Origin: Solibacillus sp. FSL H8-0523
GTDB taxonomy: Bacteria > Bacillota > Bacilli > Bacillales_A > Planococcaceae
NCBI RefSeq assembly: GCF_038051985.1
Contig: NZ_CP150291.1
Coordinates: 1,612,001 to 1,676,000, forward strand
Direction: 5' to 3'
Length of the DNA stretch: 64,000 nucleotides
Numbering within the stretch: position 1 is the first letter of the stretch; each line of letters starts with the position of its first letter. Of the stretch, positions 1-64,000 are shown in pieces. The translations under genes were made by a program, and so were the position numbers. The notes beneath the pieces were generated by a model. That model worked only from the letters and a program-made list of their open reading frames with translations, searched no databases and had not been told where the DNA came from.

Positions 1-3000
1 TTTAATTGGTACTCTATCTCATTATTGTAATCCGCAGAGCCTTCATCCATTAATCCCGAAATGGCTTTTGAGCGGTCTATTAAGAATTGAATATCGTCAA
101 TTTCCTCGTCAAAAGCACCCATTCGAGCATCAATCTTATCAATAGGAGATTGCAAAATTGCATTGTTTAAAGCTTGCATTTCAATTTTTAATTTTTCTGC
201 ACTGATTTTCATTGTATCTAGTGTTTCGGCAGATAGTGTTCCACTATTAATTAGTTTTTCAAGGAAAGCTAATTGTGCTCGATTCACATCTTGCATTTTC
301 GCCATTTGATCTTTGTTACGGTCTAATGTTGCACCATATCGCGCACTCGAAGTATCAAGTGTTTTAATCTTTTCATTTTCAAAATCTAAAATCCGTTGGT
401 AAGTTTCCTTTTTTTGATTGAATTCTTCTAAGTAAGAATTAATTACTCCTACTTCAAGTGAAGAAATGTTATTATCTATTTTTGGGATTTCGGCTTTGAT
501 TCTTACTAAATCTGATTGAATTTGATCGATTGCTTGCTGTTCTGTAGTAATAGAAGAAGGGGTAGAGGAAGATGATACTTTACCGCTTTTTGCTGCGGAA
601 ACATAACTTGCGGAATCAATAGCTTTGCCTGAAGCATTTCTCGTTTCGTAATGCAAATGTGAGCCTTTGGCACTTCCTGTTTCACCAATTGTTCCAATTT
701 GCATACCAGCAACAATTGTTTCACCGAGTTTCGCAATCGCTTTGTCAAGATGGGCATAGATATGCTTAACTCCCTTATCATCTTGAACAACAACGATATT
801 ACCATATGAACTAGCGTAGCCAGTTTGTTTTGAATTTCCACTAGCAATTACTTTTCCACTAATATTAGCATCAAGTCGTTGACCAGTAACACCATCAATG
901 TCAGTACCTTCATGCATTTTTCTAACGCCAGAAATAGGGTGGTTACGCATACCAAAGCTAGAAGTAATCGTTCCGTCCCAGCCATTAAGATTTTTTGAGG
1001 TAGAAGAAGAGGTGATAGTGCCTGTCTGTTGAACCTTGCCAGATTTAATTTGTTTTTCTAATGCTGCGGCTTGCTCAATTAATAATTTCTTCTTATCTTG
1101 TTCCAGCTTAATTTCCTGCTGCAAAGATGCACGATATTCTTTACTATAAGTTGTCATACCATTGCGTAATAGTTGTTGTTTTTCAATTTCTGCATTAACC
1201 GCTTCAAGAGCTTGTTTATATTTATCTGTAATATAAATAGATTCTTTTGTACTTTTCTCAGTAGATTTAGCAGTTTTATCTTGAGCCTTTTCGACTCTAT
1301 CTAATGCTGTTAATACACCACTAGCCTGTGTATTTCTTAAACCCTCAAGAGATGCCAGCTCTGCTAATTTACTAGCGTAAGGTTCTGCTTTTTGAGTAAG
1401 ACGCATTAACGCTTTACCAAGATCGTCTACTCTTTGTTTATTTTGCTCAGTTACTCCTTCTGCCATTAATTCATCAAATTCAATTTGAGCTTTTTGTGAA
1501 AGTTTATAATAAGCCATAGTTAAATCATCAAGTGCGGCAATGTTTGCGTTAATAAGTCTTATACGAGCATTAGTTTCAGTAAATTGTTTAACAGTAGCTT
1601 CTTCTTCTGCGGTAAGCAAATTCTTTTTAGAAGCTTCCACAGCTTTCAATAGAATATCCTGAGCTTTACTTTCTGCTTTAAGGCTATCAATTCGCAATTC
1701 ACCTTCTTTTACAAGGTGAGGGTATAGAAGAGCCAGTTTTTGCTTAGTATCTATTAGCGCTAACTCTTGTTCTGCTGTTCTTACTGTTGCTGAGGTTAAA
1801 TTTTCATAACTAAAAATCAAATCTTCTGTATCAGAAATTAATTTTGCGGAAACACCAGCTACTTGCTCTGCTCCACTACTCAATTCTTTCAGTGAGGCTA
1901 CGTATTTTTGTAATTCTTCTGAAGCTTTTCCAGAACTTTCACCTGACTCATCAAGAGCAAAAGCTTGCGCTCTCGCTGACTCAATAGATACATTATTTGT
2001 TTCTGCGTATTCTCTCACAGTCTGTTCGGCAAGGATTAATTTTGCAATATAAGTGTCCACCGCGTTTGCAGCATTTATATATTCAGTTGAATTTTCACCT
2101 AAAGAGTCTCCATCTGAATTTTTAAGATTGGTAGAAAGTACTTTTTTAAGCGCCTCTCCATACTCTTCTAAATTAGACTTTTTTCCGTTAAAAGTATCAT
2201 CAGTTGCATTTTTGAAAGTTTCGATTGCAAAGGAAGCGTCCTTCAATGCTTCATGTATATCATCGTCTTTAAAAACATTAGCAAAAATCTGAATTTCTTC
2301 GCCACTTTCGGCCGTTTGGATAAAATCATTGAGCATATTACTAGCAAGCTCTTTTGCTGAATCGTTCATTTTTGTATGAGCATTAATGACAGTTTCCGCG
2401 TCTTTAAGGGCTGCTTGAGCGAGATAATTACTAGCTATTTCCACTTCAGTAGTGTAAAGCTGATAAACCCCCATACGGTCAATCAAATCATCTGCAATTC
2501 TTGCCATTTTGTTAGAAAGAGTTGTATTACCTTCTTCTGCATATTTAACACGCATTGTTTCATAATGGATAATGGCTTTTTCCATGTCTTGTAGGTTTTT
2601 GATTTCCTCTTTATAAACATAATTGCCTTTTGCTATACCATATCTGTGTGCAGCATTTTCGAAATTACCTAATGTATCATCTGCAAGTATATTGTAGCTT
2701 TTTACATTTTCTTGCGAAAGTTCTAGTTTTTCTTTATTTTCTCTGTCTTGTTGGATTTTCAGAAGGCGTTCTTCTGCTTCAACTTGAGCTTCTAATAATT
2801 TTATTTTGCTATTTATTACACCGCTTGATTGAAGAATACTATTTCCATAAGAATCTTCATAAGCAATAAGACTAGGCATTAATACAGCTAATTCGTTTTG
2901 AACCTCGTAGTATCTTTGTTGTGTTTCTAGTGATGGATTATTCTGCATCATATCTTGAAGTATTGAGTATTGTTTCGTTAATTCTTTAATAGAATCTCTA

Positions 3001-5414
3001 CTAGTTAAATAAGATTCCGAAACCGCTCTATTTTCAGCATCTATTTTTTCTTGAGTTTCACGCATTTTAGTCATATTGCGTAATACATATTCAATACCAA
3101 CGCCTAATGCAAGTAACGCTACGCCAACTCCAGTTGATGCAAGTAAAGCTTTCATCGATGCACCTAACATTGTAATTCTGGCAGTAAGGGCTGTTAATTT
3201 AGCTCCTAAACCCGCACTAAGTACTCCTGTTGATATAAAAGAAGATGATGTTAAAGCCATACTGCCAACTAGCGCTTTGAATTTGGTACTTAAAAGCGTT
3301 ACGCCAACGCCAACGGTAGCAAGAATAATAGGTAAAGCACCTATTGTACCCGAAACATTACTTAATACACCCATTATACCGCTAAAAGCTTTAAGACTTT
3401 GGATCATTCCCTCTGTTAAGAAAGCTTCTCCCATCGCAATTGCAAGCTTTTCAATTTCCACTCGCGCTAAATTAATACGGGCTTGTAAAGAGTTCATATA
3501 GCGTTCGTTCTCTTCATTTGCAGAACCAACAGAATTAACAGAAGTCTCATACATTTGTCTGTACAATGAATTCGCGCTTCCTAAATCATTTAATAATATC
3601 TGCATACGAGTAAGATGATGTTTTCCTGCTAATCCTTCAGTAACAGTAATTCTTTCAACTTCAGTAAGATCTTTTACTTTATTCGCAACCTCAGTATAAA
3701 CTTCTACAACATCACGAATATTTCCATCATCATCACTTAATTTTACGCCTACCATTGCTAATGCATCTTGCCCTGGCTGACCAACTAAGCGAGGGAGCAC
3801 ATTTTTCAAGAAATTTCCAATTTCTGTCCCACTTTGCTTGGTCGCGGCCGTTAAGCTTCCGATTATGGCATTAGTTTGATTGAAATCAATATTCATAGCT
3901 TTTGCTGAGGCCGCAGCTCGGCTATGGCCTTGCGCGAGCTTTTCCAATGTCGTGCTATAATTATTCGAAATTTCGTTCCACGAATCTATTACTTTTGAAC
4001 CTTCAGAAACTTCCATCTGCCATTGAATAATCGTTGCTGTCAAATACTCTGCGGCTTTTTGTGAGGTGATCTCACCAACGTTTGCGGCAACGAGTCCAAT
4101 ATTTGAAAGGTCTACAAGCTCTTGTCCCTTAAATCCTTGTCTACCAAATTCTGTATATGCGTCTAAAACTTGACTTATACTTTGTCCGAAGCGTTCTGCT
4201 GATGCCGTAGCTGAATCAAAGAGCTTTTCAAAATCTGTATCTGCCGACATAACTTTTGCTAAAGAGGTCATTTTAGTATCAATATCTACTATGATACTCA
4301 TAAATTCTCTAGCAGTTCTTATAGATGAGTAGAAAATAGTGGTAGCTGCCATCCAAATGGGAAATTTTGTCATCGCTATTTTGAACGAGTCTATTAGTCC
4401 TATGTTGGTACGTGATGTTTCTGTCGCAAGAGCTTTTAATTGATTTAGTTCAGATTGAGTACGTTTTAATGTTGTATTGAAATCTTTAGCGGAAATATCC
4501 ATTCTACCTAAATCGATAATTAATTTTCTTCCAGCATCAGTACTGAATGTATTTTTTTGTGCCCGCATAGCGCGTTCAATTTCAGACACTAAATTTTTAC
4601 GTTTAATGTCATTTTCAATAATTCGTTTTTGCTCAAGCTCTTGCTCTTTCAATGCCTTTGCTTGATCTCTAATCGCTTGAGCAGCATTTTTATTACGAAG
4701 AACCATTTCACTCAAATCAGCATTCAATTTTCCGAAACTATTTACATCTGTTTCTTTAACTGCTCTCGAAAGCTGTTTGAATTGTTCAACTGTAATTTTA
4801 CCTTCAAGTGTTAAACTTCGGATTCTATTTCTAAAATCCTCTGTGCTTTTTGCAGCAACACTTAATTCTTTATGCACCTCTTGAATTTGATGGGGTATCC
4901 AAATACTATTAAGCTGTCCCTTATTGGACATCATAGCGTCTTGTTTGAAATTAATATGAGTTGTGATTCCATCTTTTTCAAAGGAAGCTTTGATTTTTTT
5001 TAGGTTTTTTTGTCCTTCAACTACATCAAAATCAACTTTAACGTTAGGATTTAACTTTTGTAGCGCTCTTTTTATGCTTTCAATATCTGTAAGTGCGTGT
5101 TCTTTTGAAAATAAATCCTTCATGCCTAGTGATTCACCAGTTTGTTTTAGGATTTTATCAACTTCTGCTTTTGTTTTTGCAACTGAACTAGTAATTCCGT
5201 CAGTAGCTTTCTTTGCGTTGTCTGAAAATTTAGAGAAGTCCATATTAGACAATTTTTCTAATGCTTTTATCGCTTCTTTGCTAATACCAATTTTAACAGT
5301 AAGACCGCTAAGTGTTTTTGAAAAACTATCTAATTGTCTTTGAATATCCTCTCTATCTGAAGTATCAATACCTAACTTCGCTAATAACGTAATATGGTTA
5401 TTTGTTTTAGACAT
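1..5414 (-). CDS. Phage tail tape-measure protein with internal M23 peptidase domain (3' end outside window)
   Basis: An open frame runs from an ATG at 5414 (GGAGC ribosome site) to the left edge, at least 1,804 residues. It is long, coiled-coil rich and Ala/Lys/Glu rich, with a hydrophobic stretch at about residues 640-780, as in TP901-type tape measures. A LytM/M23 zinc peptidase domain lies at about residues 1500-1600: H1501-x-G-x-D1505, a YAHL motif and an intact HLHYE motif (H1586, H1588), all in the same frame. It should set tail length, and the peptidase may open peptidoglycan during DNA ejection. It lies downstream of the major tail protein and two small tail genes, the expected position. 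Length, position and the M23 motif are seen; the ejection role is family knowledge. Confidence 0.93.
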   Translation of the reverse strand, partial: MSKTNNHITLLAKLGIDTSDREDIQRQLDSFSKTLSGLTVKIGISKEAIKALEKLSNMDFSKFSDNAKKATDGITSSVAKTKAEVDKILKQTGESLGMKDLFSKEHALTDIESIKRALQKLNPNVKVDFDVVEGQKNLKKIKASFEKDGITTHINFKQDAMMSNKGQLNSIWIPHQIQEVHKELSVAAKSTEDFRNRIRSLTLEGKITVEQFKQLSRAVKETDVNSFGKLNADLSEMVLRNKNAAQAIRDQAKALKEQELEQKRIIENDIKRKNLVSEIERAMRAQKNTFSTDAGRKLIIDLGRMDISAKDFNTTLKRTQSELNQLKALATETSRTNIGLIDSFKIAMTKFPIWMAATTIFYSSIRTAREFMSIIVDIDTKMTSLAKVMSADTDFEKLFDSATASAERFGQSISQVLDAYTEFGRQGFKGQELVDLSNIGLVAANVGEITSQKAAEYLTATIIQWQMEVSEGSKVIDSWNEISNNYSTTLEKLAQGHSRAAASAKAMNIDFNQTNAIIGSLTAATKQSGTEIGNFLKNVLPRLVGQPGQDALAMVGVKLSDDDGNIRDVVEVYTEVANKVKDLTEVERITVTEGLAGKHHLTRMQILLNDLGSANSLYRQMYETSVNSVGSANEENERYMNSLQARINLARVEIEKLAIAMGEAFLTEGMIQSLKAFSGIMGVLSNVSGTIGALPIILATVGVGVTLLSTKFKALVGSMALTSSSFISTGVLSAGLGAKLTALTARITMLGASMKALLASTGVGVALLALGVGIEYVLRNMTKMRETQEKIDAENRAVSESYLTSRDSIKELTKQYSILQDMMQNNPSLETQQRYYEVQNELAVLMPSLIAYEDSYGNSILQSSGVINSKIKLLEAQVEAEERLLKIQQDRENKEKLELSQENVKSYNILADDTLGNFENAAHRYGIAKGNYVYKEEIKNLQDMEKAIIHYETMRVKYAEEGNTTLSNKMARIADDLIDRMGVYQLYTTEVEIASNYLAQAALKDAETVINAHTKMNDSAKELASNMLNDFIQTAESGEEIQIFANVFKDDDIHEALKDASFAIETFKNATDDTFNGKKSNLEEYGEALKKVLSTNLKNSDGDSLGENSTEYINAANAVDTYIAKLILAEQTVREYAETNNVSIESARAQAFALDESGESSGKASEELQKYVASLKELSSGAEQVAGVSAKLISDTEDLIFSYENLTSATVRTAEQELALIDTKQKLALLYPHLVKEGELRIDSLKAESKAQDILLKAVEASKKNLLTAEEEATVKQFTETNARIRLINANIAALDDLTMAYYKLSQKAQIEFDELMAEGVTEQNKQRVDDLGKALMRLTQKAEPYASKLAELASLEGLRNTQASGVLTALDRVEKAQDKTAKSTEKSTKESIYITDKYKQALEAVNAEIEKQQLLRNGMTTYSKEYRASLQQEIKLEQDKKKLLIEQAAALEKQIKSGKVQQTGTITSSSTSKNLNGWDGTITSSFGMRNHPISGVRKMHEGTDIDGVTGQRLDANISGKVIASGNSKQTGYASSYGNIVVVQDDKGVKHIYAHLDKAIAKLGETIVAGMQIGTIGETGSAKGSHLHYETRNASGKAIDSASYVSAAKSGKVSSSSTPSSITTEQQAIDQIQSDLVRIKAEIPKIDNNISSLEVGVINSYLEEFNQKKETYQRILDFENEKIKTLDTSSARYGATLDRNKDQMAKMQDVNRAQLAFLEKLINSGTLSAETLDTMKISAEKLKIEMQALNNAILQSPIDKIDARMGAFDEEIDDIQFLIDRSKAISGLMDEGSADYNNEIEYQL

Positions 5415-5445
5415 TTTATTGCTCCTTTCTCTAGTGTAAGCAAAA

Positions 5446-5476
5446 GAAAAAAGCGACCCATTTACGTTGAGTCGCT
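5446..5476 (-). terminator. Rho-independent terminator after the lipoprotein gene
   Basis: Stem AGCGAC/GTCGCT followed on the minus strand by a run of T. It lies between the lipoprotein gene and the tape-measure start, so the tape measure may need readthrough or its own promoter. Confidence 0.7.
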
Positions 5477-5510
5477 AGAAAAGATTTATATTTAATTGGG
5501 AGGGGGAGGA

Positions 5511-6074
5511 CTAGTTGCTGTCTGTAAATAATTTGTATTTATCGAGTTTATCAATGAAAACGAGGTATGATGGTTTAGTTAACCGACTATATTTACTTGC
5601 GGTTTCTCTATAATGCCCTTCATATGAATTCACATAATCCCTCATTGACTGTGCAAATAATTCATCATAATACAATACTTCTGAAAAACTTTTATTAATT
5701 TCAAAGTCTGCGTTTGCGGAAGGGGTAATATAAATTCCTTTAACAAACACATGATAATCTTCTATTGCGGCTACAAATTCAGCTTTAAATTCACTATCAG
5801 TGCGCAAAAGGCTATTTTCATTAAGTTGTTTTTGAAGTTCATTTATCTTAATTAAGCGAGGGTTTATCCCAGCAATATAACGCATAGATTCCTCAAACAT
5901 ATTAACTGAAACAGTGCCATTCGCAACGCTATCTGGGTACAAACTTAAATCAATGGATGATTCAGAATCGACACTAATCAAACTCATACCGTCACCCTCT
6001 AAGTTAAATTCTTCATCACAACTAACCAACAGTAGGGGGGTAGCTAATAATAATCCAATAAGTTTTGCTTTCAA
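5511..6074 (-). CDS. Predicted phage lipoprotein
   Basis: 187 aa starting at TTG 6074, five bases after AAGGAGATGG. The N-terminus is a type II signal peptide: MKAK, a hydrophobic core, then a lipobox LVSC with Cys19. The mature part is polar and helical with no recognised domain. It lies between the tail-chaperone-position genes and the tape measure, an odd place for an exported protein. Some temperate phages make lipoproteins that bind the tape measure and block superinfection (Ltp of TP-J34), so exclusion is a possible role by analogy only. A virion or host-surface role cannot be excluded. Confidence 0.8.
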   Translation of the reverse strand: MKAKLIGLLLATPLLLVSCDEEFNLEGDGMSLISVDSESSIDLSLYPDSVANGTVSVNMFEESMRYIAGINPRLIKINELQKQLNENSLLRTDSEFKAEFVAAIEDYHVFVKGIYITPSANADFEINKSFSEVLYYDELFAQSMRDYVNSYEGHYRETASKYSRLTKPSYLVFIDKLDKYKLFTDSN

Positions 6075-6159
6075 ATGTCCATCTCCTTTATTAAAAAAAT
6101 ATATATGTAAATATTAGTGTTAACATATTATATTTAATTTAATCAAAGATGATGCACAA

Positions 6160-6630
6160 TTATTTAATTATAAAGCCATTTTCGACTAATGCATTTTTAA
6201 ATGCATCTAACAATTCAGTTGGATTTTCTCTAATTGCTCTAGCTGCTTCACCAATAAAATCACGTTCCTCTGTCCACGGCCCAGGGCGAGTTTTCCAATT
6301 ATTCTTAATACCATCAACGATTGTGTCGGTAATTAGTTTATTTTTTAATGTATCTTGCCCTTCAGTTAAATTCTCGAAAATGACATAAGCTTCACCATTC
6401 TCATTAATACCGAAATCAGTAATTCCCATATTCTGAATATCAGATAAACCACCATCATGTTCTCTGCGAACATACTCCTCAGTTTCAAAAGCACCGTATA
6501 CCACATCATATACAGCTTGAGACATTGCCATAATTATGACAGACTCAACTTGTCTTGATCTACCTAAAATCTCTGGGAAAAGCATTGTCAGATATTTTTC
6601 TAAATCATCATATTTTGTAAATTTAGGCAT
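6160..6630 (-). CDS. Tail-assembly-region protein, function unknown
   Basis: 156 aa, soluble, no recognised motif. Its ATG lies within the last codons of the upstream gene (8-base overlap), so the two are probably translationally coupled. It sits where the second tail-assembly chaperone ORF lies in siphoviruses, between the major tail protein and the tape measure. No slippery site joins it to its neighbour, and reaching its frame from the upstream gene would need a +1 shift. The chaperone role is inferred from position. Confidence 0.7.
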   Translation of the reverse strand: MPKFTKYDDLEKYLTMLFPEILGRSRQVESVIIMAMSQAVYDVVYGAFETEEYVRREHDGGLSDIQNMGITDFGINENGEAYVIFENLTEGQDTLKNKLITDTIVDGIKNNWKTRPGPWTEERDFIGEAARAIRENPTELLDAFKNALVENGFIIK

Positions 6631-7156
6631 CTGTTTTGCCCACTTGTTTCTGCATTAAAGGATGGAGCACCGTTTGAGCAGCTTCATTTCGAGTATGTTC
6701 TTCCAGCTCGGCAATTTGACCAGCCAATTGCGCAAAAGTTCCAATTCGTTCTAAGACTTTTGAAACTTCATTAGGATCAAACACATCGCTAAACATTGTT
6801 TCAAAAAGCCCAATAGCGACTAATTGATTAAAAATATTAACTTGCTTATCTAAAGTAGCAGGAATTTCGTCATATAAATTAGTCATGTACTTTAAAATTA
6901 AAAAGAAAATATATTGAATAAAGATTTCATCATCATCTTTAAAGAAATTAAGATTATTTTTTTTATCGAATTCGAGGTTACTGTAAGCTTCTTTCATAAG
7001 TGATTCAATGCGTGTATTATCAAATACTTTATAGTACTGAATATAAATATTTTCTTCCTCATTAATTACATGAATAGAAGGGGTCGTTACATCGTTATAT
7101 TTCTTAGCAATATCTTTCAAGTTAATCTTTTTTTTGCGCTTTTTATTTTGTTTCAT
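6623..7156 (-). CDS. Putative tail assembly chaperone
   Basis: 177 aa with a very basic start (KQNKKRKKK) and a helical body. It is the first gene after the major tail protein and its terminator-like hairpin, the standard slot for the gpG-like tail chaperone. Good ribosome site (GGAGG) before ATG 7156. The assignment rests on synteny; no signature is recognised. Confidence 0.65.
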   Translation of the reverse strand: MKQNKKRKKKINLKDIAKKYNDVTTPSIHVINEEENIYIQYYKVFDNTRIESLMKEAYSNLEFDKKNNLNFFKDDDEIFIQYIFFLILKYMTNLYDEIPATLDKQVNIFNQLVAIGLFETMFSDVFDPNEVSKVLERIGTFAQLAGQIAELEEHTRNEAAQTVLHPLMQKQVGKTDA

Positions 7157-7208
7157 AAGTCTTCCTCCTTGTTTTCATTTACATCACTTTGTAAAGCAAT
7201 GTTTATGT

Positions 7209-7242
7209 AAAAAAAAGAAGTTGAGAAATTAATCCCAACTTC
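7209..7242 (-). terminator. Terminator-like hairpin after the major tail gene
   Basis: Stem GAAGTTG/CAACTTC with an eight-T run on the minus strand. It probably lowers transcription from the abundant major tail gene into the chaperone and tape-measure genes. Confidence 0.7.
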
Positions 7243-7257
7243 TAAAAATTTATTTAT
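7243..7257 (-). repeat. AT-rich promoter-type element (copy after major tail gene)
   Basis: On the minus strand this reads ATAAATAAATTTTT, the same element found upstream of many promoters in this window. Here it is followed by the hairpin at 7209-7242 and no clear -10 lies at 45 or 56 bp, so function at this copy is uncertain. Confidence 0.5.
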
Positions 7258-7266
7258 GTTATTTAA

Positions 7267-8010
7267 TTAAGTGCGTGGAACTTCAACTAATTCGCCCATT
7301 ACAGTTGAACCTTGTGGAGCAAGGATTGCAAAAGTAACTTCTGGCGTAATAACTGAACCAGATTCAAGACTGAAACTGAAGTCTCCAGATGGCATTGCTT
7401 CATCAAAAACAAAATAGATGTCAGAATAAACTTCCGCTGTCTCTAGTGAGTAAGCAATAGTGTGTAATTCTACGCGATATTTTTTAGAGAATTTAGAAGC
7501 ATCGAATTGAATACGATTACCTGTTACTTGTTCATAATATGAAACTGTAACTTTATCTCCCGCTGCATTAACGAAATCTGAAGGTAAAAGAATTTCACCA
7601 GTTGTAAACGTTGCAACTTCTTGCTCACCATCAACATTTGTAACGCGCACTGTATTATTGATTGGTGTTCCAGTAATTGTTACTTTAAATGAGCCAGGTG
7701 TTCCTGTAACTGCTGCTGCTTGCACTGTTTCAATTTTTGTAACTCTAACCGTTTCACCTTCTTCAACTTCTACACCTTGTTGCATTGCTAACCATTCTAA
7801 GTCAACCGTAGCTGAACGTAAATTTAAATCTAGTGCTTTATCAGTACGGATTTTAAAAATACGACCATTTCCGATACCAGCTCGTAAGTCTTCCTCTGAA
7901 ATAGATCCTTGAAGCCCACTAAGTTGTAATTGAGCATAGATAGCAGTCTTACCAGTTTGTTTATCAATTACTACGCAATCCGCTACGTCTTGCATTACTA
8001 ATTTAGCCAT
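7267..8010 (-). CDS. Major tail (tube) protein
   Basis: 247 aa, beta-rich and low in Cys, with a strong ribosome site (AGGAGG). The central region (about residues 85-170) is Gly/Thr/Val rich. It forms the tail tube in a siphovirus by position: after the neck genes, before the chaperones and tape measure, and bounded by hairpins on both sides as expected for a highly expressed structural gene. Function is inferred from synteny and composition. Confidence 0.8.
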   Translation of the reverse strand: MAKLVMQDVADCVVIDKQTGKTAIYAQLQLSGLQGSISEEDLRAGIGNGRIFKIRTDKALDLNLRSATVDLEWLAMQQGVEVEEGETVRVTKIETVQAAAVTGTPGSFKVTITGTPINNTVRVTNVDGEQEVATFTTGEILLPSDFVNAAGDKVTVSYYEQVTGNRIQFDASKFSKKYRVELHTIAYSLETAEVYSDIYFVFDEAMPSGDFSFSLESGSVITPEVTFAILAPQGSTVMGELVEVPRT

Positions 8011-8044
8011 TTATTTTCCTCCTAAAATTAATTTCTTTTTACAT

Positions 8045-8071
8045 AAAAAAAACATGTCCAATTAGAACATG
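8045..8071 (-). terminator. Hairpin overlapping the 3' end of the upstream neck gene
   Basis: Stem CATGT/ACATG with a run of eight T on the minus strand. It overlaps the stop codon at 8062. Confidence 0.6.
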
Positions 8072-8790
8072 CTTCCAAATTTCTTATCAAAACTATCTTT
8101 TTCAATCACATGTGATTCCCGTTCATAAAGATTTAAATGTTTATTCCAGGATTCAATTTTTACTTTTTCACTAACTGTTGCAAATAAAGTGGAAGTTTGA
8201 TAATCGAATATTGCGCCCATACGATAATAAGTCGCATACACTTGATATACCGTCATTTCACAAACATCTTTAAATGAATTTGTTGTACCAGCTACTATTG
8301 AAGAAACTATATCTGTAAAAGATGATTCGCCACTTGTTTGTTGCTTATAGCTTCGGCTCATTTCAATACCCCTCTGTATTTCGGGATTAGGGGAAACCAT
8401 TTCTTCACTAAGTAAATTCATTTCCATAATGAGTTGCCTATATTGCACAAATAAATTTTCATCACTTAGAATTATTTCTGCGGGATCTTCAATTTCTGGT
8501 TTGGGGGATATTAATAAAGTGAAAAATTTTTTATAAATTTCAAATAGGGAAGGTTCGCTTTTCACTAAATCGAACAGCGTGAGTTGCTTTATGCTTTCAA
8601 GTAAATTCAGAGCATTTTCGTCCTTTTCATCAATATGCTTTTTATATTGATAATACAGATGAAGTATATTTTGAGTTATTAAACTTAGTGAAGTAATATT
8701 CACTAAATACTCTTTATAAGTTAAAAATCTAACTTCTCCAATTAATGTTTTTACAGGTTCACCAAATATATATAAGTCTTTTTCATCCAT
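8062..8790 (-). CDS. Neck/tail-region structural protein, function unknown
   Basis: 242 aa, helical and acidic, start ATG 8790. It lies between the tail-terminator-like gene and the major tail gene. No motif is recognised. Possible roles by position are tail completion or a connector component. Confidence 0.65.
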   Translation of the reverse strand: MDEKDLYIFGEPVKTLIGEVRFLTYKEYLVNITSLSLITQNILHLYYQYKKHIDEKDENALNLLESIKQLTLFDLVKSEPSLFEIYKKFFTLLISPKPEIEDPAEIILSDENLFVQYRQLIMEMNLLSEEMVSPNPEIQRGIEMSRSYKQQTSGESSFTDIVSSIVAGTTNSFKDVCEMTVYQVYATYYRMGAIFDYQTSTLFATVSEKVKIESWNKHLNLYERESHVIEKDSFDKKFGSMF

Positions 8791-8804
8791 GTTTTATGGC
8801 CACC

Positions 8805-9311
8805 TCACTTTTTACTTGAGGTATATTCATAAAGATGGTCATACCGTCTATATTGTATTGGCGCAACCCTAGCATTGCCAGCTACATAGTCAAGGTGTCC
8901 AATCATACCCTTTAAGTTTTCTAATACAATTAGTTCATTAATTCGATCTGAAATCCAGATTGAGCGCATGTCAACTTCATAGTCTTCATGAGTATAAATA
9001 GTAATTGTAATTTCTTGAGTAGCTAAGAGATAGTTACTGTAAACCGCTCTGCGCCTGCCCGTAGAAATATAAAGCCGACATAAAGGCAATTCCTCTAAGT
9101 CATTCACTTTTTCCACAAGCATAATTCTTTGATCTATAATGTCCCAATAGTTATTCATGTTTTTCACGCTGGGGAGAGTAGAACTTAATGGATCTACTCC
9201 AGTTGTGCGTTTAGGTAAATACCAAAGCAAACGCAGCAATTCTTCATCGTTAATTAAAATTTGATAAACGCTATCGATTGCTTCACGCATAGTCCCTTTT
9301 TCAATTGCCAT
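8805..9311 (-). CDS. Putative tail terminator/completion protein
   Basis: 168 aa, mixed alpha/beta, AGGTGAATTC-type ribosome site. It lies two genes before the major tail protein in the neck block, where tail terminator proteins usually sit. The size fits that family, but no diagnostic motif is visible. Confidence 0.6.
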   Translation of the reverse strand: MAIEKGTMREAIDSVYQILINDEELLRLLWYLPKRTTGVDPLSSTLPSVKNMNNYWDIIDQRIMLVEKVNDLEELPLCRLYISTGRRRAVYSNYLLATQEITITIYTHEDYEVDMRSIWISDRINELIVLENLKGMIGHLDYVAGNARVAPIQYRRYDHLYEYTSSKK

Positions 9312-9322
9312 TAGAATTCACC

Positions 9323-9973
9323 TCACGTTTCGCGTTGCAATCTTATATCAACATATCCAACTTCATTAATCACTTTCTCATAAGAAATTGTAGTCACTTT
9401 ATACTGAGCATTGCGAAGAGTAATAATATAATTGATTTTTGGAATTTGTTGCGGATTATAAGGTAGTTTAATCATCATTGCACCATCTGGAAGGGGAATA
9501 GCGGAGTTATCAACAATGCTATAAATCTTTGTTGACATGACGCATGGAATTCGAAATACAGTAGGCGCTGTTGACTCATAAATAGGGCGCTTAAATTCAT
9601 CGTACCCAATTATAATTTTTGTTGCTTCTTTGGTTAACACAAACGTCTCATTGCAAAGCTCTACATACAATTGAGGATAAAGATCGTACTTTTTACAGTC
9701 TGTAGCCAAATAAATTGAATCATCATGGTACACATAGTCTCCAACATTTAAAACTGTTTCTGGCAAAAATAAGATGAGTCTTTTATAAAAAGTCTCTATA
9801 TCAGATATAATTACTGAATGATAATCAAGATTAGAATTCAAGCGAACTTTAGAAAGAGTAGGGGAGTTTAAAAAATCATTAATTATTTTTCTTTTTGATG
9901 CTTGATAAACTGCATCTTGCATACTAGAGCCTGACGCGTTAATTCTATTGCGGTAAGCATCGTATTCACCCAT
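9323..9973 (-). CDS. Putative head-closure/neck protein
   Basis: 216 aa from the second ATG (9973), eight bases after AAAGGAG; the first ATG at 9979 sits on the ribosome site and overlaps the previous stop. The C-terminal half is beta-rich, resembling head-tail stopper proteins. Position after the two small connector-like genes supports a neck role. Confidence 0.62.
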   Translation of the reverse strand: MGEYDAYRNRINASGSSMQDAVYQASKRKIINDFLNSPTLSKVRLNSNLDYHSVIISDIETFYKRLILFLPETVLNVGDYVYHDDSIYLATDCKKYDLYPQLYVELCNETFVLTKEATKIIIGYDEFKRPIYESTAPTVFRIPCVMSTKIYSIVDNSAIPLPDGAMMIKLPYNPQQIPKINYIITLRNAQYKVTTISYEKVINEVGYVDIRLQRET

Positions 9974-9975
9974 AA

Positions 9976-10290
9976 TCATTCTCCTTTCAGTTCGCTTATT
10001 TGCCTATCTATCATATTGGTAATTTTAAATGTTTCTTTTTTTATTTTTTTATGTTGCTCAATCAAAACTTCTTCTTTTAGCTGCTCTAAAATTGCTAATG
10101 TTCTATCATGCCAAACTTGACTAGGTAAATTGCCGATAATCTTTTTAAGCCCTTTAATTTCTGTGCAAATGCTGTCAATGTAATCAACTAAATGCTCATT
10201 TTTCTCTTCATATAGAGGTAGTATTTTCCACACAAGAGGAATAAGCGTCATTAGATATTGAAGGTACTCATATTTTGAAAGCTGACTCAT
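9976..10290 (-). CDS. Small neck-region protein, unknown
   Basis: 104 aa, helical, start overlapping the previous stop (4-base overlap). Its stop codon overlaps the ribosome site of the next gene. Tight coupling with both neighbours marks it as part of the connector set. No motif is recognised. Confidence 0.62.
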   Translation of the reverse strand: MSQLSKYEYLQYLMTLIPLVWKILPLYEEKNEHLVDYIDSICTEIKGLKKIIGNLPSQVWHDRTLAILEQLKEEVLIEQHKKIKKETFKITNMIDRQISELKGE

Positions 10291-10718
10291 TCTAAAATTT
10301 CCTTTATGCGATGAATGTTATAAGAGTATCTTGACATGAGCACATTAGCTTCACCAGCGACTTTATTTTTCATTTCGATTAGGGCTTTAATTTGATTGGC
10401 ATTGGAATACATACGATACTCTTTTGAATTAAGATTTTGTTTTAATAAATCTTCTTTAATTAGGTGTGTATCTAAATAAATTGAGAGCATAAATTTTGAA
10501 AGGATTAATTTTTCGATGTGGTTTAATTCAACATTAAATTGTTGGAGTTCCAGATCAAAATCAGTTAAATCATGTGAGCAATTTGAAAAATATCCTATAG
10601 CGCCTAGCAGCCATAACTGCAAGTTTGCTTCTAGTTGATCGTTAGTAAATGACTCAAGACTATAATCTGTAATTTGGGATAAAAAGAGGGGATATATCTT
10701 ATTAAAAGGTGTAGCCAT
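10287..10718 (-). CDS. Putative connector/adaptor protein
   Basis: 143 aa, all-helical, start ATG 10718. The C-terminus (about residues 112-140) is a basic amphipathic helix. It is placed two genes after the capsid gene. Size and helical content fit head-tail adaptors, but this is positional inference. Confidence 0.6.
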   Translation of the reverse strand: MATPFNKIYPLFLSQITDYSLESFTNDQLEANLQLWLLGAIGYFSNCSHDLTDFDLELQQFNVELNHIEKLILSKFMLSIYLDTHLIKEDLLKQNLNSKEYRMYSNANQIKALIEMKNKVAGEANVLMSRYSYNIHRIKEILE

Positions 10719-10736
10719 TGCATAACACCCGCTTTC

Positions 10737-11297
10737 TTATTCAATAATTTTGACATCAAGACATTTTTCAATTATCTCAATGATGCGAATATCGAATAAT
10801 GTTCGATTCATATATTTTTGTTTAGCAATAGAAATAACAGTCTCACGCATTACAACAGGCATTTTTGGAAGTGTCTCTTCAAGACGTTGAGGATTAGAAA
10901 ATAACTCTTCGACACTATGCTTATCTAGCACACTTTCATATAGTTTTGTGTAATTTAATTCCGCAACTGCATCTTCATTTAAGATGATAATAAAGGCATC
11001 TTCGATATGACGCTTTTGTGAGCTAGAACGCATTGCTTGCAATTCACCGAATGGAATCTGCGCAGTATCACCGTACTCTTCTAGTTCAAAAGAATATCCA
11101 GAGCGACCAATGTAACCGTACCTACCAGTTGTGTTATTCATAACAGTAATTTTATTATTAGCAGTCAGTGGAACTTTTGGTTGTTTAATTGTTTTTTCGA
11201 TAGAATTGTTTACTTGGTTTTCAGTTGGAATATCTACACTTTTTGAAGCTGCTGTCTTGCGGCCAGTTGTCTTGCTTGTTGTATTTTTTTCCGTCAT
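10737..11297 (-). CDS. Head-region protein, unknown
   Basis: 186 aa. The first 45 residues are Thr/Lys/Ser rich and probably disordered; a compact domain follows from about residue 50. It lies directly after the major capsid gene, with a GGGCG/CGCCC hairpin at 11326-11341 ahead of its ribosome site. It may be a minor head protein. No family is recognised. Confidence 0.62.
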   Translation of the reverse strand: MTEKNTTSKTTGRKTAASKSVDIPTENQVNNSIEKTIKQPKVPLTANNKITVMNNTTGRYGYIGRSGYSFELEEYGDTAQIPFGELQAMRSSSQKRHIEDAFIIILNEDAVAELNYTKLYESVLDKHSVEELFSNPQRLEETLPKMPVVMRETVISIAKQKYMNRTLFDIRIIEIIEKCLDVKIIE

Positions 11298-11363
11298 AAT
11301 TTAAAATCCTCCTTGAAATCAATGAGGGCGAATCAACGCCCCCTTGTTTTGCTTTTATTTATT

Positions 11364-11379
11364 TTAAAAATTTACTTAT
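11364..11379 (-). repeat. AT-rich promoter-type element (copy after capsid gene)
   Basis: On the minus strand this reads ATAAGTAAATTTTT, matching the dispersed element. It lies 7 bases past the capsid stop. No -10 is seen 45 bp downstream. Confidence 0.5.
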
Positions 11380-11385
11380 ATAATA

Positions 11386-12357
11386 TTAAACAGTAAAGCG
11401 AACGATACCGAATTTATTAGTTAGTGATAAACCAACGCCTGCTTTTTGGATTAAGTAGTGCTCAATAGATAAGTCGCCTTGAATATTTTGCACATCTTCA
11501 ACAATTGCAGTACCTTCAGTTACAATTTTTACAATCTTATCTGAAGTATTCGGTAAAATTAATAAATCAGTATTTGATAAATTAAACTCATTTGAGTTAG
11601 GTTTGAAAGATTGAGTTAATGCTACTGTATCGTAACCACGGAAAGTACCTACATAGCCAAGAGCGTTATATCCATCTTTTGTATCATTGCCTGCGTATGC
11701 TGGTTGAATTGGAGCTAAAGCAGCTTTTGTACCAACAACGATTGCAGAACCATATAATGCTTCAACGGCTTGAAGAACACGTAATAATTCTGTTTCAGAG
11801 AATGTACCAGAATATTTAAATAAAGCATCGATGCTATTATAAGAGCCATAGATTGCAGCATTTACAGATTCAGCAATTTTCTTTTCATATGATTTTGCAA
11901 CTTTTTCTACAAGTTTAGCCCAGTCGATTCGCTTAGATAAGAAGCGGTAGAATTCATCGTAAATTGCTACTCCATAAGTAGCTAAGTCAACAGTCATTTT
12001 GCCATTTGTTACGCGTTGTTTACGTAAATTTGCAGTACCATCGGCAATAACTGATACATCAAATAACGCTGGATTCTCTACGTCAAATACAATAGCGTCA
12101 CCCCAGGCAACATTGCGCACTTCAGCAAAACGTCCCATAGTTTCTTCAAGACGATCATTAATGATTGGTGAAATAGTTTCTTGGATAATTTGAAAAATCA
12201 CATACTTGTTTTGACGGTATACATCATAAGTAATTTCATCTGTACCAATTTTCTCTAAGAATGCAGAGCGTAATACGTCATTTGCATCTGCTTTTGAAAA
12301 GTTTCCATTTACTTGACCTTTAGATAAGTCAAGAGCTAATTTAATTAGTTCATTCAT
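11386..12357 (-). CDS. Major capsid protein
   Basis: 323 aa, strong AGGAGG site, ATG 12357. Composition and alternation of helices and strands fit an HK97-fold coat protein. It lies after the portal, protease-scaffold and small head gene. The gene is isolated by spacers on both sides, as for highly expressed coat genes. Called on synteny, size and composition. Confidence 0.88.
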   Translation of the reverse strand: MNELIKLALDLSKGQVNGNFSKADANDVLRSAFLEKIGTDEITYDVYRQNKYVIFQIIQETISPIINDRLEETMGRFAEVRNVAWGDAIVFDVENPALFDVSVIADGTANLRKQRVTNGKMTVDLATYGVAIYDEFYRFLSKRIDWAKLVEKVAKSYEKKIAESVNAAIYGSYNSIDALFKYSGTFSETELLRVLQAVEALYGSAIVVGTKAALAPIQPAYAGNDTKDGYNALGYVGTFRGYDTVALTQSFKPNSNEFNLSNTDLLILPNTSDKIVKIVTEGTAIVEDVQNIQGDLSIEHYLIQKAGVGLSLTNKFGIVRFTV

Positions 12358-12396
12358 TTCCTAATTCCTCCTATATATTAAAAAAATTTATTTTTG

Positions 12397-12855
12397 TTAG
12401 ACAGTTAGTACACGTAATAAAGCCATATCACGTTGGTCATAATCAAACTTAGTTAATGCTTCAACCACGAAAGTAGTACGAGAATCTACATTTACTGAAT
12501 AACCATAATCAGCATTTCCTGTTACTACTGCGCCCACTACTGGAGCTGCCGTAAACATAGAGCGTTCAACTTGGAATTTATCTCCGACAGTAAGGTGATA
12601 AGCACGAGCTGCCTCGCCTGATTGAATAAAAATATCTAATTGATCTAAAGACTCATCAGCTTTCACTTCTGGAACGGCAACTAATAATAATTCTTTATCT
12701 TTAGCTGGCGCTACTGCGTTCATTAATTCACGCTCTCCAGCCACAGGTGTACCTAAAGCAACTAAAGAACCATTTAATAGTCCATTTGCAACTAGAACAG
12801 ATTCGATGTTACCGTTTGATTTCGCTTGCAGTTTATCTAAATTTACTTTTGTCAT
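12397..12855 (-). CDS. Head decoration or head-associated protein
   Basis: 152 aa from ATG 12855 with AGGAGGAAAAAAAT ahead of it. A longer frame starts at 12912, but its extra 19 residues would overlap the end of the upstream gene and lack a ribosome site. Ala/Val-rich and beta-rich. Small proteins between scaffold and capsid genes are often decoration proteins, hence the call. Confidence 0.7.
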   Translation of the reverse strand: MTKVNLDKLQAKSNGNIESVLVANGLLNGSLVALGTPVAGERELMNAVAPAKDKELLLVAVPEVKADESLDQLDIFIQSGEAARAYHLTVGDKFQVERSMFTAAPVVGAVVTGNADYGYSVNVDSRTTFVVEALTKFDYDQRDMALLRVLTV

Positions 12856-12880
12856 TATTTTTTTCCTCCTAAAAATTTTC

Positions 12881-14335
12881 TTATTTATTGTATTTCTCGA
12901 AAAGGCCGCCATACGGAGTAGGGACTACGTTTTCTTCTTTTGATAAAGGTAAAGCAACTTTATTTACTTCTGCATTTGGAATATTTGAAACTACTGAAAA
13001 ATTCTTCTTACCATAGATCGCAAATAATTTATCTTCTACGTCTTGGATTTCCGCATCTTTCATTGCCTCAAAGACATTCGTAAATTCTTCTTCTGATAAT
13101 TTATCAGCAAATTTTGCTTTAATATCTAACTCTTCACGTTGACGCTTGTAAGCGCGTAGTTCATCGAGTTGAAGCTCATTTGCTAATTTTTCTGCTTCAA
13201 TACGTTCAAAATTTGAAGCGAAAGATGTTGCAGCACCTTCAAACGGCACATACTCAATCTTCACTTTTACAGACTCTTCGAATTTAATTTCAACGTTATC
13301 GCCAGTCATAGCGTAAGGCGCTTGATAAAGTTGATAACCATCTTTGATATTTTCAAAAATTACTAATGTATCCGTATAATCTACGTACCAATAGCTGCGA
13401 CACTTATCACCCCAATGATCAATATGATCTTCTTTACTTAAAGCGGCTCTAATTTGCTGCTTCATTTGTTCACCAGAAAGAGCGAACTCTTGAATCGGCT
13501 CATTAACAACAGGCTCATTAGATTCAAGCTCTGTATCGGGCGTAACCTCTTCATTTACTGGCTCAAGTTCAAACTCTGTGTTTGTAGAAACTACTTCATC
13601 TTGCACTTCTTCTTCAAGATTAGTATTTACATCTAATTCGTTATTGTCTTCCATTTCTGTACCTCCTTCTTGAGAAAATAGCGTGTAGAATTCTTGCATC
13701 TTTTTCTCAATAGTATTTTGTAGAGCTTCTTGTTTAGAAAACTCGATCTCTACTGTAGAATTTTGCATTGCTGGAAGAACATCTTCTCCGAGTAAGCAAG
13801 CGCCAAAAAATTCAAATGTCTCAAATTGGAAAACTCCATCTTTATCAAATGTGCCAGAGTACTTATCCGACAACTCCATTGATTGACTTGTAATACCTTT
13901 TTGTTTCATGATGTTAGTTGGCTCATCCCACTTAGTCCACATTAATGCGTCCACTACTAAATATTCTTTTTCTTCACCTGAATCTGTGACACGCATTTCC
14001 CAACGGGCGTTATTCGCTTCGGGAATCACCCCTACAGCAGAACCTAAATATTTCAAATTAATTTCGCCTTCTTCATTACGATGAAGAACTAAACGATGGT
14101 CGCTAAAATCCTGTTCTCCTACTGAATTTTCTTCTATAAAAGCTAAGATTGGTGTGTTTGCTAAAGTAGGAATTGCGTTTTCGACAACTTCTTTACTGAA
14201 GCTTGAGCCATTAAAATTAATTCCTGTGTGCATTAGCCAAATCTTCACTTTCAAGAATCTAGCGTCATCTTTTTCATATTGTTTAATGTTTTGAAAGATC
14301 GCTGGTAGCTTAGTGTTTACTTTTTTTTCTGTCAC
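12881..14335 (-). CDS. Prohead protease fused to scaffold domain
   Basis: 484 aa from GTG 14335 (AAAGGTGGTG just upstream); an in-frame ATG at 14353 has no ribosome site. The N-terminal ~210 residues carry a His in DFSDHRL and a Ser in GITSQSMEL, the His/Ser pattern of phage head serine proteases (XkdF-like group). Residues ~230-290 are a Glu/Asn/Val-rich acidic linker, and the C-terminal part is charged and helical like a scaffold. It probably cleaves itself and capsid components during head maturation. Position between portal and capsid genes supports this. Confidence 0.78.
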   Translation of the reverse strand: MTEKKVNTKLPAIFQNIKQYEKDDARFLKVKIWLMHTGINFNGSSFSKEVVENAIPTLANTPILAFIEENSVGEQDFSDHRLVLHRNEEGEINLKYLGSAVGVIPEANNARWEMRVTDSGEEKEYLVVDALMWTKWDEPTNIMKQKGITSQSMELSDKYSGTFDKDGVFQFETFEFFGACLLGEDVLPAMQNSTVEIEFSKQEALQNTIEKKMQEFYTLFSQEGGTEMEDNNELDVNTNLEEEVQDEVVSTNTEFELEPVNEEVTPDTELESNEPVVNEPIQEFALSGEQMKQQIRAALSKEDHIDHWGDKCRSYWYVDYTDTLVIFENIKDGYQLYQAPYAMTGDNVEIKFEESVKVKIEYVPFEGAATSFASNFERIEAEKLANELQLDELRAYKRQREELDIKAKFADKLSEEEFTNVFEAMKDAEIQDVEDKLFAIYGKKNFSVVSNIPNAEVNKVALPLSKEENVVPTPYGGLFEKYNK

Positions 14336-14362
14336 TGTATCACCACCTTTCATAGAAAGAAG

Positions 14363-14427
14363 TTAATTAGTTTTAATTAGTTTTAATTAGTTTTAATTGG
14401 TTTTAATTAGTTTTAATTGGTTTTAAT
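14363..14427. repeat. 10-bp tandem repeat, about 6.5 copies
   Basis: Unit TTTTAATTAG (or TTTTAATTGG) repeats head to tail with an exact 10-bp period, across the end of the portal gene and the spacer before the protease gene. The period is one DNA helical turn, so the A/T tracts are in phase and should bend DNA. The repeat supplies the portal stop codon. Confidence 0.9.
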
Positions 14428-15922
14428 CTTCTAAGTTATCAATATCAACTTGTCGGCTATCTGATCTTTCATCTTCAGAAGTTTGTGGTCTTCCAACTCC
14501 TGTATTGCTACCATCTGTTTGAGTATGAGAAGAAGTTAAAGGAATAAATAAATCTTGAAGTTTAAAAATTTCGTTCTCTAGTTTTGTCTTATTTAATATT
14601 TCAATAGGAGATAACCCCAACGAGGCAACCATTTCCATTTTTACGGGAGCGCCAAATTGCGCTGCTCTTAAATAGCGATCAAACACTTCTTTACGACTGA
14701 AATTTGTTGTATCAATAAATTTGATGTAAAACTTCAAGTTCCCAGATTGTTTTTTTAGTTTCCGATTAATCCATCGCTCAATTTGATTCAGCGTGTTATA
14801 CAAAAGGTTTTCATCGGCCATGATACTTTTACTAATACCAACGGACGTATTTTTATCTGAATTAAACAGATATTGAGAAATAGCAGAATCCGTATAAACT
14901 TCGCGCTGCGCTTGCGCAATTGTATCCATATCGCTAATGTTTTTTTCCATCTTAATAGGAGATAATTCCATTGGAGAAGTAGCTACACCGACACCATCGG
15001 GAACAGCAGAAGATAATTGATTATGGAAAAGCATGGCTGTCTCTAAACTTATTTTAAAAACGTCAATGTCTGAAGTTTTATCGTCTATTGGGATTTGTTG
15101 AGATAGTAATAGGAAGTTATCCATTTTAGCTTTAGATTTTTTGATTTTTTTATAATCGTCTAAATCAAAGATGGACTCAAATACAGTATTAAAAGGGGGA
15201 AGAGCGTAGTCAGTAACATCATCATTAATTTTGATACAAATTGTTTTGTTTGAATCTAATTCAAGCCATTTATTTGATTGTTTGTTTAAGGTGTAAACTA
15301 GGTGCTTCACTTTAAACTCTTCTGGAAATAGTTCTAACTCAGTGGGATACTTATCAAAATAACTAAAATCAAATGCAAAGTTAAATACACCATCTTCAAT
15401 AGATGATATTTGACAATAATCTGCATTCAACCGTTGAATAAAATAAGAATCTTTTGACTCATGTTCATACCCGTAAAAAACATCTTCTTTAAAACTTACT
15501 TTTAAAACTTTACTCATCTCATGTTTTAAATTTAATTTATCTACGTATTGAGCAGATTTTTCATATGCTTTAGTAATTTTATCTGCGTTAAACTTTAAAG
15601 GGATGTCAACAATATTTAATGTATAATCGTAGGTTGGTAACGTAGCAAAATGTCGTACAATCTGACGATATTGGGATGAAACATTATAAAGATAATTCGA
15701 TAACTGACGTAGCTGTTTTTCGTATTTAGCGGGATTTTGTAAATATTCTGCAACCATTTTAGAGTCGAATCTAGCCAGTGCAGTAGGAGTAGGGGATAAG
15801 GCTTTATTAAGATTTTTTGTGTTCATCTTGCGAATTGCGGTAGCAAACTGTCCTAAAAGCGCCTGTTTCTTTGATTCCACATCTTCTTCGTTAATCTTCT
15901 GATTTACCAATTCTTTTGACAT
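14423..15922 (-). CDS. Portal protein
   Basis: 499 aa. ATG 15922 is chosen over ATG 15928 because GGAGG lies seven bases before it. Size and position directly after the large terminase fit the dodecameric head portal. The C-terminal ~25 residues are Ser/Asp rich and the end lies in a tandem repeat. No unique motif, but synteny is strong. Confidence 0.88.
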   Translation of the reverse strand: MSKELVNQKINEEDVESKKQALLGQFATAIRKMNTKNLNKALSPTPTALARFDSKMVAEYLQNPAKYEKQLRQLSNYLYNVSSQYRQIVRHFATLPTYDYTLNIVDIPLKFNADKITKAYEKSAQYVDKLNLKHEMSKVLKVSFKEDVFYGYEHESKDSYFIQRLNADYCQISSIEDGVFNFAFDFSYFDKYPTELELFPEEFKVKHLVYTLNKQSNKWLELDSNKTICIKINDDVTDYALPPFNTVFESIFDLDDYKKIKKSKAKMDNFLLLSQQIPIDDKTSDIDVFKISLETAMLFHNQLSSAVPDGVGVATSPMELSPIKMEKNISDMDTIAQAQREVYTDSAISQYLFNSDKNTSVGISKSIMADENLLYNTLNQIERWINRKLKKQSGNLKFYIKFIDTTNFSRKEVFDRYLRAAQFGAPVKMEMVASLGLSPIEILNKTKLENEIFKLQDLFIPLTSSHTQTDGSNTGVGRPQTSEDERSDSRQVDIDNLED

Positions 15923-15936
15923 GTGCATCCTCCTTT

Positions 15937-17727
15937 CTAGTAAAGTTTAGGTTTTTTATACATAAATAATTGAGCGGGTTTAAATTCTTGCTTTGTTTTT
16001 CTGTTTTTTGGTTCAAGATAATGGCTAACAAAGTAATTTAGATAGCTTAATGAGCTATATCTATCCTTACGTGCTGAACCAATTTCTTTCAATGATACTT
16101 CGCCTTGATCGTTGTAAGTTGCTTCAAGATTAATTGTTTCATTAATAAGTAAGCTTGTTTGAATAAAAGGCATTTTAAATTTAATTTTTATATCTTCGGG
16201 CAAGCTTTTATAGCCCTTTAATGTCTCTAAAATTTCCTCCGCATCATTCTCATGCAGCATCAGTTTTAGTTTTTTATTCCGCAAAGAATTTTTCATCGTA
16301 ACAGCAATTTTACTGTTTAGCTTGGATGTACCTTGTATAGAGTAAATAGCTTTTTGTGCATTTGGGTAAACGCAACGCTTCGCTAATTCGTCATCATTCA
16401 TACATTTCAATGGAGGATATTCTTGGCCGTTTCGCGGGTCAATTTGTCCTTGTCCTAAAACGTCTAATAAAAATATTCCAGCATTTAATGTATCAAGTAC
16501 AAGATAGTCTGCCGCAAATTCATTGAAAAGTTGATTAATTCGTAGTGACTGCTCACTTACGATTCCACCATCAAATGTTTCTGAATAAACAACATGACGC
16601 TCATAACCATCCACAGTAGGAATTAATCGCACACAAAAAATAGCCGTAGCATCGTTTGCGCTACCGCCTTTTGTTGCAATATCGGCCGAAATAATTCTTA
16701 TTTCTCCTGTTTCTTTTTTTGCATATGGTTTCTTATCATTAATATAATCAGCAATTTCAGAAGGGTAGAACGCTTTAGCTACTCGTCTATTTTTATTAAG
16801 GTCTTCAAAACTAAAGTATGACTTTTCATTTTCTCCAAACCATAAGGCTTGCATTTCCATTTCCCATCCAATTGCGTCAAAGTCTGCTTCTGACATTTCA
16901 TCTAGTACTTGCTCTTTCATAAGCAGTCGCTCTTTAATTGCTAGTTGATAGGGGAGACTACAAATAAAATACTTTTTACCTTCAATCATAGATTTAAAAT
17001 AAGTTTGCGCTCTATCCCACGACCAATGTGATTTATAGTAGCAAGAACTTAAATAGATTTCTTTATTACGCTCTTGTAAATGCTCATATTCTGGGTATGC
17101 ATGATAGCCTGCTTGTCGAGGAGTTGTTAAGAACTTTCTTAAAACTTTTGTAATAATCGGTAAATCCACTTGACGAAACTCATCAATAAGAATTACATGT
17201 GCTCGCGCAGAACGTGCATTGTCATTTGAAGTAACAACCATTATGCTTGAGCCATTATGAAACAAACAGCCTGGGCTATTTACACCTAGCTTCAAGTCTA
17301 AAATTTCTCGCCTTAAATTAGGGGAGTTAATCATAATTTGTTCTATCTTTTTGAGTACACTGGTGGCTTGACCTTTAGTTCCAGACGCAATTACTACAAT
17401 AGTTCCAGGATACAAAATGCACCGACAAACAGCATAAACAGCAGACAAAAAACTTTTCCCTTGACCACGCGAGGCGAGGTACATGAAATAGTTATTAGTT
17501 TGCATTGCGAAAATCAGTAATACTTGAAATAATTTCAGTTGAATACCTAAATAATCTCTTGCAAATATATCCATTCTGAATCTGTACCAAGATGCCCAAA
17601 TAGCAATACCGCTCATCATCTTTTCTGATTTCGACTGTACAGTTCTATGATTTCGACCAGTATCAAATATATTCATACCTCTAGTCGATTTATTTCGATT
17701 AACTTGAAAATTTTTAAATCCCGTCAT
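15937..17727 (-). CDS. terL: Terminase large subunit
   Basis: 596 aa packaging motor. ATPase motifs: Walker A-like ASRGQGKS at residues 85-92 and Walker B VILIDE at 178-183. The nuclease domain begins near residue 345 with ISADIATKGG, an Asp typical of the RNase H-like centre. The start overlaps the end of the small-subunit gene by 14 bases, so the two are coupled. It cuts and pumps concatemeric DNA into proheads. Confidence 0.95.
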   Translation of the reverse strand: MTGFKNFQVNRNKSTRGMNIFDTGRNHRTVQSKSEKMMSGIAIWASWYRFRMDIFARDYLGIQLKLFQVLLIFAMQTNNYFMYLASRGQGKSFLSAVYAVCRCILYPGTIVVIASGTKGQATSVLKKIEQIMINSPNLRREILDLKLGVNSPGCLFHNGSSIMVVTSNDNARSARAHVILIDEFRQVDLPIITKVLRKFLTTPRQAGYHAYPEYEHLQERNKEIYLSSCYYKSHWSWDRAQTYFKSMIEGKKYFICSLPYQLAIKERLLMKEQVLDEMSEADFDAIGWEMEMQALWFGENEKSYFSFEDLNKNRRVAKAFYPSEIADYINDKKPYAKKETGEIRIISADIATKGGSANDATAIFCVRLIPTVDGYERHVVYSETFDGGIVSEQSLRINQLFNEFAADYLVLDTLNAGIFLLDVLGQGQIDPRNGQEYPPLKCMNDDELAKRCVYPNAQKAIYSIQGTSKLNSKIAVTMKNSLRNKKLKLMLHENDAEEILETLKGYKSLPEDIKIKFKMPFIQTSLLINETINLEATYNDQGEVSLKEIGSARKDRYSSLSYLNYFVSHYLEPKNRKTKQEFKPAQLFMYKKPKLY

Positions 17728-18613
17728 TTAGATCACCTTCATTATCTAAGTCATCTAATAGTTCTTCAGAGGAGACGGTGTATTGATCCAATTCAGCATA
17801 ATACTCTTCTTCATTTTTATTCTCAATTCCAAGCATTCGCATTAAGTGTCCCGTGAACCAAACAGACAGATATTTTCCGACTTTATCAGTAGATTTCCAT
17901 TGCTCTTCATCTGGAATTGGTCTTGTTTCTTCCCATTTTTTTACGAGTGTTCCAAATGTCTCTTGTTCAACGCTTTGAGCGCCAGTCTCTTGCATTGGCT
18001 TTAGATTAGATGAACCAAGTAGATCTTGATACGTCTTTAATTCGTTCTTTACATCTTTGCCAGCAGCACGTTTTTTACGAATATCAAGTTGAGTTAAACA
18101 AATTTCACGAATTAGATTTTCCATTGATTTTCCCGAAATATCATATTGCGAACCGAATTCAGCAAATTCACCACTTAGCCAAATAAAGTCCGTTTCCGTA
18201 TAACCTTCGCCCCAAAAATCCACAGCATTTTGATATTCTTGCACAGTTAATTTAGTAGGCTTTATTTTTTTTGTTATATTACTAATATCAGTTAAAGCAA
18301 CTAACGAGTCTGAATCGGTAAATCCCACGTTTTTATATTGCATCATTGAATTGACCATACGAACGTAATCCCGTACATCACCTTTAAAAAGGTTTTGATA
18401 GAAGGGCTTATTAATAATGCGTAATAATCCAAGCAATCCTTCATGTCCATTTTCATCGACAATTTGTAGTACACAAGCCTTACAAATATGCATCTTTCCA
18501 GATGGGAAAAACATTATATCTGCATTGTAATAATCATTTAATACTTTAGGTAAATTACATAATTCACATATTTTTTTTGTTGGTTTTTCTTTTTGTTTTT
18601 TTAGTTGTACCAT
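17714..18613 (-). CDS. terS: Putative terminase small subunit with zinc-binding N-terminus
   Basis: 299 aa, AAGGAG site before ATG 18613. A zinc ribbon at about residues 16-47 has CELC and CKAC pairs. The rest is helical with an acidic tail. It lies immediately upstream of, and overlaps, terL, the usual place for the DNA-recognition subunit. Assignment rests on position and on the putative DNA-binding zinc module. Confidence 0.72.
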   Translation of the reverse strand: MVQLKKQKEKPTKKICELCNLPKVLNDYYNADIMFFPSGKMHICKACVLQIVDENGHEGLLGLLRIINKPFYQNLFKGDVRDYVRMVNSMMQYKNVGFTDSDSLVALTDISNITKKIKPTKLTVQEYQNAVDFWGEGYTETDFIWLSGEFAEFGSQYDISGKSMENLIREICLTQLDIRKKRAAGKDVKNELKTYQDLLGSSNLKPMQETGAQSVEQETFGTLVKKWEETRPIPDEEQWKSTDKVGKYLSVWFTGHLMRMLGIENKNEEEYYAELDQYTVSSEELLDDLDNEGDLNDGI

Positions 18614-18663
18614 ATAAAGCTACTCCTTCTCTGTATCAAAGAGGGGTGTTGTTTAATTGAATT

Positions 18664-18688
18664 AAAAAAAGACTCTCCGCAGAAAGTC
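18664..18688 (-). terminator. Terminator after the ClpP-like gene
   Basis: Stem GACTTTC/GAGAGTC, four-base loop, then seven T on the minus strand. Confidence 0.8.
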
Positions 18689-18701
18689 CTTAATAATTCA
18701 A

Positions 18702-19322
18702 CTAATTTAATAATTCATCAACAATCCCATATTTGATACCTTCATCATCTGCAAACATAAACCATTCAATATCAGCTTTTTCATCATATAATTCTTCTGA
18801 AATGGTTGTGTTTTCTAGGATGAATTTTTTAATTCGTTGATCTAATTTATCGTAGAAAGCCATTGTTGACTTCACTTTATTACTTGTTCCATGCGCACCC
18901 AATGAACCATCGTGGATTAATAAAACTGTATTAGGATATGCTAGGCGAACGTGTCCACTCATTAAGAGTAAAATTCCCATTGAGGCTGCACAACCAACAG
19001 CTATTGTCATTACTTTTGTTTTACTTGCTATTACCGCATCAATTGCAGCGAATCCCGCAACCGTATCGCCACCATTACTTGTAATAAAGATTCTAATTGG
19101 TTGACGCTCATCGCCAACTAAACCAGCCTTATCATCTTCTTCATTCCATTTAATAATCCAATAAACAATAGTATTTACGATATTTGAGTCCACTTCATCA
19201 TTAAATAGAATTTTGCGTTGGTGATAAGCTTCCCACATCTGATAATCTTCCATTTTTGCAGGAAAGTCTAAAGTTAAATATTCGTCACTTAATCCAAAAA
19301 AATTTGGTTTTTTTTCGCTCAT
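18702..19322 (-). CDS. ClpP-family serine protease (S14)
   Basis: 206 aa with the family layout: SNGGDTVAG loop, nucleophile Ser in GCAASMG, His in LLIHDG and an acidic residue in the following helix region. It may be a phage head protease or may replace/modify host ClpP. A second serine-protease-like gene (protease-scaffold) is present, so its role is not obvious. It has its own terminator and a good AGGAGG site and precedes the terminase genes. Confidence 0.88.
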   Translation of the reverse strand: MSEKKPNFFGLSDEYLTLDFPAKMEDYQMWEAYHQRKILFNDEVDSNIVNTIVYWIIKWNEEDDKAGLVGDERQPIRIFITSNGGDTVAGFAAIDAVIASKTKVMTIAVGCAASMGILLLMSGHVRLAYPNTVLLIHDGSLGAHGTSNKVKSTMAFYDKLDQRIKKFILENTTISEELYDEKADIEWFMFADDEGIKYGIVDELLN

Positions 19323-19388
19323 ATAATTTTCCTCCTAAGTATTGAGTAGAGGATAGCGGATAGAGATTGTCTATCATTTCCGTAATCG

Positions 19389-19508
19389 TTAGCTTTTAAG
19401 CCAGTTTTGAAACTTCTCATTTAAATTGTGTATCTTAATTATTCCAACTACGTAAATTAAGAAAATAATATCTTTGATTCGTTCAATGATGGAATGTAAG
19501 AAATTCAT
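19389..19508 (-). CDS. 39-residue single-pass membrane peptide
   Basis: Start ATG 19508 after AGGATG. The product has one hydrophobic segment (about residues 13-26, IIFLIYVVGI core) flanked by Lys/Arg, then a charged tail. It lies in an otherwise empty spacer between the phosphoesterase and ClpP genes. Function unknown. Confidence 0.55.
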   Translation of the reverse strand: MNFLHSIIERIKDIIFLIYVVGIIKIHNLNEKFQNWLKS

Positions 19509-19563
19509 TTATATCATCCTGTATTATAAAATTTTACTTATGGGGCTTCGGTCGGTCTAGGCA

Positions 19564-20793
19564 TCACTGTGTTGTTTCTTTTGTTTGAAAATTTATATAG
19601 AACGTAGCTTTACGCCCATGTTCATTTAGCCACAATAATTTTTGGTGAGGCTTGCTTGTCCAACGAGCATCTTTCGCATAATCATCCGTACCGCCAAATG
19701 AGCCGTTAACAACTAAGTCAACACCATGATATTCATTTTCAAAGTTTTTATGGTAATGGCCGAGGAATACGGCAGTAGGGAAAATCCGTGTCATCATTGT
19801 TAAATCTTGAACTACTTTACCAAGTCCATCTAAGTGACCATGAACCGCGAAGTAGTGATTGCCAAGAATCTCAGCAACAATAATTTCACTATCTAGTTGA
19901 TTATCGTGAAAGACAATATTTTGGTGAGCGTGAAGGCGAGCTTTCATATACCATACGATGAAGTTATGAAAACTTTCTGTACGAACCTCTTCTTCTTTAC
20001 GTGAAGCTGCTCGATCATGATTACCTTTAACATTATAGTAATGAACCTTTTCAAAATTATTACTAAGAACAGAAAGTAGTTCTGATAAAGCTTCTGCAAT
20101 TTTCTGAGTCGATTCTACTGCATTTTCTGTTTCTGAAAGCTTTGTCATTCGATGAATGATACCGCTAATAGCATCACCTAATTCAAAAACATGAATTTCA
20201 CTAGCGCCCGTTAATTTTTGATGCTCTAACACATCTTGAGTCAACTGATTCAAACGCAGATAAAAAATATTGTCATTGTATTTATTCCAATAATTATTAG
20301 TTACCATGCCTTTGTGCAAGTCGCTTAATAGTAGTGCCAATACTCCATTAGTATTGTTTTTTGGGGAAGGGGAGAGCCATTCAAGAGGTTTTTTATTATT
20401 AATGTCGTCTTTGATTGAATCCAACATTTTTTTTAGTAAGTGGTCTAAACGTCCTTCATGACGTAGATATTGTTTATATTCACGCTTTTGATCTTGAAAT
20501 TGAATTTTAGCTAGTTCTATATCTTTCTTTTTCGCTTCTAATTCCAGCAACAATTGATTATCAAGTGTGCCAGCAGCAGCTTGCTCCTGTTCGGCTAACA
20601 TTTCTCTCCAGGCGTATGAAAGTTTTCTCAAATGGTCAGAACTACAGCTTAGTTCCAATAACTCCACTAATTCAAGCCAATCTAAATCCAACTCTTTATT
20701 TAACTTTGCCATACATAATCGGATTTTATATTGAAAATCAGATTCATCTTGTTTGCGGTTAATAATTGAGTGATTTAGATTTTCATTTATCAT
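19564..20793 (-). CDS. Calcineurin-like metallophosphoesterase
   Basis: 409 aa. The first ~140 residues are helical/coiled and may bind DNA or a partner. The C-terminal domain has the full metal-site set in order: SDLHKG, ELGDAI, GNHDR, VHGH and GHYH. Such enzymes hydrolyse phosphodiesters or act as nucleases (SbcD/Mre11 fold). Phage copies often lie beside terminase, suggesting a role in DNA maturation. Start overlaps the previous gene by 11 bases. Confidence 0.88.
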   Translation of the reverse strand: MINENLNHSIINRKQDESDFQYKIRLCMAKLNKELDLDWLELVELLELSCSSDHLRKLSYAWREMLAEQEQAAAGTLDNQLLLELEAKKKDIELAKIQFQDQKREYKQYLRHEGRLDHLLKKMLDSIKDDINNKKPLEWLSPSPKNNTNGVLALLLSDLHKGMVTNNYWNKYNDNIFYLRLNQLTQDVLEHQKLTGASEIHVFELGDAISGIIHRMTKLSETENAVESTQKIAEALSELLSVLSNNFEKVHYYNVKGNHDRAASRKEEEVRTESFHNFIVWYMKARLHAHQNIVFHDNQLDSEIIVAEILGNHYFAVHGHLDGLGKVVQDLTMMTRIFPTAVFLGHYHKNFENEYHGVDLVVNGSFGGTDDYAKDARWTSKPHQKLLWLNEHGRKATFYINFQTKETTQ

Positions 20794-20980
20794 CGATCAC
20801 ATCAATCTCATTTTCTTCTTTAATTGAAAAACTAACGTTTTTTTTATTAAAAGCTTCTAATTCTTTAAAAAAGTCATATGTCAATTCATCATCTTTTGTA
20901 AATGAAGTTAAAGTAGCTTTTCCCGCTTCCCAATCAATTTCAAGAAAGCCTTTGCCGCTTGTTTGATTCACATGTTTCAT
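20783..20980 (-). CDS. Small hypothetical protein
   Basis: 65 aa, acidic C-terminus, AAGGAG site. Overlaps both neighbours (4 and 11 bases), so it belongs to the same coupled run. No motif recognised. Confidence 0.65.
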   Translation of the reverse strand: MKHVNQTSGKGFLEIDWEAGKATLTSFTKDDELTYDFFKELEAFNKKNVSFSIKEENEIDVIDDK

Positions 20981-21171
20981 TTAGTAATCTCCTTTTGCTC
21001 CGTCATTTTAATTTCTTCAGTTTCCTTGATTGTGACAAATTTATTATTAAAACGTTCATATCCAACACCATAAAACTCCTCAAAAGTTTTAGGTTGCGGC
21101 CCACTATATTGAGGAGCAAACGTTTGTTTATTTTTTCGTGCTTCTTTTCTTCGTTCATATCGGGTTAACAC
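20977..21171 (-). CDS. Small hypothetical protein, first of the phosphoesterase run
   Basis: 64 aa, Lys/Arg-rich N-terminus (YERRKEARKNK). Start ATG 21171 with a GGAGATGG site. ATGA overlap with the next gene. Function unknown. Confidence 0.6.
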   Translation of the reverse strand: MLTRYERRKEARKNKQTFAPQYSGPQPKTFEEFYGVGYERFNNKFVTIKETEEIKMTEQKEITK

Positions 21172-21580
21172 TCAACCATCTCCTTAAACTCACTTCTTGT
21201 AATCTCAAATTAAATCAAATTAAAACAACTTATTCTCATTTCAAACTACAATTAAATGCTAACTAATCAGCTAGGCGGCTTCCAATGAAGTCAAGTAAAC
21301 AAACACTTCTTCATCCGTAATTCCTAGATTTTATAAAACTTTACTAATTGAATTTTCAATACTGATAATTAAGAACTTTAATACTTGAACACTAAACACT
21401 GAACATTTAACGTTGAACTTTCATACTATTTGTCAGTACCCAACATCCACTTGTTGTGTAATATAGTTATATTTTAAAGGTTCGCACCTCATAAATTATA
21501 GTAAGAGCATAACGCTGCTCTATAGGCGTGTTTAGTTATATTGGAATTCAATTAATTAGCAAATTGGTTATACAAATAGA
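21172..21580. other. Non-coding spacer
   Basis: About 410 bases with no credible ORF on either strand. It holds a 6-bp hairpin AGAGCA/TGCTCT at about 21505-21525 and a TACTATAAT sequence on the minus strand that could be a -10 for the 21171 gene. Nothing else stands out. Confidence 0.5.
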
Positions 21581-22198
21581 TTAATCAATTTCTAAATAGG
21601 TGATAGCATTAGAGGTAGACAATACTAAATCAACTTCCGCTTCAAAATTATCAATATACAGTTCTAGGTTGTTAATGATTTTTTTAATATCAATAGGATC
21701 AACTAATGAAGCACTATGAGATTCTAAGAAATTGCTACGTAAACTTTCAGCTTCAGAAGCTTTACTTTTATCATTACCGAGGAAAGTCTGTACCATCATG
21801 TCTGCACGTTGCATAACGTCCAAATTATGTTTATCAACAAGTTTGATTGAAGCAGCTAATTGACGTTGATAGCTAAATAGGAGAGCTTTGTCATATTCAA
21901 TGGAATTTTTACGTTCAATTGCTTCGGCAACAGTCATTGTTTCTCCAGCAATCGTAACGCCTGTTGTTGCATTAGAAACTACAATTGCACTTTTAATAAC
22001 ATTTCGGCGCTTGATTAGATCAGTGACCGATTGTTGACTAGCCTTAATTGTTGCATTCACTTCGTCAATATTCTTAAATAATTTTGGAACATCCTTACCT
22101 TGCTTAATCGATACAAATAAAGCGTTATTCGTTGCCTTCTCAATACGTTTGTCCAACAATTTTAACTCAACCAGTGCCCCAGCGATTGATAATGACAT
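21581..22198 (-). CDS. Conserved phage-type hypothetical protein
   Basis: 205 aa, long helices, no Cys. Residues ~60-95 (DLIKRRNVIKSAIVVSNA, then TVAEAIERK) look like a conserved helical core. There is weak resemblance to DIP1984-type helical proteins, not enough for a call. Good GGAGCGG site. Confidence 0.65.
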   Translation of the reverse strand: MSLSIAGALVELKLLDKRIEKATNNALFVSIKQGKDVPKLFKNIDEVNATIKASQQSVTDLIKRRNVIKSAIVVSNATTGVTIAGETMTVAEAIERKNSIEYDKALLFSYQRQLAASIKLVDKHNLDVMQRADMMVQTFLGNDKSKASEAESLRSNFLESHSASLVDPIDIKKIINNLELYIDNFEAEVDLVLSTSNAITYLEID

Positions 22199-22240
22199 AA
22201 GTTTAATCCGCTCCTTTTTTTCGATTGGTACTCGTACTAA

Positions 22241-22492
22241 TTAGACAAAGCTTTTGCCTTTACGAAAGGCACTTTGAACTTCTTTAGCACGTTCTAAACC
22301 TTCAGCCGATAGCTCAAAAATGGCTACTTTAATTTTACCGTTTTCTTGATATTCAATGGAATGATACTCGGCCGCTTTAACATATTCGACTTTTTTATTT
22401 AGCTTGTTAACCACGGTTTTATAGTAGGGGAATAAATCCACTACTGCGTATCGTAAGCCATACATTGTTTTAATTTTACGAATGTGTAGCAA
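22241..22492 (-). CDS. Small basic hypothetical protein
   Basis: 83 aa, TTG start at 22492 seven bases after GGAGG. Basic, Tyr/Lys rich. Lies between the PhoH gene and the 205-aa gene. No motif. Confidence 0.65.
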   Translation of the reverse strand: MLHIRKIKTMYGLRYAVVDLFPYYKTVVNKLNKKVEYVKAAEYHSIEYQENGKIKVAIFELSAEGLERAKEVQSAFRKGKSFV

Positions 22493-22516
22493 ATTAGCGC
22501 CTCCTTGTAGCTCGTT

Positions 22517-23761
22517 TTATTTACGTAATGTCATTAATTCTGCACGTTCTGCGATAGGGGAGCGATAAATAGTCTGAAGTTCAACTTCACCATAATAATC
22601 TAAACCTCTGAATACTTCACTTGCTGCTCGCATTCCGTTATTGACACCTTCAAATGCTTTATCATCCAACTGCGTTGAATTATCGCCTTCGATAATAAGC
22701 TTGCAATCTATACCAGTACGTTGAATCGCTAATTTCATTAATTCACGCGATGTGTTTTGTCCTTCTGTGATGAGAATAATTGCATTCATTCCCGTACTAT
22801 CAAAGCCGCGAATATCGCTCATTGGTAAAATTACTAATTCTTCTGTGAGCAACATTGCTGTTACTTGATCGTAACTGCCCATTTTAGCAGCCAGAATATT
22901 TCCGATAGAGGAATCTAATAATTTTGTTTTTAAATCACCTTTAACTAATCCATGATAATAAGCACCATAAGTCGGCACAGCATTTGAAAAGACTATGATT
23001 TTGCTGTACTTTCCAGCCTGCAACTGCTGCATTGCATACGCTAAAGCAATTTGTGTTTTTGCTACACCTGCGCGCCCACGGAACATTACAAACTGATTTG
23101 TTAAAACTGCATCAATTGCACATGCTTGATACAAGTCACGCGCTTTAAATTCACCAAGTCGCAATGACTTCAAAGCTTTACTTTTGATACTGATATAATA
23201 TTCACCGTTATATTTCAATGCCTGGTAAGGTTCTTTTGTAAAGGGATCTTTAATAATTAAATATTCATTAACTAATAAATCGAATTCATTCTTATCAATT
23301 CGAGTATCATGAAAATCTTGAAATTCCTTCGGGGTCATTTCAACTTCTTTAAATCCTTTATAATCCGACTCATAGCTTTCAAAACCTTCGTTGAGTTCAA
23401 TTGTTTCAATGCCAAAAGCTTTTGCTTTAAGTAGGAGCAAGATGTCATTTGTAAGGAGGGTGTAATTAGGGTTTTCCACAAGACAAGCGATAATCCGATT
23501 GTCTACATAGGTGTTTTCGAATGCTTCACCTAAAATTTGCTCTGCATCATAATCTACAAGATCAAAATATAAATCATTTTGATTTTCTTTAATATGTCTG
23601 ACAGCTTCACGCGCTCTATAAGCTAATTCTTCATTTCTTGAAGTTTTTAGTTTATCCAATTCTCGCAACACGCTACCGAGGACAACTTTTTTGAAGCCTT
23701 TAATATTATCTAAGTTAGAAATAAAAGCATTTGTATCAACTAAGCAGTATTTATCGACCAT
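22517..23761 (-). CDS. PIN-PhoH family protein (YlaK-like) with altered Walker motifs
   Basis: 414 aa. An N-terminal PIN nuclease domain (VDTNAFI start, later acidic residues near NRIIACL and LLTND) is followed by a PhoH-like ATPase domain from about residue 200. The P-loop reads GRAGVAKT, with Ala where GxxxxGKT has Gly. The Walker B/QN segment reads ILITEGQNTS, where the family has DEAQN. These proteins are linked to RNA metabolism. The changes may weaken ATP hydrolysis. Confidence 0.85.
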   Translation of the reverse strand: MVDKYCLVDTNAFISNLDNIKGFKKVVLGSVLRELDKLKTSRNEELAYRAREAVRHIKENQNDLYFDLVDYDAEQILGEAFENTYVDNRIIACLVENPNYTLLTNDILLLLKAKAFGIETIELNEGFESYESDYKGFKEVEMTPKEFQDFHDTRIDKNEFDLLVNEYLIIKDPFTKEPYQALKYNGEYYISIKSKALKSLRLGEFKARDLYQACAIDAVLTNQFVMFRGRAGVAKTQIALAYAMQQLQAGKYSKIIVFSNAVPTYGAYYHGLVKGDLKTKLLDSSIGNILAAKMGSYDQVTAMLLTEELVILPMSDIRGFDSTGMNAIILITEGQNTSRELMKLAIQRTGIDCKLIIEGDNSTQLDDKAFEGVNNGMRAASEVFRGLDYYGEVELQTIYRSPIAERAELMTLRK

Positions 23762-23777
23762 AGTTCATATCTCCATA

Positions 23778-23846
23778 TCAAAAACAAAGAGTGCAAAAAG
23801 CCATTTGAAACATTCCAGAGACTACAAACAGTGCGGTCAATTTCAT
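23778..23846 (-). CDS. Possible 22-residue leader peptide in the PhoH 5' UTR
   Basis: An ATG-to-TGA frame coding a small hydrophobic, Cys/Met-rich peptide. It sits in the loop between the arms of a 10-bp inverted repeat. Its ribosome site is poor, so translation is doubtful. Confidence 0.25.
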   Translation of the reverse strand: MKLTALFVVSGMFQMAFCTLCF

Positions 23847-23884
23847 GTTGTTATTGTGAGAGGATAGAGTTTTACACTCTTTGT
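23784..23884 (-). promoter_or_regulatory. Structured 5' UTR: 10-bp inverted repeat
   Basis: Arms ACAAAGAGTG (23784-23793) and its exact complement (23875-23884) enclose about 80 bases. The upstream arm begins about four bases after the predicted start point of the promoter at 23895-23945. The other arm ends about 22 bases before the PhoH ATG. It could control translation or mRNA stability. Confidence 0.5.
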
Positions 23885-23894
23885 TCACTTTTTT

Positions 23895-23945
23895 ATTTTA
23901 CGAGGGTAAAAATATTTATCGGGGGATATTTAAAAATTTACTTAT
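23895..23945 (-). promoter_or_regulatory. Promoter of the shared class for the PhoH run
   Basis: Minus-strand element ATAAGTAAATTTTTAAAT starts at 23945; TAAAAT begins exactly 45 bp downstream (23900-23895). No TTGACA -35. Confidence 0.65.
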
Positions 23946-23946
23946 G

Positions 23947-24354
23947 TTAATGACTATTAAATTCATCTGTATCATGTAATCCAAGACTTATTTTTTCTTC
24001 AATACTTGAATCTGAAAAGTTAATGTATCGTGCTTTTTCGGCTACTTTTTTGTGTCCTTTAGTAGTCCATCGAACACCTTTATTCATTTCCATTTCATCA
24101 TTTTTTGAGAGTAACGCTTTATCGTGCTTGCCTCTTTGATTGGGCATCTTGCTGAGATAAAAACTAATTTTATCCATGATGTGTACTGTATTTAAATCGT
24201 TCCAAGTGTAGCGAAAGTATTCTTCAACAGTCATTTTCATATTGTCAAACACTAGCTCCGTCTTTAAAAAGTAATTAATTTCGGCTAATCTTTCTTCTGG
24301 CTCGATTAGATCGGAGAATAAAAATGACTCGCCATTTGAAAATTTCAATTTCAT
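23947..24354 (-). CDS. Hypothetical protein
   Basis: 135 aa, charged, AGAGGAG site before ATG 24354. No motif recognised. It shares the first transcript of the virion block with the sigma-like gene upstream. Confidence 0.65.
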   Translation of the reverse strand: MKLKFSNGESFLFSDLIEPEERLAEINYFLKTELVFDNMKMTVEEYFRYTWNDLNTVHIMDKISFYLSKMPNQRGKHDKALLSKNDEMEMNKGVRWTTKGHKKVAEKARYINFSDSSIEEKISLGLHDTDEFNSH

Positions 24355-24396
24355 AAAATAACTCCTCTAAAACCATTCATATCTTTGGGAGGGGAT

Positions 24397-24954
24397 TTAC
24401 CTACGTTTTTCCGTGTGAACGCTGTTTTCGCATTTACGACAGTAGGATTTGCAACCATCTTTGTTTCGCGCGTCTTGGCCGAAAAACTCATCAATTGCGG
24501 GGAATTTATTTTTACATTTGGAGCAATCCTTTAGTTTTAGGTTAAGCGTATGGTGATAAATCGTCATTCGCCAGTTCCATAAATTTTGTTTTACGATTTC
24601 TTTGCAAATAGTATTAAGGCGCTTCCGAATGTTTTCATTTGATTTTAAACCTAGTTTTTCTGCAATTTCTTTATAGCTGTAACCGTGCTCATAGAGCTTA
24701 ATGATTTGCAATTGAGATTCATTAAAAGCACATTGATTAATAATTTGGTCTAACGATGCATAAGTAGATAATAGCTCGGTATTTATACCTTGTACTTCTC
24801 CAGCTACATCATACGTATTGTTCATTTCACTATATAAATAGTTGTCGTATTTATATCTAAACTCAATTAAGAGGCGTACTACATTAATATCTGAAAACGT
24901 GAGGTTTTTATAAAAAAGCCCTTTACTTTCTAAGTCAATTTTAACGCTGCCCAA
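24397..24954 (-). CDS. Sigma-region-4-like regulator with C-terminal zinc ribbon
   Basis: 185 aa from TTG 24954, six bases after GGAGG. The middle (about residues 75-130) is a helix-turn-helix with YSYKEIAEKLGL, as in sigma-70 region 4 and late regulators. The C-terminus has two CxxC pairs (CSKC...CRKC) around an FFGQDARNKDG segment, a zinc-ribbon form common in phage HTH proteins. As the first gene of the leftward virion block, it is a candidate late-gene activator. Confidence 0.75.
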   Translation of the reverse strand: MGSVKIDLESKGLFYKNLTFSDINVVRLLIEFRYKYDNYLYSEMNNTYDVAGEVQGINTELLSTYASLDQIINQCAFNESQLQIIKLYEHGYSYKEIAEKLGLKSNENIRKRLNTICKEIVKQNLWNWRMTIYHHTLNLKLKDCSKCKNKFPAIDEFFGQDARNKDGCKSYCRKCENSVHTEKRR

Positions 24955-25180
24955 TTCAAAACCTCCATGTAACACTAGCGACTTGTTGTGCGGGGAACTA
25001 CTTAATAATGCGGGGGGGAGGAAACTATTATATTTCCTATACTTTTATTATCTTCTTAAAATTGAGATTTTTAAACAGTAAAAAAAAATAAATTTTTATT
25101 TATGTTAATAAAAATAAAAAATTGAAATATAACCGACATTAAGTTGTTTAGCGTTGTATTTTAAACAAAGGGGTTATTTG
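24955..25180. promoter_or_regulatory. Divergent promoter region between virion block and helicase
   Basis: The AT-rich element occurs in both orientations here (plus at 25084, minus at 25103). On the plus strand TATAAC starts at 25128, 44 bp from the element, and the helicase ribosome site follows. On the minus strand TATAAT at 25032-25027 and a TATAGG at 25041 are possible -10s but not at the usual spacing. Confidence 0.6.
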
Positions 25181-27499
25181 ATGGGAGATAATACAATAAT
25201 GGAGTACGAAGTAGAAGTGTGGATTGAAAAAGAGGTTTTTTATAATAATGATACGCTACATGGAATTTACGCTTGCAATCCAGTCAATTACGATAAGCGA
25301 TTTATAAGAACTTCTTTTGGCAGTATTGCAATTCAAGGTCAAACACATCGCTTAATACAAGACGGAAAATACAAAATGAAGCTTGAAGGGCCGCATAATC
25401 ATAAAAAATATGGCATCTTTTATAAGATATTAGCTGTTGAATCCGAGAAATTAGAAACGGCCAACGCTCAAGAACAATTTTTAAAAGTTATTATTACCGA
25501 AAACCAACTCAGTGCCTTAAAAGCTGCTTATCCACATGAAAAGCTAGTTGACTTTATATTGGCAGACAAAGTAAACACCGCAATGACAAAAGGAATTAAG
25601 GCTGAATCACTTAAAACTATTAAAGCGAGAATCAAAGCCAACTTATCTCTGGCAGAACTAATTACAGTGCTAAATCAATTGGACATTTCCACAAACCGAC
25701 TTACTAAAATCCTACAGCATTTTGGCCGTTCCGCAATGTTAGCCCTTGAAACAATTGAAAATGATATATACGAGCTTTGTAATATTAAATCGTTTGGGTT
25801 TAAAACGGTAGATGAAATGGCATTAAAAAGAGGTGACGATCCTAACAGTAAAGAAAGGATTGAGGCTTGTCTTGTCTACTACATTAAAAAGGATATTGAT
25901 ACGGGGCATAGCTGGTCAATCAAAAGCGAAATCTTAGATGTAGTCTCTGAAACACTTGGCTTATCAAAAGGGATAGTAGAAAGTACGCTCATTAATATGT
26001 CTTCAAATAAAATTTTTCAAAACGATATTCAAGTTGCTCTAACACACACAAGGCAAATTGAAAAAATGATACTTCAACATCTGCTGCGCATACATCAAAG
26101 CTATATACCGCCCGACATTAGTGTTATCGCATCTCGCTTAAATCAAACTGAGATGGCGCAGGGGTTTAAATTTACTGAGGAGCAACGGAAAGTTATTATT
26201 GAAGGCTCACAGCATGGCGTAATAATTTTAAATGGTTTGGCTGGAGCAGGAAAAACGGCAACCGTTAAAGGGATAATTGACTCTTTAGATAAAGTGAATT
26301 ATATGACCGCTGCTCTTAGCGGAAAAGCAGTAAACATCTTATCTCAGCGCAATATAGAGGCATCTACCATTCACCGAATGCTTGGTTTTATAGGTGGGAA
26401 ATTTGAACACAACGAGACTGACCCTTTATCCTATCAAGTCATAGTTTTGGATGAAATGTCAATGAATGATGCACTTTTAGTCTATAGTGTGGTAAGCGCA
26501 ATTCGAACTGGCGCGAAGCTAATTCTTGTTGGCGATAGTGGTCAATTGCCTGCGATTGGCTTTGGTGATGTTTTACGGGATCTACTTGCTACAAATTTAT
26601 TTCCTAAATATGAATTAACACAAGTACACCGACAAGCTGCAAAAAGTGGTATTTTAATGTTAGCAAACAGTATTCGTAAGGGAATACAACCACTTTCCTA
26701 CAACGAAGCAAATATAGTAGAATATGGAGAAGCCAACGATCAAACACTGTTTGCTTACCGCGATAAAAAAGAAATTCTCAGTGGAATTATTGAGATTGCG
26801 GAATCATATAAAGAAAAAATAAAAGCGCCTGAAGATCACTTTGATTTTCAAGTCATTGTGTCTAATAAAGAGCGAGGCGAATTGAGCGTTAAAAATTTGA
26901 ATATTCGTTTGCAAGAAGTGTTCAATGGGGGAAATAAACCGTCTATTAAGACTAGTGCCTATGAATTTAAAGAGGGAGATAAAATCATTACGAAAGGCAA
27001 TGTGTATAATAAGCTTAAATTCCCAAGCACCAATAAATATTTTGAAGTATTGAATTTCGTTAATTTTACAGATATAAATCAAGTTTTAACATATGAGCAA
27101 CAAAGAATTATAAAACCGTATGTATTTGATTTATTCAATGGGACGTTAGGCTATATCGACAAGATTGCTCGCAACGGAAGCGATACTGTTATTTTTATCC
27201 GTTTAGAAGGTCATGAAGGGGTAATTGCTTTAGATGTTGCAGAACTAGATAAAATCGACATGGCCTATGCTGCGACTGTTCACCGATTACAAGGAAGTTC
27301 AATTAAAAATGTTGTATTTGCTTTAGACTTTGGTTCATATAAGTTATTAAGTAAACAACTGGTGTATACGGCATTAACCCGTGCTTCCGAAAAAGGGAAA
27401 GCTTTAGTAGAAACCAATGCGCTCCACACCGCAATTAAAACCGATGCCAGCAACAGTCGTAGAACATTTTTACAAGAATTTATTAACGAAATGACATAA
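25181..27499 (+). CDS. RecD-like superfamily 1 DNA helicase
   Basis: 772 aa from ATG 25181 (AAAGGGG seven bases before); an upstream TTG at 25154 lacks a site. Motif I GLAGAGKT at about residue 350, motif II VLDEMS, motif III VGDSGQLPA, motif IV-like TQVHRQ and C-terminal VHRLQGSS...YTALTRA. The N-terminal half resembles the RecD2 lead-in with HhH-like segments. It unwinds DNA 5' to 3' in replication, recombination or repair. First gene of the rightward block, divergent from the virion genes. Confidence 0.93.
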   Translation: MGDNTIMEYEVEVWIEKEVFYNNDTLHGIYACNPVNYDKRFIRTSFGSIAIQGQTHRLIQDGKYKMKLEGPHNHKKYGIFYKILAVESEKLETANAQEQFLKVIITENQLSALKAAYPHEKLVDFILADKVNTAMTKGIKAESLKTIKARIKANLSLAELITVLNQLDISTNRLTKILQHFGRSAMLALETIENDIYELCNIKSFGFKTVDEMALKRGDDPNSKERIEACLVYYIKKDIDTGHSWSIKSEILDVVSETLGLSKGIVESTLINMSSNKIFQNDIQVALTHTRQIEKMILQHLLRIHQSYIPPDISVIASRLNQTEMAQGFKFTEEQRKVIIEGSQHGVIILNGLAGAGKTATVKGIIDSLDKVNYMTAALSGKAVNILSQRNIEASTIHRMLGFIGGKFEHNETDPLSYQVIVLDEMSMNDALLVYSVVSAIRTGAKLILVGDSGQLPAIGFGDVLRDLLATNLFPKYELTQVHRQAAKSGILMLANSIRKGIQPLSYNEANIVEYGEANDQTLFAYRDKKEILSGIIEIAESYKEKIKAPEDHFDFQVIVSNKERGELSVKNLNIRLQEVFNGGNKPSIKTSAYEFKEGDKIITKGNVYNKLKFPSTNKYFEVLNFVNFTDINQVLTYEQQRIIKPYVFDLFNGTLGYIDKIARNGSDTVIFIRLEGHEGVIALDVAELDKIDMAYAATVHRLQGSSIKNVVFALDFGSYKLLSKQLVYTALTRASEKGKALVETNALHTAIKTDASNSRRTFLQEFINEMT

Positions 27500-27526
27500 A
27501 TAAAAAATGATAAAGAGGTAGTGATT

Positions 27527-28549
27527 ATGAAAATTGAGAACTTAAAAGAAAACATGGTTTTCAAAAACTATAAGGAACTTTGCGTCTTTTTAGGAATAAA
27601 GATTGCAGGCGGCAATTCTAAGCAAGCGCAGCTAAATGAACTCGCTCGTCATTGCTCCTTAGAAAGAGAAGGCCATTCATTTCGAATTAAGGAAGTATAC
27701 GCAGCACCAATAAAAGACAAAGCAAGCAAAGGGCGAAAAGGATTCTATAGTGAGCTATTGCAAGCTTTAGTAATGGATTATTTAGTTACACGAAATATAT
27801 CGGAAATTTGTACAACACGTAACAACCTTTTATGTAAAGTAGAGATGATGCAGGAAAACTTTATTTATGATGAAAAAAAAGTAAAACTAATGCAAGCAGA
27901 AATGAACATTCCAGAGGGGATATTTTTGGACTTTTTTAATACTACAAACAAGACTTTTAAAAATGCGTTTGAGGTCGTATTAAAAAACTTGTTGCAAAAG
28001 GAATTAATCCATTATGAAAAAGTAATCATGCTTGCGTACCGAACCGAGAATAATTCCAAGTTATTGTATAGAGAGATTACACCTCAAGAGCGACATGTTA
28101 TCCAGCAATTGCAACACCAGGTACAAGAACAGTTTGGATATGCAAACATGAGAGACTTAATCCTTAGTAAATCGCGGTCAAAAAAATTCTCACAACAAGT
28201 CAGGAGCTTATACAATAAACAACATGCTAATTCTGAATGTATTTTGCAGTTCACATACAGTGCGTATAAAATTACTTTAAATAACCAACTGGAAGAAGAA
28301 AAACGCTTAACATATGTGATTCAAGATCCTTCCCGAAAGGAATCTTTACAGAACCAGTTGAATCAATTGCTATGTGAGCAGTTGCGTAAGAATGCGGAGA
28401 AGCGTCATCAAGAAGCTTTGGTCGCTGACAAGACGGATTACATTACAGAGGCAAGGCGCAGCGCACAATATGTAGCCGACAATGAAGAACTCATTACACG
28501 ATTAATTACACTAAAGACTGCATCGCAAGCAACTTTAAAGACGAATTGA
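27527..28549 (+). CDS. Possible replication initiator / DNA-binding protein
   Basis: 340 aa from ATG 27527 (GAGGTAGTGATT ahead). The N-terminal ~60 residues (FKNYKELCVFLGIK...SKQAQLNEL) form a helix-turn-helix-like domain found in many Firmicute plasmid and phage proteins. The rest is helical and basic. It follows the helicase and is followed by a non-coding AT-rich region with a large inverted repeat, a layout like rep plus origin. The Rep role is inference. Confidence 0.6.
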   Translation: MKIENLKENMVFKNYKELCVFLGIKIAGGNSKQAQLNELARHCSLEREGHSFRIKEVYAAPIKDKASKGRKGFYSELLQALVMDYLVTRNISEICTTRNNLLCKVEMMQENFIYDEKKVKLMQAEMNIPEGIFLDFFNTTNKTFKNAFEVVLKNLLQKELIHYEKVIMLAYRTENNSKLLYREITPQERHVIQQLQHQVQEQFGYANMRDLILSKSRSKKFSQQVRSLYNKQHANSECILQFTYSAYKITLNNQLEEEKRLTYVIQDPSRKESLQNQLNQLLCEQLRKNAEKRHQEALVADKTDYITEARRSAQYVADNEELITRLITLKTASQATLKTN

Positions 28550-28676
28550 AATGATTGAATGACAGCGAATCAAAATTTGAACGTAATAACTGTTAGCGGT
28601 AATAATATATATATATATAATAATAATAATAATTGCCCGTTAATATGTTCAAATTTTAAATTCGTTGCTCTCTTTG

Positions 28677-28745
28677 AGAATTTTGGTTTCGGTTTAGCCG
28701 TAGCGCTACTGCGTAGCACTCCAACTAAACCGAAACCAAAATTCT
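28677..28745. repeat. Perfect 21-bp inverted repeat with palindromic loop
   Basis: Arms 28677-28697 and 28725-28745 are exact complements (AGAATTTTGG... / ...CCAAAATTCT). The 27-base loop contains the palindrome GTAGCGCTAC at 28700-28709. No T tract follows, so it is not a simple terminator. It may be a protein-binding or origin hairpin. Confidence 0.9.
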
Positions 28746-28970
28746 TGTCTAAACGATTTTTAGGTGGCGCGAAGCCAGTCGTATCAAGGGTTTGAGACGT
28801 TTTTTGGGATTTTTCTTTTTTTAAGCGTTCGCAAAAAACTATGCGTTTACCAAAAATGGCCTGTCACCAGTTTTACCGATTTTTGAATCAAATAAGCACA
28901 TAGAGGAGAGTGAGGAACACAGATGAAAGTATTACGGTAGCCGAAGGTTTTTATGAGGTAGAAGAATAAT

Positions 28971-29038
28971 ATAAATAAATTTTCAAAATAACGCTTCAAA
29001 ATAGCTTGTACTCAATTTTAGCTCTAGCATGATATATT
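28971..29038 (+). promoter_or_regulatory. Promoter-class element with distant -10
   Basis: ATAAATAAATTTT at 28971; the best -10 is TATATT at 29033, 62 bp away, longer than other copies. Confidence 0.35.
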
Positions 29039-29228
29039 TATCACCTTTTTAATAAAAATCGATTCTGGGGCAATCTGAGAGGTCTGAATGGCATACGGAG
29101 CGATTAATAAGAATTCGGTTTGAACGCGAGAATTTAATACGAAAGAGAGTATTATATGTATTTTTATTGCAAATTGTAAAATATATATATATATTAGTCT
29201 GTAATAAAAAAATTGAAAGGGGTAATTT

Positions 29229-29465
29229 ATGACACTTTTTCGTCTCCATGCTGGTGCTTTAGTTGATAGTCTGAAAACCGCTGTGCTCGTAGAAAATGTG
29301 ACGGATGTAAGGGAGGCCGTAGAAAAACATTTAAATGAGATTGATCTATCAAGCTATGGGCAGCCCATGTATATTGAGTATTTCGGTTATGATGAACGGA
29401 TTCAAAAAGATATGTATTTGGTAAGCTTAAAGTACCACGGTATAATTGGCTGGGTAGAGATATAA
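29229..29465 (+). CDS. Small conserved phage hypothetical protein
   Basis: 78 aa, AAAGGGG site. Begins with an FRLHAGALVDSLKTA segment typical of a small alpha/beta phage protein that recurs in accessory regions. Function unknown. Confidence 0.65.
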   Translation: MTLFRLHAGALVDSLKTAVLVENVTDVREAVEKHLNEIDLSSYGQPMYIEYFGYDERIQKDMYLVSLKYHGIIGWVEI

Positions 29466-29484
29466 GTAAAGGGGAGAAGGGATT

Positions 29485-29721
29485 ATGGTTTCATTAAAAG
29501 CAGTAGGTTATGTTTCAGTAGGTATGGTGATAGCAGATGTTAATGGGAATGAATCTCTAATTACGGACATTGTTATCCCTTCAAGAAATGTTCATGTGTT
29601 TATAAGTAAATTGCCCGAAGGTAGTGATTTGATTTTGGAATTGAATCATGAGCAATATTTATATGCGGAAGTAGGATGGGAAAATTTAGATGAATGCATA
29701 AAAATCGTGAGACAGACATAA
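29485..29721 (+). CDS. Small hypothetical protein
   Basis: 78 aa, GGGGAGAAGG site, beta-rich. Same run as its neighbours. No motif recognised. Confidence 0.6.
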   Translation: MVSLKAVGYVSVGMVIADVNGNESLITDIVIPSRNVHVFISKLPEGSDLILELNHEQYLYAEVGWENLDECIKIVRQT

Positions 29722-29789
29722 ATAAATACAAAGCAATAACAAAAGTAAATTTTGAAAAATATTTAAGTATTAATGAATGGGGGGTATTT

Positions 29790-30200
29790 ATGAAAGCTGA
29801 AGAGTTAACTAAAATCAAGGAACGAGCAAAAAAAGCTACAAATGGGCCGTGGAAAGTGTACCGTGACGAATTTAGTGTGCGCATTGGAACGGAATATGTT
29901 CACAATCAATTAAAAGCTCCTAGTCCTATCGTTACTGAAGCATATCACGTAAGCGGCAAGCCTGGTATTTATATAAGTGATAATAATGCTGATTTTATCG
30001 CTCATGCAAGAGAAGATATTAGGCTGCTGCTGCAACGTGAAGAAGAAATGCAAATAGCAATTCTGCAAGCGGAGGCGCAAATTCATGAACTCGAAGCATT
30101 TAAAGATCAAGCGCAATTTCTATTGCCGTATTTTTTATATGAACAAATAGAAGATGAAGCTGATAGATATATAATATTAGAAAAACAATTGAGCAATTAA
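29790..30200 (+). CDS. Ead/Ea22-like accessory protein
   Basis: 136 aa from ATG 29790 (GGGGGGTATTT); a longer frame from 29694 would overlap the previous gene. It starts with a helix ending in ATNGPW, then ADFIAHAREDIRLLL, the signature pattern of Ead/Ea22-type phage accessory proteins. The C-terminus is a coiled coil. Role unknown. Confidence 0.7.
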   Translation: MKAEELTKIKERAKKATNGPWKVYRDEFSVRIGTEYVHNQLKAPSPIVTEAYHVSGKPGIYISDNNADFIAHAREDIRLLLQREEEMQIAILQAEAQIHELEAFKDQAQFLLPYFLYEQIEDEADRYIILEKQLSN

Positions 30201-30287
30201 ATGTAAAAACAATTTGAGCAACTAAATGAATATTTATACAATAAGTGATTACTTTGGCACACAAAATAAAGCATAAAGGGGTTTTTT

Positions 30288-30632
30288 ATGAGCTTAGATA
30301 TTTGGTTAACAGCTACTATTAAGACAGAGTTAGTAAGCAAAAATGTCACACACAATCTTATTGGTATGTGGCGGGAAGCGGGAATATATTCGGTACTTTA
30401 CGAGTCTGAAGGTAAAACAGCAAATGAAGTCTTACCTAAATTAAAACAAGGATTAATTAAGCTAAAAGAAAATCCAGTATATTTCAATAAATTTAATTCA
30501 CCTAATGGCTGGGGAACATACGATGGCGCAGTCAAATGGCTTGAAAAGTTAATTAAAGAATTTGAAGAGCATCCAAGAGGCGTAATAGGTATTCAATTAA
30601 ATAGCTTATTAAGAGATGGAAGAGAATGGTGA
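30288..30632 (+). CDS. Conserved phage hypothetical protein
   Basis: 114 aa, AAAGGGG site. The pattern SLDIWLTATI, HNL..MWREAGIY and NGWGTYDGAVKWLEKL is shared by a widespread small phage family of unknown function. Overlaps the next gene by 7 bases. Confidence 0.75.
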   Translation: MSLDIWLTATIKTELVSKNVTHNLIGMWREAGIYSVLYESEGKTANEVLPKLKQGLIKLKENPVYFNKFNSPNGWGTYDGAVKWLEKLIKEFEEHPRGVIGIQLNSLLRDGREW

Positions 30633-30817
30633 AATATCAACGCGTACAAAATCGAAGTAGTCGTACTAGGAAATTCGTAAAGTGGTTTATAACTTTCGTT
30701 GGAATACTCATGATTGTTGGAGTGATTACGGAAGTAGTTGTTATTGCGTATTTCGTTAAAAATCCAGACTTAATCGGTTCATGGATAGGCAAGTTAATTA
30801 GAGGGTTGGACAAATAG
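30626..30817 (+). CDS. Small single-pass membrane protein
   Basis: 63 aa. A basic N-terminus (about 20 residues) is followed by one transmembrane helix at about residues 21-44 and a short tail. Coupled to the previous gene by overlap. Function unknown. Confidence 0.6.
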   Translation: MVKYQRVQNRSSRTRKFVKWFITFVGILMIVGVITEVVVIAYFVKNPDLIGSWIGKLIRGLDK

Positions 30818-30943
30818 AAAGCCGCTCAATGATAGTAGCTGCAACAGTGCTAATTACTTGTATATTTGGTTAGAAATTTTTTTTATAAAAGGATGTAAAT
30901 TAATGTAATTGTAGGTTAAAATATGAAGTGTGGAGGTGCTGAC

Positions 30944-31147
30944 ATGTCGAGAGAGCAAACGAATAGAACCATAGCTGATGAGCACAATGAAACTTCATTT
31001 ATTTTGAGGGAATTGGAACGATGTCCAGAAAATTCTTATGCGGGGCTTTTTTGTAGTAAATGTCAACACATCGAGAAACATAAAAAATTAAAAAAAGAAT
31101 GGGTTTGTCAATGGTGCGGGAATAGTTGGGAAGTAACCAGTCTTTAA
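30944..31147 (+). CDS. Small zinc-ribbon protein
   Basis: 67 aa from ATG 30944 (GGAGGTGCTGAC); an upstream ATG at 30923 sits before the site. The C-terminal half has a CSKC...CQWC zinc ribbon. Function unknown. Confidence 0.65.
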   Translation: MSREQTNRTIADEHNETSFILRELERCPENSYAGLFCSKCQHIEKHKKLKKEWVCQWCGNSWEVTSL

Positions 31148-31172
31148 TTGTAAAGAGGAGGCGGGGATAAAC

Positions 31173-31475
31173 ATGGTAAAAATCGTAGTCACAAAAGAAC
31201 ATTATGATAAAGTTCGCAAAATTGAACGCATTGCAAATAGTAAAATAAAGAACATATATGCACCCGTAATTGAATGTGTAGACGGGCAATGGGGCTTGTG
31301 GAATATTCAAAAATGTTATCAGTCGATTGATTGTTATATTGCAGAAGTAGAGCTTGATATGAAAGCAAATAATGAAGAAGAGGCTATTGCTTTTTGGAGA
31401 ACGTTACAAGATTTTGCGGAAAAGCAAATGAAAAAAGGCAATCCAAATGTAGGACAAGTTTATGAAGAACATTAA
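31173..31475 (+). CDS. Hypothetical protein
   Basis: 100 aa, AGAGGAGGCGGG site. Mixed charge with three Cys. Lies between the zinc-ribbon gene and spoVS. No motif. Confidence 0.6.
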   Translation: MVKIVVTKEHYDKVRKIERIANSKIKNIYAPVIECVDGQWGLWNIQKCYQSIDCYIAEVELDMKANNEEEAIAFWRTLQDFAEKQMKKGNPNVGQVYEEH

Positions 31476-31534
31476 ATAAAAAGAGCACACAAAACAACTA
31501 AGATAACTCTGTGTGATAAAAAGGAGAAACTAAT

Positions 31535-31813
31535 ATGACAGTGTTGAAAGCATCAACAAATTCAAAACCGAGTTCACTCGCAGGCGCAATTGTAGCATCT
31601 ATCCGAGAGCGTGGTTGGGTAGAGGTTCAATCGGTTGGAGCAGGCGCAGTTAATCAAACAATGAAGGCAATTGCAATTGGAAGAGGATATGTTGCACCAT
31701 CTGGATTAGATCTAGTTTGTTATCCAGCATTTGAAGATATTACGATTGATGGGGAACAACGTACTGCACTAAAAATGGTAGTAAAAAAAGTAAACACCAT
31801 TGAGTTAAAGTAA
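31535..31813 (+). CDS. spoVS: SpoVS-like protein (stage V sporulation protein S family)
   Basis: 92 aa, near the usual 86. The pattern follows Bacillus SpoVS: VLKAST start, SSLAGAI, IRERGWVEVQSVGAGAVNQ, MKAIAIGRGYVAPSG and PAFEDITIDGEQRTAL. SpoVS is a small Alba-like nucleic-acid-binding protein that affects engulfment, coat assembly and sigma-D-dependent traits in sporulating cells. A phage copy could tune host sporulation or bind phage nucleic acid. AAGGAG site; a short CACACA/TGTGTG hairpin lies just upstream. Confidence 0.93.
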   Translation: MTVLKASTNSKPSSLAGAIVASIRERGWVEVQSVGAGAVNQTMKAIAIGRGYVAPSGLDLVCYPAFEDITIDGEQRTALKMVVKKVNTIELK

Positions 31814-31838
31814 TCGCTTTACTGGAGGGATGGAATAT

Positions 31839-32060
31839 ATGTTTCAACGGAGTCGTAAACATCATCGCTTTTCAATGAATGAGTTTTTGTTTCTTGCTAC
31901 AAATATACATGGCCGCAGTTTCAAAGAATTAACGAAAATGTTCAATGCGCATTTTGAGTTAGATTTAAGTGTCACACAGATTAAGAACTTCACTGAAAAA
32001 CAAAAGTTGTATAATGGATTAAATACTAAAGTTAAAAAGGATCAAGTGAGCAAAAAATAA
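31839..32060 (+). CDS. Stand-alone DNA-binding domain of HNH homing endonuclease type
   Basis: 73 aa from ATG 31839 (GGAGGG nine bases before). The pattern (EFLFLATNIHGRSFKELTKMF..HF.LDLSVTQIKNF) matches the helix-turn-helix domain at the N-terminus of many phage HNH endonucleases, but the frame stops before any HNH domain. It may be a remnant or a small regulator. Confidence 0.65.
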   Translation: MFQRSRKHHRFSMNEFLFLATNIHGRSFKELTKMFNAHFELDLSVTQIKNFTEKQKLYNGLNTKVKKDQVSKK

Positions 32061-32095
32061 TCAAAGAACCAATGTAATGATATGGGGGAGATATA

Positions 32096-32443
32096 ATGAA
32101 AGACATATCTTATTTGGACGGATTTCGTATTGAGATTGCTGGACATTATGGTGATGCGACTAGTGGTGCATTCAAATTAAAGATTAAAGGTGAAGAATAT
32201 CTTGTAGTTGTTTCGGATGGTGGCGATTGGGAGCATGTAAGCATTTCACATAAACATAAAGTGCCCTCATGGAAAACAATGTGTGCATTAAAGGATTTAT
32301 TCTTTGAAGAAGATGAAGTAGTCATGCAATTGCATCCAGCTAAGAAGGATCACATTAATAATCATCCAAACTGCTTACACCTATGGCGACCACTAACACA
32401 GGAAATTCCGCTGCCACCTAAAGAAATGGTAGGGATTGGATAA
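32096..32443 (+). CDS. DUF7694-like phage protein
   Basis: 115 aa, GGGGGAG site. It has the family pattern WEHVSISHKHKVPSW, MCALKDLFFEEDEVVMQLHP and HLWRP, common in phage genomes. The His and aromatic residues are strongly patterned, but no activity is known. Confidence 0.8.
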   Translation: MKDISYLDGFRIEIAGHYGDATSGAFKLKIKGEEYLVVVSDGGDWEHVSISHKHKVPSWKTMCALKDLFFEEDEVVMQLHPAKKDHINNHPNCLHLWRPLTQEIPLPPKEMVGIG

Positions 32444-32455
32444 AGGAGAGCTAAC

Positions 32456-32716
32456 GTGGAAAGAGAATATTATTGCGCAAATTGCGGGCTTTATTATTGG
32501 GAGCAATATCCTTCAGAATCGATATGTCCGAATGACGGTTGCTATTCTCATGATTCTGAAGATGGTCAATATCGCTATGCATGTGACACGATGGGGTTCG
32601 CTTATTTTGCAAGAGACAATAAAGAGATCATTAAAGAAATGGCCTGGTCATCAACTAAGTATGCTCATGAACATGCACTGGAGCATTACAGAAAACACGG
32701 TGTACGAATTAAGTAA
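32456..32716 (+). CDS. Small Cys-rich (zinc-finger) protein
   Basis: 86 aa from GTG 32456 (AAAGGAG). CANC and CPNDGC pairs near the N-terminus suggest zinc binding. A longer frame in another register (32436-) covers this region, but its N-terminal part looks non-coding. Confidence 0.65.
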   Translation: MEREYYCANCGLYYWEQYPSESICPNDGCYSHDSEDGQYRYACDTMGFAYFARDNKEIIKEMAWSSTKYAHEHALEHYRKHGVRIK

Positions 32717-32948
32717 AAAAAGGAAAGTCTATACAGAGGAGGAATCTCGAATAATTATAGGTTCAAATTATTTAGTTTGTATAAATAACTCATTAGTAGT
32801 TGGAGAATTAAGGGCAATTTATCAGTATACCGTTGTTGTACAAGTTTATGGTTATGAAGAATATGCGCGTCAGGCCATAAGTAAAGCAAATGTGATTTGC
32901 TCCGTTGCATCGGAAGCTGTTGATGTAATTGTAGCGCATTATGCATGA
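32700..32948 (+). CDS. Hypothetical protein, start uncertain
   Basis: 82 aa if it begins at GTG 32700. A strong GAGGAGG lies further down (about 32738) but only ATA/ATT codons follow at the right distance. The coded sequence from about 32760 is plausible (beta-rich, Val/Ile rich). Confidence 0.45.
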   Translation: MYELSKKRKVYTEEESRIIIGSNYLVCINNSLVVGELRAIYQYTVVVQVYGYEEYARQAISKANVICSVASEAVDVIVAHYA

Positions 32949-32984
32949 AGATGTTGCTTCACTTCTACAAAACGGAGGAGAAAA

Positions 32985-33167
32985 ATGAAAACGACAGTCA
33001 CCTTGACAACTAAAGAAGTAGAGCAAATTCTGACTGAATATGTTTCAAAGAAATTTAAAATCGTTGGAAAAGTTAAGTTAGAAGTAGGGAAAGAATTAAG
33101 AGGGCATTACACTAATGAACACTATGAAACCGTCTTTAAATGGGCTATATTTGAAGTAGAACTGTAA
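32985..33167 (+). CDS. Small hypothetical protein
   Basis: 60 aa, GGAGGAG site. Starts with a TTKEVEQILTEYV helix and a beta-rich second half. Function unknown. Confidence 0.6.
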   Translation: MKTTVTLTTKEVEQILTEYVSKKFKIVGKVKLEVGKELRGHYTNEHYETVFKWAIFEVEL

Positions 33168-33208
33168 ATAGTATGCCCTACTGTGCAAGATATGAAAAGA
33201 GAAAAGCG

Positions 33209-33286
33209 GTGAATTTGATGTTTAAGAAGAATGTGCGTATTTTCTTAGATTACATTATTTATATTGTAGATCGGTGGATTAAGTAA
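33209..33286 (+). CDS. 25-residue membrane peptide
   Basis: GTG 33209 after AAGAGAAAAG. Basic N-terminus, then a hydrophobic FLDYIIYIV core and a Trp/Lys end. The stop is directly followed by the next ATG (TAAATG), suggesting coupled translation. Confidence 0.4.
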   Translation: MNLMFKKNVRIFLDYIIYIVDRWIK

Positions 33287-33520
33287 ATGTCTTACAAAAA
33301 GATTATTCGTGCTACTAAGATTTGGTTGTTTGGTGATATAGGCTTTAAAGTCGGTGAGCGTGTCTATTGGAACAACCCTTATTTTGCGGGGTCTAGGGGA
33401 GAGTATGTTGTCACTTCTAAGCGAGATAAAAGAGGTTTAGTAGGCATATACAATGACGAAATGCAAAATAGGCTTGTGTATTGGTATGAACTAAGTTCTT
33501 TAGAAGAATCCAATAATTAA
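33287..33520 (+). CDS. Small hypothetical protein, SH3-like barrel pattern
   Basis: 77 aa. Middle part (FKVGERVYWNNP...GEYVVTS...RGLVGIYND) has the look of a small KOW/SH3-type barrel. Function unknown. Confidence 0.6.
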   Translation: MSYKKIIRATKIWLFGDIGFKVGERVYWNNPYFAGSRGEYVVTSKRDKRGLVGIYNDEMQNRLVYWYELSSLEESNN

Positions 33521-33536
33521 GCGAGGGAAGTTTACT

Positions 33537-33875
33537 ATGAATAAAAAACAAGAGCTGCTAAATGCGCTTCTCCTATATCCAAAACGCAGATTAGTATTCA
33601 TGTACTCGACTGAAGGAAACGATGATTATGCCTATTCATTAGGAGAAATAATAAGAATCGAAATTGCTGAAATGACTGTGTACAATGATGAGCGTGTGAT
33701 TTTTAATGATGAGCATGATGATTTGCTTGAAATGATTGAGGATGACATTTACTCAGATAAGTATGGGAGTCAGACCATCAATGATGAGCAAAATGCGGAA
33801 ATTCATGAGTTAGCAAAAGTAGAAATCGAAAAGTATGAGTGGGAATCTGTGATTGTTGTATATGTAGGCAGTTGA
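33537..33875 (+). CDS. Acidic hypothetical protein
   Basis: 112 aa, GAGGGAAG site, very acidic middle section (about residues 50-90). Acidic phage proteins sometimes mimic DNA, but there is no specific motif here. Confidence 0.6.
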   Translation: MNKKQELLNALLLYPKRRLVFMYSTEGNDDYAYSLGEIIRIEIAEMTVYNDERVIFNDEHDDLLEMIEDDIYSDKYGSQTINDEQNAEIHELAKVEIEKYEWESVIVVYVGS

Positions 33876-33984
33876 AGTAAGAAAACTACTCACAAAAGTA
33901 ATTTATTACAATAAAACATAAAGGGCGGGGCGGTCTTATCTACAATTATGCCCCCCTTCAATATTTTGAGAAGGAGTAATTAAA

Positions 33985-34203
33985 ATGGATCAATTAAAGA
34001 AAGAGCAAGTGCAGCTATTGCCATATCAAGAGAAATCGATTCAAAGCTTAACTGCTAAAAGAGATAACCATCTTTACTTAGCATCAATCACAAATCACTC
34101 GAAGAAGCGTAAACGACATCTTGATGGAGCACAATTTTATGACGAAGTTATTGCAGATGCTTATGAGGAATATGCAAATATGAATGGGGAGATGGAAGAT
34201 TAG
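33985..34203 (+). CDS. Small hypothetical protein
   Basis: 72 aa, AGAAGGAG site, helical and charged. A GGGGC/GCCCC inverted repeat without T tract lies in the spacer before it (about 33928-33955). No motif. Confidence 0.6.
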   Translation: MDQLKKEQVQLLPYQEKSIQSLTAKRDNHLYLASITNHSKKRKRHLDGAQFYDEVIADAYEEYANMNGEMED

Positions 34204-34392
34204 ATGAATCTATATGTATTAAAACGTGACCATCAAGAAGGCCAGACTATTTATGGTGTATTTGAAAGTGAAGAGTTAGCATTGCTGCAAATTGAAACTT
34301 TAAAGAGAATTTATAAGTTAGTACCAACAAGCGATTATGTAGTGAAGGAAATAACTTTAAATGAACTGATTGAGATTGAAGCATATGAGTAA
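34204..34392 (+). CDS. Small phage hypothetical protein
   Basis: 62 aa, immediately after the previous stop. Alpha/beta pattern (LYVLKRDHQEG..IYGVFESEELA) common among small phage proteins. Function unknown. Confidence 0.6.
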   Translation: MNLYVLKRDHQEGQTIYGVFESEELALLQIETLKRIYKLVPTSDYVVKEITLNELIEIEAYE

Positions 34393-34413
34393 AAACTTTT
34401 AGGAGTGATACAC

Positions 34414-34620
34414 ATGAAATTTGAAAAGATCGGTGGAAGTGGAAGCTGCTCACAATATAGTCTGTACGATTATACAGAAAGTCCATTTGGTGTAACTGTA
34501 ATGTCCATTGAAATACATCGCGAGAGTGAAAATTGGTGGTTTGTTGGACAGCCAAAAAGTTCAATGAATAAAGCGCATATGATCGCCTTGTATGAATTTT
34601 TGAATACCGTTTTATCATAG
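34414..34620 (+). CDS. Small hypothetical protein
   Basis: 68 aa from ATG 34414 (AGGAGTGATACAC). Ser/Trp-rich. No motif recognised. Confidence 0.55.
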   Translation: MKFEKIGGSGSCSQYSLYDYTESPFGVTVMSIEIHRESENWWFVGQPKSSMNKAHMIALYEFLNTVLS

Positions 34621-34674
34621 GTGGGGTCTAGTGCAAGATGAACCAGACATTAACTAGAAAAGGAGAGGCAACGA

Positions 34675-34884
34675 ATGAAAAAGTTATCACTCGGTTTGGA
34701 TAGTACATTAGGCAATTGGATCATGTTGAGTTCTGGTACATTTGGAGATGACAGTGGAGCAACGAAATTTTTAAGAGACAAAGCAGAAAAAGCGACAAAT
34801 GGTTTGGATGAAGAGGTTAAAACTGATGAAGCGCAATTATTGCATGTTTTAATGCAACTACATAGAGATACATTGCACATATAG
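34675..34884 (+). CDS. Small hypothetical protein
   Basis: 69 aa, AAAGGAGAGG site. Soluble, Leu/Asp/Lys rich. No motif recognised. Confidence 0.55.
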   Translation: MKKLSLGLDSTLGNWIMLSSGTFGDDSGATKFLRDKAEKATNGLDEEVKTDEAQLLHVLMQLHRDTLHI

Positions 34885-34960
34885 CTTATTCCAATTGTAA
34901 ATAGTTACATGTATGGTTGTTTGCGGCTGAAGTAATAATTGTAGCAAAGAGGTGATATTT

Positions 34961-35266
34961 GTGGAACTGTCTATGCATCATATGAGAAGAAAGGAAATTG
35001 CAAAAATAACACAAAGGCGTAGACAAATATTAGTCCATTCCTTTATGTATCATGAATTGCATTCGCCAATGGCTAGTGAGGAAAAGTATTATGGTTGGTG
35101 TAAAGAGTTATTGATGCTGCAAGAGAAATATCCAATTGAATCCGAACGGCTGCCTTATTATGAAGAGTTCACATATTTTACGGGTGCTACTGATTTTACA
35201 ATACCTTATTATAAATATCCCTGGATCGAACAAGTCGCGTTGTTTTTATTGGGGGAGAATAGTTGA
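34961..35266 (+). CDS. LigA-related protein (NAD-ligase Ia-domain-like)
   Basis: 101 aa from GTG 34961 (AAAGAGGTG). The pattern RRRQILVHSFMYHELHSPMASEEKYYGWCKELLMLQEKYP resembles, in two parts, the Ia domain of NAD-dependent DNA ligases (helix, YY.L...S, then D/E.W..EL..L). No catalytic Lys domain is present. Similar small proteins occur in phages. Confidence 0.45.
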   Translation: MELSMHHMRRKEIAKITQRRRQILVHSFMYHELHSPMASEEKYYGWCKELLMLQEKYPIESERLPYYEEFTYFTGATDFTIPYYKYPWIEQVALFLLGENS

Positions 35267-35409
35267 GTGCAGGGGGAGCGAGGTTGTTCGCATATAGGTT
35301 AGCTTGTCCATTATCGTGTGTAAAGATTTCTTATTTGTATTTTTTTGTATTTTTTTCCTTATACCTGTTATACTGATATAATAAAAATAGTGTTAGCGAG
35401 TGAGAGATA

Positions 35410-36177
35410 TTGAAAAAAAAATTGGATAAAACTACAATCTGGTCAATAATCGGGATAATTGCTTGTGTTGCGGTTACAGTTATTGGGGTTATTTACGCTA
35501 ATGAAGTAGAAAGAAAACAGTTAGCAAAGCAAGAAGCATATAATGCCGCAGTCATGGAAGAGGAGAAAAACGAAACCATTGAACAAATAAACTTAATTAA
35601 AAAATCAATGAAAGGAAACAGATATAAAACAGCATTAGAAGACTACTCTAAAAAAGAAATTGAAGTTACAGAAAGCCTACTTTTAGATTCAGATTTAAAA
35701 GATGAATATAGGGCTTTATACGATGAAATCATATATGGTTTGTTCTTTATTCAGTACGATTCAATAACGGAAGCGCAATATTTTGGGAATTTTAGAGATG
35801 ACGTACTAAGTGATTATGTGAATTTATATGAAGGCGTTAAAATGGAACAATTAAGCTTAGAAACAAAGCAAGCAATTGAAGAAGTAGTTCCCGATGCTGT
35901 ACAACGAAGTAAAGAAACAATATCAGAAATTAACCGTTTATTGCAACAAGCTGCTGCTATGACTAAAGATACTAAAGCATACATAGGGAGATCAAAGGAG
36001 AGTGTGACTAATGCTTTTGGCTTTCCGTCTGAAATTGAAGCTGCTACTGGTGGTTTTATGCCAGAAGATCGAGTGAAGTCGAAAGAAATTTGGTATTACC
36101 GTGAAAATGGAAATTTAGTGATGCAGTTTACTATTGGGAAAAACGGAGAAGTTATAGACGGGTATACGTATAAGTAG
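35410..36177 (+). CDS. Membrane-anchored protein with C-terminal SmpA/OmlA-like domain
   Basis: 255 aa from TTG 35410 (GTGAGAG ahead). A KKKLDK start precedes one transmembrane helix (about residues 11-30), then a long helical segment. The last ~70 residues (IGRSKESVTNAFGFPSEI...WYYRENGNLVMQFTIGKNGEVID) match the pattern of small bacterial domains that follow a G.S...V...G.P rule. It is probably external. TATACT/TATAAT sequences at about 35365-35385 form its promoter. Confidence 0.6.
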   Translation: MKKKLDKTTIWSIIGIIACVAVTVIGVIYANEVERKQLAKQEAYNAAVMEEEKNETIEQINLIKKSMKGNRYKTALEDYSKKEIEVTESLLLDSDLKDEYRALYDEIIYGLFFIQYDSITEAQYFGNFRDDVLSDYVNLYEGVKMEQLSLETKQAIEEVVPDAVQRSKETISEINRLLQQAAAMTKDTKAYIGRSKESVTNAFGFPSEIEAATGGFMPEDRVKSKEIWYYRENGNLVMQFTIGKNGEVIDGYTYK

Positions 36178-37090
36178 CTAATTGGTGGAAATTATAGCGG
36201 TAATCGAAAATGGATAATTCATGCACCGAAATGAATGAGAAATGCGCGAAACAATTAAAATTCGGATGAATCCAGTGGTAGCAAGGGTTGTAGGCATATT
36301 GTAGTGGAATTGTTAGGGGATAAGTCGAATATAATGAATAAATGAATGGACGCGGAAAGCGTTGTGGGAGTAGGGGTAGAGTGGGAACAGGCCGAGATGA
36401 AAAACGAGCGAGTGTGAGTGTACTAGGAAACACATTTGCGACTCAAAAAAAATGCCAAATATCTGTAAATATCCCCCCTATTTGACCAAAAAACTCTCCA
36501 AAAACCCTCGAAAACCCTCTGAAATTATCCGATTTTTGCCGAAAAAGCCCCCTAAAACGGTGTTATAATAAGCATTATAAGAAGGTGGCATGAATTTTAA
36601 CGCTACAAACTGCCATAACATTTGGCAAAAAATAACCGTGAAAAATTTGAAGTGACCACCACCACTGGCGAAAAAAGAGGGCGATTTGTTCGATATATAA
36701 CGTGCGGTGATGCGAAAATATATATCCTTACCGTGTCCAATATCCGATAATTTAACCTAAAAAAATCCTACAATACTGAATCCGATTTGTCCGAACTTGC
36801 TTCGCAGCGAGTAACTTTTTTTGTCCTGAAGCTGAAGAGTGACCGAAATTTTACCACTACTTTTATGGTCATTGGAGAGAAAGCAGCGTAAAGCAGCATG
36901 TAAAAAAATCCATAAAAAAATAGGTAAAAACGAAAAAATTGAATGTAATATAATTCCATTACTTACAAACCTGTACAAGCTCACACAAGCCCTCTCACGC
37001 TGTTTTAATATCTAGTGGTATAAGAGTATCGATTTGCCATTTGAACGCAAAAAAACGACTCTGTGAGCCGCTTGAAGGTTATTCATTCGA
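36178..37090. other. Large convergent non-coding region
   Basis: About 910 bases between converging gene blocks, no credible ORF. The first 260 bases are purine-rich and higher in GC than neighbours. The rest has T-rich and C-rich runs and a short hairpin TTGCTTCGCAGCGA near 36800. A 21-codon frame at about 36591 has a close AAGGTGG but little support. It may contain an untranslated RNA or decayed genes. Confidence 0.5.
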
Positions 37091-37486
37091 TTATCTCTCC
37101 GCTACCATATATCCATTACTTCTTACGTGCAGTTTAACCGCTGTGTCAATCCTTGTATTGTCTGATTGTCTAAAATAGGGCGCTGTGAACGGATTGTAGT
37201 ATACTTGGCTCGCTTGGCTATCTGGTATACCCTCGGCCGATACGTAACCACTAGCGACCGCGTGAACGTTTTTAGACTGTGTTTGAATCACGTTAGCATG
37301 TTTTTTTAGGTCAATATGAAACTTTACTTTTAATAGTGTGATGCTGTTAATGTGTCCAATGACTAGACCACGCTGTCTAACGCTTAATAATCCATTGTGT
37401 AAATTGCGGTACACTTGCACCTTTAAGCCTGACTGGAACGCTCTACCCTTATAAGGTCTTAACCCGTATAATCCACCGTTTGTCAT
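37091..37486 (-). CDS. Conserved phage hypothetical protein
   Basis: 131 aa, GGAGGAG site. The pattern VYRNLHNGLLSVRQRGLVIGH...KNVHAVASGYV matches a small family seen in many unrelated phages. Function unknown. Last gene of its leftward run. Confidence 0.75.
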   Translation of the reverse strand: MTNGGLYGLRPYKGRAFQSGLKVQVYRNLHNGLLSVRQRGLVIGHINSITLLKVKFHIDLKKHANVIQTQSKNVHAVASGYVSAEGIPDSQASQVYYNPFTAPYFRQSDNTRIDTAVKLHVRSNGYMVAER

Positions 37487-37501
37487 CTCTCTGCTCCTCC
37501 T

Positions 37502-37741
37502 CTAGCTCAACCATACGCGGTTGTTGCTTAGGTCATACACCGATACATAATACTTGTCGTGTGGGTACGTTGGGCGTTTTGTGGCAATCTTTACATACTT
37601 CATCTCATGTCGTGCCTTTAACTTGCTATGCACTCGCGTTGCCTCCTCGAACGTCTCAACCTCTACAACAATCTTATTAGTCTTTTCATGTGCCAATCCC
37701 CATCCACTAAAAAAAGCATCTGATGCCGTAACATAAAACAT
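37502..37741 (-). CDS. Conserved phage hypothetical protein
   Basis: 79 aa from ATG 37741 (GAAAGG nine bases before); the ATG at 37750 touches the site. Pattern FYVTASDAFFSGWGLA.KTNK and MKYVKI..KRP matches a small widespread phage family. Function unknown. Confidence 0.72.
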   Translation of the reverse strand: MFYVTASDAFFSGWGLAHEKTNKIVVEVETFEEATRVHSKLKARHEMKYVKIATKRPTYPHDKYYVSVYDLSNNRVWLS

Positions 37742-37774
37742 AAAATCCATCCTTTCAAAATGTGATTACATAAT

Positions 37775-37824
37775 AATATATACGCTGGACACTAGTCCTA
37801 TTCAAATTATAAAAATTTACTTAT
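37775..37824 (-). promoter_or_regulatory. Promoter of the shared class
   Basis: Minus-strand ATAAGTAAATTTTTATAAT at 37824; GTATATATTAT follows with TATATT at 37780, 44 bp away. Drives the two genes to its left. Confidence 0.6.
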
Positions 37825-37857
37825 ATGAACGCTGGCAGTTCTCCCCAAAAAATCAAA

Positions 37858-37882
37858 AAAATCTACGCGATCCGTTTTTTTA
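37858..37882. repeat. Dispersed repeat, copy 1 (CGCGATCCG)
   Basis: CAAAAAAATCTACGCGATCC followed by a T run. Nearly the same sequence recurs at 39765-39790. Both lie just upstream of shared-class promoters. Confidence 0.6.
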
Positions 37883-37933
37883 AATTGAGTTTTGGCGACT
37901 ATAAAAAATCGAATATACATATTGACGGTACAA

Positions 37934-37962
37934 TAAAAAAAAGCGGGGGAATTTCCCTCGCT
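37934..37962 (-). terminator. Terminator
   Basis: Stem-loop AGCGAGGGAAATTCCCCCGCT then eight-T run on the minus strand. Confidence 0.8.
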
Positions 37963-37965
37963 CGG

Positions 37966-38250
37966 TCAATCACTTATAACTATGCCACCGTCAACAAATC
38001 CATTTTCAACTCTGTCTAATAAATAATTGGCGTAGTCTCCGCATGGTTCACAATTTTGGCTGTAATACTCTCCACACTCGCATTTGCTGTTGCTGTCGTA
38101 TGACTCGACCACCACATAAGAGCTGTGATTAATAGCGTTACTGTCCATTGTCCAATCGAGTGTATTGTCTGCTGTGTCAATAATCAATGCACCGCCACCG
38201 CTACGAGACAAATATTCCTCAACAATTCTTACCGCTTGGCTTCGTTTCAT
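37966..38250 (-). CDS. Cys-containing hypothetical protein
   Basis: 94 aa, GGAGG site. Residues ~60-75 contain CECGEYYSQNCEPCG, a possible metal site. Function unknown. Confidence 0.65.
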   Translation of the reverse strand: MKRSQAVRIVEEYLSRSGGGALIIDTADNTLDWTMDSNAINHSSYVVVESYDSNSKCECGEYYSQNCEPCGDYANYLLDRVENGFVDGGIVISD

Positions 38251-38284
38251 TTTTAAAACCTCCGTTTGATTTTATCGGTTGTAC

Positions 38285-38743
38285 TTACTCAAACATATCG
38301 CTGTATTGTTCGCGTAATGATGTAAAGTTGCTCTCTCCTACAATTACATGGTCAATGACTGGTACTCCCATTAATCTGCCTGCGTCTGTTAACCGCTGTG
38401 TCATTTTTAAATCTTCGGGGCTGGCAGTAACATCTTGGCTCGGGTGATTATGCCCCAACATTATCGAGCTTGCATTGTTTAGTAAAGCGCTTTGAAATAC
38501 GTCTCTCACTCCGACTACTGACATATTAATTGTGCCAATGTGTAACGTATGCGCTCCAATAACTTCATTCTTAGTATTGAGGCAAAGCATTACAAAATGT
38601 TCGTTTGGCTTAGATGATAATGAAAATACCTCTTCAATGATTTTGTAACCGTCCTGTGGTGTACGAATGCGTTTACTTTCTAAATCGTAAAGCGCCGTTT
38701 TATCCTTTACAAGCTCAACATAGTAACGAGTAATTTTTTTCAT
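38285..38743 (-). CDS. radC: RadC-like JAB-domain protein
   Basis: 152 aa, GGAGG site. It carries the MPN/JAMM metal motif with HNHPSQDVTASPED and an upstream Glu region. This is the RadC family core, shorter than chromosomal RadC because the N-terminal HhH part is missing. Such plasmid and phage copies are common; the biochemical role is unresolved. Confidence 0.9.
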   Translation of the reverse strand: MKKITRYYVELVKDKTALYDLESKRIRTPQDGYKIIEEVFSLSSKPNEHFVMLCLNTKNEVIGAHTLHIGTINMSVVGVRDVFQSALLNNASSIMLGHNHPSQDVTASPEDLKMTQRLTDAGRLMGVPVIDHVIVGESNFTSLREQYSDMFE

Positions 38744-38777
38744 TTAAAAAAACCTCCATGTGATTTGATACTAAAAG

Positions 38778-38826
38778 GATATACACATAAAACTTTAATT
38801 ATTCCGTATTTTAAAAATTTACTCAT
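38778..38826 (-). promoter_or_regulatory. Promoter of the shared class (radC run)
   Basis: Minus-strand ATGAGTAAATTTTTAAAAT at 38826; GTATATCC with TATATC at 38783, 43 bp away. Confidence 0.55.
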
Positions 38827-38841
38827 GTTGTGTGAAATAAA

Positions 38842-38862
38842 GAATCCGCTCACTAGGAGCGG
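38842..38862 (-). terminator. Terminator-like hairpin
   Basis: Stem CCGCT/AGCGG followed by a weak T-rich tail on the minus strand. Confidence 0.5.
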
Positions 38863-38868
38863 AAACGA

Positions 38869-39066
38869 TTAATCTAATAAGTGTAAGCCGTTAACTTTGC
38901 TAGTAGCGATTGACTGGTAAAATTCAATCTCGGCTTTTTTCTCCTCTTTAAAACTTTGTAGTCCTGTACTTGTTAGCGGTATAGCGCTGTTTAATCCACC
39001 GTTTAAATTAATGTTTAGATAACCATTATCCATAAAAATATCCCAAACAAATTTACGTTTTGCCAA
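38869..39066 (-). CDS. Small hypothetical protein
   Basis: 65 aa, TTG start at 39066 nine bases after GGGAGG. Basic N-terminus, Asn/Leu-rich. No motif. Confidence 0.6.
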   Translation of the reverse strand: MAKRKFVWDIFMDNGYLNINLNGGLNSAIPLTSTGLQSFKEEKKAEIEFYQSIATSKVNGLHLLD

Positions 39067-39091
39067 ACTGTAAAACCTCCCAATATTTTAT

Positions 39092-39271
39092 TTATTTGCG
39101 ACTCTCCAAAAACTCCGCTAAATTTGCAACATCTGAAGCCTGGCTGTACTCGATTGTTACGTTTGGGCACTCGGGGCATACATGTATGTGAGTACCTTTG
39201 TGTATGTGATGCTCTAGCTCAACGCCTGTACAATGACTACAAAATACATCAAAATTTTCGAGATTTTTCAT
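39092..39271 (-). CDS. 59-residue zinc-ribbon protein
   Basis: ATG 39271 overlaps the previous stop by four bases (ATGA). Two CxxC pairs (CSHC, CPEC) with intervening His-rich segment. Function unknown; one of a set of small zinc proteins in this region. Confidence 0.7.
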   Translation of the reverse strand: MKNLENFDVFCSHCTGVELEHHIHKGTHIHVCPECPNVTIEYSQASDVANLAEFLESRK

Positions 39272-39603
39272 GACGCAATATTAACCTCAACTAGCTCACC
39301 GTCAAAATTTTGCTCATACAATGATACACTAGGGTTATAGTTGACAGTAGCGACATGAGTATAATTAAAACCATTAATATAGGCTCTATGCATTGCGTCA
39401 TCATGGTTTACGTACTGCACACCGTCAAATAAATAAACTTCCGTTTCATTGTTCCAATCCGTATAGTAAATGCGTCCTGTAAGCTGTTTTAAGTAGTCTG
39501 GATAATAAACCTCTAAGCAATCCGTACTGCAAAAGTACTCTTCAGTTCCTTCATTAATCCATCCTGTAAGCATAAACGTTTCGCAGTGTTCACATGTTCT
39601 CAT
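39268..39603 (-). CDS. Zinc-finger hypothetical protein
   Basis: 111 aa. N-terminal CEHC...CSTDC site, then an aromatic-rich domain. Coupled to the 59-aa zinc-ribbon gene. Function unknown. Confidence 0.65.
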   Translation of the reverse strand: MRTCEHCETFMLTGWINEGTEEYFCSTDCLEVYYPDYLKQLTGRIYYTDWNNETEVYLFDGVQYVNHDDAMHRAYINGFNYTHVATVNYNPSVSLYEQNFDGELVEVNIAS

Positions 39604-39636
39604 TTATGTTTGCCTCCCTAAATTGTTATTCGTATT

Positions 39637-39687
39637 ATTATATGCTACTAAAACGTTCAATATTCCTATTTATAAAAATTTACTTTT
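39637..39687 (-). promoter_or_regulatory. Promoter of the shared class
   Basis: Minus-strand AAAAGTAAATTTTTATAAAT at 39687; TATAAT starts exactly 45 bp downstream at 39642. Confidence 0.7.
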
Positions 39688-39764
39688 GTCGTAGCTGGAT
39701 TGGCTGTGTAAAATTACGCCTGACTAGATGCTAAAAAAAGATGCTGCTTTATCGGCCGACTATT

Positions 39765-39790
39765 CAAAAATCCACGCGATCCGTTTTTTA
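39765..39790. repeat. Dispersed repeat, copy 2 (CGCGATCCG)
   Basis: TCAAAAATCCACGCGATCCG then T run, close match to 37858-37882. Confidence 0.6.
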
Positions 39791-39828
39791 AAATCCGTTT
39801 TTTTGAATCCTAATAAAATGAATTGCAT

Positions 39829-39890
39829 ATGTAACGGCAAAGTGAAAAAATCGGGGCTGTTTTATATGTAACGGCAAACTGAAAAAATCC
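39829..39890. repeat. TAACGGCAA repeat pair, site 1
   Basis: TATGTAACGGCAAA-GTGAAAAAATC and TATGTAACGGCAAA-CTGAAAAAATC, 37 bp apart. Confidence 0.8.
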
Positions 39891-39902
39891 GCACGACTCC
39901 AC

Positions 39903-39930
39903 AAAAAAAGTAGCTAAAAAAACAGCTACT
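39903..39930 (-). terminator. Terminator
   Basis: Stem AGTAGCT/AGCTACT then seven T on the minus strand. Confidence 0.8.
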
Positions 39931-39947
39931 TAAAAAACTTATGCGCT

Positions 39948-40301
39948 TCACATGCTTTGTAAATTGTTGAAAGTGATTTCCTCAAACCATAAGTTTGTAT
40001 TATTACGAAATGAAAGTACACTGGCAATTTTAGCTTCGTTTGTCTCCACATCAATATATAACATTTCGTCAAAGAGATAGGCATCAAGAAAATCAACTCC
40101 AATATTCATAATTTCAATGGCTTTTTGTGCTTCACTAATGAAATCAGATGCGCTACTTTTAATTGCATCTTTACCCACGTTCATACTGCACCATTTTTTA
40201 AAGCTTTTACTGCATGTATCATCTGTACACCAAACCGCGAAAACATCTTTACGTATTGCGTTTGAACCATCCCATAAAACGCGTATTGTTTTAACAGTCA
40301 A
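39948..40301 (-). CDS. Hypothetical protein
   Basis: 117 aa, TTG start after GGAGG. Several Cys (CTDDTCSKSF, WCSM). ATGA-type overlap with upstream gene. Function unknown. Confidence 0.6.
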   Translation of the reverse strand: MTVKTIRVLWDGSNAIRKDVFAVWCTDDTCSKSFKKWCSMNVGKDAIKSSASDFISEAQKAIEIMNIGVDFLDAYLFDEMLYIDVETNEAKIASVLSFRNNTNLWFEEITFNNLQSM

Positions 40302-40519
40302 TTTGTTTTTACCTCCTTTAGAGAATCAAATAATTTTTCCATCTGGTCATCAAACTGTTTTTCTGTATGAATAAAAGGATTCCACTCTAAAGCGTCCATT
40401 GCTAATTCATAATTATCAAAAATTAAAAAACCTTCTTCATCTTCGATAAAATCAAACCATTGACCACCTTGTTTTTTTATCTGTTTTAATCCTTCAGTCA
40501 ACTTTTCTAAATAAGTCAT
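40298..40519 (-). CDS. Small hypothetical protein
   Basis: 73 aa, GGAGG site, acidic/helical. Coupled by overlap to the next gene. No motif. Confidence 0.6.
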   Translation of the reverse strand: MTYLEKLTEGLKQIKKQGGQWFDFIEDEEGFLIFDNYELAMDALEWNPFIHTEKQFDDQMEKLFDSLKEVKTN

Positions 40520-40552
40520 AAAAAACCTCCTAATTTTATTTAATAAAGCCGT

Positions 40553-40783
40553 TTAAAAGTGCGGTTTAATTGGATTCGGAATATTATAAAATTCACCTTC
40601 ATTTACTACTTTATTGCGTCCTAATCCTTTAGGCTTTTTGTCTGCGTTATATAATGCATAAAATGTTTTCCCGTTGTTACTTACTCCAAAATAAAAAGGG
40701 CGACAACCTTGTTTCCGTAAATCAAGTTCATAACTAAAAAGTGAGGAAACTTTTTCTTTTGAGATGTAACCGAAAAATGTCAA
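40553..40783 (-). CDS. Small basic hypothetical protein
   Basis: 76 aa, TTG start after GGAGG. Basic and aromatic. No motif. Confidence 0.6.
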   Translation of the reverse strand: MTFFGYISKEKVSSLFSYELDLRKQGCRPFYFGVSNNGKTFYALYNADKKPKGLGRNKVVNEGEFYNIPNPIKPHF

Positions 40784-40814
40784 TGTAAAACCTCCTAAAT
40801 GATTTTATAAGAAT

Positions 40815-40845
40815 AGGATACACGAATTCGTAAAAATTTATTCAT
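40815..40845 (-). promoter_or_regulatory. Element of the shared class, short spacing
   Basis: Minus-strand ATGAATAAATTTTTACG at 40845; GTATCCTATTC follows with TATCCT at 40820, 25 bp away. The short spacing makes the -10 uncertain. Confidence 0.4.
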
Positions 40846-40852
40846 GTGAAAT

Positions 40853-40881
40853 AAAAAAAGCAACCATTATCAACGGTTGCT
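40853..40881 (-). terminator. Terminator
   Basis: Stem AGCAACC/GGTTGCT then seven T on the minus strand. Confidence 0.8.
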
Positions 40882-40902
40882 AAACTGTAGTTATGCGTGT
40901 AA

Positions 40903-41319
40903 TTATCCGTATATCAACTCTCCAAAAATTGCGTACTGCATGATACAGTCATATGTTATCGCATCATGGTTGTCATTAAAAAAATCATCATGTGAGCGCT
41001 CGGTTGCATTCAATTTAATACCATTAATTAATTTTTCTAAAGTTAATTCATGTGTTTCATTTTCTTCTGTATCTTTAACAATAAGGCTATCACCGTTCAA
41101 AATTTTATCTGTTGCCCAATCTGACCAAAACATCGTTTCATACTCTGCCGAATCTTTAAAGCCGTTTTTGACTGAACTTGCTATAAGGCACGAATAACCA
41201 CTTTCAATCCATCCACAAATTACGGTATTAATATCATCTTGTGAAACTTTATGCTCAACTGCCACCGTTCCAACAATCATCTTGTCATCAAATGTTTTTA
41301 ATTCACGCTTATCAACCAT
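40903..41319 (-). CDS. Hypothetical protein
   Basis: 138 aa from ATG 41319 (GGAGGAGG nine bases before), one base overlapping the previous stop (TAATG). Acidic, no motif. An upstream ATG at 41343 would overlap the previous gene further. Confidence 0.62.
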   Translation of the reverse strand: MVDKRELKTFDDKMIVGTVAVEHKVSQDDINTVICGWIESGYSCLIASSVKNGFKDSAEYETMFWSDWATDKILNGDSLIVKDTEENETHELTLEKLINGIKLNATERSHDDFFNDNHDAITYDCIMQYAIFGELIYG

Positions 41320-41489
41320 TAAAAATCCTCCTCCATATCCCATTGTTTACGTGATGCTAATTGTTGCCCAAACCCGTTATACTCAACACCACAAACGCAT
41401 TCAGATGCCCACATACTGTATAAATGTACGTCATGACCACACTCGACACATGCAACAAACTTTTCACCGTCAATCGTTTTAACTGTCAT
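41319..41489 (-). CDS. 56-residue zinc-ribbon protein
   Basis: ATG 41489. CVEC and CVCG pairs around a short loop give a zinc ribbon. Its stop overlaps the next ATG, and it directly follows the 59-aa gene. Function unknown. Confidence 0.7.
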   Translation of the reverse strand: MTVKTIDGEKFVACVECGHDVHLYSMWASECVCGVEYNGFGQQLASRKQWDMEEDF

Positions 41490-41669
41490 TTAATAGCCTT
41501 CTCTGCCCGAAACATCTTCACAAGCAGTTACAAGACCGTCAAAATCTTCATTGCTACCATATACTAGTGCAATTGTGTGTACTGTACTTAACTTTAATCC
41601 AAAATCCTCTGCTAAACATTCCAGATAGTGCTTACGGCTGTCATATCCATTATCCGTATATACGCTCAC
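41490..41669 (-). CDS. Small hypothetical protein
   Basis: 59 aa from GTG 41669 (GGAGG six to seven bases before). A TTG further up lies on the site. No motif. Confidence 0.58.
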   Translation of the reverse strand: MSVYTDNGYDSRKHYLECLAEDFGLKLSTVHTIALVYGSNEDFDGLVTACEDVSGREGY

Positions 41670-41691
41670 TAAATCAACCTCCAAATAATTG

Positions 41692-41722
41692 ATACTAACA
41701 ATATAATCAAAAATTTACTTAT
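41692..41722 (-). promoter_or_regulatory. Element of the shared class, short spacing
   Basis: Minus-strand ATAAGTAAATTTTTGATT at 41722; TAGTAT at 41697 lies 25 bp away. Confidence 0.4.
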
Positions 41723-41861
41723 GTATTCATCAAAATCAAAATTAAGTTTCCTGACGATCAATCGATTTTTAGCTGGCAAAGATGGCAGCGTTCACGGCCA
41801 AAAATTCAGAAAATCAAAATTAAAGAGGTGAGGGGGGCGGAATAATGATATGAAACATATA

Positions 41862-41914
41862 TATAACGGCAACAAAGAAAAAAAGCCATATACATAACGG
41901 GAACAAAGAAAAAA
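41862..41914. repeat. TAACGG repeat pair, site 2
   Basis: TATAACGGCAACAAAGAAAA and CATAACGGGAACAAAGAAAA, 31 bp apart, in a spacer of about 300 bases with no gene. Confidence 0.75.
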
Positions 41915-41966
41915 CGCTACAACTTTTAAAAGTCATAACGCTCTTTCGAAAAATAAGAAATTTAAT

Positions 41967-42119
41967 TCAATACCAATCACGCACATCGTCAATTAAAGAT
42001 ACGTCCAATCCATTATTATCAATTTGCTGTTTAACAGCTCTTAGTAATTCGTTTTCGTCTTTAGCATTTTCAACTTCAACCTCAAAGCTCATGACGACAA
42101 TAACCGCTTTTTTATCCAT
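41967..42119 (-). CDS. 50-residue hypothetical protein
   Basis: ATG 42119 overlaps the previous gene by eight bases; a GAGGCGAGAACAG site lies inside it. Val/Glu/Asn rich alpha-beta pattern. No known function. Confidence 0.58.
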   Translation of the reverse strand: MDKKAVIVVMSFEVEVENAKDENELLRAVKQQIDNNGLDVSLIDDVRDWY

Positions 42120-42339
42120 CTGTTCTCGCCTCCAAAATGATAAATCGGAATTTATTGTAATGCATTGATGCGCTTTTTTTATCTTGTGTTAATTTGTTTT
42201 CTTTGCCATTAATGGCTCGTATGCGCTCTATTTCCTTGCTTATGGAACTATCCGTATAAAGACCATCTAAAAGGCGTTCGTCTAAATTTGCAAGCGTTCC
42301 ATCACCTATCACGATTTTATAAACAGCGACTTTTTTCAT
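42112..42339 (-). CDS. Small hypothetical protein
   Basis: 75 aa from ATG 42339 (AAAGGAG), overlapping the previous stop. Basic. No motif. Confidence 0.58.
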   Translation of the reverse strand: MKKVAVYKIVIGDGTLANLDERLLDGLYTDSSISKEIERIRAINGKENKLTQDKKSASMHYNKFRFIILEARTDG

Positions 42340-42611
42340 CACACGCTCCTTTTTGAATCAGTAGCAATTCGCTTTATGTCAAAGACAACATTTTTAATAT
42401 GCTCTAAATTATAACTATAGCCACCGCTTGCAACTAAAGAGAGGTCATGTTTAATGTAATTTATCATTTCATCTTCATTGTTAAAATAATCAGTGTTCAT
42501 AGTGTAAACATCTTCATGTGACAATGTTTCATCTGGGTTTTTAATGTATTCAATATCGGGGTGACTATCTTTAACCTTAAACGTAATAACAGCTCTAAAC
42601 ATTTTTTTCAT
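42339..42611 (-). CDS. Small hypothetical protein
   Basis: 90 aa, AAGGTGG site eight bases before ATG 42611. No motif recognised. Confidence 0.58.
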   Translation of the reverse strand: MKKMFRAVITFKVKDSHPDIEYIKNPDETLSHEDVYTMNTDYFNNEDEMINYIKHDLSLVASGGYSYNLEHIKNVVFDIKRIATDSKRSV

Positions 42612-42628
42612 TCAGATGCCACCTTTCA

Positions 42629-43024
42629 TCAAATTGCCCATCTAGCGATTTCATAATTTGTTTGCTCACGGATAATTTTATCTGTAACGGCTTCAATAAT
42701 GCGGTCTAACTTTTTTCGAGCGTCAATCCATTTTTTAGACTTTACTTCGTCTACTGTGTTATAGGAAATGCATTGTAATAATTTCAATAGCTGCACATCA
42801 TCAACACTTTCATTTGAGGCATGTTTATCAAAGTTTGGTGACAATGAAATATCTGGGTGCGTTCTATAACGTTCACTGTAAGCATGTTCGTTCATTTCAT
42901 ACCATGCCGTGACTAATGAAACAATTTCATGCCAATCTAAAGGGGGCATATGAGAATATTTTAATTCAGAAATACTATTTGCTACCGTGATGAAATGCTT
43001 TTCACTAATGGGCATAACGCTCAT
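42629..43024 (-). CDS. Hypothetical protein
   Basis: 131 aa from ATG 43024 (AGAGG ahead). A longer frame starts at 43087 inside a tandem repeat and would add low-complexity Phe-rich residues. No motif. Confidence 0.6.
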   Translation of the reverse strand: MSVMPISEKHFITVANSISELKYSHMPPLDWHEIVSLVTAWYEMNEHAYSERYRTHPDISLSPNFDKHASNESVDDVQLLKLLQCISYNTVDEVKSKKWIDARKKLDRIIEAVTDKIIREQTNYEIARWAI

Positions 43025-43049
43025 ATATAAAACCTCTTTTCTTTTTATT

Positions 43050-43116
43050 AAAAATCTAAAATTTAAAAAGTAAAAACCAAAATTCAAAATCTAAAATTCA
43101 AAATCTAAAATTCAAA
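43050..43116. repeat. 14-bp tandem repeat
   Basis: Degenerate and exact copies of CTAAAATTCAAAAT lie head to tail before the 43024 gene. Short A-rich blocks alternate with C every seven bases. Confidence 0.75.
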
Positions 43117-43145
43117 AGCGAAAACACTAGCTGTAAAAACTAGTG
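43117..43145 (-). terminator. Terminator-like hairpin
   Basis: Stem CACTAG/CTAGTG, then TTTTCGCTTTT on the minus strand. It closes the dnaN transcript. Confidence 0.6.
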
Positions 43146-43183
43146 CATCGCGGGCTTCACATGTCTTTATAATTTTTATTCAT

Positions 43184-43360
43184 CTAGCGAAAACGGTTCT
43201 TGCCACCTTCACTACGCTTTGCGTAAACTGGATATGTCATCCATCTTAAAAAGTCGGTGCTTTTACCTGTTTCCCGTGCAATTTCCCGAATCGTACCATC
43301 ACATATATAGTTTTCACCTTTATATAATGCATACACTTTTTTGTACCACGGCTTTTTCAT
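43184..43360 (-). CDS. 58-residue putative DNA-binding protein
   Basis: ATG 43360 after AGGTGAAAAC. The pattern (YALYKGENYICDGTIREIARETGKSTDFLRW..YPVYAKR) resembles a small helix-turn-helix common in phages. Lies directly after dnaN. Confidence 0.65.
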   Translation of the reverse strand: MKKPWYKKVYALYKGENYICDGTIREIARETGKSTDFLRWMTYPVYAKRSEGGKNRFR

Positions 43361-43399
43361 GTTTTCACCTCATATAAATTTTATGGGTAATCGCCTTTT

Positions 43400-44551
43400 T
43401 TAATAAGTACGTACTGGTAAAATCAAATGTAGCGCCTTATCATCTAATGGATTAACAAGCGTGAAGGGGTGCTTTGAACCATTAAAATTCAATGTTACGA
43501 TTTTACAATCTAAAGCTTTTAATGCATCCGTAAAATAATTTGAACTAAATGAACACAAAATTTCTTCGCCTGTGCGTGAGCTAACTAACAATTCAGCGGT
43601 CATTTTTCCTAATTCGGGACTGTCTGAATTAAGTGTTGTTTGATTTTCTGTACTGTTAAAGCGTATAACGTTGTTACGGTCATGTTTCGCAATAATTGAA
43701 AGTGTGCTAGTAGCTTCGAGTAATTCGTCAGAATAAAGATTAATTGTTGATTTAAAGTTATCTGGGATTAATCGGCTAATATCTGGGTAATTACCTTCCA
43801 AATTACGCAACCAATATTCCATATCATCAAATTTGATTAACGTGTATTTATGATTAAAACCGATTACTACTGTTTTTGTTGCCTTGCTAATCATTTTAGA
43901 AATTTTAATAAGTGAAGCGTGGGGCACTGTAATTTGATAAGCTAATTGATCGCGTTCTTGATTTTTATAATTTTTAAGAGTATAAAGCGCTAAACGGTGA
44001 GAATCTGTTGCAACAAAGCGTAAATGCTTTTGTGTATCGTAATCAATATGAACACCTGTCAACACGGGGCGACTTTCTGAAGTAGCACACGCGAAAACTG
44101 TATTTTTCATAACGGTTTTAAAATCGTTAACGTCCATTTCTAAATAATCAAATTCAATATTCGGCATAAGAGGGTATTCACTTGCATCTGAAGCAACCAC
44201 TTCAAATTTTATTGTGTCTGCTTTTATGGAAATCTTGTCTTTTTGTGCTGTATCAAATTCAATCAAATCGGCTTTCGATTTTTTTAGAAAATCGTTCAAA
44301 TACTTATAACTAAAAATAAATGATGCTTTATCAGTAAAGTAGCTATTTTGAAAAGATGTTACTGCGATTGTATCGCCGTTAGTTGCCGTAATTGTTGTTT
44401 GGCTTTCTGTAACATCGAATTTTACAGTTTGATAAATTGGAACTTGGATTTTACCGTCAATCGCTAGGGACAATTTTTTTAATGCCTCGACTAAACTTTT
44501 ACGAGTAATAACCGTAACATTACTTGTTTTTTTTAATGAACCATTTACCAT
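43400..44551 (-). CDS. dnaN: DNA polymerase III beta sliding clamp
   Basis: 383 aa, standard length for DnaN, AAAGGAG site. Three-domain pattern with RPVLTGVHI, ATDSHRLA, and a C-terminal LILPVRTY that matches the end of Firmicute clamps. A phage-encoded clamp could recruit host PolC/DnaE and other clamp-binding proteins to its own DNA. Transcribed with a 139-aa gene from the promoter at 45008-45067. Confidence 0.95.
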   Translation of the reverse strand: MVNGSLKKTSNVTVITRKSLVEALKKLSLAIDGKIQVPIYQTVKFDVTESQTTITATNGDTIAVTSFQNSYFTDKASFIFSYKYLNDFLKKSKADLIEFDTAQKDKISIKADTIKFEVVASDASEYPLMPNIEFDYLEMDVNDFKTVMKNTVFACATSESRPVLTGVHIDYDTQKHLRFVATDSHRLALYTLKNYKNQERDQLAYQITVPHASLIKISKMISKATKTVVIGFNHKYTLIKFDDMEYWLRNLEGNYPDISRLIPDNFKSTINLYSDELLEATSTLSIIAKHDRNNVIRFNSTENQTTLNSDSPELGKMTAELLVSSRTGEEILCSFSSNYFTDALKALDCKIVTLNFNGSKHPFTLVNPLDDKALHLILPVRTY

Positions 44552-44552
44552 A

Positions 44553-44972
44553 TTAAAGTTCTCCTTTTGTCGGCTTTAAGCCGTTATTTTTAACGTACTC
44601 TGTAATGAACGCACTCGCTTTTTCCATTGCATCATGTTTATTTTGTAAACGATTTTCATCACCTAAAGAATCCTTATCAAAAAGCTCCATAAAACTAATT
44701 GCATCATCAAGCTCACCGATTGATAATTGCAACATTTCAACAGCTTTACTCATATTCAAACGTAAAAAATGTTCATTTAACAAATCATAAATTGAACGGC
44801 TTGTAGTACTTAATCGCACATTGTCTAGTGCATCGTTATTGTCAATGTTTTCGAGCGCATATTCAGCATCTTTAATTTCTTCTGATAAAACAGGATAATC
44901 CACAATTAATGGGTTAGTTCGCAATAGCTCCTTTTTTTTGTGGATAATAATTGCTTGCAATTGCTCTTTCAT
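44553..44972 (-). CDS. Helical hypothetical protein upstream of dnaN
   Basis: 139 aa, GGAGG site. Helical, acidic. Ends two bases before dnaN begins, so co-transcribed. No motif. Confidence 0.62.
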   Translation of the reverse strand: MKEQLQAIIIHKKKELLRTNPLIVDYPVLSEEIKDAEYALENIDNNDALDNVRLSTTSRSIYDLLNEHFLRLNMSKAVEMLQLSIGELDDAISFMELFDKDSLGDENRLQNKHDAMEKASAFITEYVKNNGLKPTKGEL

Positions 44973-45007
44973 CCGTAACCTCCATTAAAATTATTTATTA
45001 ATAGCAA

Positions 45008-45067
45008 TATATACAAAATCCCATCCTTCTATACGTGAGAAAGATGGAATTTTAAAAATTTACTTAT
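45008..45067 (-). promoter_or_regulatory. Promoter of the shared class for the dnaN run
   Basis: Minus-strand ATAAGTAAATTTTTAAAAT at 45067 overlaps the stop of the upstream gene; GTATATATT has TATATT at 45013, 54 bp away. Confidence 0.6.
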
Positions 45068-45488
45068 GTTGAAAATAAATTTCTTCTAAGTCGAATTCGT
45101 GTGGAATATACATATCGGCTAAATCTTCAAAAGCTGTATTTTCAATGGTTTCATAAATTTGTTGTAATTCTTCTTCTCGATATTCATCACTAAAATGCGT
45201 TTGCCAATAATCAATTAGCCAATTTTGAGATTGTTTTAATGTAACTATACACACTGTAGAATTACCGTTTAAATCATTAAGAACGTATAATTTTTCTACT
45301 GGCTCACCAATTAATAATTTTTTTAAATTTATCATGTTCGCGATTTTAATGACTTTACTGTCCTCAAGTATACACTTTGAGGTACTTGATATTTCAAAAA
45401 GGTTATCTATATAAAAATCGAAACTTTCACCAATTAAAGAAACCTGTAAATCATCTAATTCAAAAGAACGTTTACTTAATTTTTCCAT
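45060..45488 (-). CDS. Hypothetical protein
   Basis: 142 aa from ATG 45488, two bases after the previous stop; a start at 45509 would overlap. Acidic, no motif. Its last codons are part of the promoter element. Confidence 0.6.
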   Translation of the reverse strand: MEKLSKRSFELDDLQVSLIGESFDFYIDNLFEISSTSKCILEDSKVIKIANMINLKKLLIGEPVEKLYVLNDLNGNSTVCIVTLKQSQNWLIDYWQTHFSDEYREEELQQIYETIENTAFEDLADMYIPHEFDLEEIYFQHK

Positions 45489-45489
45489 T

Positions 45490-46053
45490 CTATGCCGTCT
45501 CGCTTTCAACTTTTTTAACGATTACTTTTGTTATCGTTTGATAAACAATTTTTTCCGTTTCAATGTGAGAAATAGCTTCGCTTTCATGAAGCTGTGCATT
45601 TATAAATTTGAGTACCATTTCGTCATCTTCTGGATATTTCAAAAAGTTAAAGCTCCGTGTTGTAGCATCTAAAACCACAATTTCTTTAAAATCGTACTGC
45701 TGTTCTCGGTCTAGCTCCTCATGTACCCATTCTGTCCAATAGCCGACATCATCATTATAATATTCCTCCATCTCTTTCTCACTAACTCCATTTTCACGTA
45801 AACATTCATCGCTACAAAAGTATTCAAACACTTCTGGAAAACAATAACCTTCAGCCATTCCGTTTCCGCACTGTGTACATTCGCGTGGTGCTGGGTGGTA
45901 GTCAATTTTTAATGCAATGTTTTCAACGTCAATAAATTCTGCTAAATCTTTCAATGTAATATTTGAGCGAGTCAATGCTTCATAAATTAAACCTTTAAAA
46001 TATCCGCCTAAATGAGAAAAAGGCAATTCACTTGTTTTGTTAACCTGTTTCAT
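45490..46053 (-). CDS. Zinc-finger hypothetical protein
   Basis: 187 aa, AAGGAG site. A CTQCGNGMAEGYC...CSDEC metal site at about residues 59-82 resembles small treble-clef fingers, followed by an acidic domain. Function unknown. Confidence 0.62.
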   Translation of the reverse strand: MKQVNKTSELPFSHLGGYFKGLIYEALTRSNITLKDLAEFIDVENIALKIDYHPAPRECTQCGNGMAEGYCFPEVFEYFCSDECLRENGVSEKEMEEYYNDDVGYWTEWVHEELDREQQYDFKEIVVLDATTRSFNFLKYPEDDEMVLKFINAQLHESEAISHIETEKIVYQTITKVIVKKVESETA

Positions 46054-46088
46054 GAATCAATCACTCCTTAAATTTTATTGATACAATT

Positions 46089-46139
46089 AATATATACAAA
46101 TTAAATAAGACATATACGGTATTTTAAAAATTTGTTAAT
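46089..46139 (-). promoter_or_regulatory. Promoter of the shared class
   Basis: Minus-strand ATTAACAAATTTTTAAAAT at 46139; GTATATATTAATT has TATATT starting 45 bp downstream at 46094. Confidence 0.6.
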
Positions 46140-46251
46140 GAAAAAACCATTATCGAAACAGCAGCAGCTATTCAAAAATCAAATGAAAAAATCATTTGAT
46201 CAAAAACTTAAAACTCAAAAAGAGGGGAACAAAAATTGTTTCATTTCCTTT

Positions 46252-46300
46252 TATAACGGCTTAGTGTTATTCGAGTGGGTGAAATTTATTATAACGGTGA
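46252..46300. repeat. TAACGG repeat pair, site 3
   Basis: TATAACGGCTTAG and TATAACGGTGAAC, 38 bp apart. Confidence 0.65.
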
Positions 46301-46304
46301 ACAC

Positions 46305-46332
46305 AAAAAAAGCGGGGCATGGTAGCACCGCT
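46305..46332 (-). terminator. Terminator
   Basis: Stem AGCGG/CCGCT with seven-T run on the minus strand. Confidence 0.7.
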
Positions 46333-46351
46333 CGGTTTTAGTTCTGTTAAA

Positions 46352-46834
46352 TCAATCATTTACTAATGCACTCTCCATTCCTAGTTCGATTTCATCCATT
46401 GCGTAGCCGACACCGCCTAGCCTATCGTTTAAGCTAGAAGGGCACATTATCGCTTCTATTTCCTCAAGATTTTCCTTTTGCTCCTCTTCTTCATCATCTT
46501 CGTTCGGGTTACTTTCCCAAAAGTCATAAAGCCAATCGCGTATTTCTTCAAACGTCATAATGTAAAAATCCCCATCTTCATCCAATAAGTCATAATGTAT
46601 ATAGTGCGGTACATTAATCGTTCCATTTTGTAGACCATGCAAATAATGATATACGCTCCAATCAAGCAAATTTTCTAGGTCTGCAATTTTCTTATTTGGT
46701 AGGTCTTGCACAAGAGCCATTGCTTCAAGGGGTTTGTATTTGCCCGTATCTTTTACCATACGAGCATGATTGCGCTGTGCTAGTTCTACTACGCTTTGCG
46801 GTAGTTCTTTTAAAAATGTGTACTTCATAACCAT
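46352..46834 (-). CDS. Acidic hypothetical protein
   Basis: 160 aa from ATG 46834 (GGAGCG ahead). The C-terminal half has an NEDDEEEEQKEN acidic patch. An upstream ATG would overlap the previous gene's region without need. No motif. Confidence 0.6.
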   Translation of the reverse strand: MVMKYTFLKELPQSVVELAQRNHARMVKDTGKYKPLEAMALVQDLPNKKIADLENLLDWSVYHYLHGLQNGTINVPHYIHYDLLDEDGDFYIMTFEEIRDWLYDFWESNPNEDDEEEEQKENLEEIEAIMCPSSLNDRLGGVGYAMDEIELGMESALVND

Positions 46835-46876
46835 TAAAAAACACGCTCCATTCATTATTTTAGTAGTCACTGATTA

Positions 46877-47053
46877 TTACAAGGTTTTCGTTGTATCAAT
46901 AATTTCGCCATCTTTCATGTGATAATTGCCTGTTACTTCATTGAAAAATTTTACTTTTTCATCACATTCGTCACATAAGCTAAAGCCATAAGGTACTAGA
47001 GTTTCACACATTTCACATGATTCAAATTCTGGGTCTTTTTCTTGTTCAAACAA
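46877..47053 (-). CDS. 58-residue zinc-ribbon protein
   Basis: TTG 47053 nine bases after GGAGCG. CEMC and CDEC pairs. Lies between the ardA and 160-aa genes. Function unknown. Confidence 0.62.
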   Translation of the reverse strand: MFEQEKDPEFESCEMCETLVPYGFSLCDECDEKVKFFNEVTGNYHMKDGEIIDTTKTL

Positions 47054-47074
47054 AATAATTCACGCTCCTTTTAT

Positions 47075-47605
47075 TTAATGGTAAAACTCGACACATACAT
47101 CATTATCTAAAAAAACAAAAGTTGAGTCATAACTTAAATCTCTTCCAAAAGCTTCAAAATCAAAATAGTTCCGTAAATTCTCTGGTATGCTACTTAATAA
47201 GCCCGTTTCCTCTGCATATTCTCGCGCCACATCTTCCATATCTTCAACATTGTAATAAATACGTACATCATCAAAGGGCACTGAATCAAAGTCTTTAAAA
47301 ACATCCCGAATATCATTATTAAAAATATACGCTTCGAGAATAGGCTGTTGCCAGTCGCTTAATGTGTCAACGCGCTCCATAAATTCGTTTAATTCTTTTA
47401 CGCTGTCATAATGGTTTACCTCTAAACCGTTGATATTTGTTTCATAATCGTTAATTTGGTACTCTTCATATTCATCATTTAAGCCGATAATTTTTGAAAC
47501 TTCACTCATGTCACACGGCATATCGAACCATTCACCAACTAGCTCACCTTCATTATATTTGCCTAAATTGCCAATCCAACATTTTAAATATAATTGTTTT
47601 GTCAT
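47075..47605 (-). CDS. ardA: ArdA-like antirestriction protein
   Basis: 176 aa, GAAAGGAAG site. Features of ArdA: start with KYNEGELVGEWFDMP, an acidic centre, and the end FEAFGRDLSYDSTFVFLD. ArdA is an elongated DNA-mimic dimer that blocks type I restriction enzymes. It is typical of conjugative elements and also occurs in phages. It is driven by the promoter at 47641-47691. Confidence 0.9.
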   Translation of the reverse strand: MTKQLYLKCWIGNLGKYNEGELVGEWFDMPCDMSEVSKIIGLNDEYEEYQINDYETNINGLEVNHYDSVKELNEFMERVDTLSDWQQPILEAYIFNNDIRDVFKDFDSVPFDDVRIYYNVEDMEDVAREYAEETGLLSSIPENLRNYFDFEAFGRDLSYDSTFVFLDNDVCVEFYH

Positions 47606-47640
47606 TCAAACTTCCTTTCAATTTTAAAATATTTACAAAT

Positions 47641-47691
47641 AGTATAGTTATCTGTTTTTATATATATACGCGTTCGTAAAAATTTATTTAT
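47641..47691 (-). promoter_or_regulatory. Promoter of the shared class for ardA
   Basis: Minus-strand ATAAATAAATTTTTACG at 47691 overlapping the stop of the upstream gene; TATACT starts exactly 45 bp downstream at 47646. Confidence 0.7.
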
Positions 47692-47869
47692 GTCGTGATT
47701 TTTTAATGAGGAATCGTGTTTCTTCCATTGTATCTAAGTTTACAGTAGCTTTGTAAATTCCTTCTATTGCAAGTACTTCTATATAAGTCATTAAATTGTT
47801 TCTAACTGTATACTCGATAATTCCGTACTTTTCGGCGTACTGCAATGCTTTTGATTCGTAATTATCCAT
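47684..47869 (-). CDS. Small hypothetical protein
   Basis: 61 aa, AAAGGAGG site. Mixed, no motif. Its final codons overlap the ardA promoter element. Confidence 0.6.
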   Translation of the reverse strand: MDNYESKALQYAEKYGIIEYTVRNNLMTYIEVLAIEGIYKATVNLDTMEETRFLIKKSRHK

Positions 47870-47904
47870 TTTTTAACCTCCTTTTCAAAAATTTAATACT
47901 ATAC

Positions 47905-47965
47905 AATATACCCGAATAAATCAGTTCTCATGTGTATAAATAATAATAATTAAGAATTTATTTAT
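47905..47965 (-). promoter_or_regulatory. Promoter of the shared class
   Basis: Minus-strand ATAAATAAATTCTTAATT at 47965; GTATATTG has TATATT at 47910, 55 bp away. Confidence 0.55.
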
Positions 47966-48134
47966 GAATTGCTGGATATACTTTGATTATTAACGGTTGC
48001 ATTCAAATGGCCGAATACGATTGATCAAAATTTGTGCTGCCTGGCCTCGCTATCTCCTGAAGAAAGTTGCTGCTGTCCTGGCTGTTTCTCTGGGCGCTGC
48101 GTGTGTGGGGGAGAGGGGGTAAAAAAACATATTT

Positions 48135-48240
48135 ATAACGGCAAATTATTTTTAGAGCTACCGTTTTTTAGGTTATAACGGCAAATTATTTTGGGAGCTG
48201 CGAAAATTATAGGTTATAACGGCAAATTATTTTTAGAGCT
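48135..48240. repeat. TAACGGCAA triple repeat, site 4
   Basis: Three copies of TATAACGGCAAATTATTTT.G.GAGCT at 48135, 48175 and 48216, spaced 40 and 41 bp. Confidence 0.9.
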
Positions 48241-48259
48241 GTGGCTTTTCAAATTAATA

Positions 48260-48310
48260 TAAATAAATTTATAAATTTACTGAATAAGAAATAATGATTT
48301 GCGTATAATA
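48260..48310 (+). promoter_or_regulatory. Promoter of the shared class
   Basis: ATAAATAAATTTATAAAT at 48260; TATAAT at 48305, exactly 45 bp. Confidence 0.7.
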
Positions 48311-48380
48311 TTTTAATAACAGTTTTCAGTTTTTGCAGTTGGAAAGTTTCAAAAAATCAATTAAAATTGGAGGGTTTAAA

Positions 48381-48635
48381 ATGAAATTAAATTATGAAGT
48401 AAAAAGAAAACGCACTTCTGTTACGCAAGGAAGTGCAGAAGTATATTTAAATAATGAGCTAGTTATCAGCTTTGGGGACAAAATTGAAATTGGTGGAACA
48501 CATGGAGAAAATTTTGGAGGTTGGGGATCTACTGTGTCAGATGAAAAATTTATTAAAGGTGTGCTATTTCCATTCTTTACTAATCAAGAAGTAATTGAAA
48601 AACGTGTAATAGAAATTCTTAAAATAAATGATTGA
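48381..48635 (+). CDS. Small hypothetical protein
   Basis: 84 aa from ATG 48381 (GGAGGG). Basic N-terminus, Gly-rich middle (GGTHGENFGGWG). Function unknown. A longer frame from 48333 has no ribosome site. Confidence 0.65.
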   Translation: MKLNYEVKRKRTSVTQGSAEVYLNNELVISFGDKIEIGGTHGENFGGWGSTVSDEKFIKGVLFPFFTNQEVIEKRVIEILKIND

Positions 48636-48684
48636 TAAAATGTTGATTTTAGAAAGGGGAGCGACAATTCTGTTTTAAAATAAC

Positions 48685-48735
48685 ATAAGTAAATTTTCAT
48701 TAAACCGTATAGCTATTGTCGTATTTGCATATAAT
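48685..48735 (+). promoter_or_regulatory. Promoter of the shared class
   Basis: ATAAGTAAATTTTCATT at 48685; TATAAT at 48730, exactly 45 bp. A TATAACGGCAA copy at 48741 lies at the predicted start point. Confidence 0.7.
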
Positions 48736-48793
48736 GTGCATATAACGGCAATAGTTTTTTTATGATTAAAAAATTAAAAAAGGGGCTAACAAG

Positions 48794-49324
48794 TTGACAG
48801 TTTTAAAAAATGACATTGGGTACACAAGTCGAGAAAGAATCGTATTGAATGAGGAAATTGTTACAAATAATCTTATCAAAGTAAGCACTGACCACACAGG
48901 CTATGCGAATTATGAGCGAGTAGCAAAATTGGATATAGCTGAAATACTAAAGCTGCATACTGAAATTGCAAAAATCGCAAAATCAAAAGGCGTAAAAGTT
49001 TCTTATAAAAACAAAACTAAATCAAAATTACTGGAAATTAAAAAGAATGGAACATATGAGGCAGCGTATGAGCTTTACACGCAGCGATTCGATCAATTAG
49101 TGCAATTATGGAGAGTGAAGCTAGAAGAAGGGCTGTACATGGGTACAAGAGACGATGTGATACTAGAAAATCACATTACACCTTTACAACATGCTATAAC
49201 GGCCATGTTTTATAGAAGCGAGGTCATGTCAATTGTGGCCGAATTAAAGTACCGATTAAAGGAATTGCACAGAGAATTGCTAGATGAAAACCCAAACAGC
49301 TACTTCGTGAAAATTTATCTTTAA
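48794..49324 (+). CDS. Hypothetical protein
   Basis: 176 aa, TTG 48794 eight bases after AAGGGG. Basic and helical. Followed by a terminator at 49400. Function unknown. Confidence 0.62.
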   Translation: MTVLKNDIGYTSRERIVLNEEIVTNNLIKVSTDHTGYANYERVAKLDIAEILKLHTEIAKIAKSKGVKVSYKNKTKSKLLEIKKNGTYEAAYELYTQRFDQLVQLWRVKLEEGLYMGTRDDVILENHITPLQHAITAMFYRSEVMSIVAELKYRLKELHRELLDENPNSYFVKIYL

Positions 49325-49328
49325 TAAG

Positions 49329-49382
49329 TCAAAAATCAAAAATCAAAAAATCAAAAATCAAAATTTCAAAAATCAGAAAACC
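49329..49382. repeat. 7-bp CAAAAAT-type tandem repeat
   Basis: TCAAAAA units with slight length changes, directly after the 48794 gene's stop. Confidence 0.75.
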
Positions 49383-49399
49383 AAAAGTAAGAAAGGTTT

Positions 49400-49430
49400 C
49401 GGGGCTGTATAAGTCCCGTTTTTTGTTTTT
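49400..49430 (+). terminator. Terminator
   Basis: Stem CGGG/CCCG with loop GCTGTATAAGT, then TTTTTTGTTTTT. Confidence 0.75.
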
Positions 49431-49477
49431 GAGAGCGTGTTTTTTATTAACTAAAATGCATATAAATTTTCTAGGTA

Positions 49478-49552
49478 TATAACGGCAAAATGTTTTTTGA
49501 GCTGCGAAAATTATAGGTTATAACGGCAACATGTTTTTTGAGCTACGATTTT
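49478..49552. repeat. TAACGGCAA repeat pair, site 5
   Basis: TATAACGGCAAAATGTTTTT and TATAACGGCAACATGTTTTT, 41 bp apart, each followed by GAGCT.CGA. No promoter is near. Confidence 0.85.
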
Positions 49553-49578
49553 TCACGGGATCTAAAGTAAAGCTATTA

Positions 49579-49614
49579 ATAAAAAATAAACCAACAGCAT
49601 GTAGCCTATTGGTT
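49579..49614 (-). terminator. Terminator of the FtsK-like gene
   Basis: Stem AACCAA/TTGGTT with TATTTTTT tail on the minus strand, overlapping the stop codon. Confidence 0.75.
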
Positions 49615-51900
49615 TTTTGAAATCCACTCATTCAATTTTGCTTCATTAATTTTATAGCCCTCTTGTTTCGTTCTTCCAATTTCTAAAAATCCTTCTGCAA
49701 CTAATTTCTTCATCAAATCCGTTAGTTTTAAATTTTTAATACCCATATATCTTCTTAATTCAGTTGATCTAGTTTCTTTAGTATCAGCAATAATTTGTTT
49801 TAATTTATACAAGCTTTCATCTTCGTTATCACCTTCATTTTGTTCTGAAACAGTTTCCGTTTTTTCATCTTTCGATGTAGTAGAATATGCATATTGCTTA
49901 TTTAAATATTTAGCTAAACTTTGATAAACTTGAAACTCGATTTTTTCATCTGGTGAGAGGATTGGACTTTGAAATCTTTGAAACTCTTTGCCCCATCCTT
50001 CAATTTTCATTACACCGTCACCATTGCCAAGTAAGGTGTAGGGAATTCCAGTGCCAAAAACTGTCTTATAATTATTTGAATTACTTAAATTGAATGAAAT
50101 TGCATTCGGCACATTTGCTTTTATTTTACCGCTAATTATATTTGATGATGGTCTTTGAGTACACAGAACTAAATGAATGCCTGCTGCTCTTGATTTTTGT
50201 GTAAGACGAGCAACATAATTTTCAATTTCGGGATTGGTGTCTTTCAAATCTGCATACTCGTCAATGATGCAAACAATATAGGGCATAATTTCAGTATCTT
50301 TCAATTCTTTATTTTGCACTTTGTCATTGTACAAGCTGATATTTTTTACACCTACATCTTTAAAAATGGTGTATCTTTTATCCATTTGTTTTGTCAATTC
50401 ATCCAACAATTCCTCAACCCTATCCATTTCAGATACTAGCTCTTGAACATGAGGGAAGTCTTCATAATGTTGGAATTCCACCATTTTTGGATCAATCATA
50501 ATCATCTGTAGCTCTTTTGGAGAATTAGTAAGCATTAATGTTATAGCCATTTGATTGATGAATACGGATTTACCACTTCCAGTTGTACCCGTTACTAATA
50601 AATGTGGTAACTTTGCCAGCGATAAATTGATTGGTTCATTTATTTCATTTACACCCACAACAAACGACAATTTATTTTTCTTACTAAATTCTTTAAAAGG
50701 TTCTACTTCTAACAATGCCCGTAAACCAACAATAGTTTGCTGCTCATTTGGAATTAACATTCTGACCGTATCTGCTGCATCTCCTTGTTCGATGCTTAAA
50801 TTAGTTACGCCTAGTGCTGCTCGAATGTCTGTTTGTTTTTTCGTTATATCTGTTAAATTTTTATCTTTCGGTATATCAAATTGCAGGACTGTTAAACGAA
50901 TACCCGTTGTCACGATTGCATTGTATACTCTTGCTTGATTAGTTATTCCTACTCGCTTCAGCGCTTCTTCGACAGCGTGTGTTAATCCTTCTCTCGATGA
51001 CACTTTTTGCAAAGGGTAATCTGGTAAAAGTTCAATTACATTTTTCACAAATTGAAATTCATTTTGATTAGAAGTATCAATTATTTTTTCTTCAATTATA
51101 AAACCATTATTTCCACCAAACAAAGATAAAATTTCTTGAACGGATAGTATTTGATATTTAGTGTCGGGAGTCATAACACAATTATTTATTTGTTGCTGTA
51201 GATTTTTCCCTTTCACCTTCGATATTTTAATAGCATTGAAATAAGTATACTGATTAAACAAACCTTCTAAACTACTGATTATTTGTTTTCGTCTTTCCGT
51301 TGATGAATCTATAATAATATTTAGTTTGAAACAATAGCCTTCACTAATAATCTTCTGTTCTGCTTCATTTATATAGTCTCTAACTTCTGAGGACGTTCCA
51401 AATCTCCTCATTAAATGTATCATTCTATCTTGAATCCTACGGCCAAAGCTTGATGTGAGCGGTTGGTCATTGCCTAAAATGTAACTTGAGTACATTTGAA
51501 TTGCTTTGTCTTGCCAGTTATAAGATGCTTTTTTAAATAACCATTGTATGAAAATGGATTCATGATCGTTCAAAATAAAAGCAAGCGATTGCAACCTCTT
51601 AATCAATTCACCATCAAAATCCGTGCATAGCGGTAAAAAGAACGGCTCATATAAATAACCTTCATATACACTAGCTACTGCCATTAATTGATTCTGGTTG
51701 GAACTTTTCAATTTTCCATTTCTTTTAATAAAAGAAGGAGAAACCAATGTGAAATTAGTTGCCCCTTTATTCGCCATTACCTCAATGCCAAAAACACCAT
51801 CTCTTGATTGCTCAATAATTTGCTTGAAATCATTACTTATATTAATCACATTTGTTTTGGTGTATAAGTTCGTTAAATTACAAGAATTTAAACTTTTCAC
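49606..51900 (-). CDS. FtsK/SpoIIIE-family DNA translocase
   Basis: 764 aa from GTG 51900 (AGGAGTGTTAAG). The N-terminal ~390 residues lack membrane helices and have no known match. The motor has Walker A VTGTTGSGKS at about residue 441 and Walker B CIIDEYADL, with LCTQRPSS after it. The C-terminus has a winged helix (about residues 700-755) like the FtsK gamma domain, which reads DNA orientation signals. Membrane contact may come from the upstream-encoded membrane proteins. It could pump plasmid DNA during division, transfer or sporulation. It could also be a coupling protein of a transfer system; no relaxase is visible. Confidence 0.9.
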   Translation of the reverse strand: MKSLNSCNLTNLYTKTNVINISNDFKQIIEQSRDGVFGIEVMANKGATNFTLVSPSFIKRNGKLKSSNQNQLMAVASVYEGYLYEPFFLPLCTDFDGELIKRLQSLAFILNDHESIFIQWLFKKASYNWQDKAIQMYSSYILGNDQPLTSSFGRRIQDRMIHLMRRFGTSSEVRDYINEAEQKIISEGYCFKLNIIIDSSTERRKQIISSLEGLFNQYTYFNAIKISKVKGKNLQQQINNCVMTPDTKYQILSVQEILSLFGGNNGFIIEEKIIDTSNQNEFQFVKNVIELLPDYPLQKVSSREGLTHAVEEALKRVGITNQARVYNAIVTTGIRLTVLQFDIPKDKNLTDITKKQTDIRAALGVTNLSIEQGDAADTVRMLIPNEQQTIVGLRALLEVEPFKEFSKKNKLSFVVGVNEINEPINLSLAKLPHLLVTGTTGSGKSVFINQMAITLMLTNSPKELQMIMIDPKMVEFQHYEDFPHVQELVSEMDRVEELLDELTKQMDKRYTIFKDVGVKNISLYNDKVQNKELKDTEIMPYIVCIIDEYADLKDTNPEIENYVARLTQKSRAAGIHLVLCTQRPSSNIISGKIKANVPNAISFNLSNSNNYKTVFGTGIPYTLLGNGDGVMKIEGWGKEFQRFQSPILSPDEKIEFQVYQSLAKYLNKQYAYSTTSKDEKTETVSEQNEGDNEDESLYKLKQIIADTKETRSTELRRYMGIKNLKLTDLMKKLVAEGFLEIGRTKQEGYKINEAKLNEWISKNQ

Positions 51901-51918
51901 CTTAACACTCCTATCATT

Positions 51919-53001
51919 TTATTTACCCTTACCTTCTATTATCTTAGGGGAGGGGAATTTAGAAAGTGTATTAAAAATTTTCTTAGGATTTTTTGTCAGC
52001 ATACCTTTTACAAGTTCAAAATTTTTCTTCGTTTTTCTCATTGTATTTTTATATCCATCCGTTATTTCCTCGTCTAGCCCTTTGCCGCTATCCAAATGTT
52101 TAAGAATAAGTCGAGGAGGGGATTGTAATCTACTGAAACCACCAATGACGATTAAAAGTTTAATAACAAATCCAGAAAAATCGGTTGGTGTAGGTACACC
52201 AAAAATAAACCATCCCAACACTAATAAATATAAAGCATGAAACACTTGAACAAGCGCTAAGTGTTTTAAACTTTCCCACCATTGTCTATGCAAGCCACGA
52301 TAGGAGTCAAAAATCCAAGCAGTTAACGCAAATGGGGTAGTTGCACCCAGAATTAATAAATCAAAAAATCTACGCCCATTTTTCCACAACACAGGGATTA
52401 TTGTCGTGATTAACAATGCATCAAATGCCAGTAAAATTACTACATCTAAAGGTACGATTTTATCTGGTAATGCGTTACTTCTCATGTTGTCTGCACCCAA
52501 AGAGATTAAGGTTTCAGATAGCCAATTCAATCCTTGAAATGCTTTTTGGAAGAGATAGGGCGTAGCAGTTATTGCTCCTGCAACCAAAAACCATCGTTTT
52601 GCAATTTCTTTTAATTCCATAGGTTGTTTTTTATTTTTTTTAGGCAGCATTCGTTTGATTCCTTCAAGAGATGTTAGCACCGATACGATTCCAATTGAAA
52701 GTAAGCTGAATTTATATGTTGTATTTTTAAACCAATCGTTATCAAACAACCACAAAGGAGTTTTTAATATTAATGATGTACATAAATCATATAACTGCGC
52801 CATTAGTTCAATCGACCATGCACCAATATTGTGAGGGAGATTTTTAAAAAAACTTTTAACATAATCCCATTCGTCTATAATGGGCTGTAAAGGATTTAAA
52901 TCATTTAAACTAAACCCTGCCGCACTTGCGATGGGAATGTCTAATAAAAATGAAGTCGCTATTGCCGCAAAAGGAATGCCTAATTTGACATAAGACCGTC
53001 T
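51919..53001 (-). CDS. Polytopic membrane protein, probably made by -1 frameshift from the upstream gene
   Basis: This 360-residue frame has at least five hydrophobic segments, the first directly after RRSYVK (IPFAAIATSFLLDIPIASAAG). It has no ATG, GTG or TTG near its start. The nearest upstream ATG (53109) lacks a ribosome site and would put out-of-frame-looking residues over the upstream gene. A T TTT TTA heptamer joins it in-phase to the upstream gene, giving a 577-residue fusion if the upstream protein is counted from 53651. A rare ATT start or a sequencing indel in a six-A run are the alternatives. Topology is like VirB6/TrbL-type channel proteins, but no motif proves it. Confidence 0.65.
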   Translation of the reverse strand, partial: RRSYVKLGIPFAAIATSFLLDIPIASAAGFSLNDLNPLQPIIDEWDYVKSFFKNLPHNIGAWSIELMAQLYDLCTSLILKTPLWLFDNDWFKNTTYKFSLLSIGIVSVLTSLEGIKRMLPKKNKKQPMELKEIAKRWFLVAGAITATPYLFQKAFQGLNWLSETLISLGADNMRSNALPDKIVPLDVVILLAFDALLITTIIPVLWKNGRRFFDLLILGATTPFALTAWIFDSYRGLHRQWWESLKHLALVQVFHALYLLVLGWFIFGVPTPTDFSGFVIKLLIVIGGFSRLQSPPRLILKHLDSGKGLDEEITDGYKNTMRKTKKNFELVKGMLTKNPKKIFNTLSKFPSPKIIEGKGK

Positions 53002-53618
53002 AAAAAAGGCAAATTTTTGAATACAAATTGGGCTAGTTGGAACAGCGCGTAAATTAGCGGAATGCTGACTAATACTTGAGTTAATCCTTTCAAAATATCT
53101 GTATTCCATTCGACTGTTTCTTTTCTGTTTCGAGTTATCATTCGATAAATGCCCGCGATTGCAAATAGGCTTATCGCTAATGCTACTCCAAGCGATACTA
53201 CTATCAATGCTATCTGCAATCCCCAATCCATTATGGAAGAAGGGGTTATTTGTGGAGTTGTGGTAGTAGTTGGTTTCAATGTCATTAGGCTGCTTGCTGC
53301 TACCGTATGTGGAGACATTATAATCATCCCTAAGCCCGACCCTATTCCAATCGGAATAAGTAATGATGCAAACTTTACTAATAACCTTTTCAATTGCTTT
53401 AGATTGTTTCTTTGTTGTTTCGGTGTTCCATCCATCACCTCCGTTTTTAAAGTCTCCACTAAAAAAACCATTCCTTCTAAATGGTTATCAAATTTCCGAA
53501 TCGGATCGATTGAAGAACACTTGAAAGTTGAGGTAGTGTAATTGTCCTTTAAACTATGAAAACTGAAAGGATTATTGTCTGTTAGTTTTTCTTTGTAAAT
53601 TTGACATGTGTGAACCAT
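52980..53618 (-). CDS. Membrane protein with N-terminal signal-like segment
   Basis: 212 aa from ATG 53618 (GGAGGCGTTGAAC before it); a start at ATG 53435 (MDGTPK) is also reasonable because a signal-like hydrophobic segment follows it. Then a Thr-rich linker (TTTTTP) and two further membrane helices. It overlaps the 70-aa gene by 47 bases and ends 19 bases after a slippery heptamer. Confidence 0.65.
   Translation of the reverse strand: MVHTCQIYKEKLTDNNPFSFHSLKDNYTTSTFKCSSIDPIRKFDNHLEGMVFLVETLKTEVMDGTPKQQRNNLKQLKRLLVKFASLLIPIGIGSGLGMIIMSPHTVAASSLMTLKPTTTTTPQITPSSIMDWGLQIALIVVSLGVALAISLFAIAGIYRMITRNRKETVEWNTDILKGLTQVLVSIPLIYALFQLAQFVFKNLPFLDGLMSN
53001..53007 (-). other. T TTT TTA slippery heptamer (candidate -1 frameshift site)
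   Basis: On the minus strand the zero-frame codons are TTT (53006-53004) and TTA (53003-53001), preceded by T at 53007. This is the X XXY YYZ form in phase. A -1 slip continues with AGA CGG into the long downstream frame. No clear stimulatory stem-loop is visible. Confidence 0.55.
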
Positions 53619-53784
53619 GTTCAACGCCTCCAATTTCTCTTTTAGCTTCATTCTTTTTTGAACCGTTTAGTTTGCTAGTTAAATCAAACTCATACGTATG
53701 AAAAAATCTAAAAGCAGATGATACTGCAATACCCGAAGCACAAACTAAACCTACTCCACCCAAAACAATAATCGAACCTAACAT
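53572..53784 (-). CDS. Small single-pass membrane protein
   Basis: 70 aa, AAAGGAG site. A hydrophobic N-terminus (about residues 2-25, Gly/Val/Ile rich) and a basic tail. It belongs to the same cassette as the M23-like and FtsK-like genes. Similar small helices are often channel subunits, which is inference. Confidence 0.6.
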   Translation of the reverse strand: MLGSIIVLGGVGLVCASGIAVSSAFRFFHTYEFDLTSKLNGSKKNEAKREIGGVEHGSHMSNLQRKTNRQ

Positions 53785-53860
53785 TTAACATCTCCTTTGT
53801 ATAATTTAATTTTTTTTGGTCACAATACAACTAACTCGTAAGGACGGAGGTTGACTGCAA

Positions 53861-54031
53861 ATGTTTTTAGGCATACTTAATGATTCACCAATACCGCGAT
53901 GGGAACGACAACTTGAAAATGTGGATGAACTTGTGCTTGATACGATTAAACGTAAAAAGGGCGTTGATATTACAAAGAAAGAGTTGCATTTAATTCTGGA
54001 AGTCTTGTATGAGTATCGAGTCATCGATTAA
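53861..54031 (+). CDS. 56-residue hypothetical protein on the opposite strand
   Basis: ATG 53861 ten bases after GGAGG. Compact, charged, with an ITKKELHLILEVLYEYRVID end. It converges on the M23-like gene's stop (4-base overlap). Function unknown. Confidence 0.55.
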   Translation: MFLGILNDSPIPRWERQLENVDELVLDTIKRKKGVDITKKELHLILEVLYEYRVID

Positions 54032-54579
54032 AATAAAAATCGAAGTAGCATTGAAATTGTATTTAATTTAATTTCATCAAATATGTTGATGTTGGATAAA
54101 CCGTCAGAAAATTGCTGCATGACGTTTTCTAGGTTAATTTCATAGCCTTTCTGGATTGTGTCAGCAAGCAGCGAATTCATGTATTGTGGATTGTTCATGT
54201 TTTGGATAAATTCAACGTAAGGAGCAGGATCAATAAATTGGCCTTGCTCATTTCTTATGCGAAAATCTAAGTGAAAACCTCCGTTGCTGCCATATACGTT
54301 GCCGCTATTTCCAGATAATCCTAACAAGTCGCCTTGTTTAACGAAATCCCCAACCTTTACTTTGAATTCAGATAGATGACCGTACATATAAGTAAGCCCG
54401 TCAGTTCCTTTAATAATGACTGTTTTTCCAGACATCGAATTTCCATAATCAATTATTTGAATTTCCCCATCTACAACCGCTTTCAGTTGCGTTCCTTTCT
54501 CCATTGCAAAATCATAACCTTTATGTGGCGCTTTTCGAAAATGTTCGTGGCTATTGAACCGTGAAGTGATTGGGTACAT
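54028..54579 (-). CDS. Degenerate LytM/M23-domain protein without signal peptide
   Basis: 183 aa. The M23 domain starts at once: HKGYD zinc site near residue 19, later YGHLSEF, then GFHLDFR. The last motif has Asp where active enzymes have the zinc-binding His (HLH), so it is probably inactive or altered. No signal peptide or membrane segment is seen, which is odd for a wall enzyme. The C-terminal ~60 residues are helical. First gene of the membrane/FtsK cassette. Confidence 0.8.
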   Translation of the reverse strand: MYPITSRFNSHEHFRKAPHKGYDFAMEKGTQLKAVVDGEIQIIDYGNSMSGKTVIIKGTDGLTYMYGHLSEFKVKVGDFVKQGDLLGLSGNSGNVYGSNGGFHLDFRIRNEQGQFIDPAPYVEFIQNMNNPQYMNSLLADTIQKGYEINLENVMQQFSDGLSNINIFDEIKLNTISMLLRFLF

Positions 54580-54854
54580 AATATTTTCACCCTTCCTTTC
54601 ATTTCCGAAACAAACTTGCGAAGAACAAATTTAAAAATCAATTGATTTTCGTTTAAAAATGATACCCTTTTCTGACATCATTTATATGTCATTTTCGGTT
54701 GATTTTCAATTTCATTATTCCTTTATTCCCTTAAAAACACATATACCAAAACACCGTAAAATAGGGGGTTTTTTCATTGTTCCCGTGGGAATAATGGGAA
54801 TAATGCGTTTTGGGAATAATGAGGGAATAATGACGGGAATATTAAAAATCTGAT

Positions 54855-55439
54855 TTACCATTTTTCTACCAGTTCGAATAATGCTTCATTGAGGTTTTGA
54901 TCGGATGGCTTCAATTCGTCCACTATTCCAATTAAAAGTGCTGAAATAGAAAGCTGTTCCTTATTAAGAATTTCATTAATTTCCTTCATGATTTCATTTA
55001 TTTTGACCTTCTGATTTTGACCCATACTCACTTCAAGATACTCGGAAATGTATTGGCTTAAAAAATCAAAATCACTCATGGAACGTTCAATACAATAAGC
55101 AATTAGTTTTGCTGGACTCCAAGCAAGTGAAAAAGCCAACGCTCTTACAAATTCAAATGAAGTTAAATCAATCTTTACATTCACTCGCTCAAGGTTGTTA
55201 CCAGACAAAGGATAATATCCGATTGGTTCATTATTAGGGAAATATACATTCTTTTCAATTCGTATACTCCACTTTATATAAGGTGATAATTCCTCTGCTA
55301 ATTCACCCTTATTCTTTAAAGCGTGTAAGCATAAATCTCTACATATCTGCTTTACACTTCGATTAGTGACATAGCTCATTTTGTAAATTACATTTTTGCT
55401 CCTCATTTTAATGAATGGCTGCACTTCTTTATGTTTCAT
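54855..55439 (-). CDS. Hypothetical protein
   Basis: 194 aa, weak site before ATG 55439. Basic N-terminus, helical C-terminus. It lies between parR and the cassette and may be a regulator. No motif. The 275 bases to its left (54580-54854) hold no gene. Confidence 0.55.
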   Translation of the reverse strand: MKHKEVQPFIKMRSKNVIYKMSYVTNRSVKQICRDLCLHALKNKGELAEELSPYIKWSIRIEKNVYFPNNEPIGYYPLSGNNLERVNVKIDLTSFEFVRALAFSLAWSPAKLIAYCIERSMSDFDFLSQYISEYLEVSMGQNQKVKINEIMKEINEILNKEQLSISALLIGIVDELKPSDQNLNEALFELVEKW

Positions 55440-55535
55440 CAGATTTCACTCTCCTGTAAATTTGATTTGTCGATTCTCTAAGTAAGTGACTGACTTAGCT
55501 GATTCAATCTATTCGACAGCATTCGATAATATGCG

Positions 55536-55541
55536 TATAAA
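55536..55541 (+). promoter_or_regulatory. -10 of a small plus-strand unit
   Basis: TATAAA preceded at 18 bp by TTCGAC; drives the 35-aa gene. Confidence 0.35.
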
Positions 55542-55591
55542 GTTTTGGGAAATTGAACATTCTTTTTGTAGGTAGAAAGGATGTGCTTACA

Positions 55592-55699
55592 GTGGCAAAA
55601 TTTACGGATGCTGAAAAAAAACAAATTGCAGAAATTGTAAAAAAAACAAGTGACAAATACGGCTTACCTACCAAAAAGAAAGGTAGTAAGAAGAAATAG
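55592..55699 (+). CDS. 35-residue basic protein
   Basis: GTG 55592 nine bases after AAAGG. A short acidic/helical start and a Lys-rich end (PTKKKGSKKK). Has its own promoter-like and terminator sequences inside a minus-strand block. May bind nucleic acid. Function unknown. Confidence 0.5.
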   Translation: MAKFTDAEKKQIAEIVKKTSDKYGLPTKKKGSKKK

Positions 55700-55778
55700 T
55701 TATTGACCGCATGTTAAAGTATCGAGAATTAGATGCAGAATAGATGGAAGAAAATGCACCGAAATAAGCAATAAGATA

Positions 55779-55814
55779 AGACTAGAGCCATTAAGGTTAT
55801 CTAGTCTCTTTTTC
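55779..55814 (+). terminator. Terminator of the 35-aa unit
   Basis: Stem AGACTAGA/TCTAGTCT followed by CTTTTTC on the plus strand. Confidence 0.7.
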
Positions 55815-55819
55815 ATGCA

Positions 55820-56128
55820 TCAAAACCTTTTAGCATCAAAACTCAAGCGATTATTTTTATGTTGTATTGGTGTAGGGGGGGGATCTTCTACAATTGGAGC
55901 AGAGGCAGCAGGAACATGAGCAGGAGGAGCGTGTGCAAATTTTGAAAGCGTCTCGTCTAATAGCCGTTTGATGCGCATATCTAATTTTTCATTTTCCCTT
56001 TGCTGCATGTATGAGCGCATAGCAATTTTAAATAGCGTTGCGTTTGGTGTATCAGTTGCATTTAAAAATTCTTCAATATCCTTATCAGCTTTTGTAATCG
56101 TAATTTCAATGCGTGGATTCTTCTTCAA
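55820..56128 (-). CDS. parR: ParR-like centromere-binding protein
   Basis: 102 aa. The N-terminus (RIEITITKADKDIEEFL..TDTPNATLFKIAM) fits a ribbon-helix-helix protein; the tail is Pro/Ala-rich and flexible with a basic end, as in ParR proteins that contact ParM. Its start lies inside the end of parM (23-base overlap), so they are coupled. Confidence 0.85.
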   Translation of the reverse strand: MKKNPRIEITITKADKDIEEFLNATDTPNATLFKIAMRSYMQQRENEKLDMRIKRLLDETLSKFAHAPPAHVPAASAPIVEDPPPTPIQHKNNRLSFDAKRF

Positions 56129-57179
56129 TACCAGTCACTCCATTTGCTAGACCATATTTATAAAATCCTCGTACATTCGCTGTTTCACTTCCGATAACAA
56201 ACCAAGCAATCGGTATAACACGTTTGAATTCCTCTTTAATCAGTAAATTAGCAGTTCCACCTGTTACATAGACAACTTTCATTTTAGCGATTGATTTTAG
56301 TGTAGTTTTAACCGCAGTAGCAATTTTTCGTGTATATCGCTTTCGTTCCCTCATTACAATTTCCGTTAAATCTAAAAAATCACGTTTGTTTGGACTCCAT
56401 TGATACTGTTCAGAAACGCTATTTTGACGTAGTAAACGTTCCACTTCATAATCTGTTATCTTATGGCCGAGTAGTGTTACAGCGTTACGTATAGCGCTAT
56501 AAAGCGCATGTGCGCCTTCTTCTAGTTGTAAGCGATTATTTGTATCTAAATTCATATTATTAAAGGCATCAACGATTACTGTTCCACCGCCAGCATCTAC
56601 TATACCAATGTAATTATCTTCAATGTCGTTATCATCTATGATGTTTCCAAATTCATTTACCATTGCATCAATTGCTGTTCCAGTCGTTTGAGTAAGTACA
56701 TAAACATGTTTTACTAAAATGTTGTATTCTGTATCATCAATAAAGACTGTATGTTTACCTTTGAGTGATGTTTGCACTTTAGCGACAATTTCATTTTGTT
56801 CATATTCAATAGAAGGAATGCCAGTAATCACAACTACTTCAAGTTCACCATTCGTTGCTTGTTTAAAATCACGGGCCATTTCCGCTAAAGCAAAATCAGT
56901 AAGCAATAAAAATTCTAATGAGTCATAGCGATCTGTAAATGCAATTGTATCTGTAATGTGTCGATTGCTTATATCAAGCTTTTTTCCCCAGACGTAAGTA
57001 AAATCCATATCAAGTGATGAAACGTAGTCTGATGTGTTTTCTTCATTTTTAGCAAAATTTAAAATACTACGATTACCGTATTCGTTTGAATCAATAAAGT
57101 AAGATGGGTAAACTTTAATTCCTTTTTCTGACAGCATCTTCACCTGACGATTGCCTAGTTCTAATGCAAATAATTTCAA
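56106..57179 (-). CDS. parM: ParM/StbA-type actin-like ATPase
   Basis: 357 aa, TTG 57179 after GGAGG. Actin-fold motifs: phosphate-1 ELGNRQVK, phosphate-2 IVDAGGGT and adenosine motif VYVTGGTA. It polymerises to push plasmid copies apart with ParR bound at a centromere. Repeats in its promoter region fit that centromere. This gene implies low-copy extrachromosomal maintenance. Confidence 0.93.
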   Translation of the reverse strand: MKLFALELGNRQVKMLSEKGIKVYPSYFIDSNEYGNRSILNFAKNEENTSDYVSSLDMDFTYVWGKKLDISNRHITDTIAFTDRYDSLEFLLLTDFALAEMARDFKQATNGELEVVVITGIPSIEYEQNEIVAKVQTSLKGKHTVFIDDTEYNILVKHVYVLTQTTGTAIDAMVNEFGNIIDDNDIEDNYIGIVDAGGGTVIVDAFNNMNLDTNNRLQLEEGAHALYSAIRNAVTLLGHKITDYEVERLLRQNSVSEQYQWSPNKRDFLDLTEIVMRERKRYTRKIATAVKTTLKSIAKMKVVYVTGGTANLLIKEEFKRVIPIAWFVIGSETANVRGFYKYGLANGVTGIEEESTH

Positions 57180-57197
57180 TACTTTCCTCCATTCTAA

Positions 57198-57292
57198 AAT
57201 CTATACCGTATTATATGCCATGATGAATTATAAATGCCTAGTTGTACCGTTATACAATGCGGTATTTTTGACGGGTTAAAATACGGTACGCT
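57198..57292. promoter_or_regulatory. Putative parC centromere / autoregulatory region
   Basis: Four TACCG-core repeats: ATACCGTAT near 57203, GTACCGTTATAC near 57244, a GCGGTATT near 57259 and ATACGGTAC near 57281, in both orientations. TATAAT sequences on the minus strand lie among them, as expected for ParR sites overlapping the par promoter. Confidence 0.6.
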
Positions 57293-57325
57293 ATATAATG
57301 GAAGAAGGTAGTACTTTCATTTTAC

Positions 57326-57376
57326 ATAAATAAATTTTTGAAATATTGTATACATTTAAATTGTAATACGTATACT
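57326..57376 (+). promoter_or_regulatory. Promoter of the shared class
   Basis: ATAAATAAATTTTTGAAAT at 57326; TATACT at 57371, exactly 45 bp. Confidence 0.7.
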
Positions 57377-57417
57377 GATAGCACATGAATTTTAAAATAG
57401 ATTGGAGGGAGAACCAG

Positions 57418-57603
57418 ATGGAGTTAATTAAGCAGTTTGACGATGTGACAAACAGTGAGGGGGTTTATTCTCAAATTTGTAATGCTTGCGTTAATGCTTT
57501 AGCTGTTGAAAAAAACAAACTGGATTTTAATGCAGCAATCGGCATTTGTGGTGTAAAGGGTTGTAATAATGATGCCGAACATTACATTAATTTAGAAAAA
57601 TAA
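57418..57603 (+). CDS. Small Cys-containing protein
   Basis: 61 aa from ATG 57418 (GGAGGGAGAACCAG). CNAC and CGVKGC pairs may bind zinc. A longer start at 57385 lies in the leader. Function unknown. Confidence 0.62.
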   Translation: MELIKQFDDVTNSEGVYSQICNACVNALAVEKNKLDFNAAIGICGVKGCNNDAEHYINLEK

Positions 57604-57625
57604 AATTTGAATGGAGAGAGTGAAA

Positions 57626-57703
57626 ATGACTTTGATTCAAAAATATAAAGAAGAAGTTTTAAGCGATGCAGCGCAGTTTGAATTATTCTGTGTTGCAGTA
57701 TAA
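57626..57703 (+). CDS. 25-residue peptide
   Basis: ATG 57626 after GGAGAGAG. Helical, ends in a short hydrophobic segment. Next gene's site follows at once. Function unknown. Confidence 0.45.
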   Translation: MTLIQKYKEEVLSDAAQFELFCVAV

Positions 57704-57723
57704 CTAGAAAGGAGAAATAACAA

Positions 57724-57966
57724 ATGGGAAATTTAACATCAATTTCAATCACACCAGTCCAGGCGGATATAATTTTTAAAGCTTTATATTACACGGCCAG
57801 TAATGAAGGGGTAAGCATTCCCAACGAGCTTACAGAGATATTTGAGGTAGTAGCCGAGCAAAATCCAAACGACACGCATGTTTCCGATACAGTAGATGTA
57901 ATGGAGTTTTTAAGCGGTTTTATTGAAAATAATGATCCGTACAAAGAATATTTTGAGAGGGTGTAG
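57724..57966 (+). CDS. Small hypothetical protein
   Basis: 80 aa, AGAAAGGAG site. Helical, acidic. No motif recognised. Confidence 0.6.
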   Translation: MGNLTSISITPVQADIIFKALYYTASNEGVSIPNELTEIFEVVAEQNPNDTHVSDTVDVMEFLSGFIENNDPYKEYFERV

Positions 57967-57968
57967 CA

Positions 57969-58217
57969 ATGACAAGCTATAAAGATGTTTTGGAGGCAGA
58001 TGAAAAATTTAGGTATATGCTATTAAGCCGTTTGCAAAGTGACTGTGATTATTACTTAGGCTACGGGAACAGGAGCAAAAATGCATTATGGGCAGAAAAT
58101 GAGAAGGAGCAAATTAAAGTAATGAAAGAGCTGTGGAAAAGCTTTGATACTGATGAAAAGCCAGAATGGTTGACATGGGACGATATTTTGAATTATGAAG
58201 CTGAAATGATTGGATAA
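57969..58217 (+). CDS. LPD11-like domain protein
   Basis: 82 aa. The pattern LLSRLQSDCDYYLGYGNR and KVMKELWKSF...PEWLTWDDI matches the LPD11 domain of phage and plasmid polyvalent proteins, here as a free domain. Role unknown. Confidence 0.75.
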   Translation: MTSYKDVLEADEKFRYMLLSRLQSDCDYYLGYGNRSKNALWAENEKEQIKVMKELWKSFDTDEKPEWLTWDDILNYEAEMIG

Positions 58218-58239
58218 AACAATTTAAAGGAGGAGCACA

Positions 58240-58491
58240 ATGAACGCCGTTACTTTTACAACAGATTTAAACAATGAAATTAAAATGCGTGTAGAGGATT
58301 TTAAAGCTACGGTAGTGGAGACAATCGATTTTGCGATTAATGAAAAGGGGTACAACATTAACGATTTAACAATTGGTTTTATCGCGGAAGACATCACAGG
58401 TGTTATTAAAAGTTGGCACGGGAGAGAACATGACATGAATAGTGTCGGGTTGGGCATTATTAAGAAAGTTTTAATGGAGGCGCAAAAATGA
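58240..58491 (+). CDS. Small hypothetical protein
   Basis: 83 aa, AGGAGGAG site. ATGA overlap with the next gene. No motif. Confidence 0.6.
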   Translation: MNAVTFTTDLNNEIKMRVEDFKATVVETIDFAINEKGYNINDLTIGFIAEDITGVIKSWHGREHDMNSVGLGIIKKVLMEAQK

Positions 58492-58883
58492 AAAACTTAG
58501 CATTAACAGGCATTTTAGCAGTCACATCTATGTTTAGTGTGTTCCAAGTTGAGCCAGGGGTATTGGAATCTAAATATGCAGTAAATGAGCTTTGCGAATA
58601 TGTAAGCCCTAACTATTGTGGTAATAACTCGTTAACAAACGGCTTGCAGCCTAATCAGACAACTTTGTTTTATATGTACAGTAATGACACGGGCCATTAT
58701 TTTCTTGATCCATTGGCAGAATATGAAAATGTGATTTACGTGGGACGCAGCGATCATTTAGCTATACCAGATTTAACAGTTAGCGTTGAAAATTTACATC
58801 ATGGTAAACGATATATCGGTACTTTTGCTGACAATGAATTGTGGGAGCTTGTAGGGTTAACAGAAGTGACTTATGAGCAATGA
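58488..58883 (+). CDS. Putative secreted protein
   Basis: 131 aa. A short N-terminal hydrophobic segment after MKN (about residues 4-20) looks like a signal peptide, and two Cys follow (near residues 35 and 43). Exported or surface-located. Function unknown. Confidence 0.58.
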   Translation: MKNLALTGILAVTSMFSVFQVEPGVLESKYAVNELCEYVSPNYCGNNSLTNGLQPNQTTLFYMYSNDTGHYFLDPLAEYENVIYVGRSDHLAIPDLTVSVENLHHGKRYIGTFADNELWELVGLTEVTYEQ

Positions 58884-58978
58884 GGTTTAAATTAGTGCTT
58901 AAACGATAGATTTAAACAAAATAAATTATTTATGGTAAAATAAAACAGTAACTAATACCATATGGGGGAATGTTTATT

Positions 58979-59314
58979 ATGGAATATGGCAAAGCATTAG
59001 ATTTAGTAAAAGCTACTGTAAGTTTTGAAAGTGCAGCAGATGTTAATTTAGTGAAATCATTCGCGGAAGTTACAGAAACAGAAAAAGCTCTTGAAATTGT
59101 AGCGGTTCAGTATCAACAAGCCAGTGAAAGAGTTAGCGATTTTAATCTGACGGTGTTTGAATACGTGCTTGCAATTTTAGAACAAGAGGATAAAATCAAA
59201 GAAGCAGACTATTACGAAAATGAAATAGATGCGGAGAACGATGGTTTTTGGTGGATTGATGAAATTAGTAAATGGGTGAAGCTAGATTTCACCAAAACAC
59301 ATATTAATTATTAA
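58979..59314 (+). CDS. Helical hypothetical protein
   Basis: 111 aa from ATG 58979 (GGGGGA ten bases before); ATG 58970 touches the site. Acidic C-terminus. TAAAAT at about 58936 may be its -10. No motif. Confidence 0.6.
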   Translation: MEYGKALDLVKATVSFESAADVNLVKSFAEVTETEKALEIVAVQYQQASERVSDFNLTVFEYVLAILEQEDKIKEADYYENEIDAENDGFWWIDEISKWVKLDFTKTHINY

Positions 59315-59318
59315 ATTT

Positions 59319-59345
59319 CGCCCTGTTTTATACGGGGTTTTTTTT
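59319..59345 (+). terminator. Terminator
   Basis: Short GC stem CCC/GGG with loop TGTTTTATAC, then eight T. Confidence 0.65.
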
Positions 59346-59355
59346 GATTTTTGAC

Positions 59356-59417
59356 ATAAATTAATTTTTGAAATTTACGTCACATTTAGAATAAGGTGGT
59401 GTTTTTTTGCGTATACT
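59356..59417 (+). promoter_or_regulatory. Promoter of the shared class
   Basis: ATAAATTAATTTTTGAAAT at 59356; GTATACT with TATACT at 59412, 56 bp away, about one turn more than the 45-bp copies. Confidence 0.6.
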
Positions 59418-59452
59418 GTTAATACAACTTGAAGTAAAGGAGATTGAGTCAC

Positions 59453-59707
59453 ATGAATAAGATAATTTGCGAACAACTTAAAGTGCCAGAAAAAGAATTT
59501 AATGAAGGAACTAAAGCGTGGTATGATGCTATTTTCTGGGTAGACACTTTGTATACTAAATATGATATGATGCATGGTATTAAAGATCTGTTTTTTAGCT
59601 TAGTCAAAAATGGAGCTGCAACAAGTGTTAATGAAGAGCGGATTTTATTTGTGGAAAAGGTTTTAAAAATGGAAGGTCTAAAACCTATAAAGGAGAATGT
59701 GAAATGA
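59453..59707 (+). CDS. Hypothetical protein
   Basis: 84 aa from ATG 59453 (AAAGGAG). ATGA overlap with the next gene. No motif. Confidence 0.6.
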   Translation: MNKIICEQLKVPEKEFNEGTKAWYDAIFWVDTLYTKYDMMHGIKDLFFSLVKNGAATSVNEERILFVEKVLKMEGLKPIKENVK

Positions 59708-59967
59708 AAATCGTTTCAGTTAGTTTACATGCGCTATATAACCATTTCAAAGGGCAGCTAAATAATGGAATAATCGAAAAAACAATTGACGGGGAAACAG
59801 AATACTATGATTTATTCGTAAATAATCAACTGGTTTGTATGGACGGTGAAACGTGTAAGGTTATTGAAGAAAATAATAGTGGTTCTGTATTATTAAACAG
59901 CAACGGGGAGCAAGATTTTACGTTTGCGCTAACAACTGATGAAATGAAGAGGGGAGCTTATTCATGA
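59704..59967 (+). CDS. Small hypothetical protein
   Basis: 87 aa. Coupled on both sides by four-base overlaps. Beta-rich C-terminus. No motif. Confidence 0.6.
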   Translation: MKIVSVSLHALYNHFKGQLNNGIIEKTIDGETEYYDLFVNNQLVCMDGETCKVIEENNSGSVLLNSNGEQDFTFALTTDEMKRGAYS

Positions 59968-60254
59968 AAACTTATGTTGAATACTTATCAGAGGTATTGT
60001 TTGAAGCTATCCAGTTAAGCGAGTTGACAGTTGAAAAATTAAGTAACTTAGAATTAAAAAATGGTGTGTTTATAGTCAATCAAGGCAATATAAAAATTTC
60101 ACTCATGCATAAATTTGAGCCGATGGCAATTCTAAATACAGTTAGCGTTTTTGAAAAAGTAAATGAATTTATTGTGATTGATCCGTTCGGAACTATCATA
60201 CATGAAGGGGCAGCAGATGATGTAATTTCATTTGCGAATGGGTTTTATGATTAA
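59964..60254 (+). CDS. Small hypothetical protein
   Basis: 96 aa. Last gene of a three-gene coupled run. No motif. Confidence 0.6.
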   Translation: MKTYVEYLSEVLFEAIQLSELTVEKLSNLELKNGVFIVNQGNIKISLMHKFEPMAILNTVSVFEKVNEFIVIDPFGTIIHEGAADDVISFANGFYD

Positions 60255-60274
60255 GATGATATGAGAATAACAAC

Positions 60275-60337
60275 ATAAATAAATTTTTAAAATAAGCGTC
60301 ACAAATAAGTATAAAGTGGCGCTTACTTCCGTATACT
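60275..60337 (+). promoter_or_regulatory. Promoter of the shared class
   Basis: ATAAATAAATTTTTAAAAT at 60275; GTATACT with TATACT at 60332, 57 bp away. Confidence 0.6.
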
Positions 60338-60393
60338 TTTATTACAAAGGTGCAGTAAGCAGGCATCTTACTACAAATAAAGGGAGGATTTTA

Positions 60394-60630
60394 ATGGGGT
60401 TTATCTATAAGGTCGTAACAGAAGGTGGCATAAATCTTTTTGACTCAAAGGCGCAACTATTAGCTAAGTACACTCAAGTTGATACGGTTACTCGTCCTAG
60501 TGTACGCAAGGAGCTGCAAGGTCAACCAATTTTAGAAGGTTTGCTAGGGGCAATGTATGACGGTATGCAGAATGGTAAACATGTCATTCGATATGAAAGC
60601 CAGAAAGTGTACGATATGTTGTCGCAGTAA
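60394..60630 (+). CDS. Small hypothetical protein
   Basis: 78 aa from ATG 60394 (GGGAGG). A frame from 60316 would start in the promoter. No motif. Confidence 0.6.
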   Translation: MGFIYKVVTEGGINLFDSKAQLLAKYTQVDTVTRPSVRKELQGQPILEGLLGAMYDGMQNGKHVIRYESQKVYDMLSQ

Positions 60631-60663
60631 GTCATCATGAGAACTAAGAAGGGGGATATTCAA

Positions 60664-60972
60664 TTGACAAAAGAGCTTTACGTAAATTTTTACAATAAGA
60701 AAAACGGAAAGTATCTAGGGGGATATACGGTTAGAGGCAGTTTTAAAGGAGAGCTTGAAAACACATTAACTCTAAAAGCACACGATCATAATATTAATGT
60801 TTCTGACAAAGACTATTCACGCGGCTTTATCCCTAACCATAGAGAGCAATATCCCGTATTTCATGAGCATGGAAATGATTATGAGTGGTTGTCAGATGGT
60901 TGGCATAGATTTCATTCTTATTATAAAAGTGGCTTTAAAAGCGTTCCTGTAATGGAAATTATATTTGAATAA
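60664..60972 (+). CDS. Hypothetical protein
   Basis: 102 aa from TTG 60664 eight bases after AAGGGGG; an ATG at 60637 has no site. Aromatic and His-rich. Ends before a bidirectional terminator. Confidence 0.58.
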   Translation: MTKELYVNFYNKKNGKYLGGYTVRGSFKGELENTLTLKAHDHNINVSDKDYSRGFIPNHREQYPVFHEHGNDYEWLSDGWHRFHSYYKSGFKSVPVMEIIFE

Positions 60973-60981
60973 AAACAACAT

Positions 60982-61034
60982 AATAAAAAATGGAATGAGC
61001 AGCTATTATTAAGCCACTCATTCCATTTTTTATT
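60982..61034. terminator. Bidirectional terminator
   Basis: Perfect 18-bp inverted repeat (60982-60999 and 61017-61034) with A and T runs at its outer ends, between convergent genes. Confidence 0.92.
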
Positions 61035-61041
61035 GTTCAAA

Positions 61042-62235
61042 TCATTTAATTTTATCGTTAGCAGCCTCTTGTTCGTCTTGCAATACATCTTCTAAAGCTA
61101 CTTTTAACGCTGTATAGACAGCAATTACGCCACCTTCGCCGTGGCCGCCAAATTGTAGAGAACCAGATGGAGACTCCATACCACCAAAACTAGACCAATA
61201 TAAAACGTCTTGATGCCAATTTACTTTTTTGATTGCTTGATAAATATGTTCATCTTTTATCGTTAAATCGTTTTGAGCTTCATAGATAAAACGACAAATA
61301 CCTCTAAATGCAAAACCTTTAGCAGTAACATATTTATTTTTTTCATGAAGATCTTGCGGTAACGCTTTAAACATTTTATCCATCGTAGAAGTAACACGTT
61401 TTTTTGTGTTATTGTAATTTTTTTCTGTTAGGAATTCGTTGTTTACTTTCAATTCATTGTGATACAAACCGCGACAGAAATTATAGACGGAAGTTAATAA
61501 AATGGTATTCGGGTTGACAGAATGAATAGACATTTTGTGATATTCTACTCCATACTTTAATAAGTAATGGTTTTCTTCCGAAACTTCACGAGCCAATTTG
61601 CTGAATAAGTCATTTTGAGATAAACGGATTGTCGATGAGCGGCTAGGTCTAGTAGCCAACGAGTTTAGATCGAAAAATAATTGTTTCTCATCATCTTCTG
61701 AAATGCTGTTAAATAGAACAACAGGAATAACCATCTCATTTAATTCATTAAGATGACGTTCGTAAAGTTCATGCTGTTCTTTAGAGCGAGCTTTCGATAT
61801 TTTTTTCTTTAATTCATCTATTGTAGCTAGAATTCCGTAGTAACGATGTTGCCCGTCATTGATTGAGAGTTTAGATGAAACTGTATCAATGGCAACTGTT
61901 TTAGTGTTGTAGTCATAGAATACATTTCCTCTTGCCGTAACTGTTATGCCAGGGAAAAATCTCAAATTTGTTTTATCTTCAAGATAAGATAAAATATAAG
62001 TTTTTATTTGTGTGATTTTTCGGGCACTAGTAGTACGTTGAACTTCTGGAAAAACTCTTAAAAACTTTGCTAAGTCTTTAAATTGTAAGACAGCAGAAAA
62101 CACTTCTCTTCCGAATTGTTGCCCCTTGATTGCAGCAATAGTCGCGTACTGATTTATAGTTAATTCAGTATTTGCTTTAATAATTCCTTCTGTTTCAAGA
62201 GAGCCAGGCTTTTGATATAGTTCTTTTTGAGTCAT
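61042..62235 (-). CDS. DGQHR-domain (DndB-like) protein
   Basis: 397 aa from ATG 62235 (AAAGGGG). The hallmark SINDGQHRYYGI lies at about residue 125. DndB-type proteins regulate or support DNA phosphorothioation, and DGQHR proteins also occur in other DNA-modification loci. No dndA/C/D/E partners are visible. A lone copy on a phage might interfere with the host system or serve an unknown process. Confidence 0.88.
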   Translation of the reverse strand: MTQKELYQKPGSLETEGIIKANTELTINQYATIAAIKGQQFGREVFSAVLQFKDLAKFLRVFPEVQRTTSARKITQIKTYILSYLEDKTNLRFFPGITVTARGNVFYDYNTKTVAIDTVSSKLSINDGQHRYYGILATIDELKKKISKARSKEQHELYERHLNELNEMVIPVVLFNSISEDDEKQLFFDLNSLATRPSRSSTIRLSQNDLFSKLAREVSEENHYLLKYGVEYHKMSIHSVNPNTILLTSVYNFCRGLYHNELKVNNEFLTEKNYNNTKKRVTSTMDKMFKALPQDLHEKNKYVTAKGFAFRGICRFIYEAQNDLTIKDEHIYQAIKKVNWHQDVLYWSSFGGMESPSGSLQFGGHGEGGVIAVYTALKVALEDVLQDEQEAANDKIK

Positions 62236-62345
62236 ATTAATTCCCCTTTTGCTATTTTTTGTATATTGTAGCATAAACAAAGAAATAACTACAATGATTT
62301 TATGTTTTTAATTTTAATATTCTAATAATTGATTTATCTGAAACA

Positions 62346-62413
62346 AAAGAAAAAAATTAGAATAATGCATTTAACTAATCCTAAGTGTATATACTGATAG
62401 TAACGACTGTCAA
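62346..62413. promoter_or_regulatory. Overlapping divergent promoters
   Basis: Plus: a degenerate shared-class element (AAAAGAAAAAAATTAG) at 62346, TATACT at 62391, 45 bp. Minus: TTGACA at 62413-62408 and TACACT at 62390-62385 with a 17-bp spacer, serving the DGQHR gene. The two share bases, so they may compete. Confidence 0.5.
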
Positions 62414-62454
62414 AGAAAAGGGGTCAATCATAACTATTAAATGGAGGTCTAAAT

Positions 62455-62775
62455 ATGGCGCTATATTATTTCAAATATCATGGTATTAGCAATGAAAAAG
62501 CCGTGTTTAGTTTTAAATCGAAAAATCACGAACTGCATTATTTTAAAATGGATTCAAAAGGTAAAATTGAAAAGATAACGTTTGATGATGCAGATTTAAT
62601 TCAATGTAACGCTAGAGTAGTTAATAATTTATTAGATATAATTGAAGAATCAAAATCAAATTCTATAAGTGAGTTGGCTAGTAGGGGGCTTTTAGATACT
62701 TTAATTGAGCGAGATGTGCATTTAGATGATATTGGTAGCGTGGCTTTTCATAAGTATAAAATTGGCGGTGCTTAA
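62455..62775 (+). CDS. Hypothetical protein
   Basis: 106 aa, GGAGG site. Mixed alpha/beta. The frame stays open for about 40 codons past its TAA, discussed separately. No motif. Confidence 0.6.
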   Translation: MALYYFKYHGISNEKAVFSFKSKNHELHYFKMDSKGKIEKITFDDADLIQCNARVVNNLLDIIEESKSNSISELASRGLLDTLIERDVHLDDIGSVAFHKYKIGGA

Positions 62776-63126
62776 ATTGTATGTACACATTCTGCTAGAG
62801 AGGCTGAAGGAGTGTTAGCGGACGTACAAACGGCGAACGCGATTATGATCGTTTACGAGGAGAAATCCTCGTTTTTTTTATTTCATAAAAATAATTTTAG
62901 GTATATTTGGTTAAATTAAATTTAAGAATAACGAGCTTTAGACAGAATAAAATGTAATCAAGTGTTATTTTTCTTTTATTCATAGAGAAAATGATATAGA
63001 CACACTTTGGTAATATAGGTATAATAATCTAAATCGGATTATCCAATATATAACATTAATAATTAAAAAAGGTTTTTCATTGACCGCTTTTTCGATTTGG
63101 TTTGAATCCACAAGGAGATGTTAAAT
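62776..63126. other. Spacer with terminator
   Basis: No clear gene. It holds the 62856 terminator and an AT-rich leader with TATAAT-like sequences for the last gene. Confidence 0.5.
62856..62879 (+). terminator. Terminator with GAAA tetraloop
   Basis: Stem CGAGGA/TCCTCG closed by GAAA, then eight T. Confidence 0.9.
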
Positions 63127-64000
63127 ATGGAATTTATTAAAAAAGAGTTAATAGATACAATTAACTCTATGAATGATGAAAATATTCTTGAAATTAAACA
63201 AAGAATAAACAGGTTATTTGAATTTGCAGAATTATCAAAAAGTATATGGGGCACTGTTCCAAATTTTTTAGATTATAATGTTGACGTAATTGACGGTGCT
63301 TTAGCAGATGCGCAGGGCAGCAATGACGATCTAAAATTTGAAAACGCAGTAGCAGCGGAAGCGTTGCCGAAGGAAGAAGAGAGCGAAAATAACATATATA
63401 AACCAATGCCTCTCGAAAGAAGATTGAAAGGTGGAACATTAAGAAGAAATAATTCAACTTTATATGTGCCTGAAAAGATTATTCGCACAAATGGCTGGGT
63501 GCATGGTGATTATATAACAGCAATCGGTGAAAATGAACAGGAATTAATTTTTGAAAAGCATTCAGACAGCACCAGTGCGGATAAGAGTAATAGAGTTGAA
63601 TTGGATTATTGTTTAGTTACAAAAAGAGCAGATGAAAAATATGTAATTAAGCAGCATTATAATGAAGGAATATTAAAACCAACGCTATTAAATGGTGTGG
63701 AACATGAATTTGTCCTTGATATTAGTAATGTCTCTAATTTTAGGCTACAGGACGGTTATGTAGTGGCAATTGCTTTTTATGCTAATAAGCCTCATGAATT
63801 TAGGATAATTTGGCTTTACACTGACATGATGGAAATTCCTGCTCCACCGCCTCCAAAACCATCGAGCTATTACAAAGAACAGAACAGCGAGAAGAAATTG
63901 AAGTGGAATGACACAGAATTAAAAATATTAGAAGGAAAGAAAATTGTAATCGTTGGAGCTGATTTTCGTGCAAATGATTTTATTGGCCTAATGGATGAAG
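63127..64000 (+). CDS. DUF2325-like domain protein, 3' end outside window
   Basis: At least 291 aa, ATG 63127 nine bases after AAGGAG. A coiled N-terminus (about 40 residues), an acidic linker, a beta-rich middle, a Pro-rich hinge (APPPPKP) and then KKIVIVGADFRAND at the end, the start of a DUF2325-like Rossmann-type domain. Runs off the right edge. Confidence 0.7.
   Translation, partial: MEFIKKELIDTINSMNDENILEIKQRINRLFEFAELSKSIWGTVPNFLDYNVDVIDGALADAQGSNDDLKFENAVAAEALPKEEESENNIYKPMPLERRLKGGTLRRNNSTLYVPEKIIRTNGWVHGDYITAIGENEQELIFEKHSDSTSADKSNRVELDYCLVTKRADEKYVIKQHYNEGILKPTLLNGVEHEFVLDISNVSNFRLQDGYVVAIAFYANKPHEFRIIWLYTDMMEIPAPPPPKPSSYYKEQNSEKKLKWNDTELKILEGKKIVIVGADFRANDFIGLMDE

What the first reader, a model, noticed from the sequence alone, without database searches (positions are those of the whole stretch)
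47641..47691. A shared promoter architecture: AT-rich element at fixed distance from a TATAAT-like -10, no -35
ATAARTAAATTTTT(N)AAAT is followed by a -10 hexamer starting exactly 45 bp on at 23945(-), 39687(-), 46139(-), 47691(-), 48260(+), 48685(+) and 57326(+), 43-44 bp at 25084(+), 37824(-) and 38826(-), and 54-57 bp at 45067(-), 47965(-), 59356(+) and 60275(+). A degenerate 62346(+) copy is also at 45. The two main classes differ by about one helical turn, and no TTGACA lies between. It sits upstream of genes on both strands in most accessory modules, often overlapping the previous stop codon. I infer a phage-specific activator or UP-type element that co-controls many operons.
Basis: partly seen in the sequence, partly recalled or inferred. 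Interest (0 to 1): 0.85.

Follow-up and report, generated by a model that had tools for sequence, protein, structure and literature searches.

The report
Dispersed repressor sites in an SPβ-like prophage
A dormant virus of about 130,000 bases in this bacterial chromosome carries some fifty copies of one short AT-rich DNA sign, nearly all pointing in the direction of gene reading, that are most likely landing sites for its master 'stay asleep' protein; several related viruses carry a sign of the same kind with different letters.

Summary
The element is a 22-bp asymmetric site (ACATAARTAAATTTTTAWAATA), found 51 times in a ~130-kb SPβ-like prophage, 26 times in the window, mostly between genes (38 of 51) and oriented with transcription. 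'No -35' is wrong: ten promoters carry G(T/A)ATAN 16-17 bp before the -10, starting 1-3 bp (seven) or 13-14 bp (three) after the element. Many other copies lack a promoter and lie at a stop codon, before a terminator-like hairpin, or before a ribosome site. The prophage encodes a homologue of MrpR, SPβ's master repressor. Six relatives carry a many-copy motif of this kind (G054's nearly the same); in phi3T, whose MrpR is divergent, its motif stands exactly where SPβ has SPBRE at three places. Most likely it is the operator of the MrpR homologue, used beside promoters and, stoperator-like, at gene ends. Binding is not shown, the letters do not resemble SPBRE (p = 0.71), and one SPβ promoter (yosX) holds both motif types. 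An UP element alone is not supported.

The parts
37805..37826 (-). element copy; promoter GAATAG-N17-TATATT at 37775-37803
   Evidence: PWM 25.5; promoter
38807..38828 (-). element copy; -10 TATATC about 45 bp from its start
   Evidence: PWM 29.0; sequence
39668..39689 (-). element copy; promoter GAATAT-N17-TATAAT at 39637-39665
   Evidence: PWM 24.5
45048..45069 (-). element copy overlapping the upstream stop; hairpin-like sequence (by eye), then promoter GTATAG-N17-TATATT at 45006-45034 (long-spacing class)
   Evidence: PWM 29.1
46120..46141 (-). weaker element copy; promoter GTATAT-N17-TATATT at 46089-46117
   Evidence: below the threshold
47672..47693 (-). element copy (the finding's own site), overlapping the upstream stop; promoter GTATAT-N17-TATACT at 47641-47669
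   Evidence: PWM 21.6
48257..48278 (+). element copy; promoter GAATAA-N16-TATAAT at 48282-48309
   Evidence: PWM 18.0
48683..48704 (+). element copy; promoter GTATAG-N17-TATAAT at 48707-48735
   Evidence: PWM 23.2
57324..57345 (+). element copy; promoter GTATAC-N17-TATACT at 57348-57376
   Evidence: PWM 27.1
59354..59375 (+). element copy; terminator-like hairpin (by eye), then promoter GAATAA-N17-TATACT at 59389-59417 (long class)
   Evidence: PWM 21.1
60273..60294 (+). element copy; promoter GTATAA-N17-TATACT at 60309-60337 (long class)
   Evidence: PWM 29.5
   Evidence: PWM 22.0
   Evidence: PWM 19.0
7238..7259 (-). element copy 7 bp after a stop codon, directly before a terminator-like hairpin and T-run (by eye)
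   Evidence: PWM 23.8
11360..11381 (-). element copy 4 bp after a stop codon, late operon
   Evidence: PWM 27.4
12376..12397 (-). element copy touching a stop codon, 18 bp before the next start, no room for a downstream promoter
   Evidence: PWM 21.6
19522..19543 (-). element copy in a late-operon gene gap
   Evidence: PWM 22.0
23926..23947 (-). element copy touching a stop codon upstream of the PhoH gene; weak -10 only
   Evidence: PWM 24.3
28969..28990 (+). element copy in an intergenic stretch
   Evidence: PWM 24.5
33892..33913 (+). element copy 16 bp after a stop codon
   Evidence: PWM 21.0
62318..62339 (-). element copy upstream of the DndB-like gene 61042-62280
   Evidence: PWM 19.7

Best explanation
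The element is the operator of the prophage's MrpR-family repressor (YopR homologue, genome coordinates 1680072-1681097, just right of the window): the functional counterpart, with different letters, of the SPβ repeated element SPBRE. Beside promoters it lies right against the -35 box (47-bp class) or about one helical turn further away (58-59-bp class), so that bound repressor would hinder initiation at early and accessory promoters. Elsewhere it sits at gene ends, before terminator-like hairpins or before ribosome sites, oriented with transcription, where bound repressor would act as an oriented roadblock, like a stoperator, and silence read-through in the lysogen. Shown here: copy number, orientation, placement, recurrence in relatives, the MrpR membership of the protein, and a different motif at the exact place of SPBRE at three sites of phi3T. 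Inferred: binding by MrpR, repression, and the roadblock action.
For: MrpR homologue: Pfam MrpR_N_CB and MrpR_C_cat at 64.6 and 64.8 bits (cut-off 27), solved MrpR 8a0a at 4.7e-35, next to YopP and YopQ homologues as in SPβ. 51 oriented, mostly intergenic sites; orientation agrees with block transcription in 49 of 54 here and in 13 of 14, 82 of 86, 62 of 67 and 47 of 49 own-motif sites of SPBc2, E3, phi6255 and Perkons. A relative whose MrpR is 55% identical has nearly the same motif (60 hits in 160 kb, 0 in shuffles). In each of the seven genomes with an own matrix, that matrix gives the most hits. phi3T MrpR is 30% identical to SPBc2's; phi3T has 4 SPBRE-matrix hits against 13 in SPBc2 and 16 in Goe12; its 31-copy motif lies at the predicted SPBRE position at yonO (0 bp off), spbT (-4) and the second yosX site (-4), with 78-98% identical downstream sequence. 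MrpR binds at SPBRE (ten ChAP-seq peaks, spbT and yosX among them, yonO not) and lowers PaimR and PyosX five-fold (PMC10516654, passages). An excess of -10 boxes at a like spacing is seen in phi3T, SPBc2, phi6255 and E3.
Against: The motif does not resemble SPBRE (column-permutation p = 0.71; 0-1 SPBRE hits here). SPBRE often overlaps the promoter core, whereas here the site lies upstream of it. SPBc2, Goe12, SPR and SPbetaL2 also hold 6-9 phi3T-type copies, and at yosX both types stand in one promoter, so they might be sites of two proteins. Of 31 phi3T sites, 3 replace an SPBRE exactly (two of these SPBREs are weak, 24-25 bits), 4 are 20-41 bp off, 10 are 270 bp or more off, 14 do not align. 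The ten GWATA promoters look weak and might need activation. In G145, with a 35% identical MrpR, no motif of this type emerged in 100 kb. G054 and Perkons show no clear excess at 47 bp by the -10 score.
Confidence: 0.55

Rival explanations
1. The element binds a lytic or lysogenic activator (or the MrpR homologue acting as one), which compensates for the poor GWATA -35 box of the accessory promoters; gene-end copies are remnants or serve unseen promoters.
For: Ten promoters with a non-TTGACA -35 sit against or about one turn from the element; in the SPβ yosX promoter a phi3T-type motif stands upstream of the -35 while SPBRE overlaps the -10.
Against: Several downstream promoters in G054, phi3T and SPBc2 have sigma-A-like -35 boxes (by eye; combined score); 13 of 38 intergenic copies are 5-40 bp from a start codon; the copy at 1588318 follows the last called minus-strand gene, with only plus-strand genes called beyond it.
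Confidence: 0.16
2. The element is itself a phage-specific promoter (late-sigma or phage-polymerase type) just before ribosome sites.
For: 13 of 38 intergenic copies end 5-40 bp before a start codon; the core recalls the T4 late and yeast mitochondrial promoters (recalled, not tested); a sigma region-4-like protein is encoded at 24397-24975(-).
Against: Copies directly before terminator-like hairpins and at the end of the late operon; the motif occurs in early and late modules alike; no YonO homologue by tblastn.
Confidence: 0.11
3. The element is a core site of a tyrosine recombinase (the YopP homologue) that shuffles gene cassettes.
For: Gene-end position; left arm like a XerD arm (recalled); the extra gene 1689815-1690174 between the yorK and yorL homologues is flanked by two copies; 8 of 32 phi3T/SPBc2 segment ends lie within 40 bp of the phi3T-type motif (random 3.1%).
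Against: In SPβ relatives cassette edges track another palindrome found with YomM, both missing here; 13 of 51 copies are inside genes; copies are oriented with transcription and some stand at fixed distances from promoters. Breaks near phi3T-type sites may only reflect that the operators differ.
Confidence: 0.1
4. An UP-type element contacted by the RNA polymerase alpha subunit.
For: In the 47-bp class it covers about -59 to -38 and is AT-rich.
Against: The long class and the promoterless copies; conservation over 22 bp including non-A/T positions; different motifs in different phages.
Confidence: 0.04

Closest known systems
SPβ repeated element (SPBRE) bound by MrpR (YopR), Bacillus phage SPβ
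   Same: Many sites in one prophage, oriented, at promoters and before ribosome sites; a repressor with the same Pfam domains in the same yopP-yopQ-yopR context; at PaimR, PyonX and PspbT SPBRE also lies upstream with the -10 at 52, 51 and 41 bp (my reading of sequences).
   Different: Letters not detectably similar (p = 0.71); 51 sites against 14 for SPBRE in SPBc2; many at gene ends; at the promoters seen here it does not overlap the -10.
Stoperators of mycobacteriophage L5 (recalled; no paper read)
   Same: Many asymmetric sites oriented with transcription, often at gene ends, in a prophage.
   Different: L5 uses a shorter site and a helix-turn-helix repressor (recalled); here the candidate binder is of tyrosine-recombinase fold, and elongation block is untested.
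UP element
   Same: AT-rich and just upstream of the -35 in one class.
   Different: A specific 22-bp sequence; many copies without a promoter.

Membership tests
MrpR repressor family (the protein) | MrpR_N_CB and MrpR_C_cat domains | tested here: met
   64.6 and 64.8 bits against a cut-off of 27; solved MrpR at 4.7e-35
MrpR repressor family (the protein) | Position behind yopP and yopQ homologues | tested here: met
SPBRE / MrpR operator (the site) | Sequence of SPBRE | tested here: not met
   0-1 hits here; permutation p = 0.71
SPBRE / MrpR operator (the site) | Bound by MrpR | not testable with these tools
   needs gel shift or ChAP-seq
SPBRE / MrpR operator (the site) | Placed at phage promoters, oriented with the gene | tested here: met
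   for ten promoters and for orientation in general
SPBRE / MrpR operator (the site) | Motif changes with repressor type at orthologous places | tested here: inconclusive
   three exact replacements among 31 phi3T sites, but mixed copies in SPBc2
Stoperator | Dispersed, asymmetric, oriented with transcription, often near gene ends | tested here: met
   18 of 38 intergenic copies have a stop codon at -12 to +25 bp; 12 of 13 in-gene copies are sense
Stoperator | Bound repressor blocks elongation | not testable with these tools
   needs reporters
UP element | Function tied to a promoter at -38 to -59 | tested here: not met
   at least 38 of 54 sites have no -10-like hit at 46-50 bp

The most novel reading that the evidence does not exclude
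SPβ-like giant prophages run a repressor-specific, genome-wide silencing code: each immunity type has its own oriented operator in 14-88 copies, placed both against promoters and at gene ends, so that one recombinase-fold repressor blocks initiation and elongation across 130 kb, and the operator sequence is replaced wholesale when the repressor changes.
Probability: 0.38. Interest if true: 0.75.

Novelty: new variant of a known kind. Interest (0 to 1): 0.55.

Why it matters
SPβ-like prophages are kept silent by a repressor that evolved from a recombinase, and SPβ itself has only about fourteen known-type sites for 130 kb. This relative carries about fifty oriented sites, many away from promoters, and six relatives carry a motif of the same kind. 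If true, stoperator-like silencing by a recombinase-fold repressor, and co-evolution of repressor and operator, become directly testable in the laboratory phages SPβ and phi3T.

Tried and rejected
An SPBRE scan of the prophage: 0-1 sites, and the two motif matrices do not resemble each other. A promoter or late-polymerase reading: weakened by copies before terminator-like hairpins; no YonO homologue by tblastn. A cassette-recombination reading of this element: pursued through SPβ relatives; the breakpoint signal there belongs to another palindrome (TAAAA-N6-TTTTA) that is not enriched here (3 against control 5), though phi3T-type sites also lie near breakpoints (8 of 32). Close relatives of this prophage: two genome-contig scans gave no related locus, a viral-contig scan with the FtsK-like protein gave one distant locus (27%), and an exact motif scan of viral contigs gave one 11.9-kb contig, not followed up. 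G149, G156 and G131 (MrpR about 30% identical) gave 0-1 hits to the three matrices tried in 100 kb each; in G131 the de novo search was swamped by an unrelated repeat; G149 and G156 were not searched de novo. G029 gave 1 match in 100 kb. The other nine genomes with a match were not examined.

Full report
What the window is. The window is G000:C1:1612001-1676000. It is the middle of a prophage of about 130 kb (roughly 1585.5-1715 kb; limits estimated from G+C, gene content and a serine-integrase gene at 1712980-1714587). tblastn of its ORFs against SPBc2 (NC_001884) gives ordered matches: terminase 52%, DNA polymerase 51%, and YopP, YopQ and YopR (MrpR) homologues at 26, 30 and 30%. It is SPβ-like but distant. 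Megablast of window 40000-64000 found nothing among 50,697 phage records.

The element. From eight seeds an iterated 22-bp matrix gave 51 sites at a threshold set to 0.5 expected in order-2 Markov sequence; the matrix was trained on the same sites, so counts near the threshold are soft. A separate 34-bp matrix against order-3 shuffles gave 54. 38 of 51 are outside genes, although only 15.6% of 22-bp positions are; of 13 in-gene sites 12 are sense. Genes were called by my own script, not by a standard caller. For 36 of 38 intergenic copies the next gene is on the same strand; the two exceptions (1588318 and 1695922) follow a same-strand gene and face an opposing one. 18 of 38 have the upstream stop codon at -12 to +25 bp, 13 of 38 a start codon 5-40 bp downstream, 7 both. 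By eye, several are followed directly by terminator-like hairpins (window 7238 and 59354; genome 1588318, 1684709, 1690240; sequences); this was not counted against a control. Of the 26 window copies the parts list gives the 20 outside genes, plus 46120; the six inside genes start at 12831, 13348, 15498, 27072, 29739 and 47490.

The promoter architecture. With a simple -10 score, 8 of 54 sites have a hit at exactly 47 bp from the element's first base (0.80 per position at 70-149 bp), 16 hits fall within 46-50 (4.0 expected), and 5 at 58. Ten promoters have GWATAN 16-17 bp before TATAHT; seven boxes start 23-25 bp and three 35-36 bp after the element start, i.e. 1-3 or 13-14 bp after its end. 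For the own motifs of other phages (each in its own register) there is an excess in phi3T (9 against 2.6 at 45-49), SPBc2 (5 against 0.9 at 48-52), phi6255 (19 against 7.4 at 44-48) and E3 (19 against 8.9 at 45-49, though 29-33 holds more, 22). In G054 the fullest windows start at 24-29, and 47 and 57-58 stand out little by this score (4, 5 and 4), although 8 of 32 strong promoters there lie at 57-58; Perkons shows no clear peak at 47. Windows were chosen as the best of many, so these counts are descriptive.

Relatives. G054, another genus of the family with a 55% identical MrpR, has 60 hits to the window's matrix in 160 kb and 0 in shuffles. Searches for dispersed motifs found an AT-rich motif in phi3T, E3, phi6255 and Perkons and, as SPBRE, in SPBc2. 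Counts: G054 88, phi3T 31, SPBc2 14, E3 86, phi6255 67, Perkons 49. Cross-scanning gives a mostly diagonal table: in each of seven genomes the own matrix gives the most hits. Exceptions to a clean diagonal are ours and G054 (40 and 56 across), G054 and phi6255 scanned with the E3 matrix (22 and 28), the 6-9 phi3T-type copies of the SPβ group, and 8-12 in a few other cells. G145, G149, G156, G131 and G029 showed no comparable signal in 100 kb each; G145 gave 4 hits to our matrix and 3 to SPBRE's. Orientation agrees with the transcription block in 49 of 54 (ours), 13 of 14 (SPBc2), 82 of 86 (E3), 62 of 67 (phi6255) and 47 of 49 (Perkons); blocks were set by hand from the annotation. Three of the four E3 exceptions lie around a minus-strand gene at 478-2649, and two of the five of phi6255 lie before a minus-strand gene, so they are in truth concordant.

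Why MrpR. In SPβ, ChAP-seq gave ten MrpR peaks at SPBRE sites, a 15-bp motif, and five-fold lower PaimR and PyosX activity (PMC10516654: abstract, outline and passages seen). phi3T, whose MrpR is 30% identical to SPβ's, has 4 SPBRE hits against 13 in SPBc2. Of its 31 own-motif sites, three stand at the aligned SPBRE position: yonO (0 bp), spbT (-4) and the second yosX site (-4). Four are 20-41 bp off (two at yonP, one each at yosX and yopV), ten are 270 bp or more away, and 14 do not align. spbT and yosX are among the published ChAP targets; the yonO site is not, and the SPBREs at yonO and the second yosX site are weak matches (24-25 bits). SPBc2, Goe12, SPR and SPbetaL2 also hold 6-9 phi3T-type copies, one of them together with SPBRE in the yosX promoter. 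Some lie in segments 94-100% identical to phi3T (nrdI, mtbP, yoqN) and may have come with exchanged genes; this is inference. The element's matrix does not resemble SPBRE (p = 0.71), so the link rests on the protein, the placement and the replacement, not on the letters. On rechecking, the weak yonO case made me lower my confidence slightly.

Verdict. The best reading is an operator system of the MrpR kind with an unusually large number of oriented sites, many of them stoperator-like. Binding and effect are untested. Literature: the search for SPBRE listed three papers, one unrelated (PMC4191935 seen only as listing and abstract start). Of 288 papers with two of the words stoperator, Bacillus and SPβ, 15 were listed; none of these held 'stoperator', and since papers with more terms come first, none held all three. 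The search for MrpR or phi3T from 2024 on listed 20 of 942; its three phi3T papers were seen as abstract starts only and not read. In the SPβ review PMC8270828 the word YopR does not occur (12 of 13 passages seen). The YonO paper PMC5467207 (passages) leaves the late promoter sequence open.

Noticed in passing
SPBc2 and relatives (L016-L018 and others); not enriched in this prophage: A second palindrome, TYTnAATAAAA-N6-TTTTATTnARA, often at gene ends, is many times above control in SPβ-like phages with the tyrosine recombinase YomM (82% identical between SPβ and E3). 123 of 406 segment ends from nine pairwise phage comparisons (not independent) lie within 40 bp of it (random 2.9%); of 109 plus-strand SPBc2 gene ends, 11 of 16 with it are breakpoints against 27 of 93 without (p = 0.0037). 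Candidate cassette-shuffling site. G054 has the palindrome (27 against control 2) without a YomM match in 160 kb, but with another recombinase gene. The one paper found with YomM and recombinase is unrelated; a phage-integron paper does not mention Bacillus (passages).
   Followed up: partly
window 37775-60337: Ten promoters with an unusual -35 box G(T/A)ATAN 16-17 bp before TATAHT; what reads this box is unknown.
   Followed up: partly
window 24397-24975 (-): A 192-aa protein resembling sigma-factor region 4 (phrog_5767, 6.5e-16; Pfam below cut-off); E3 has a sigma factor beside its PhoH gene and SPβ has YonO. Perhaps the late regulator.
   Followed up: partly
L012:391-1380 (+): A 330-aa RNPP-family regulator (PF18768) just before the yopP-yopQ-yopR homologues, reminiscent of the arbitrium receptor AimR.
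   Followed up: no
L012:1791-1840 (+): An element copy followed 4 bp on by TTTGAC and then TATAAT, inside the yopP homologue; a possible internal promoter for the repressor genes.
   Followed up: no
L013:16414-16435 (+): One of the strongest copies (score 28.2) lies inside a gene that reads like a dihydrofolate reductase (reading by eye).
   Followed up: no
window 43400-44551, 49606-51900, 56106-57179: The prophage carries a DNA polymerase sliding clamp, an FtsK/SpoIIIE-like protein and an actin-like Alp7A/ParM-type segregation protein.
   Followed up: no
prophage, exact places not mapped: A repeated A-rich pattern with AAAATCAAAA periodicity came up in the motif search of this prophage (28 instances).
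   Followed up: no
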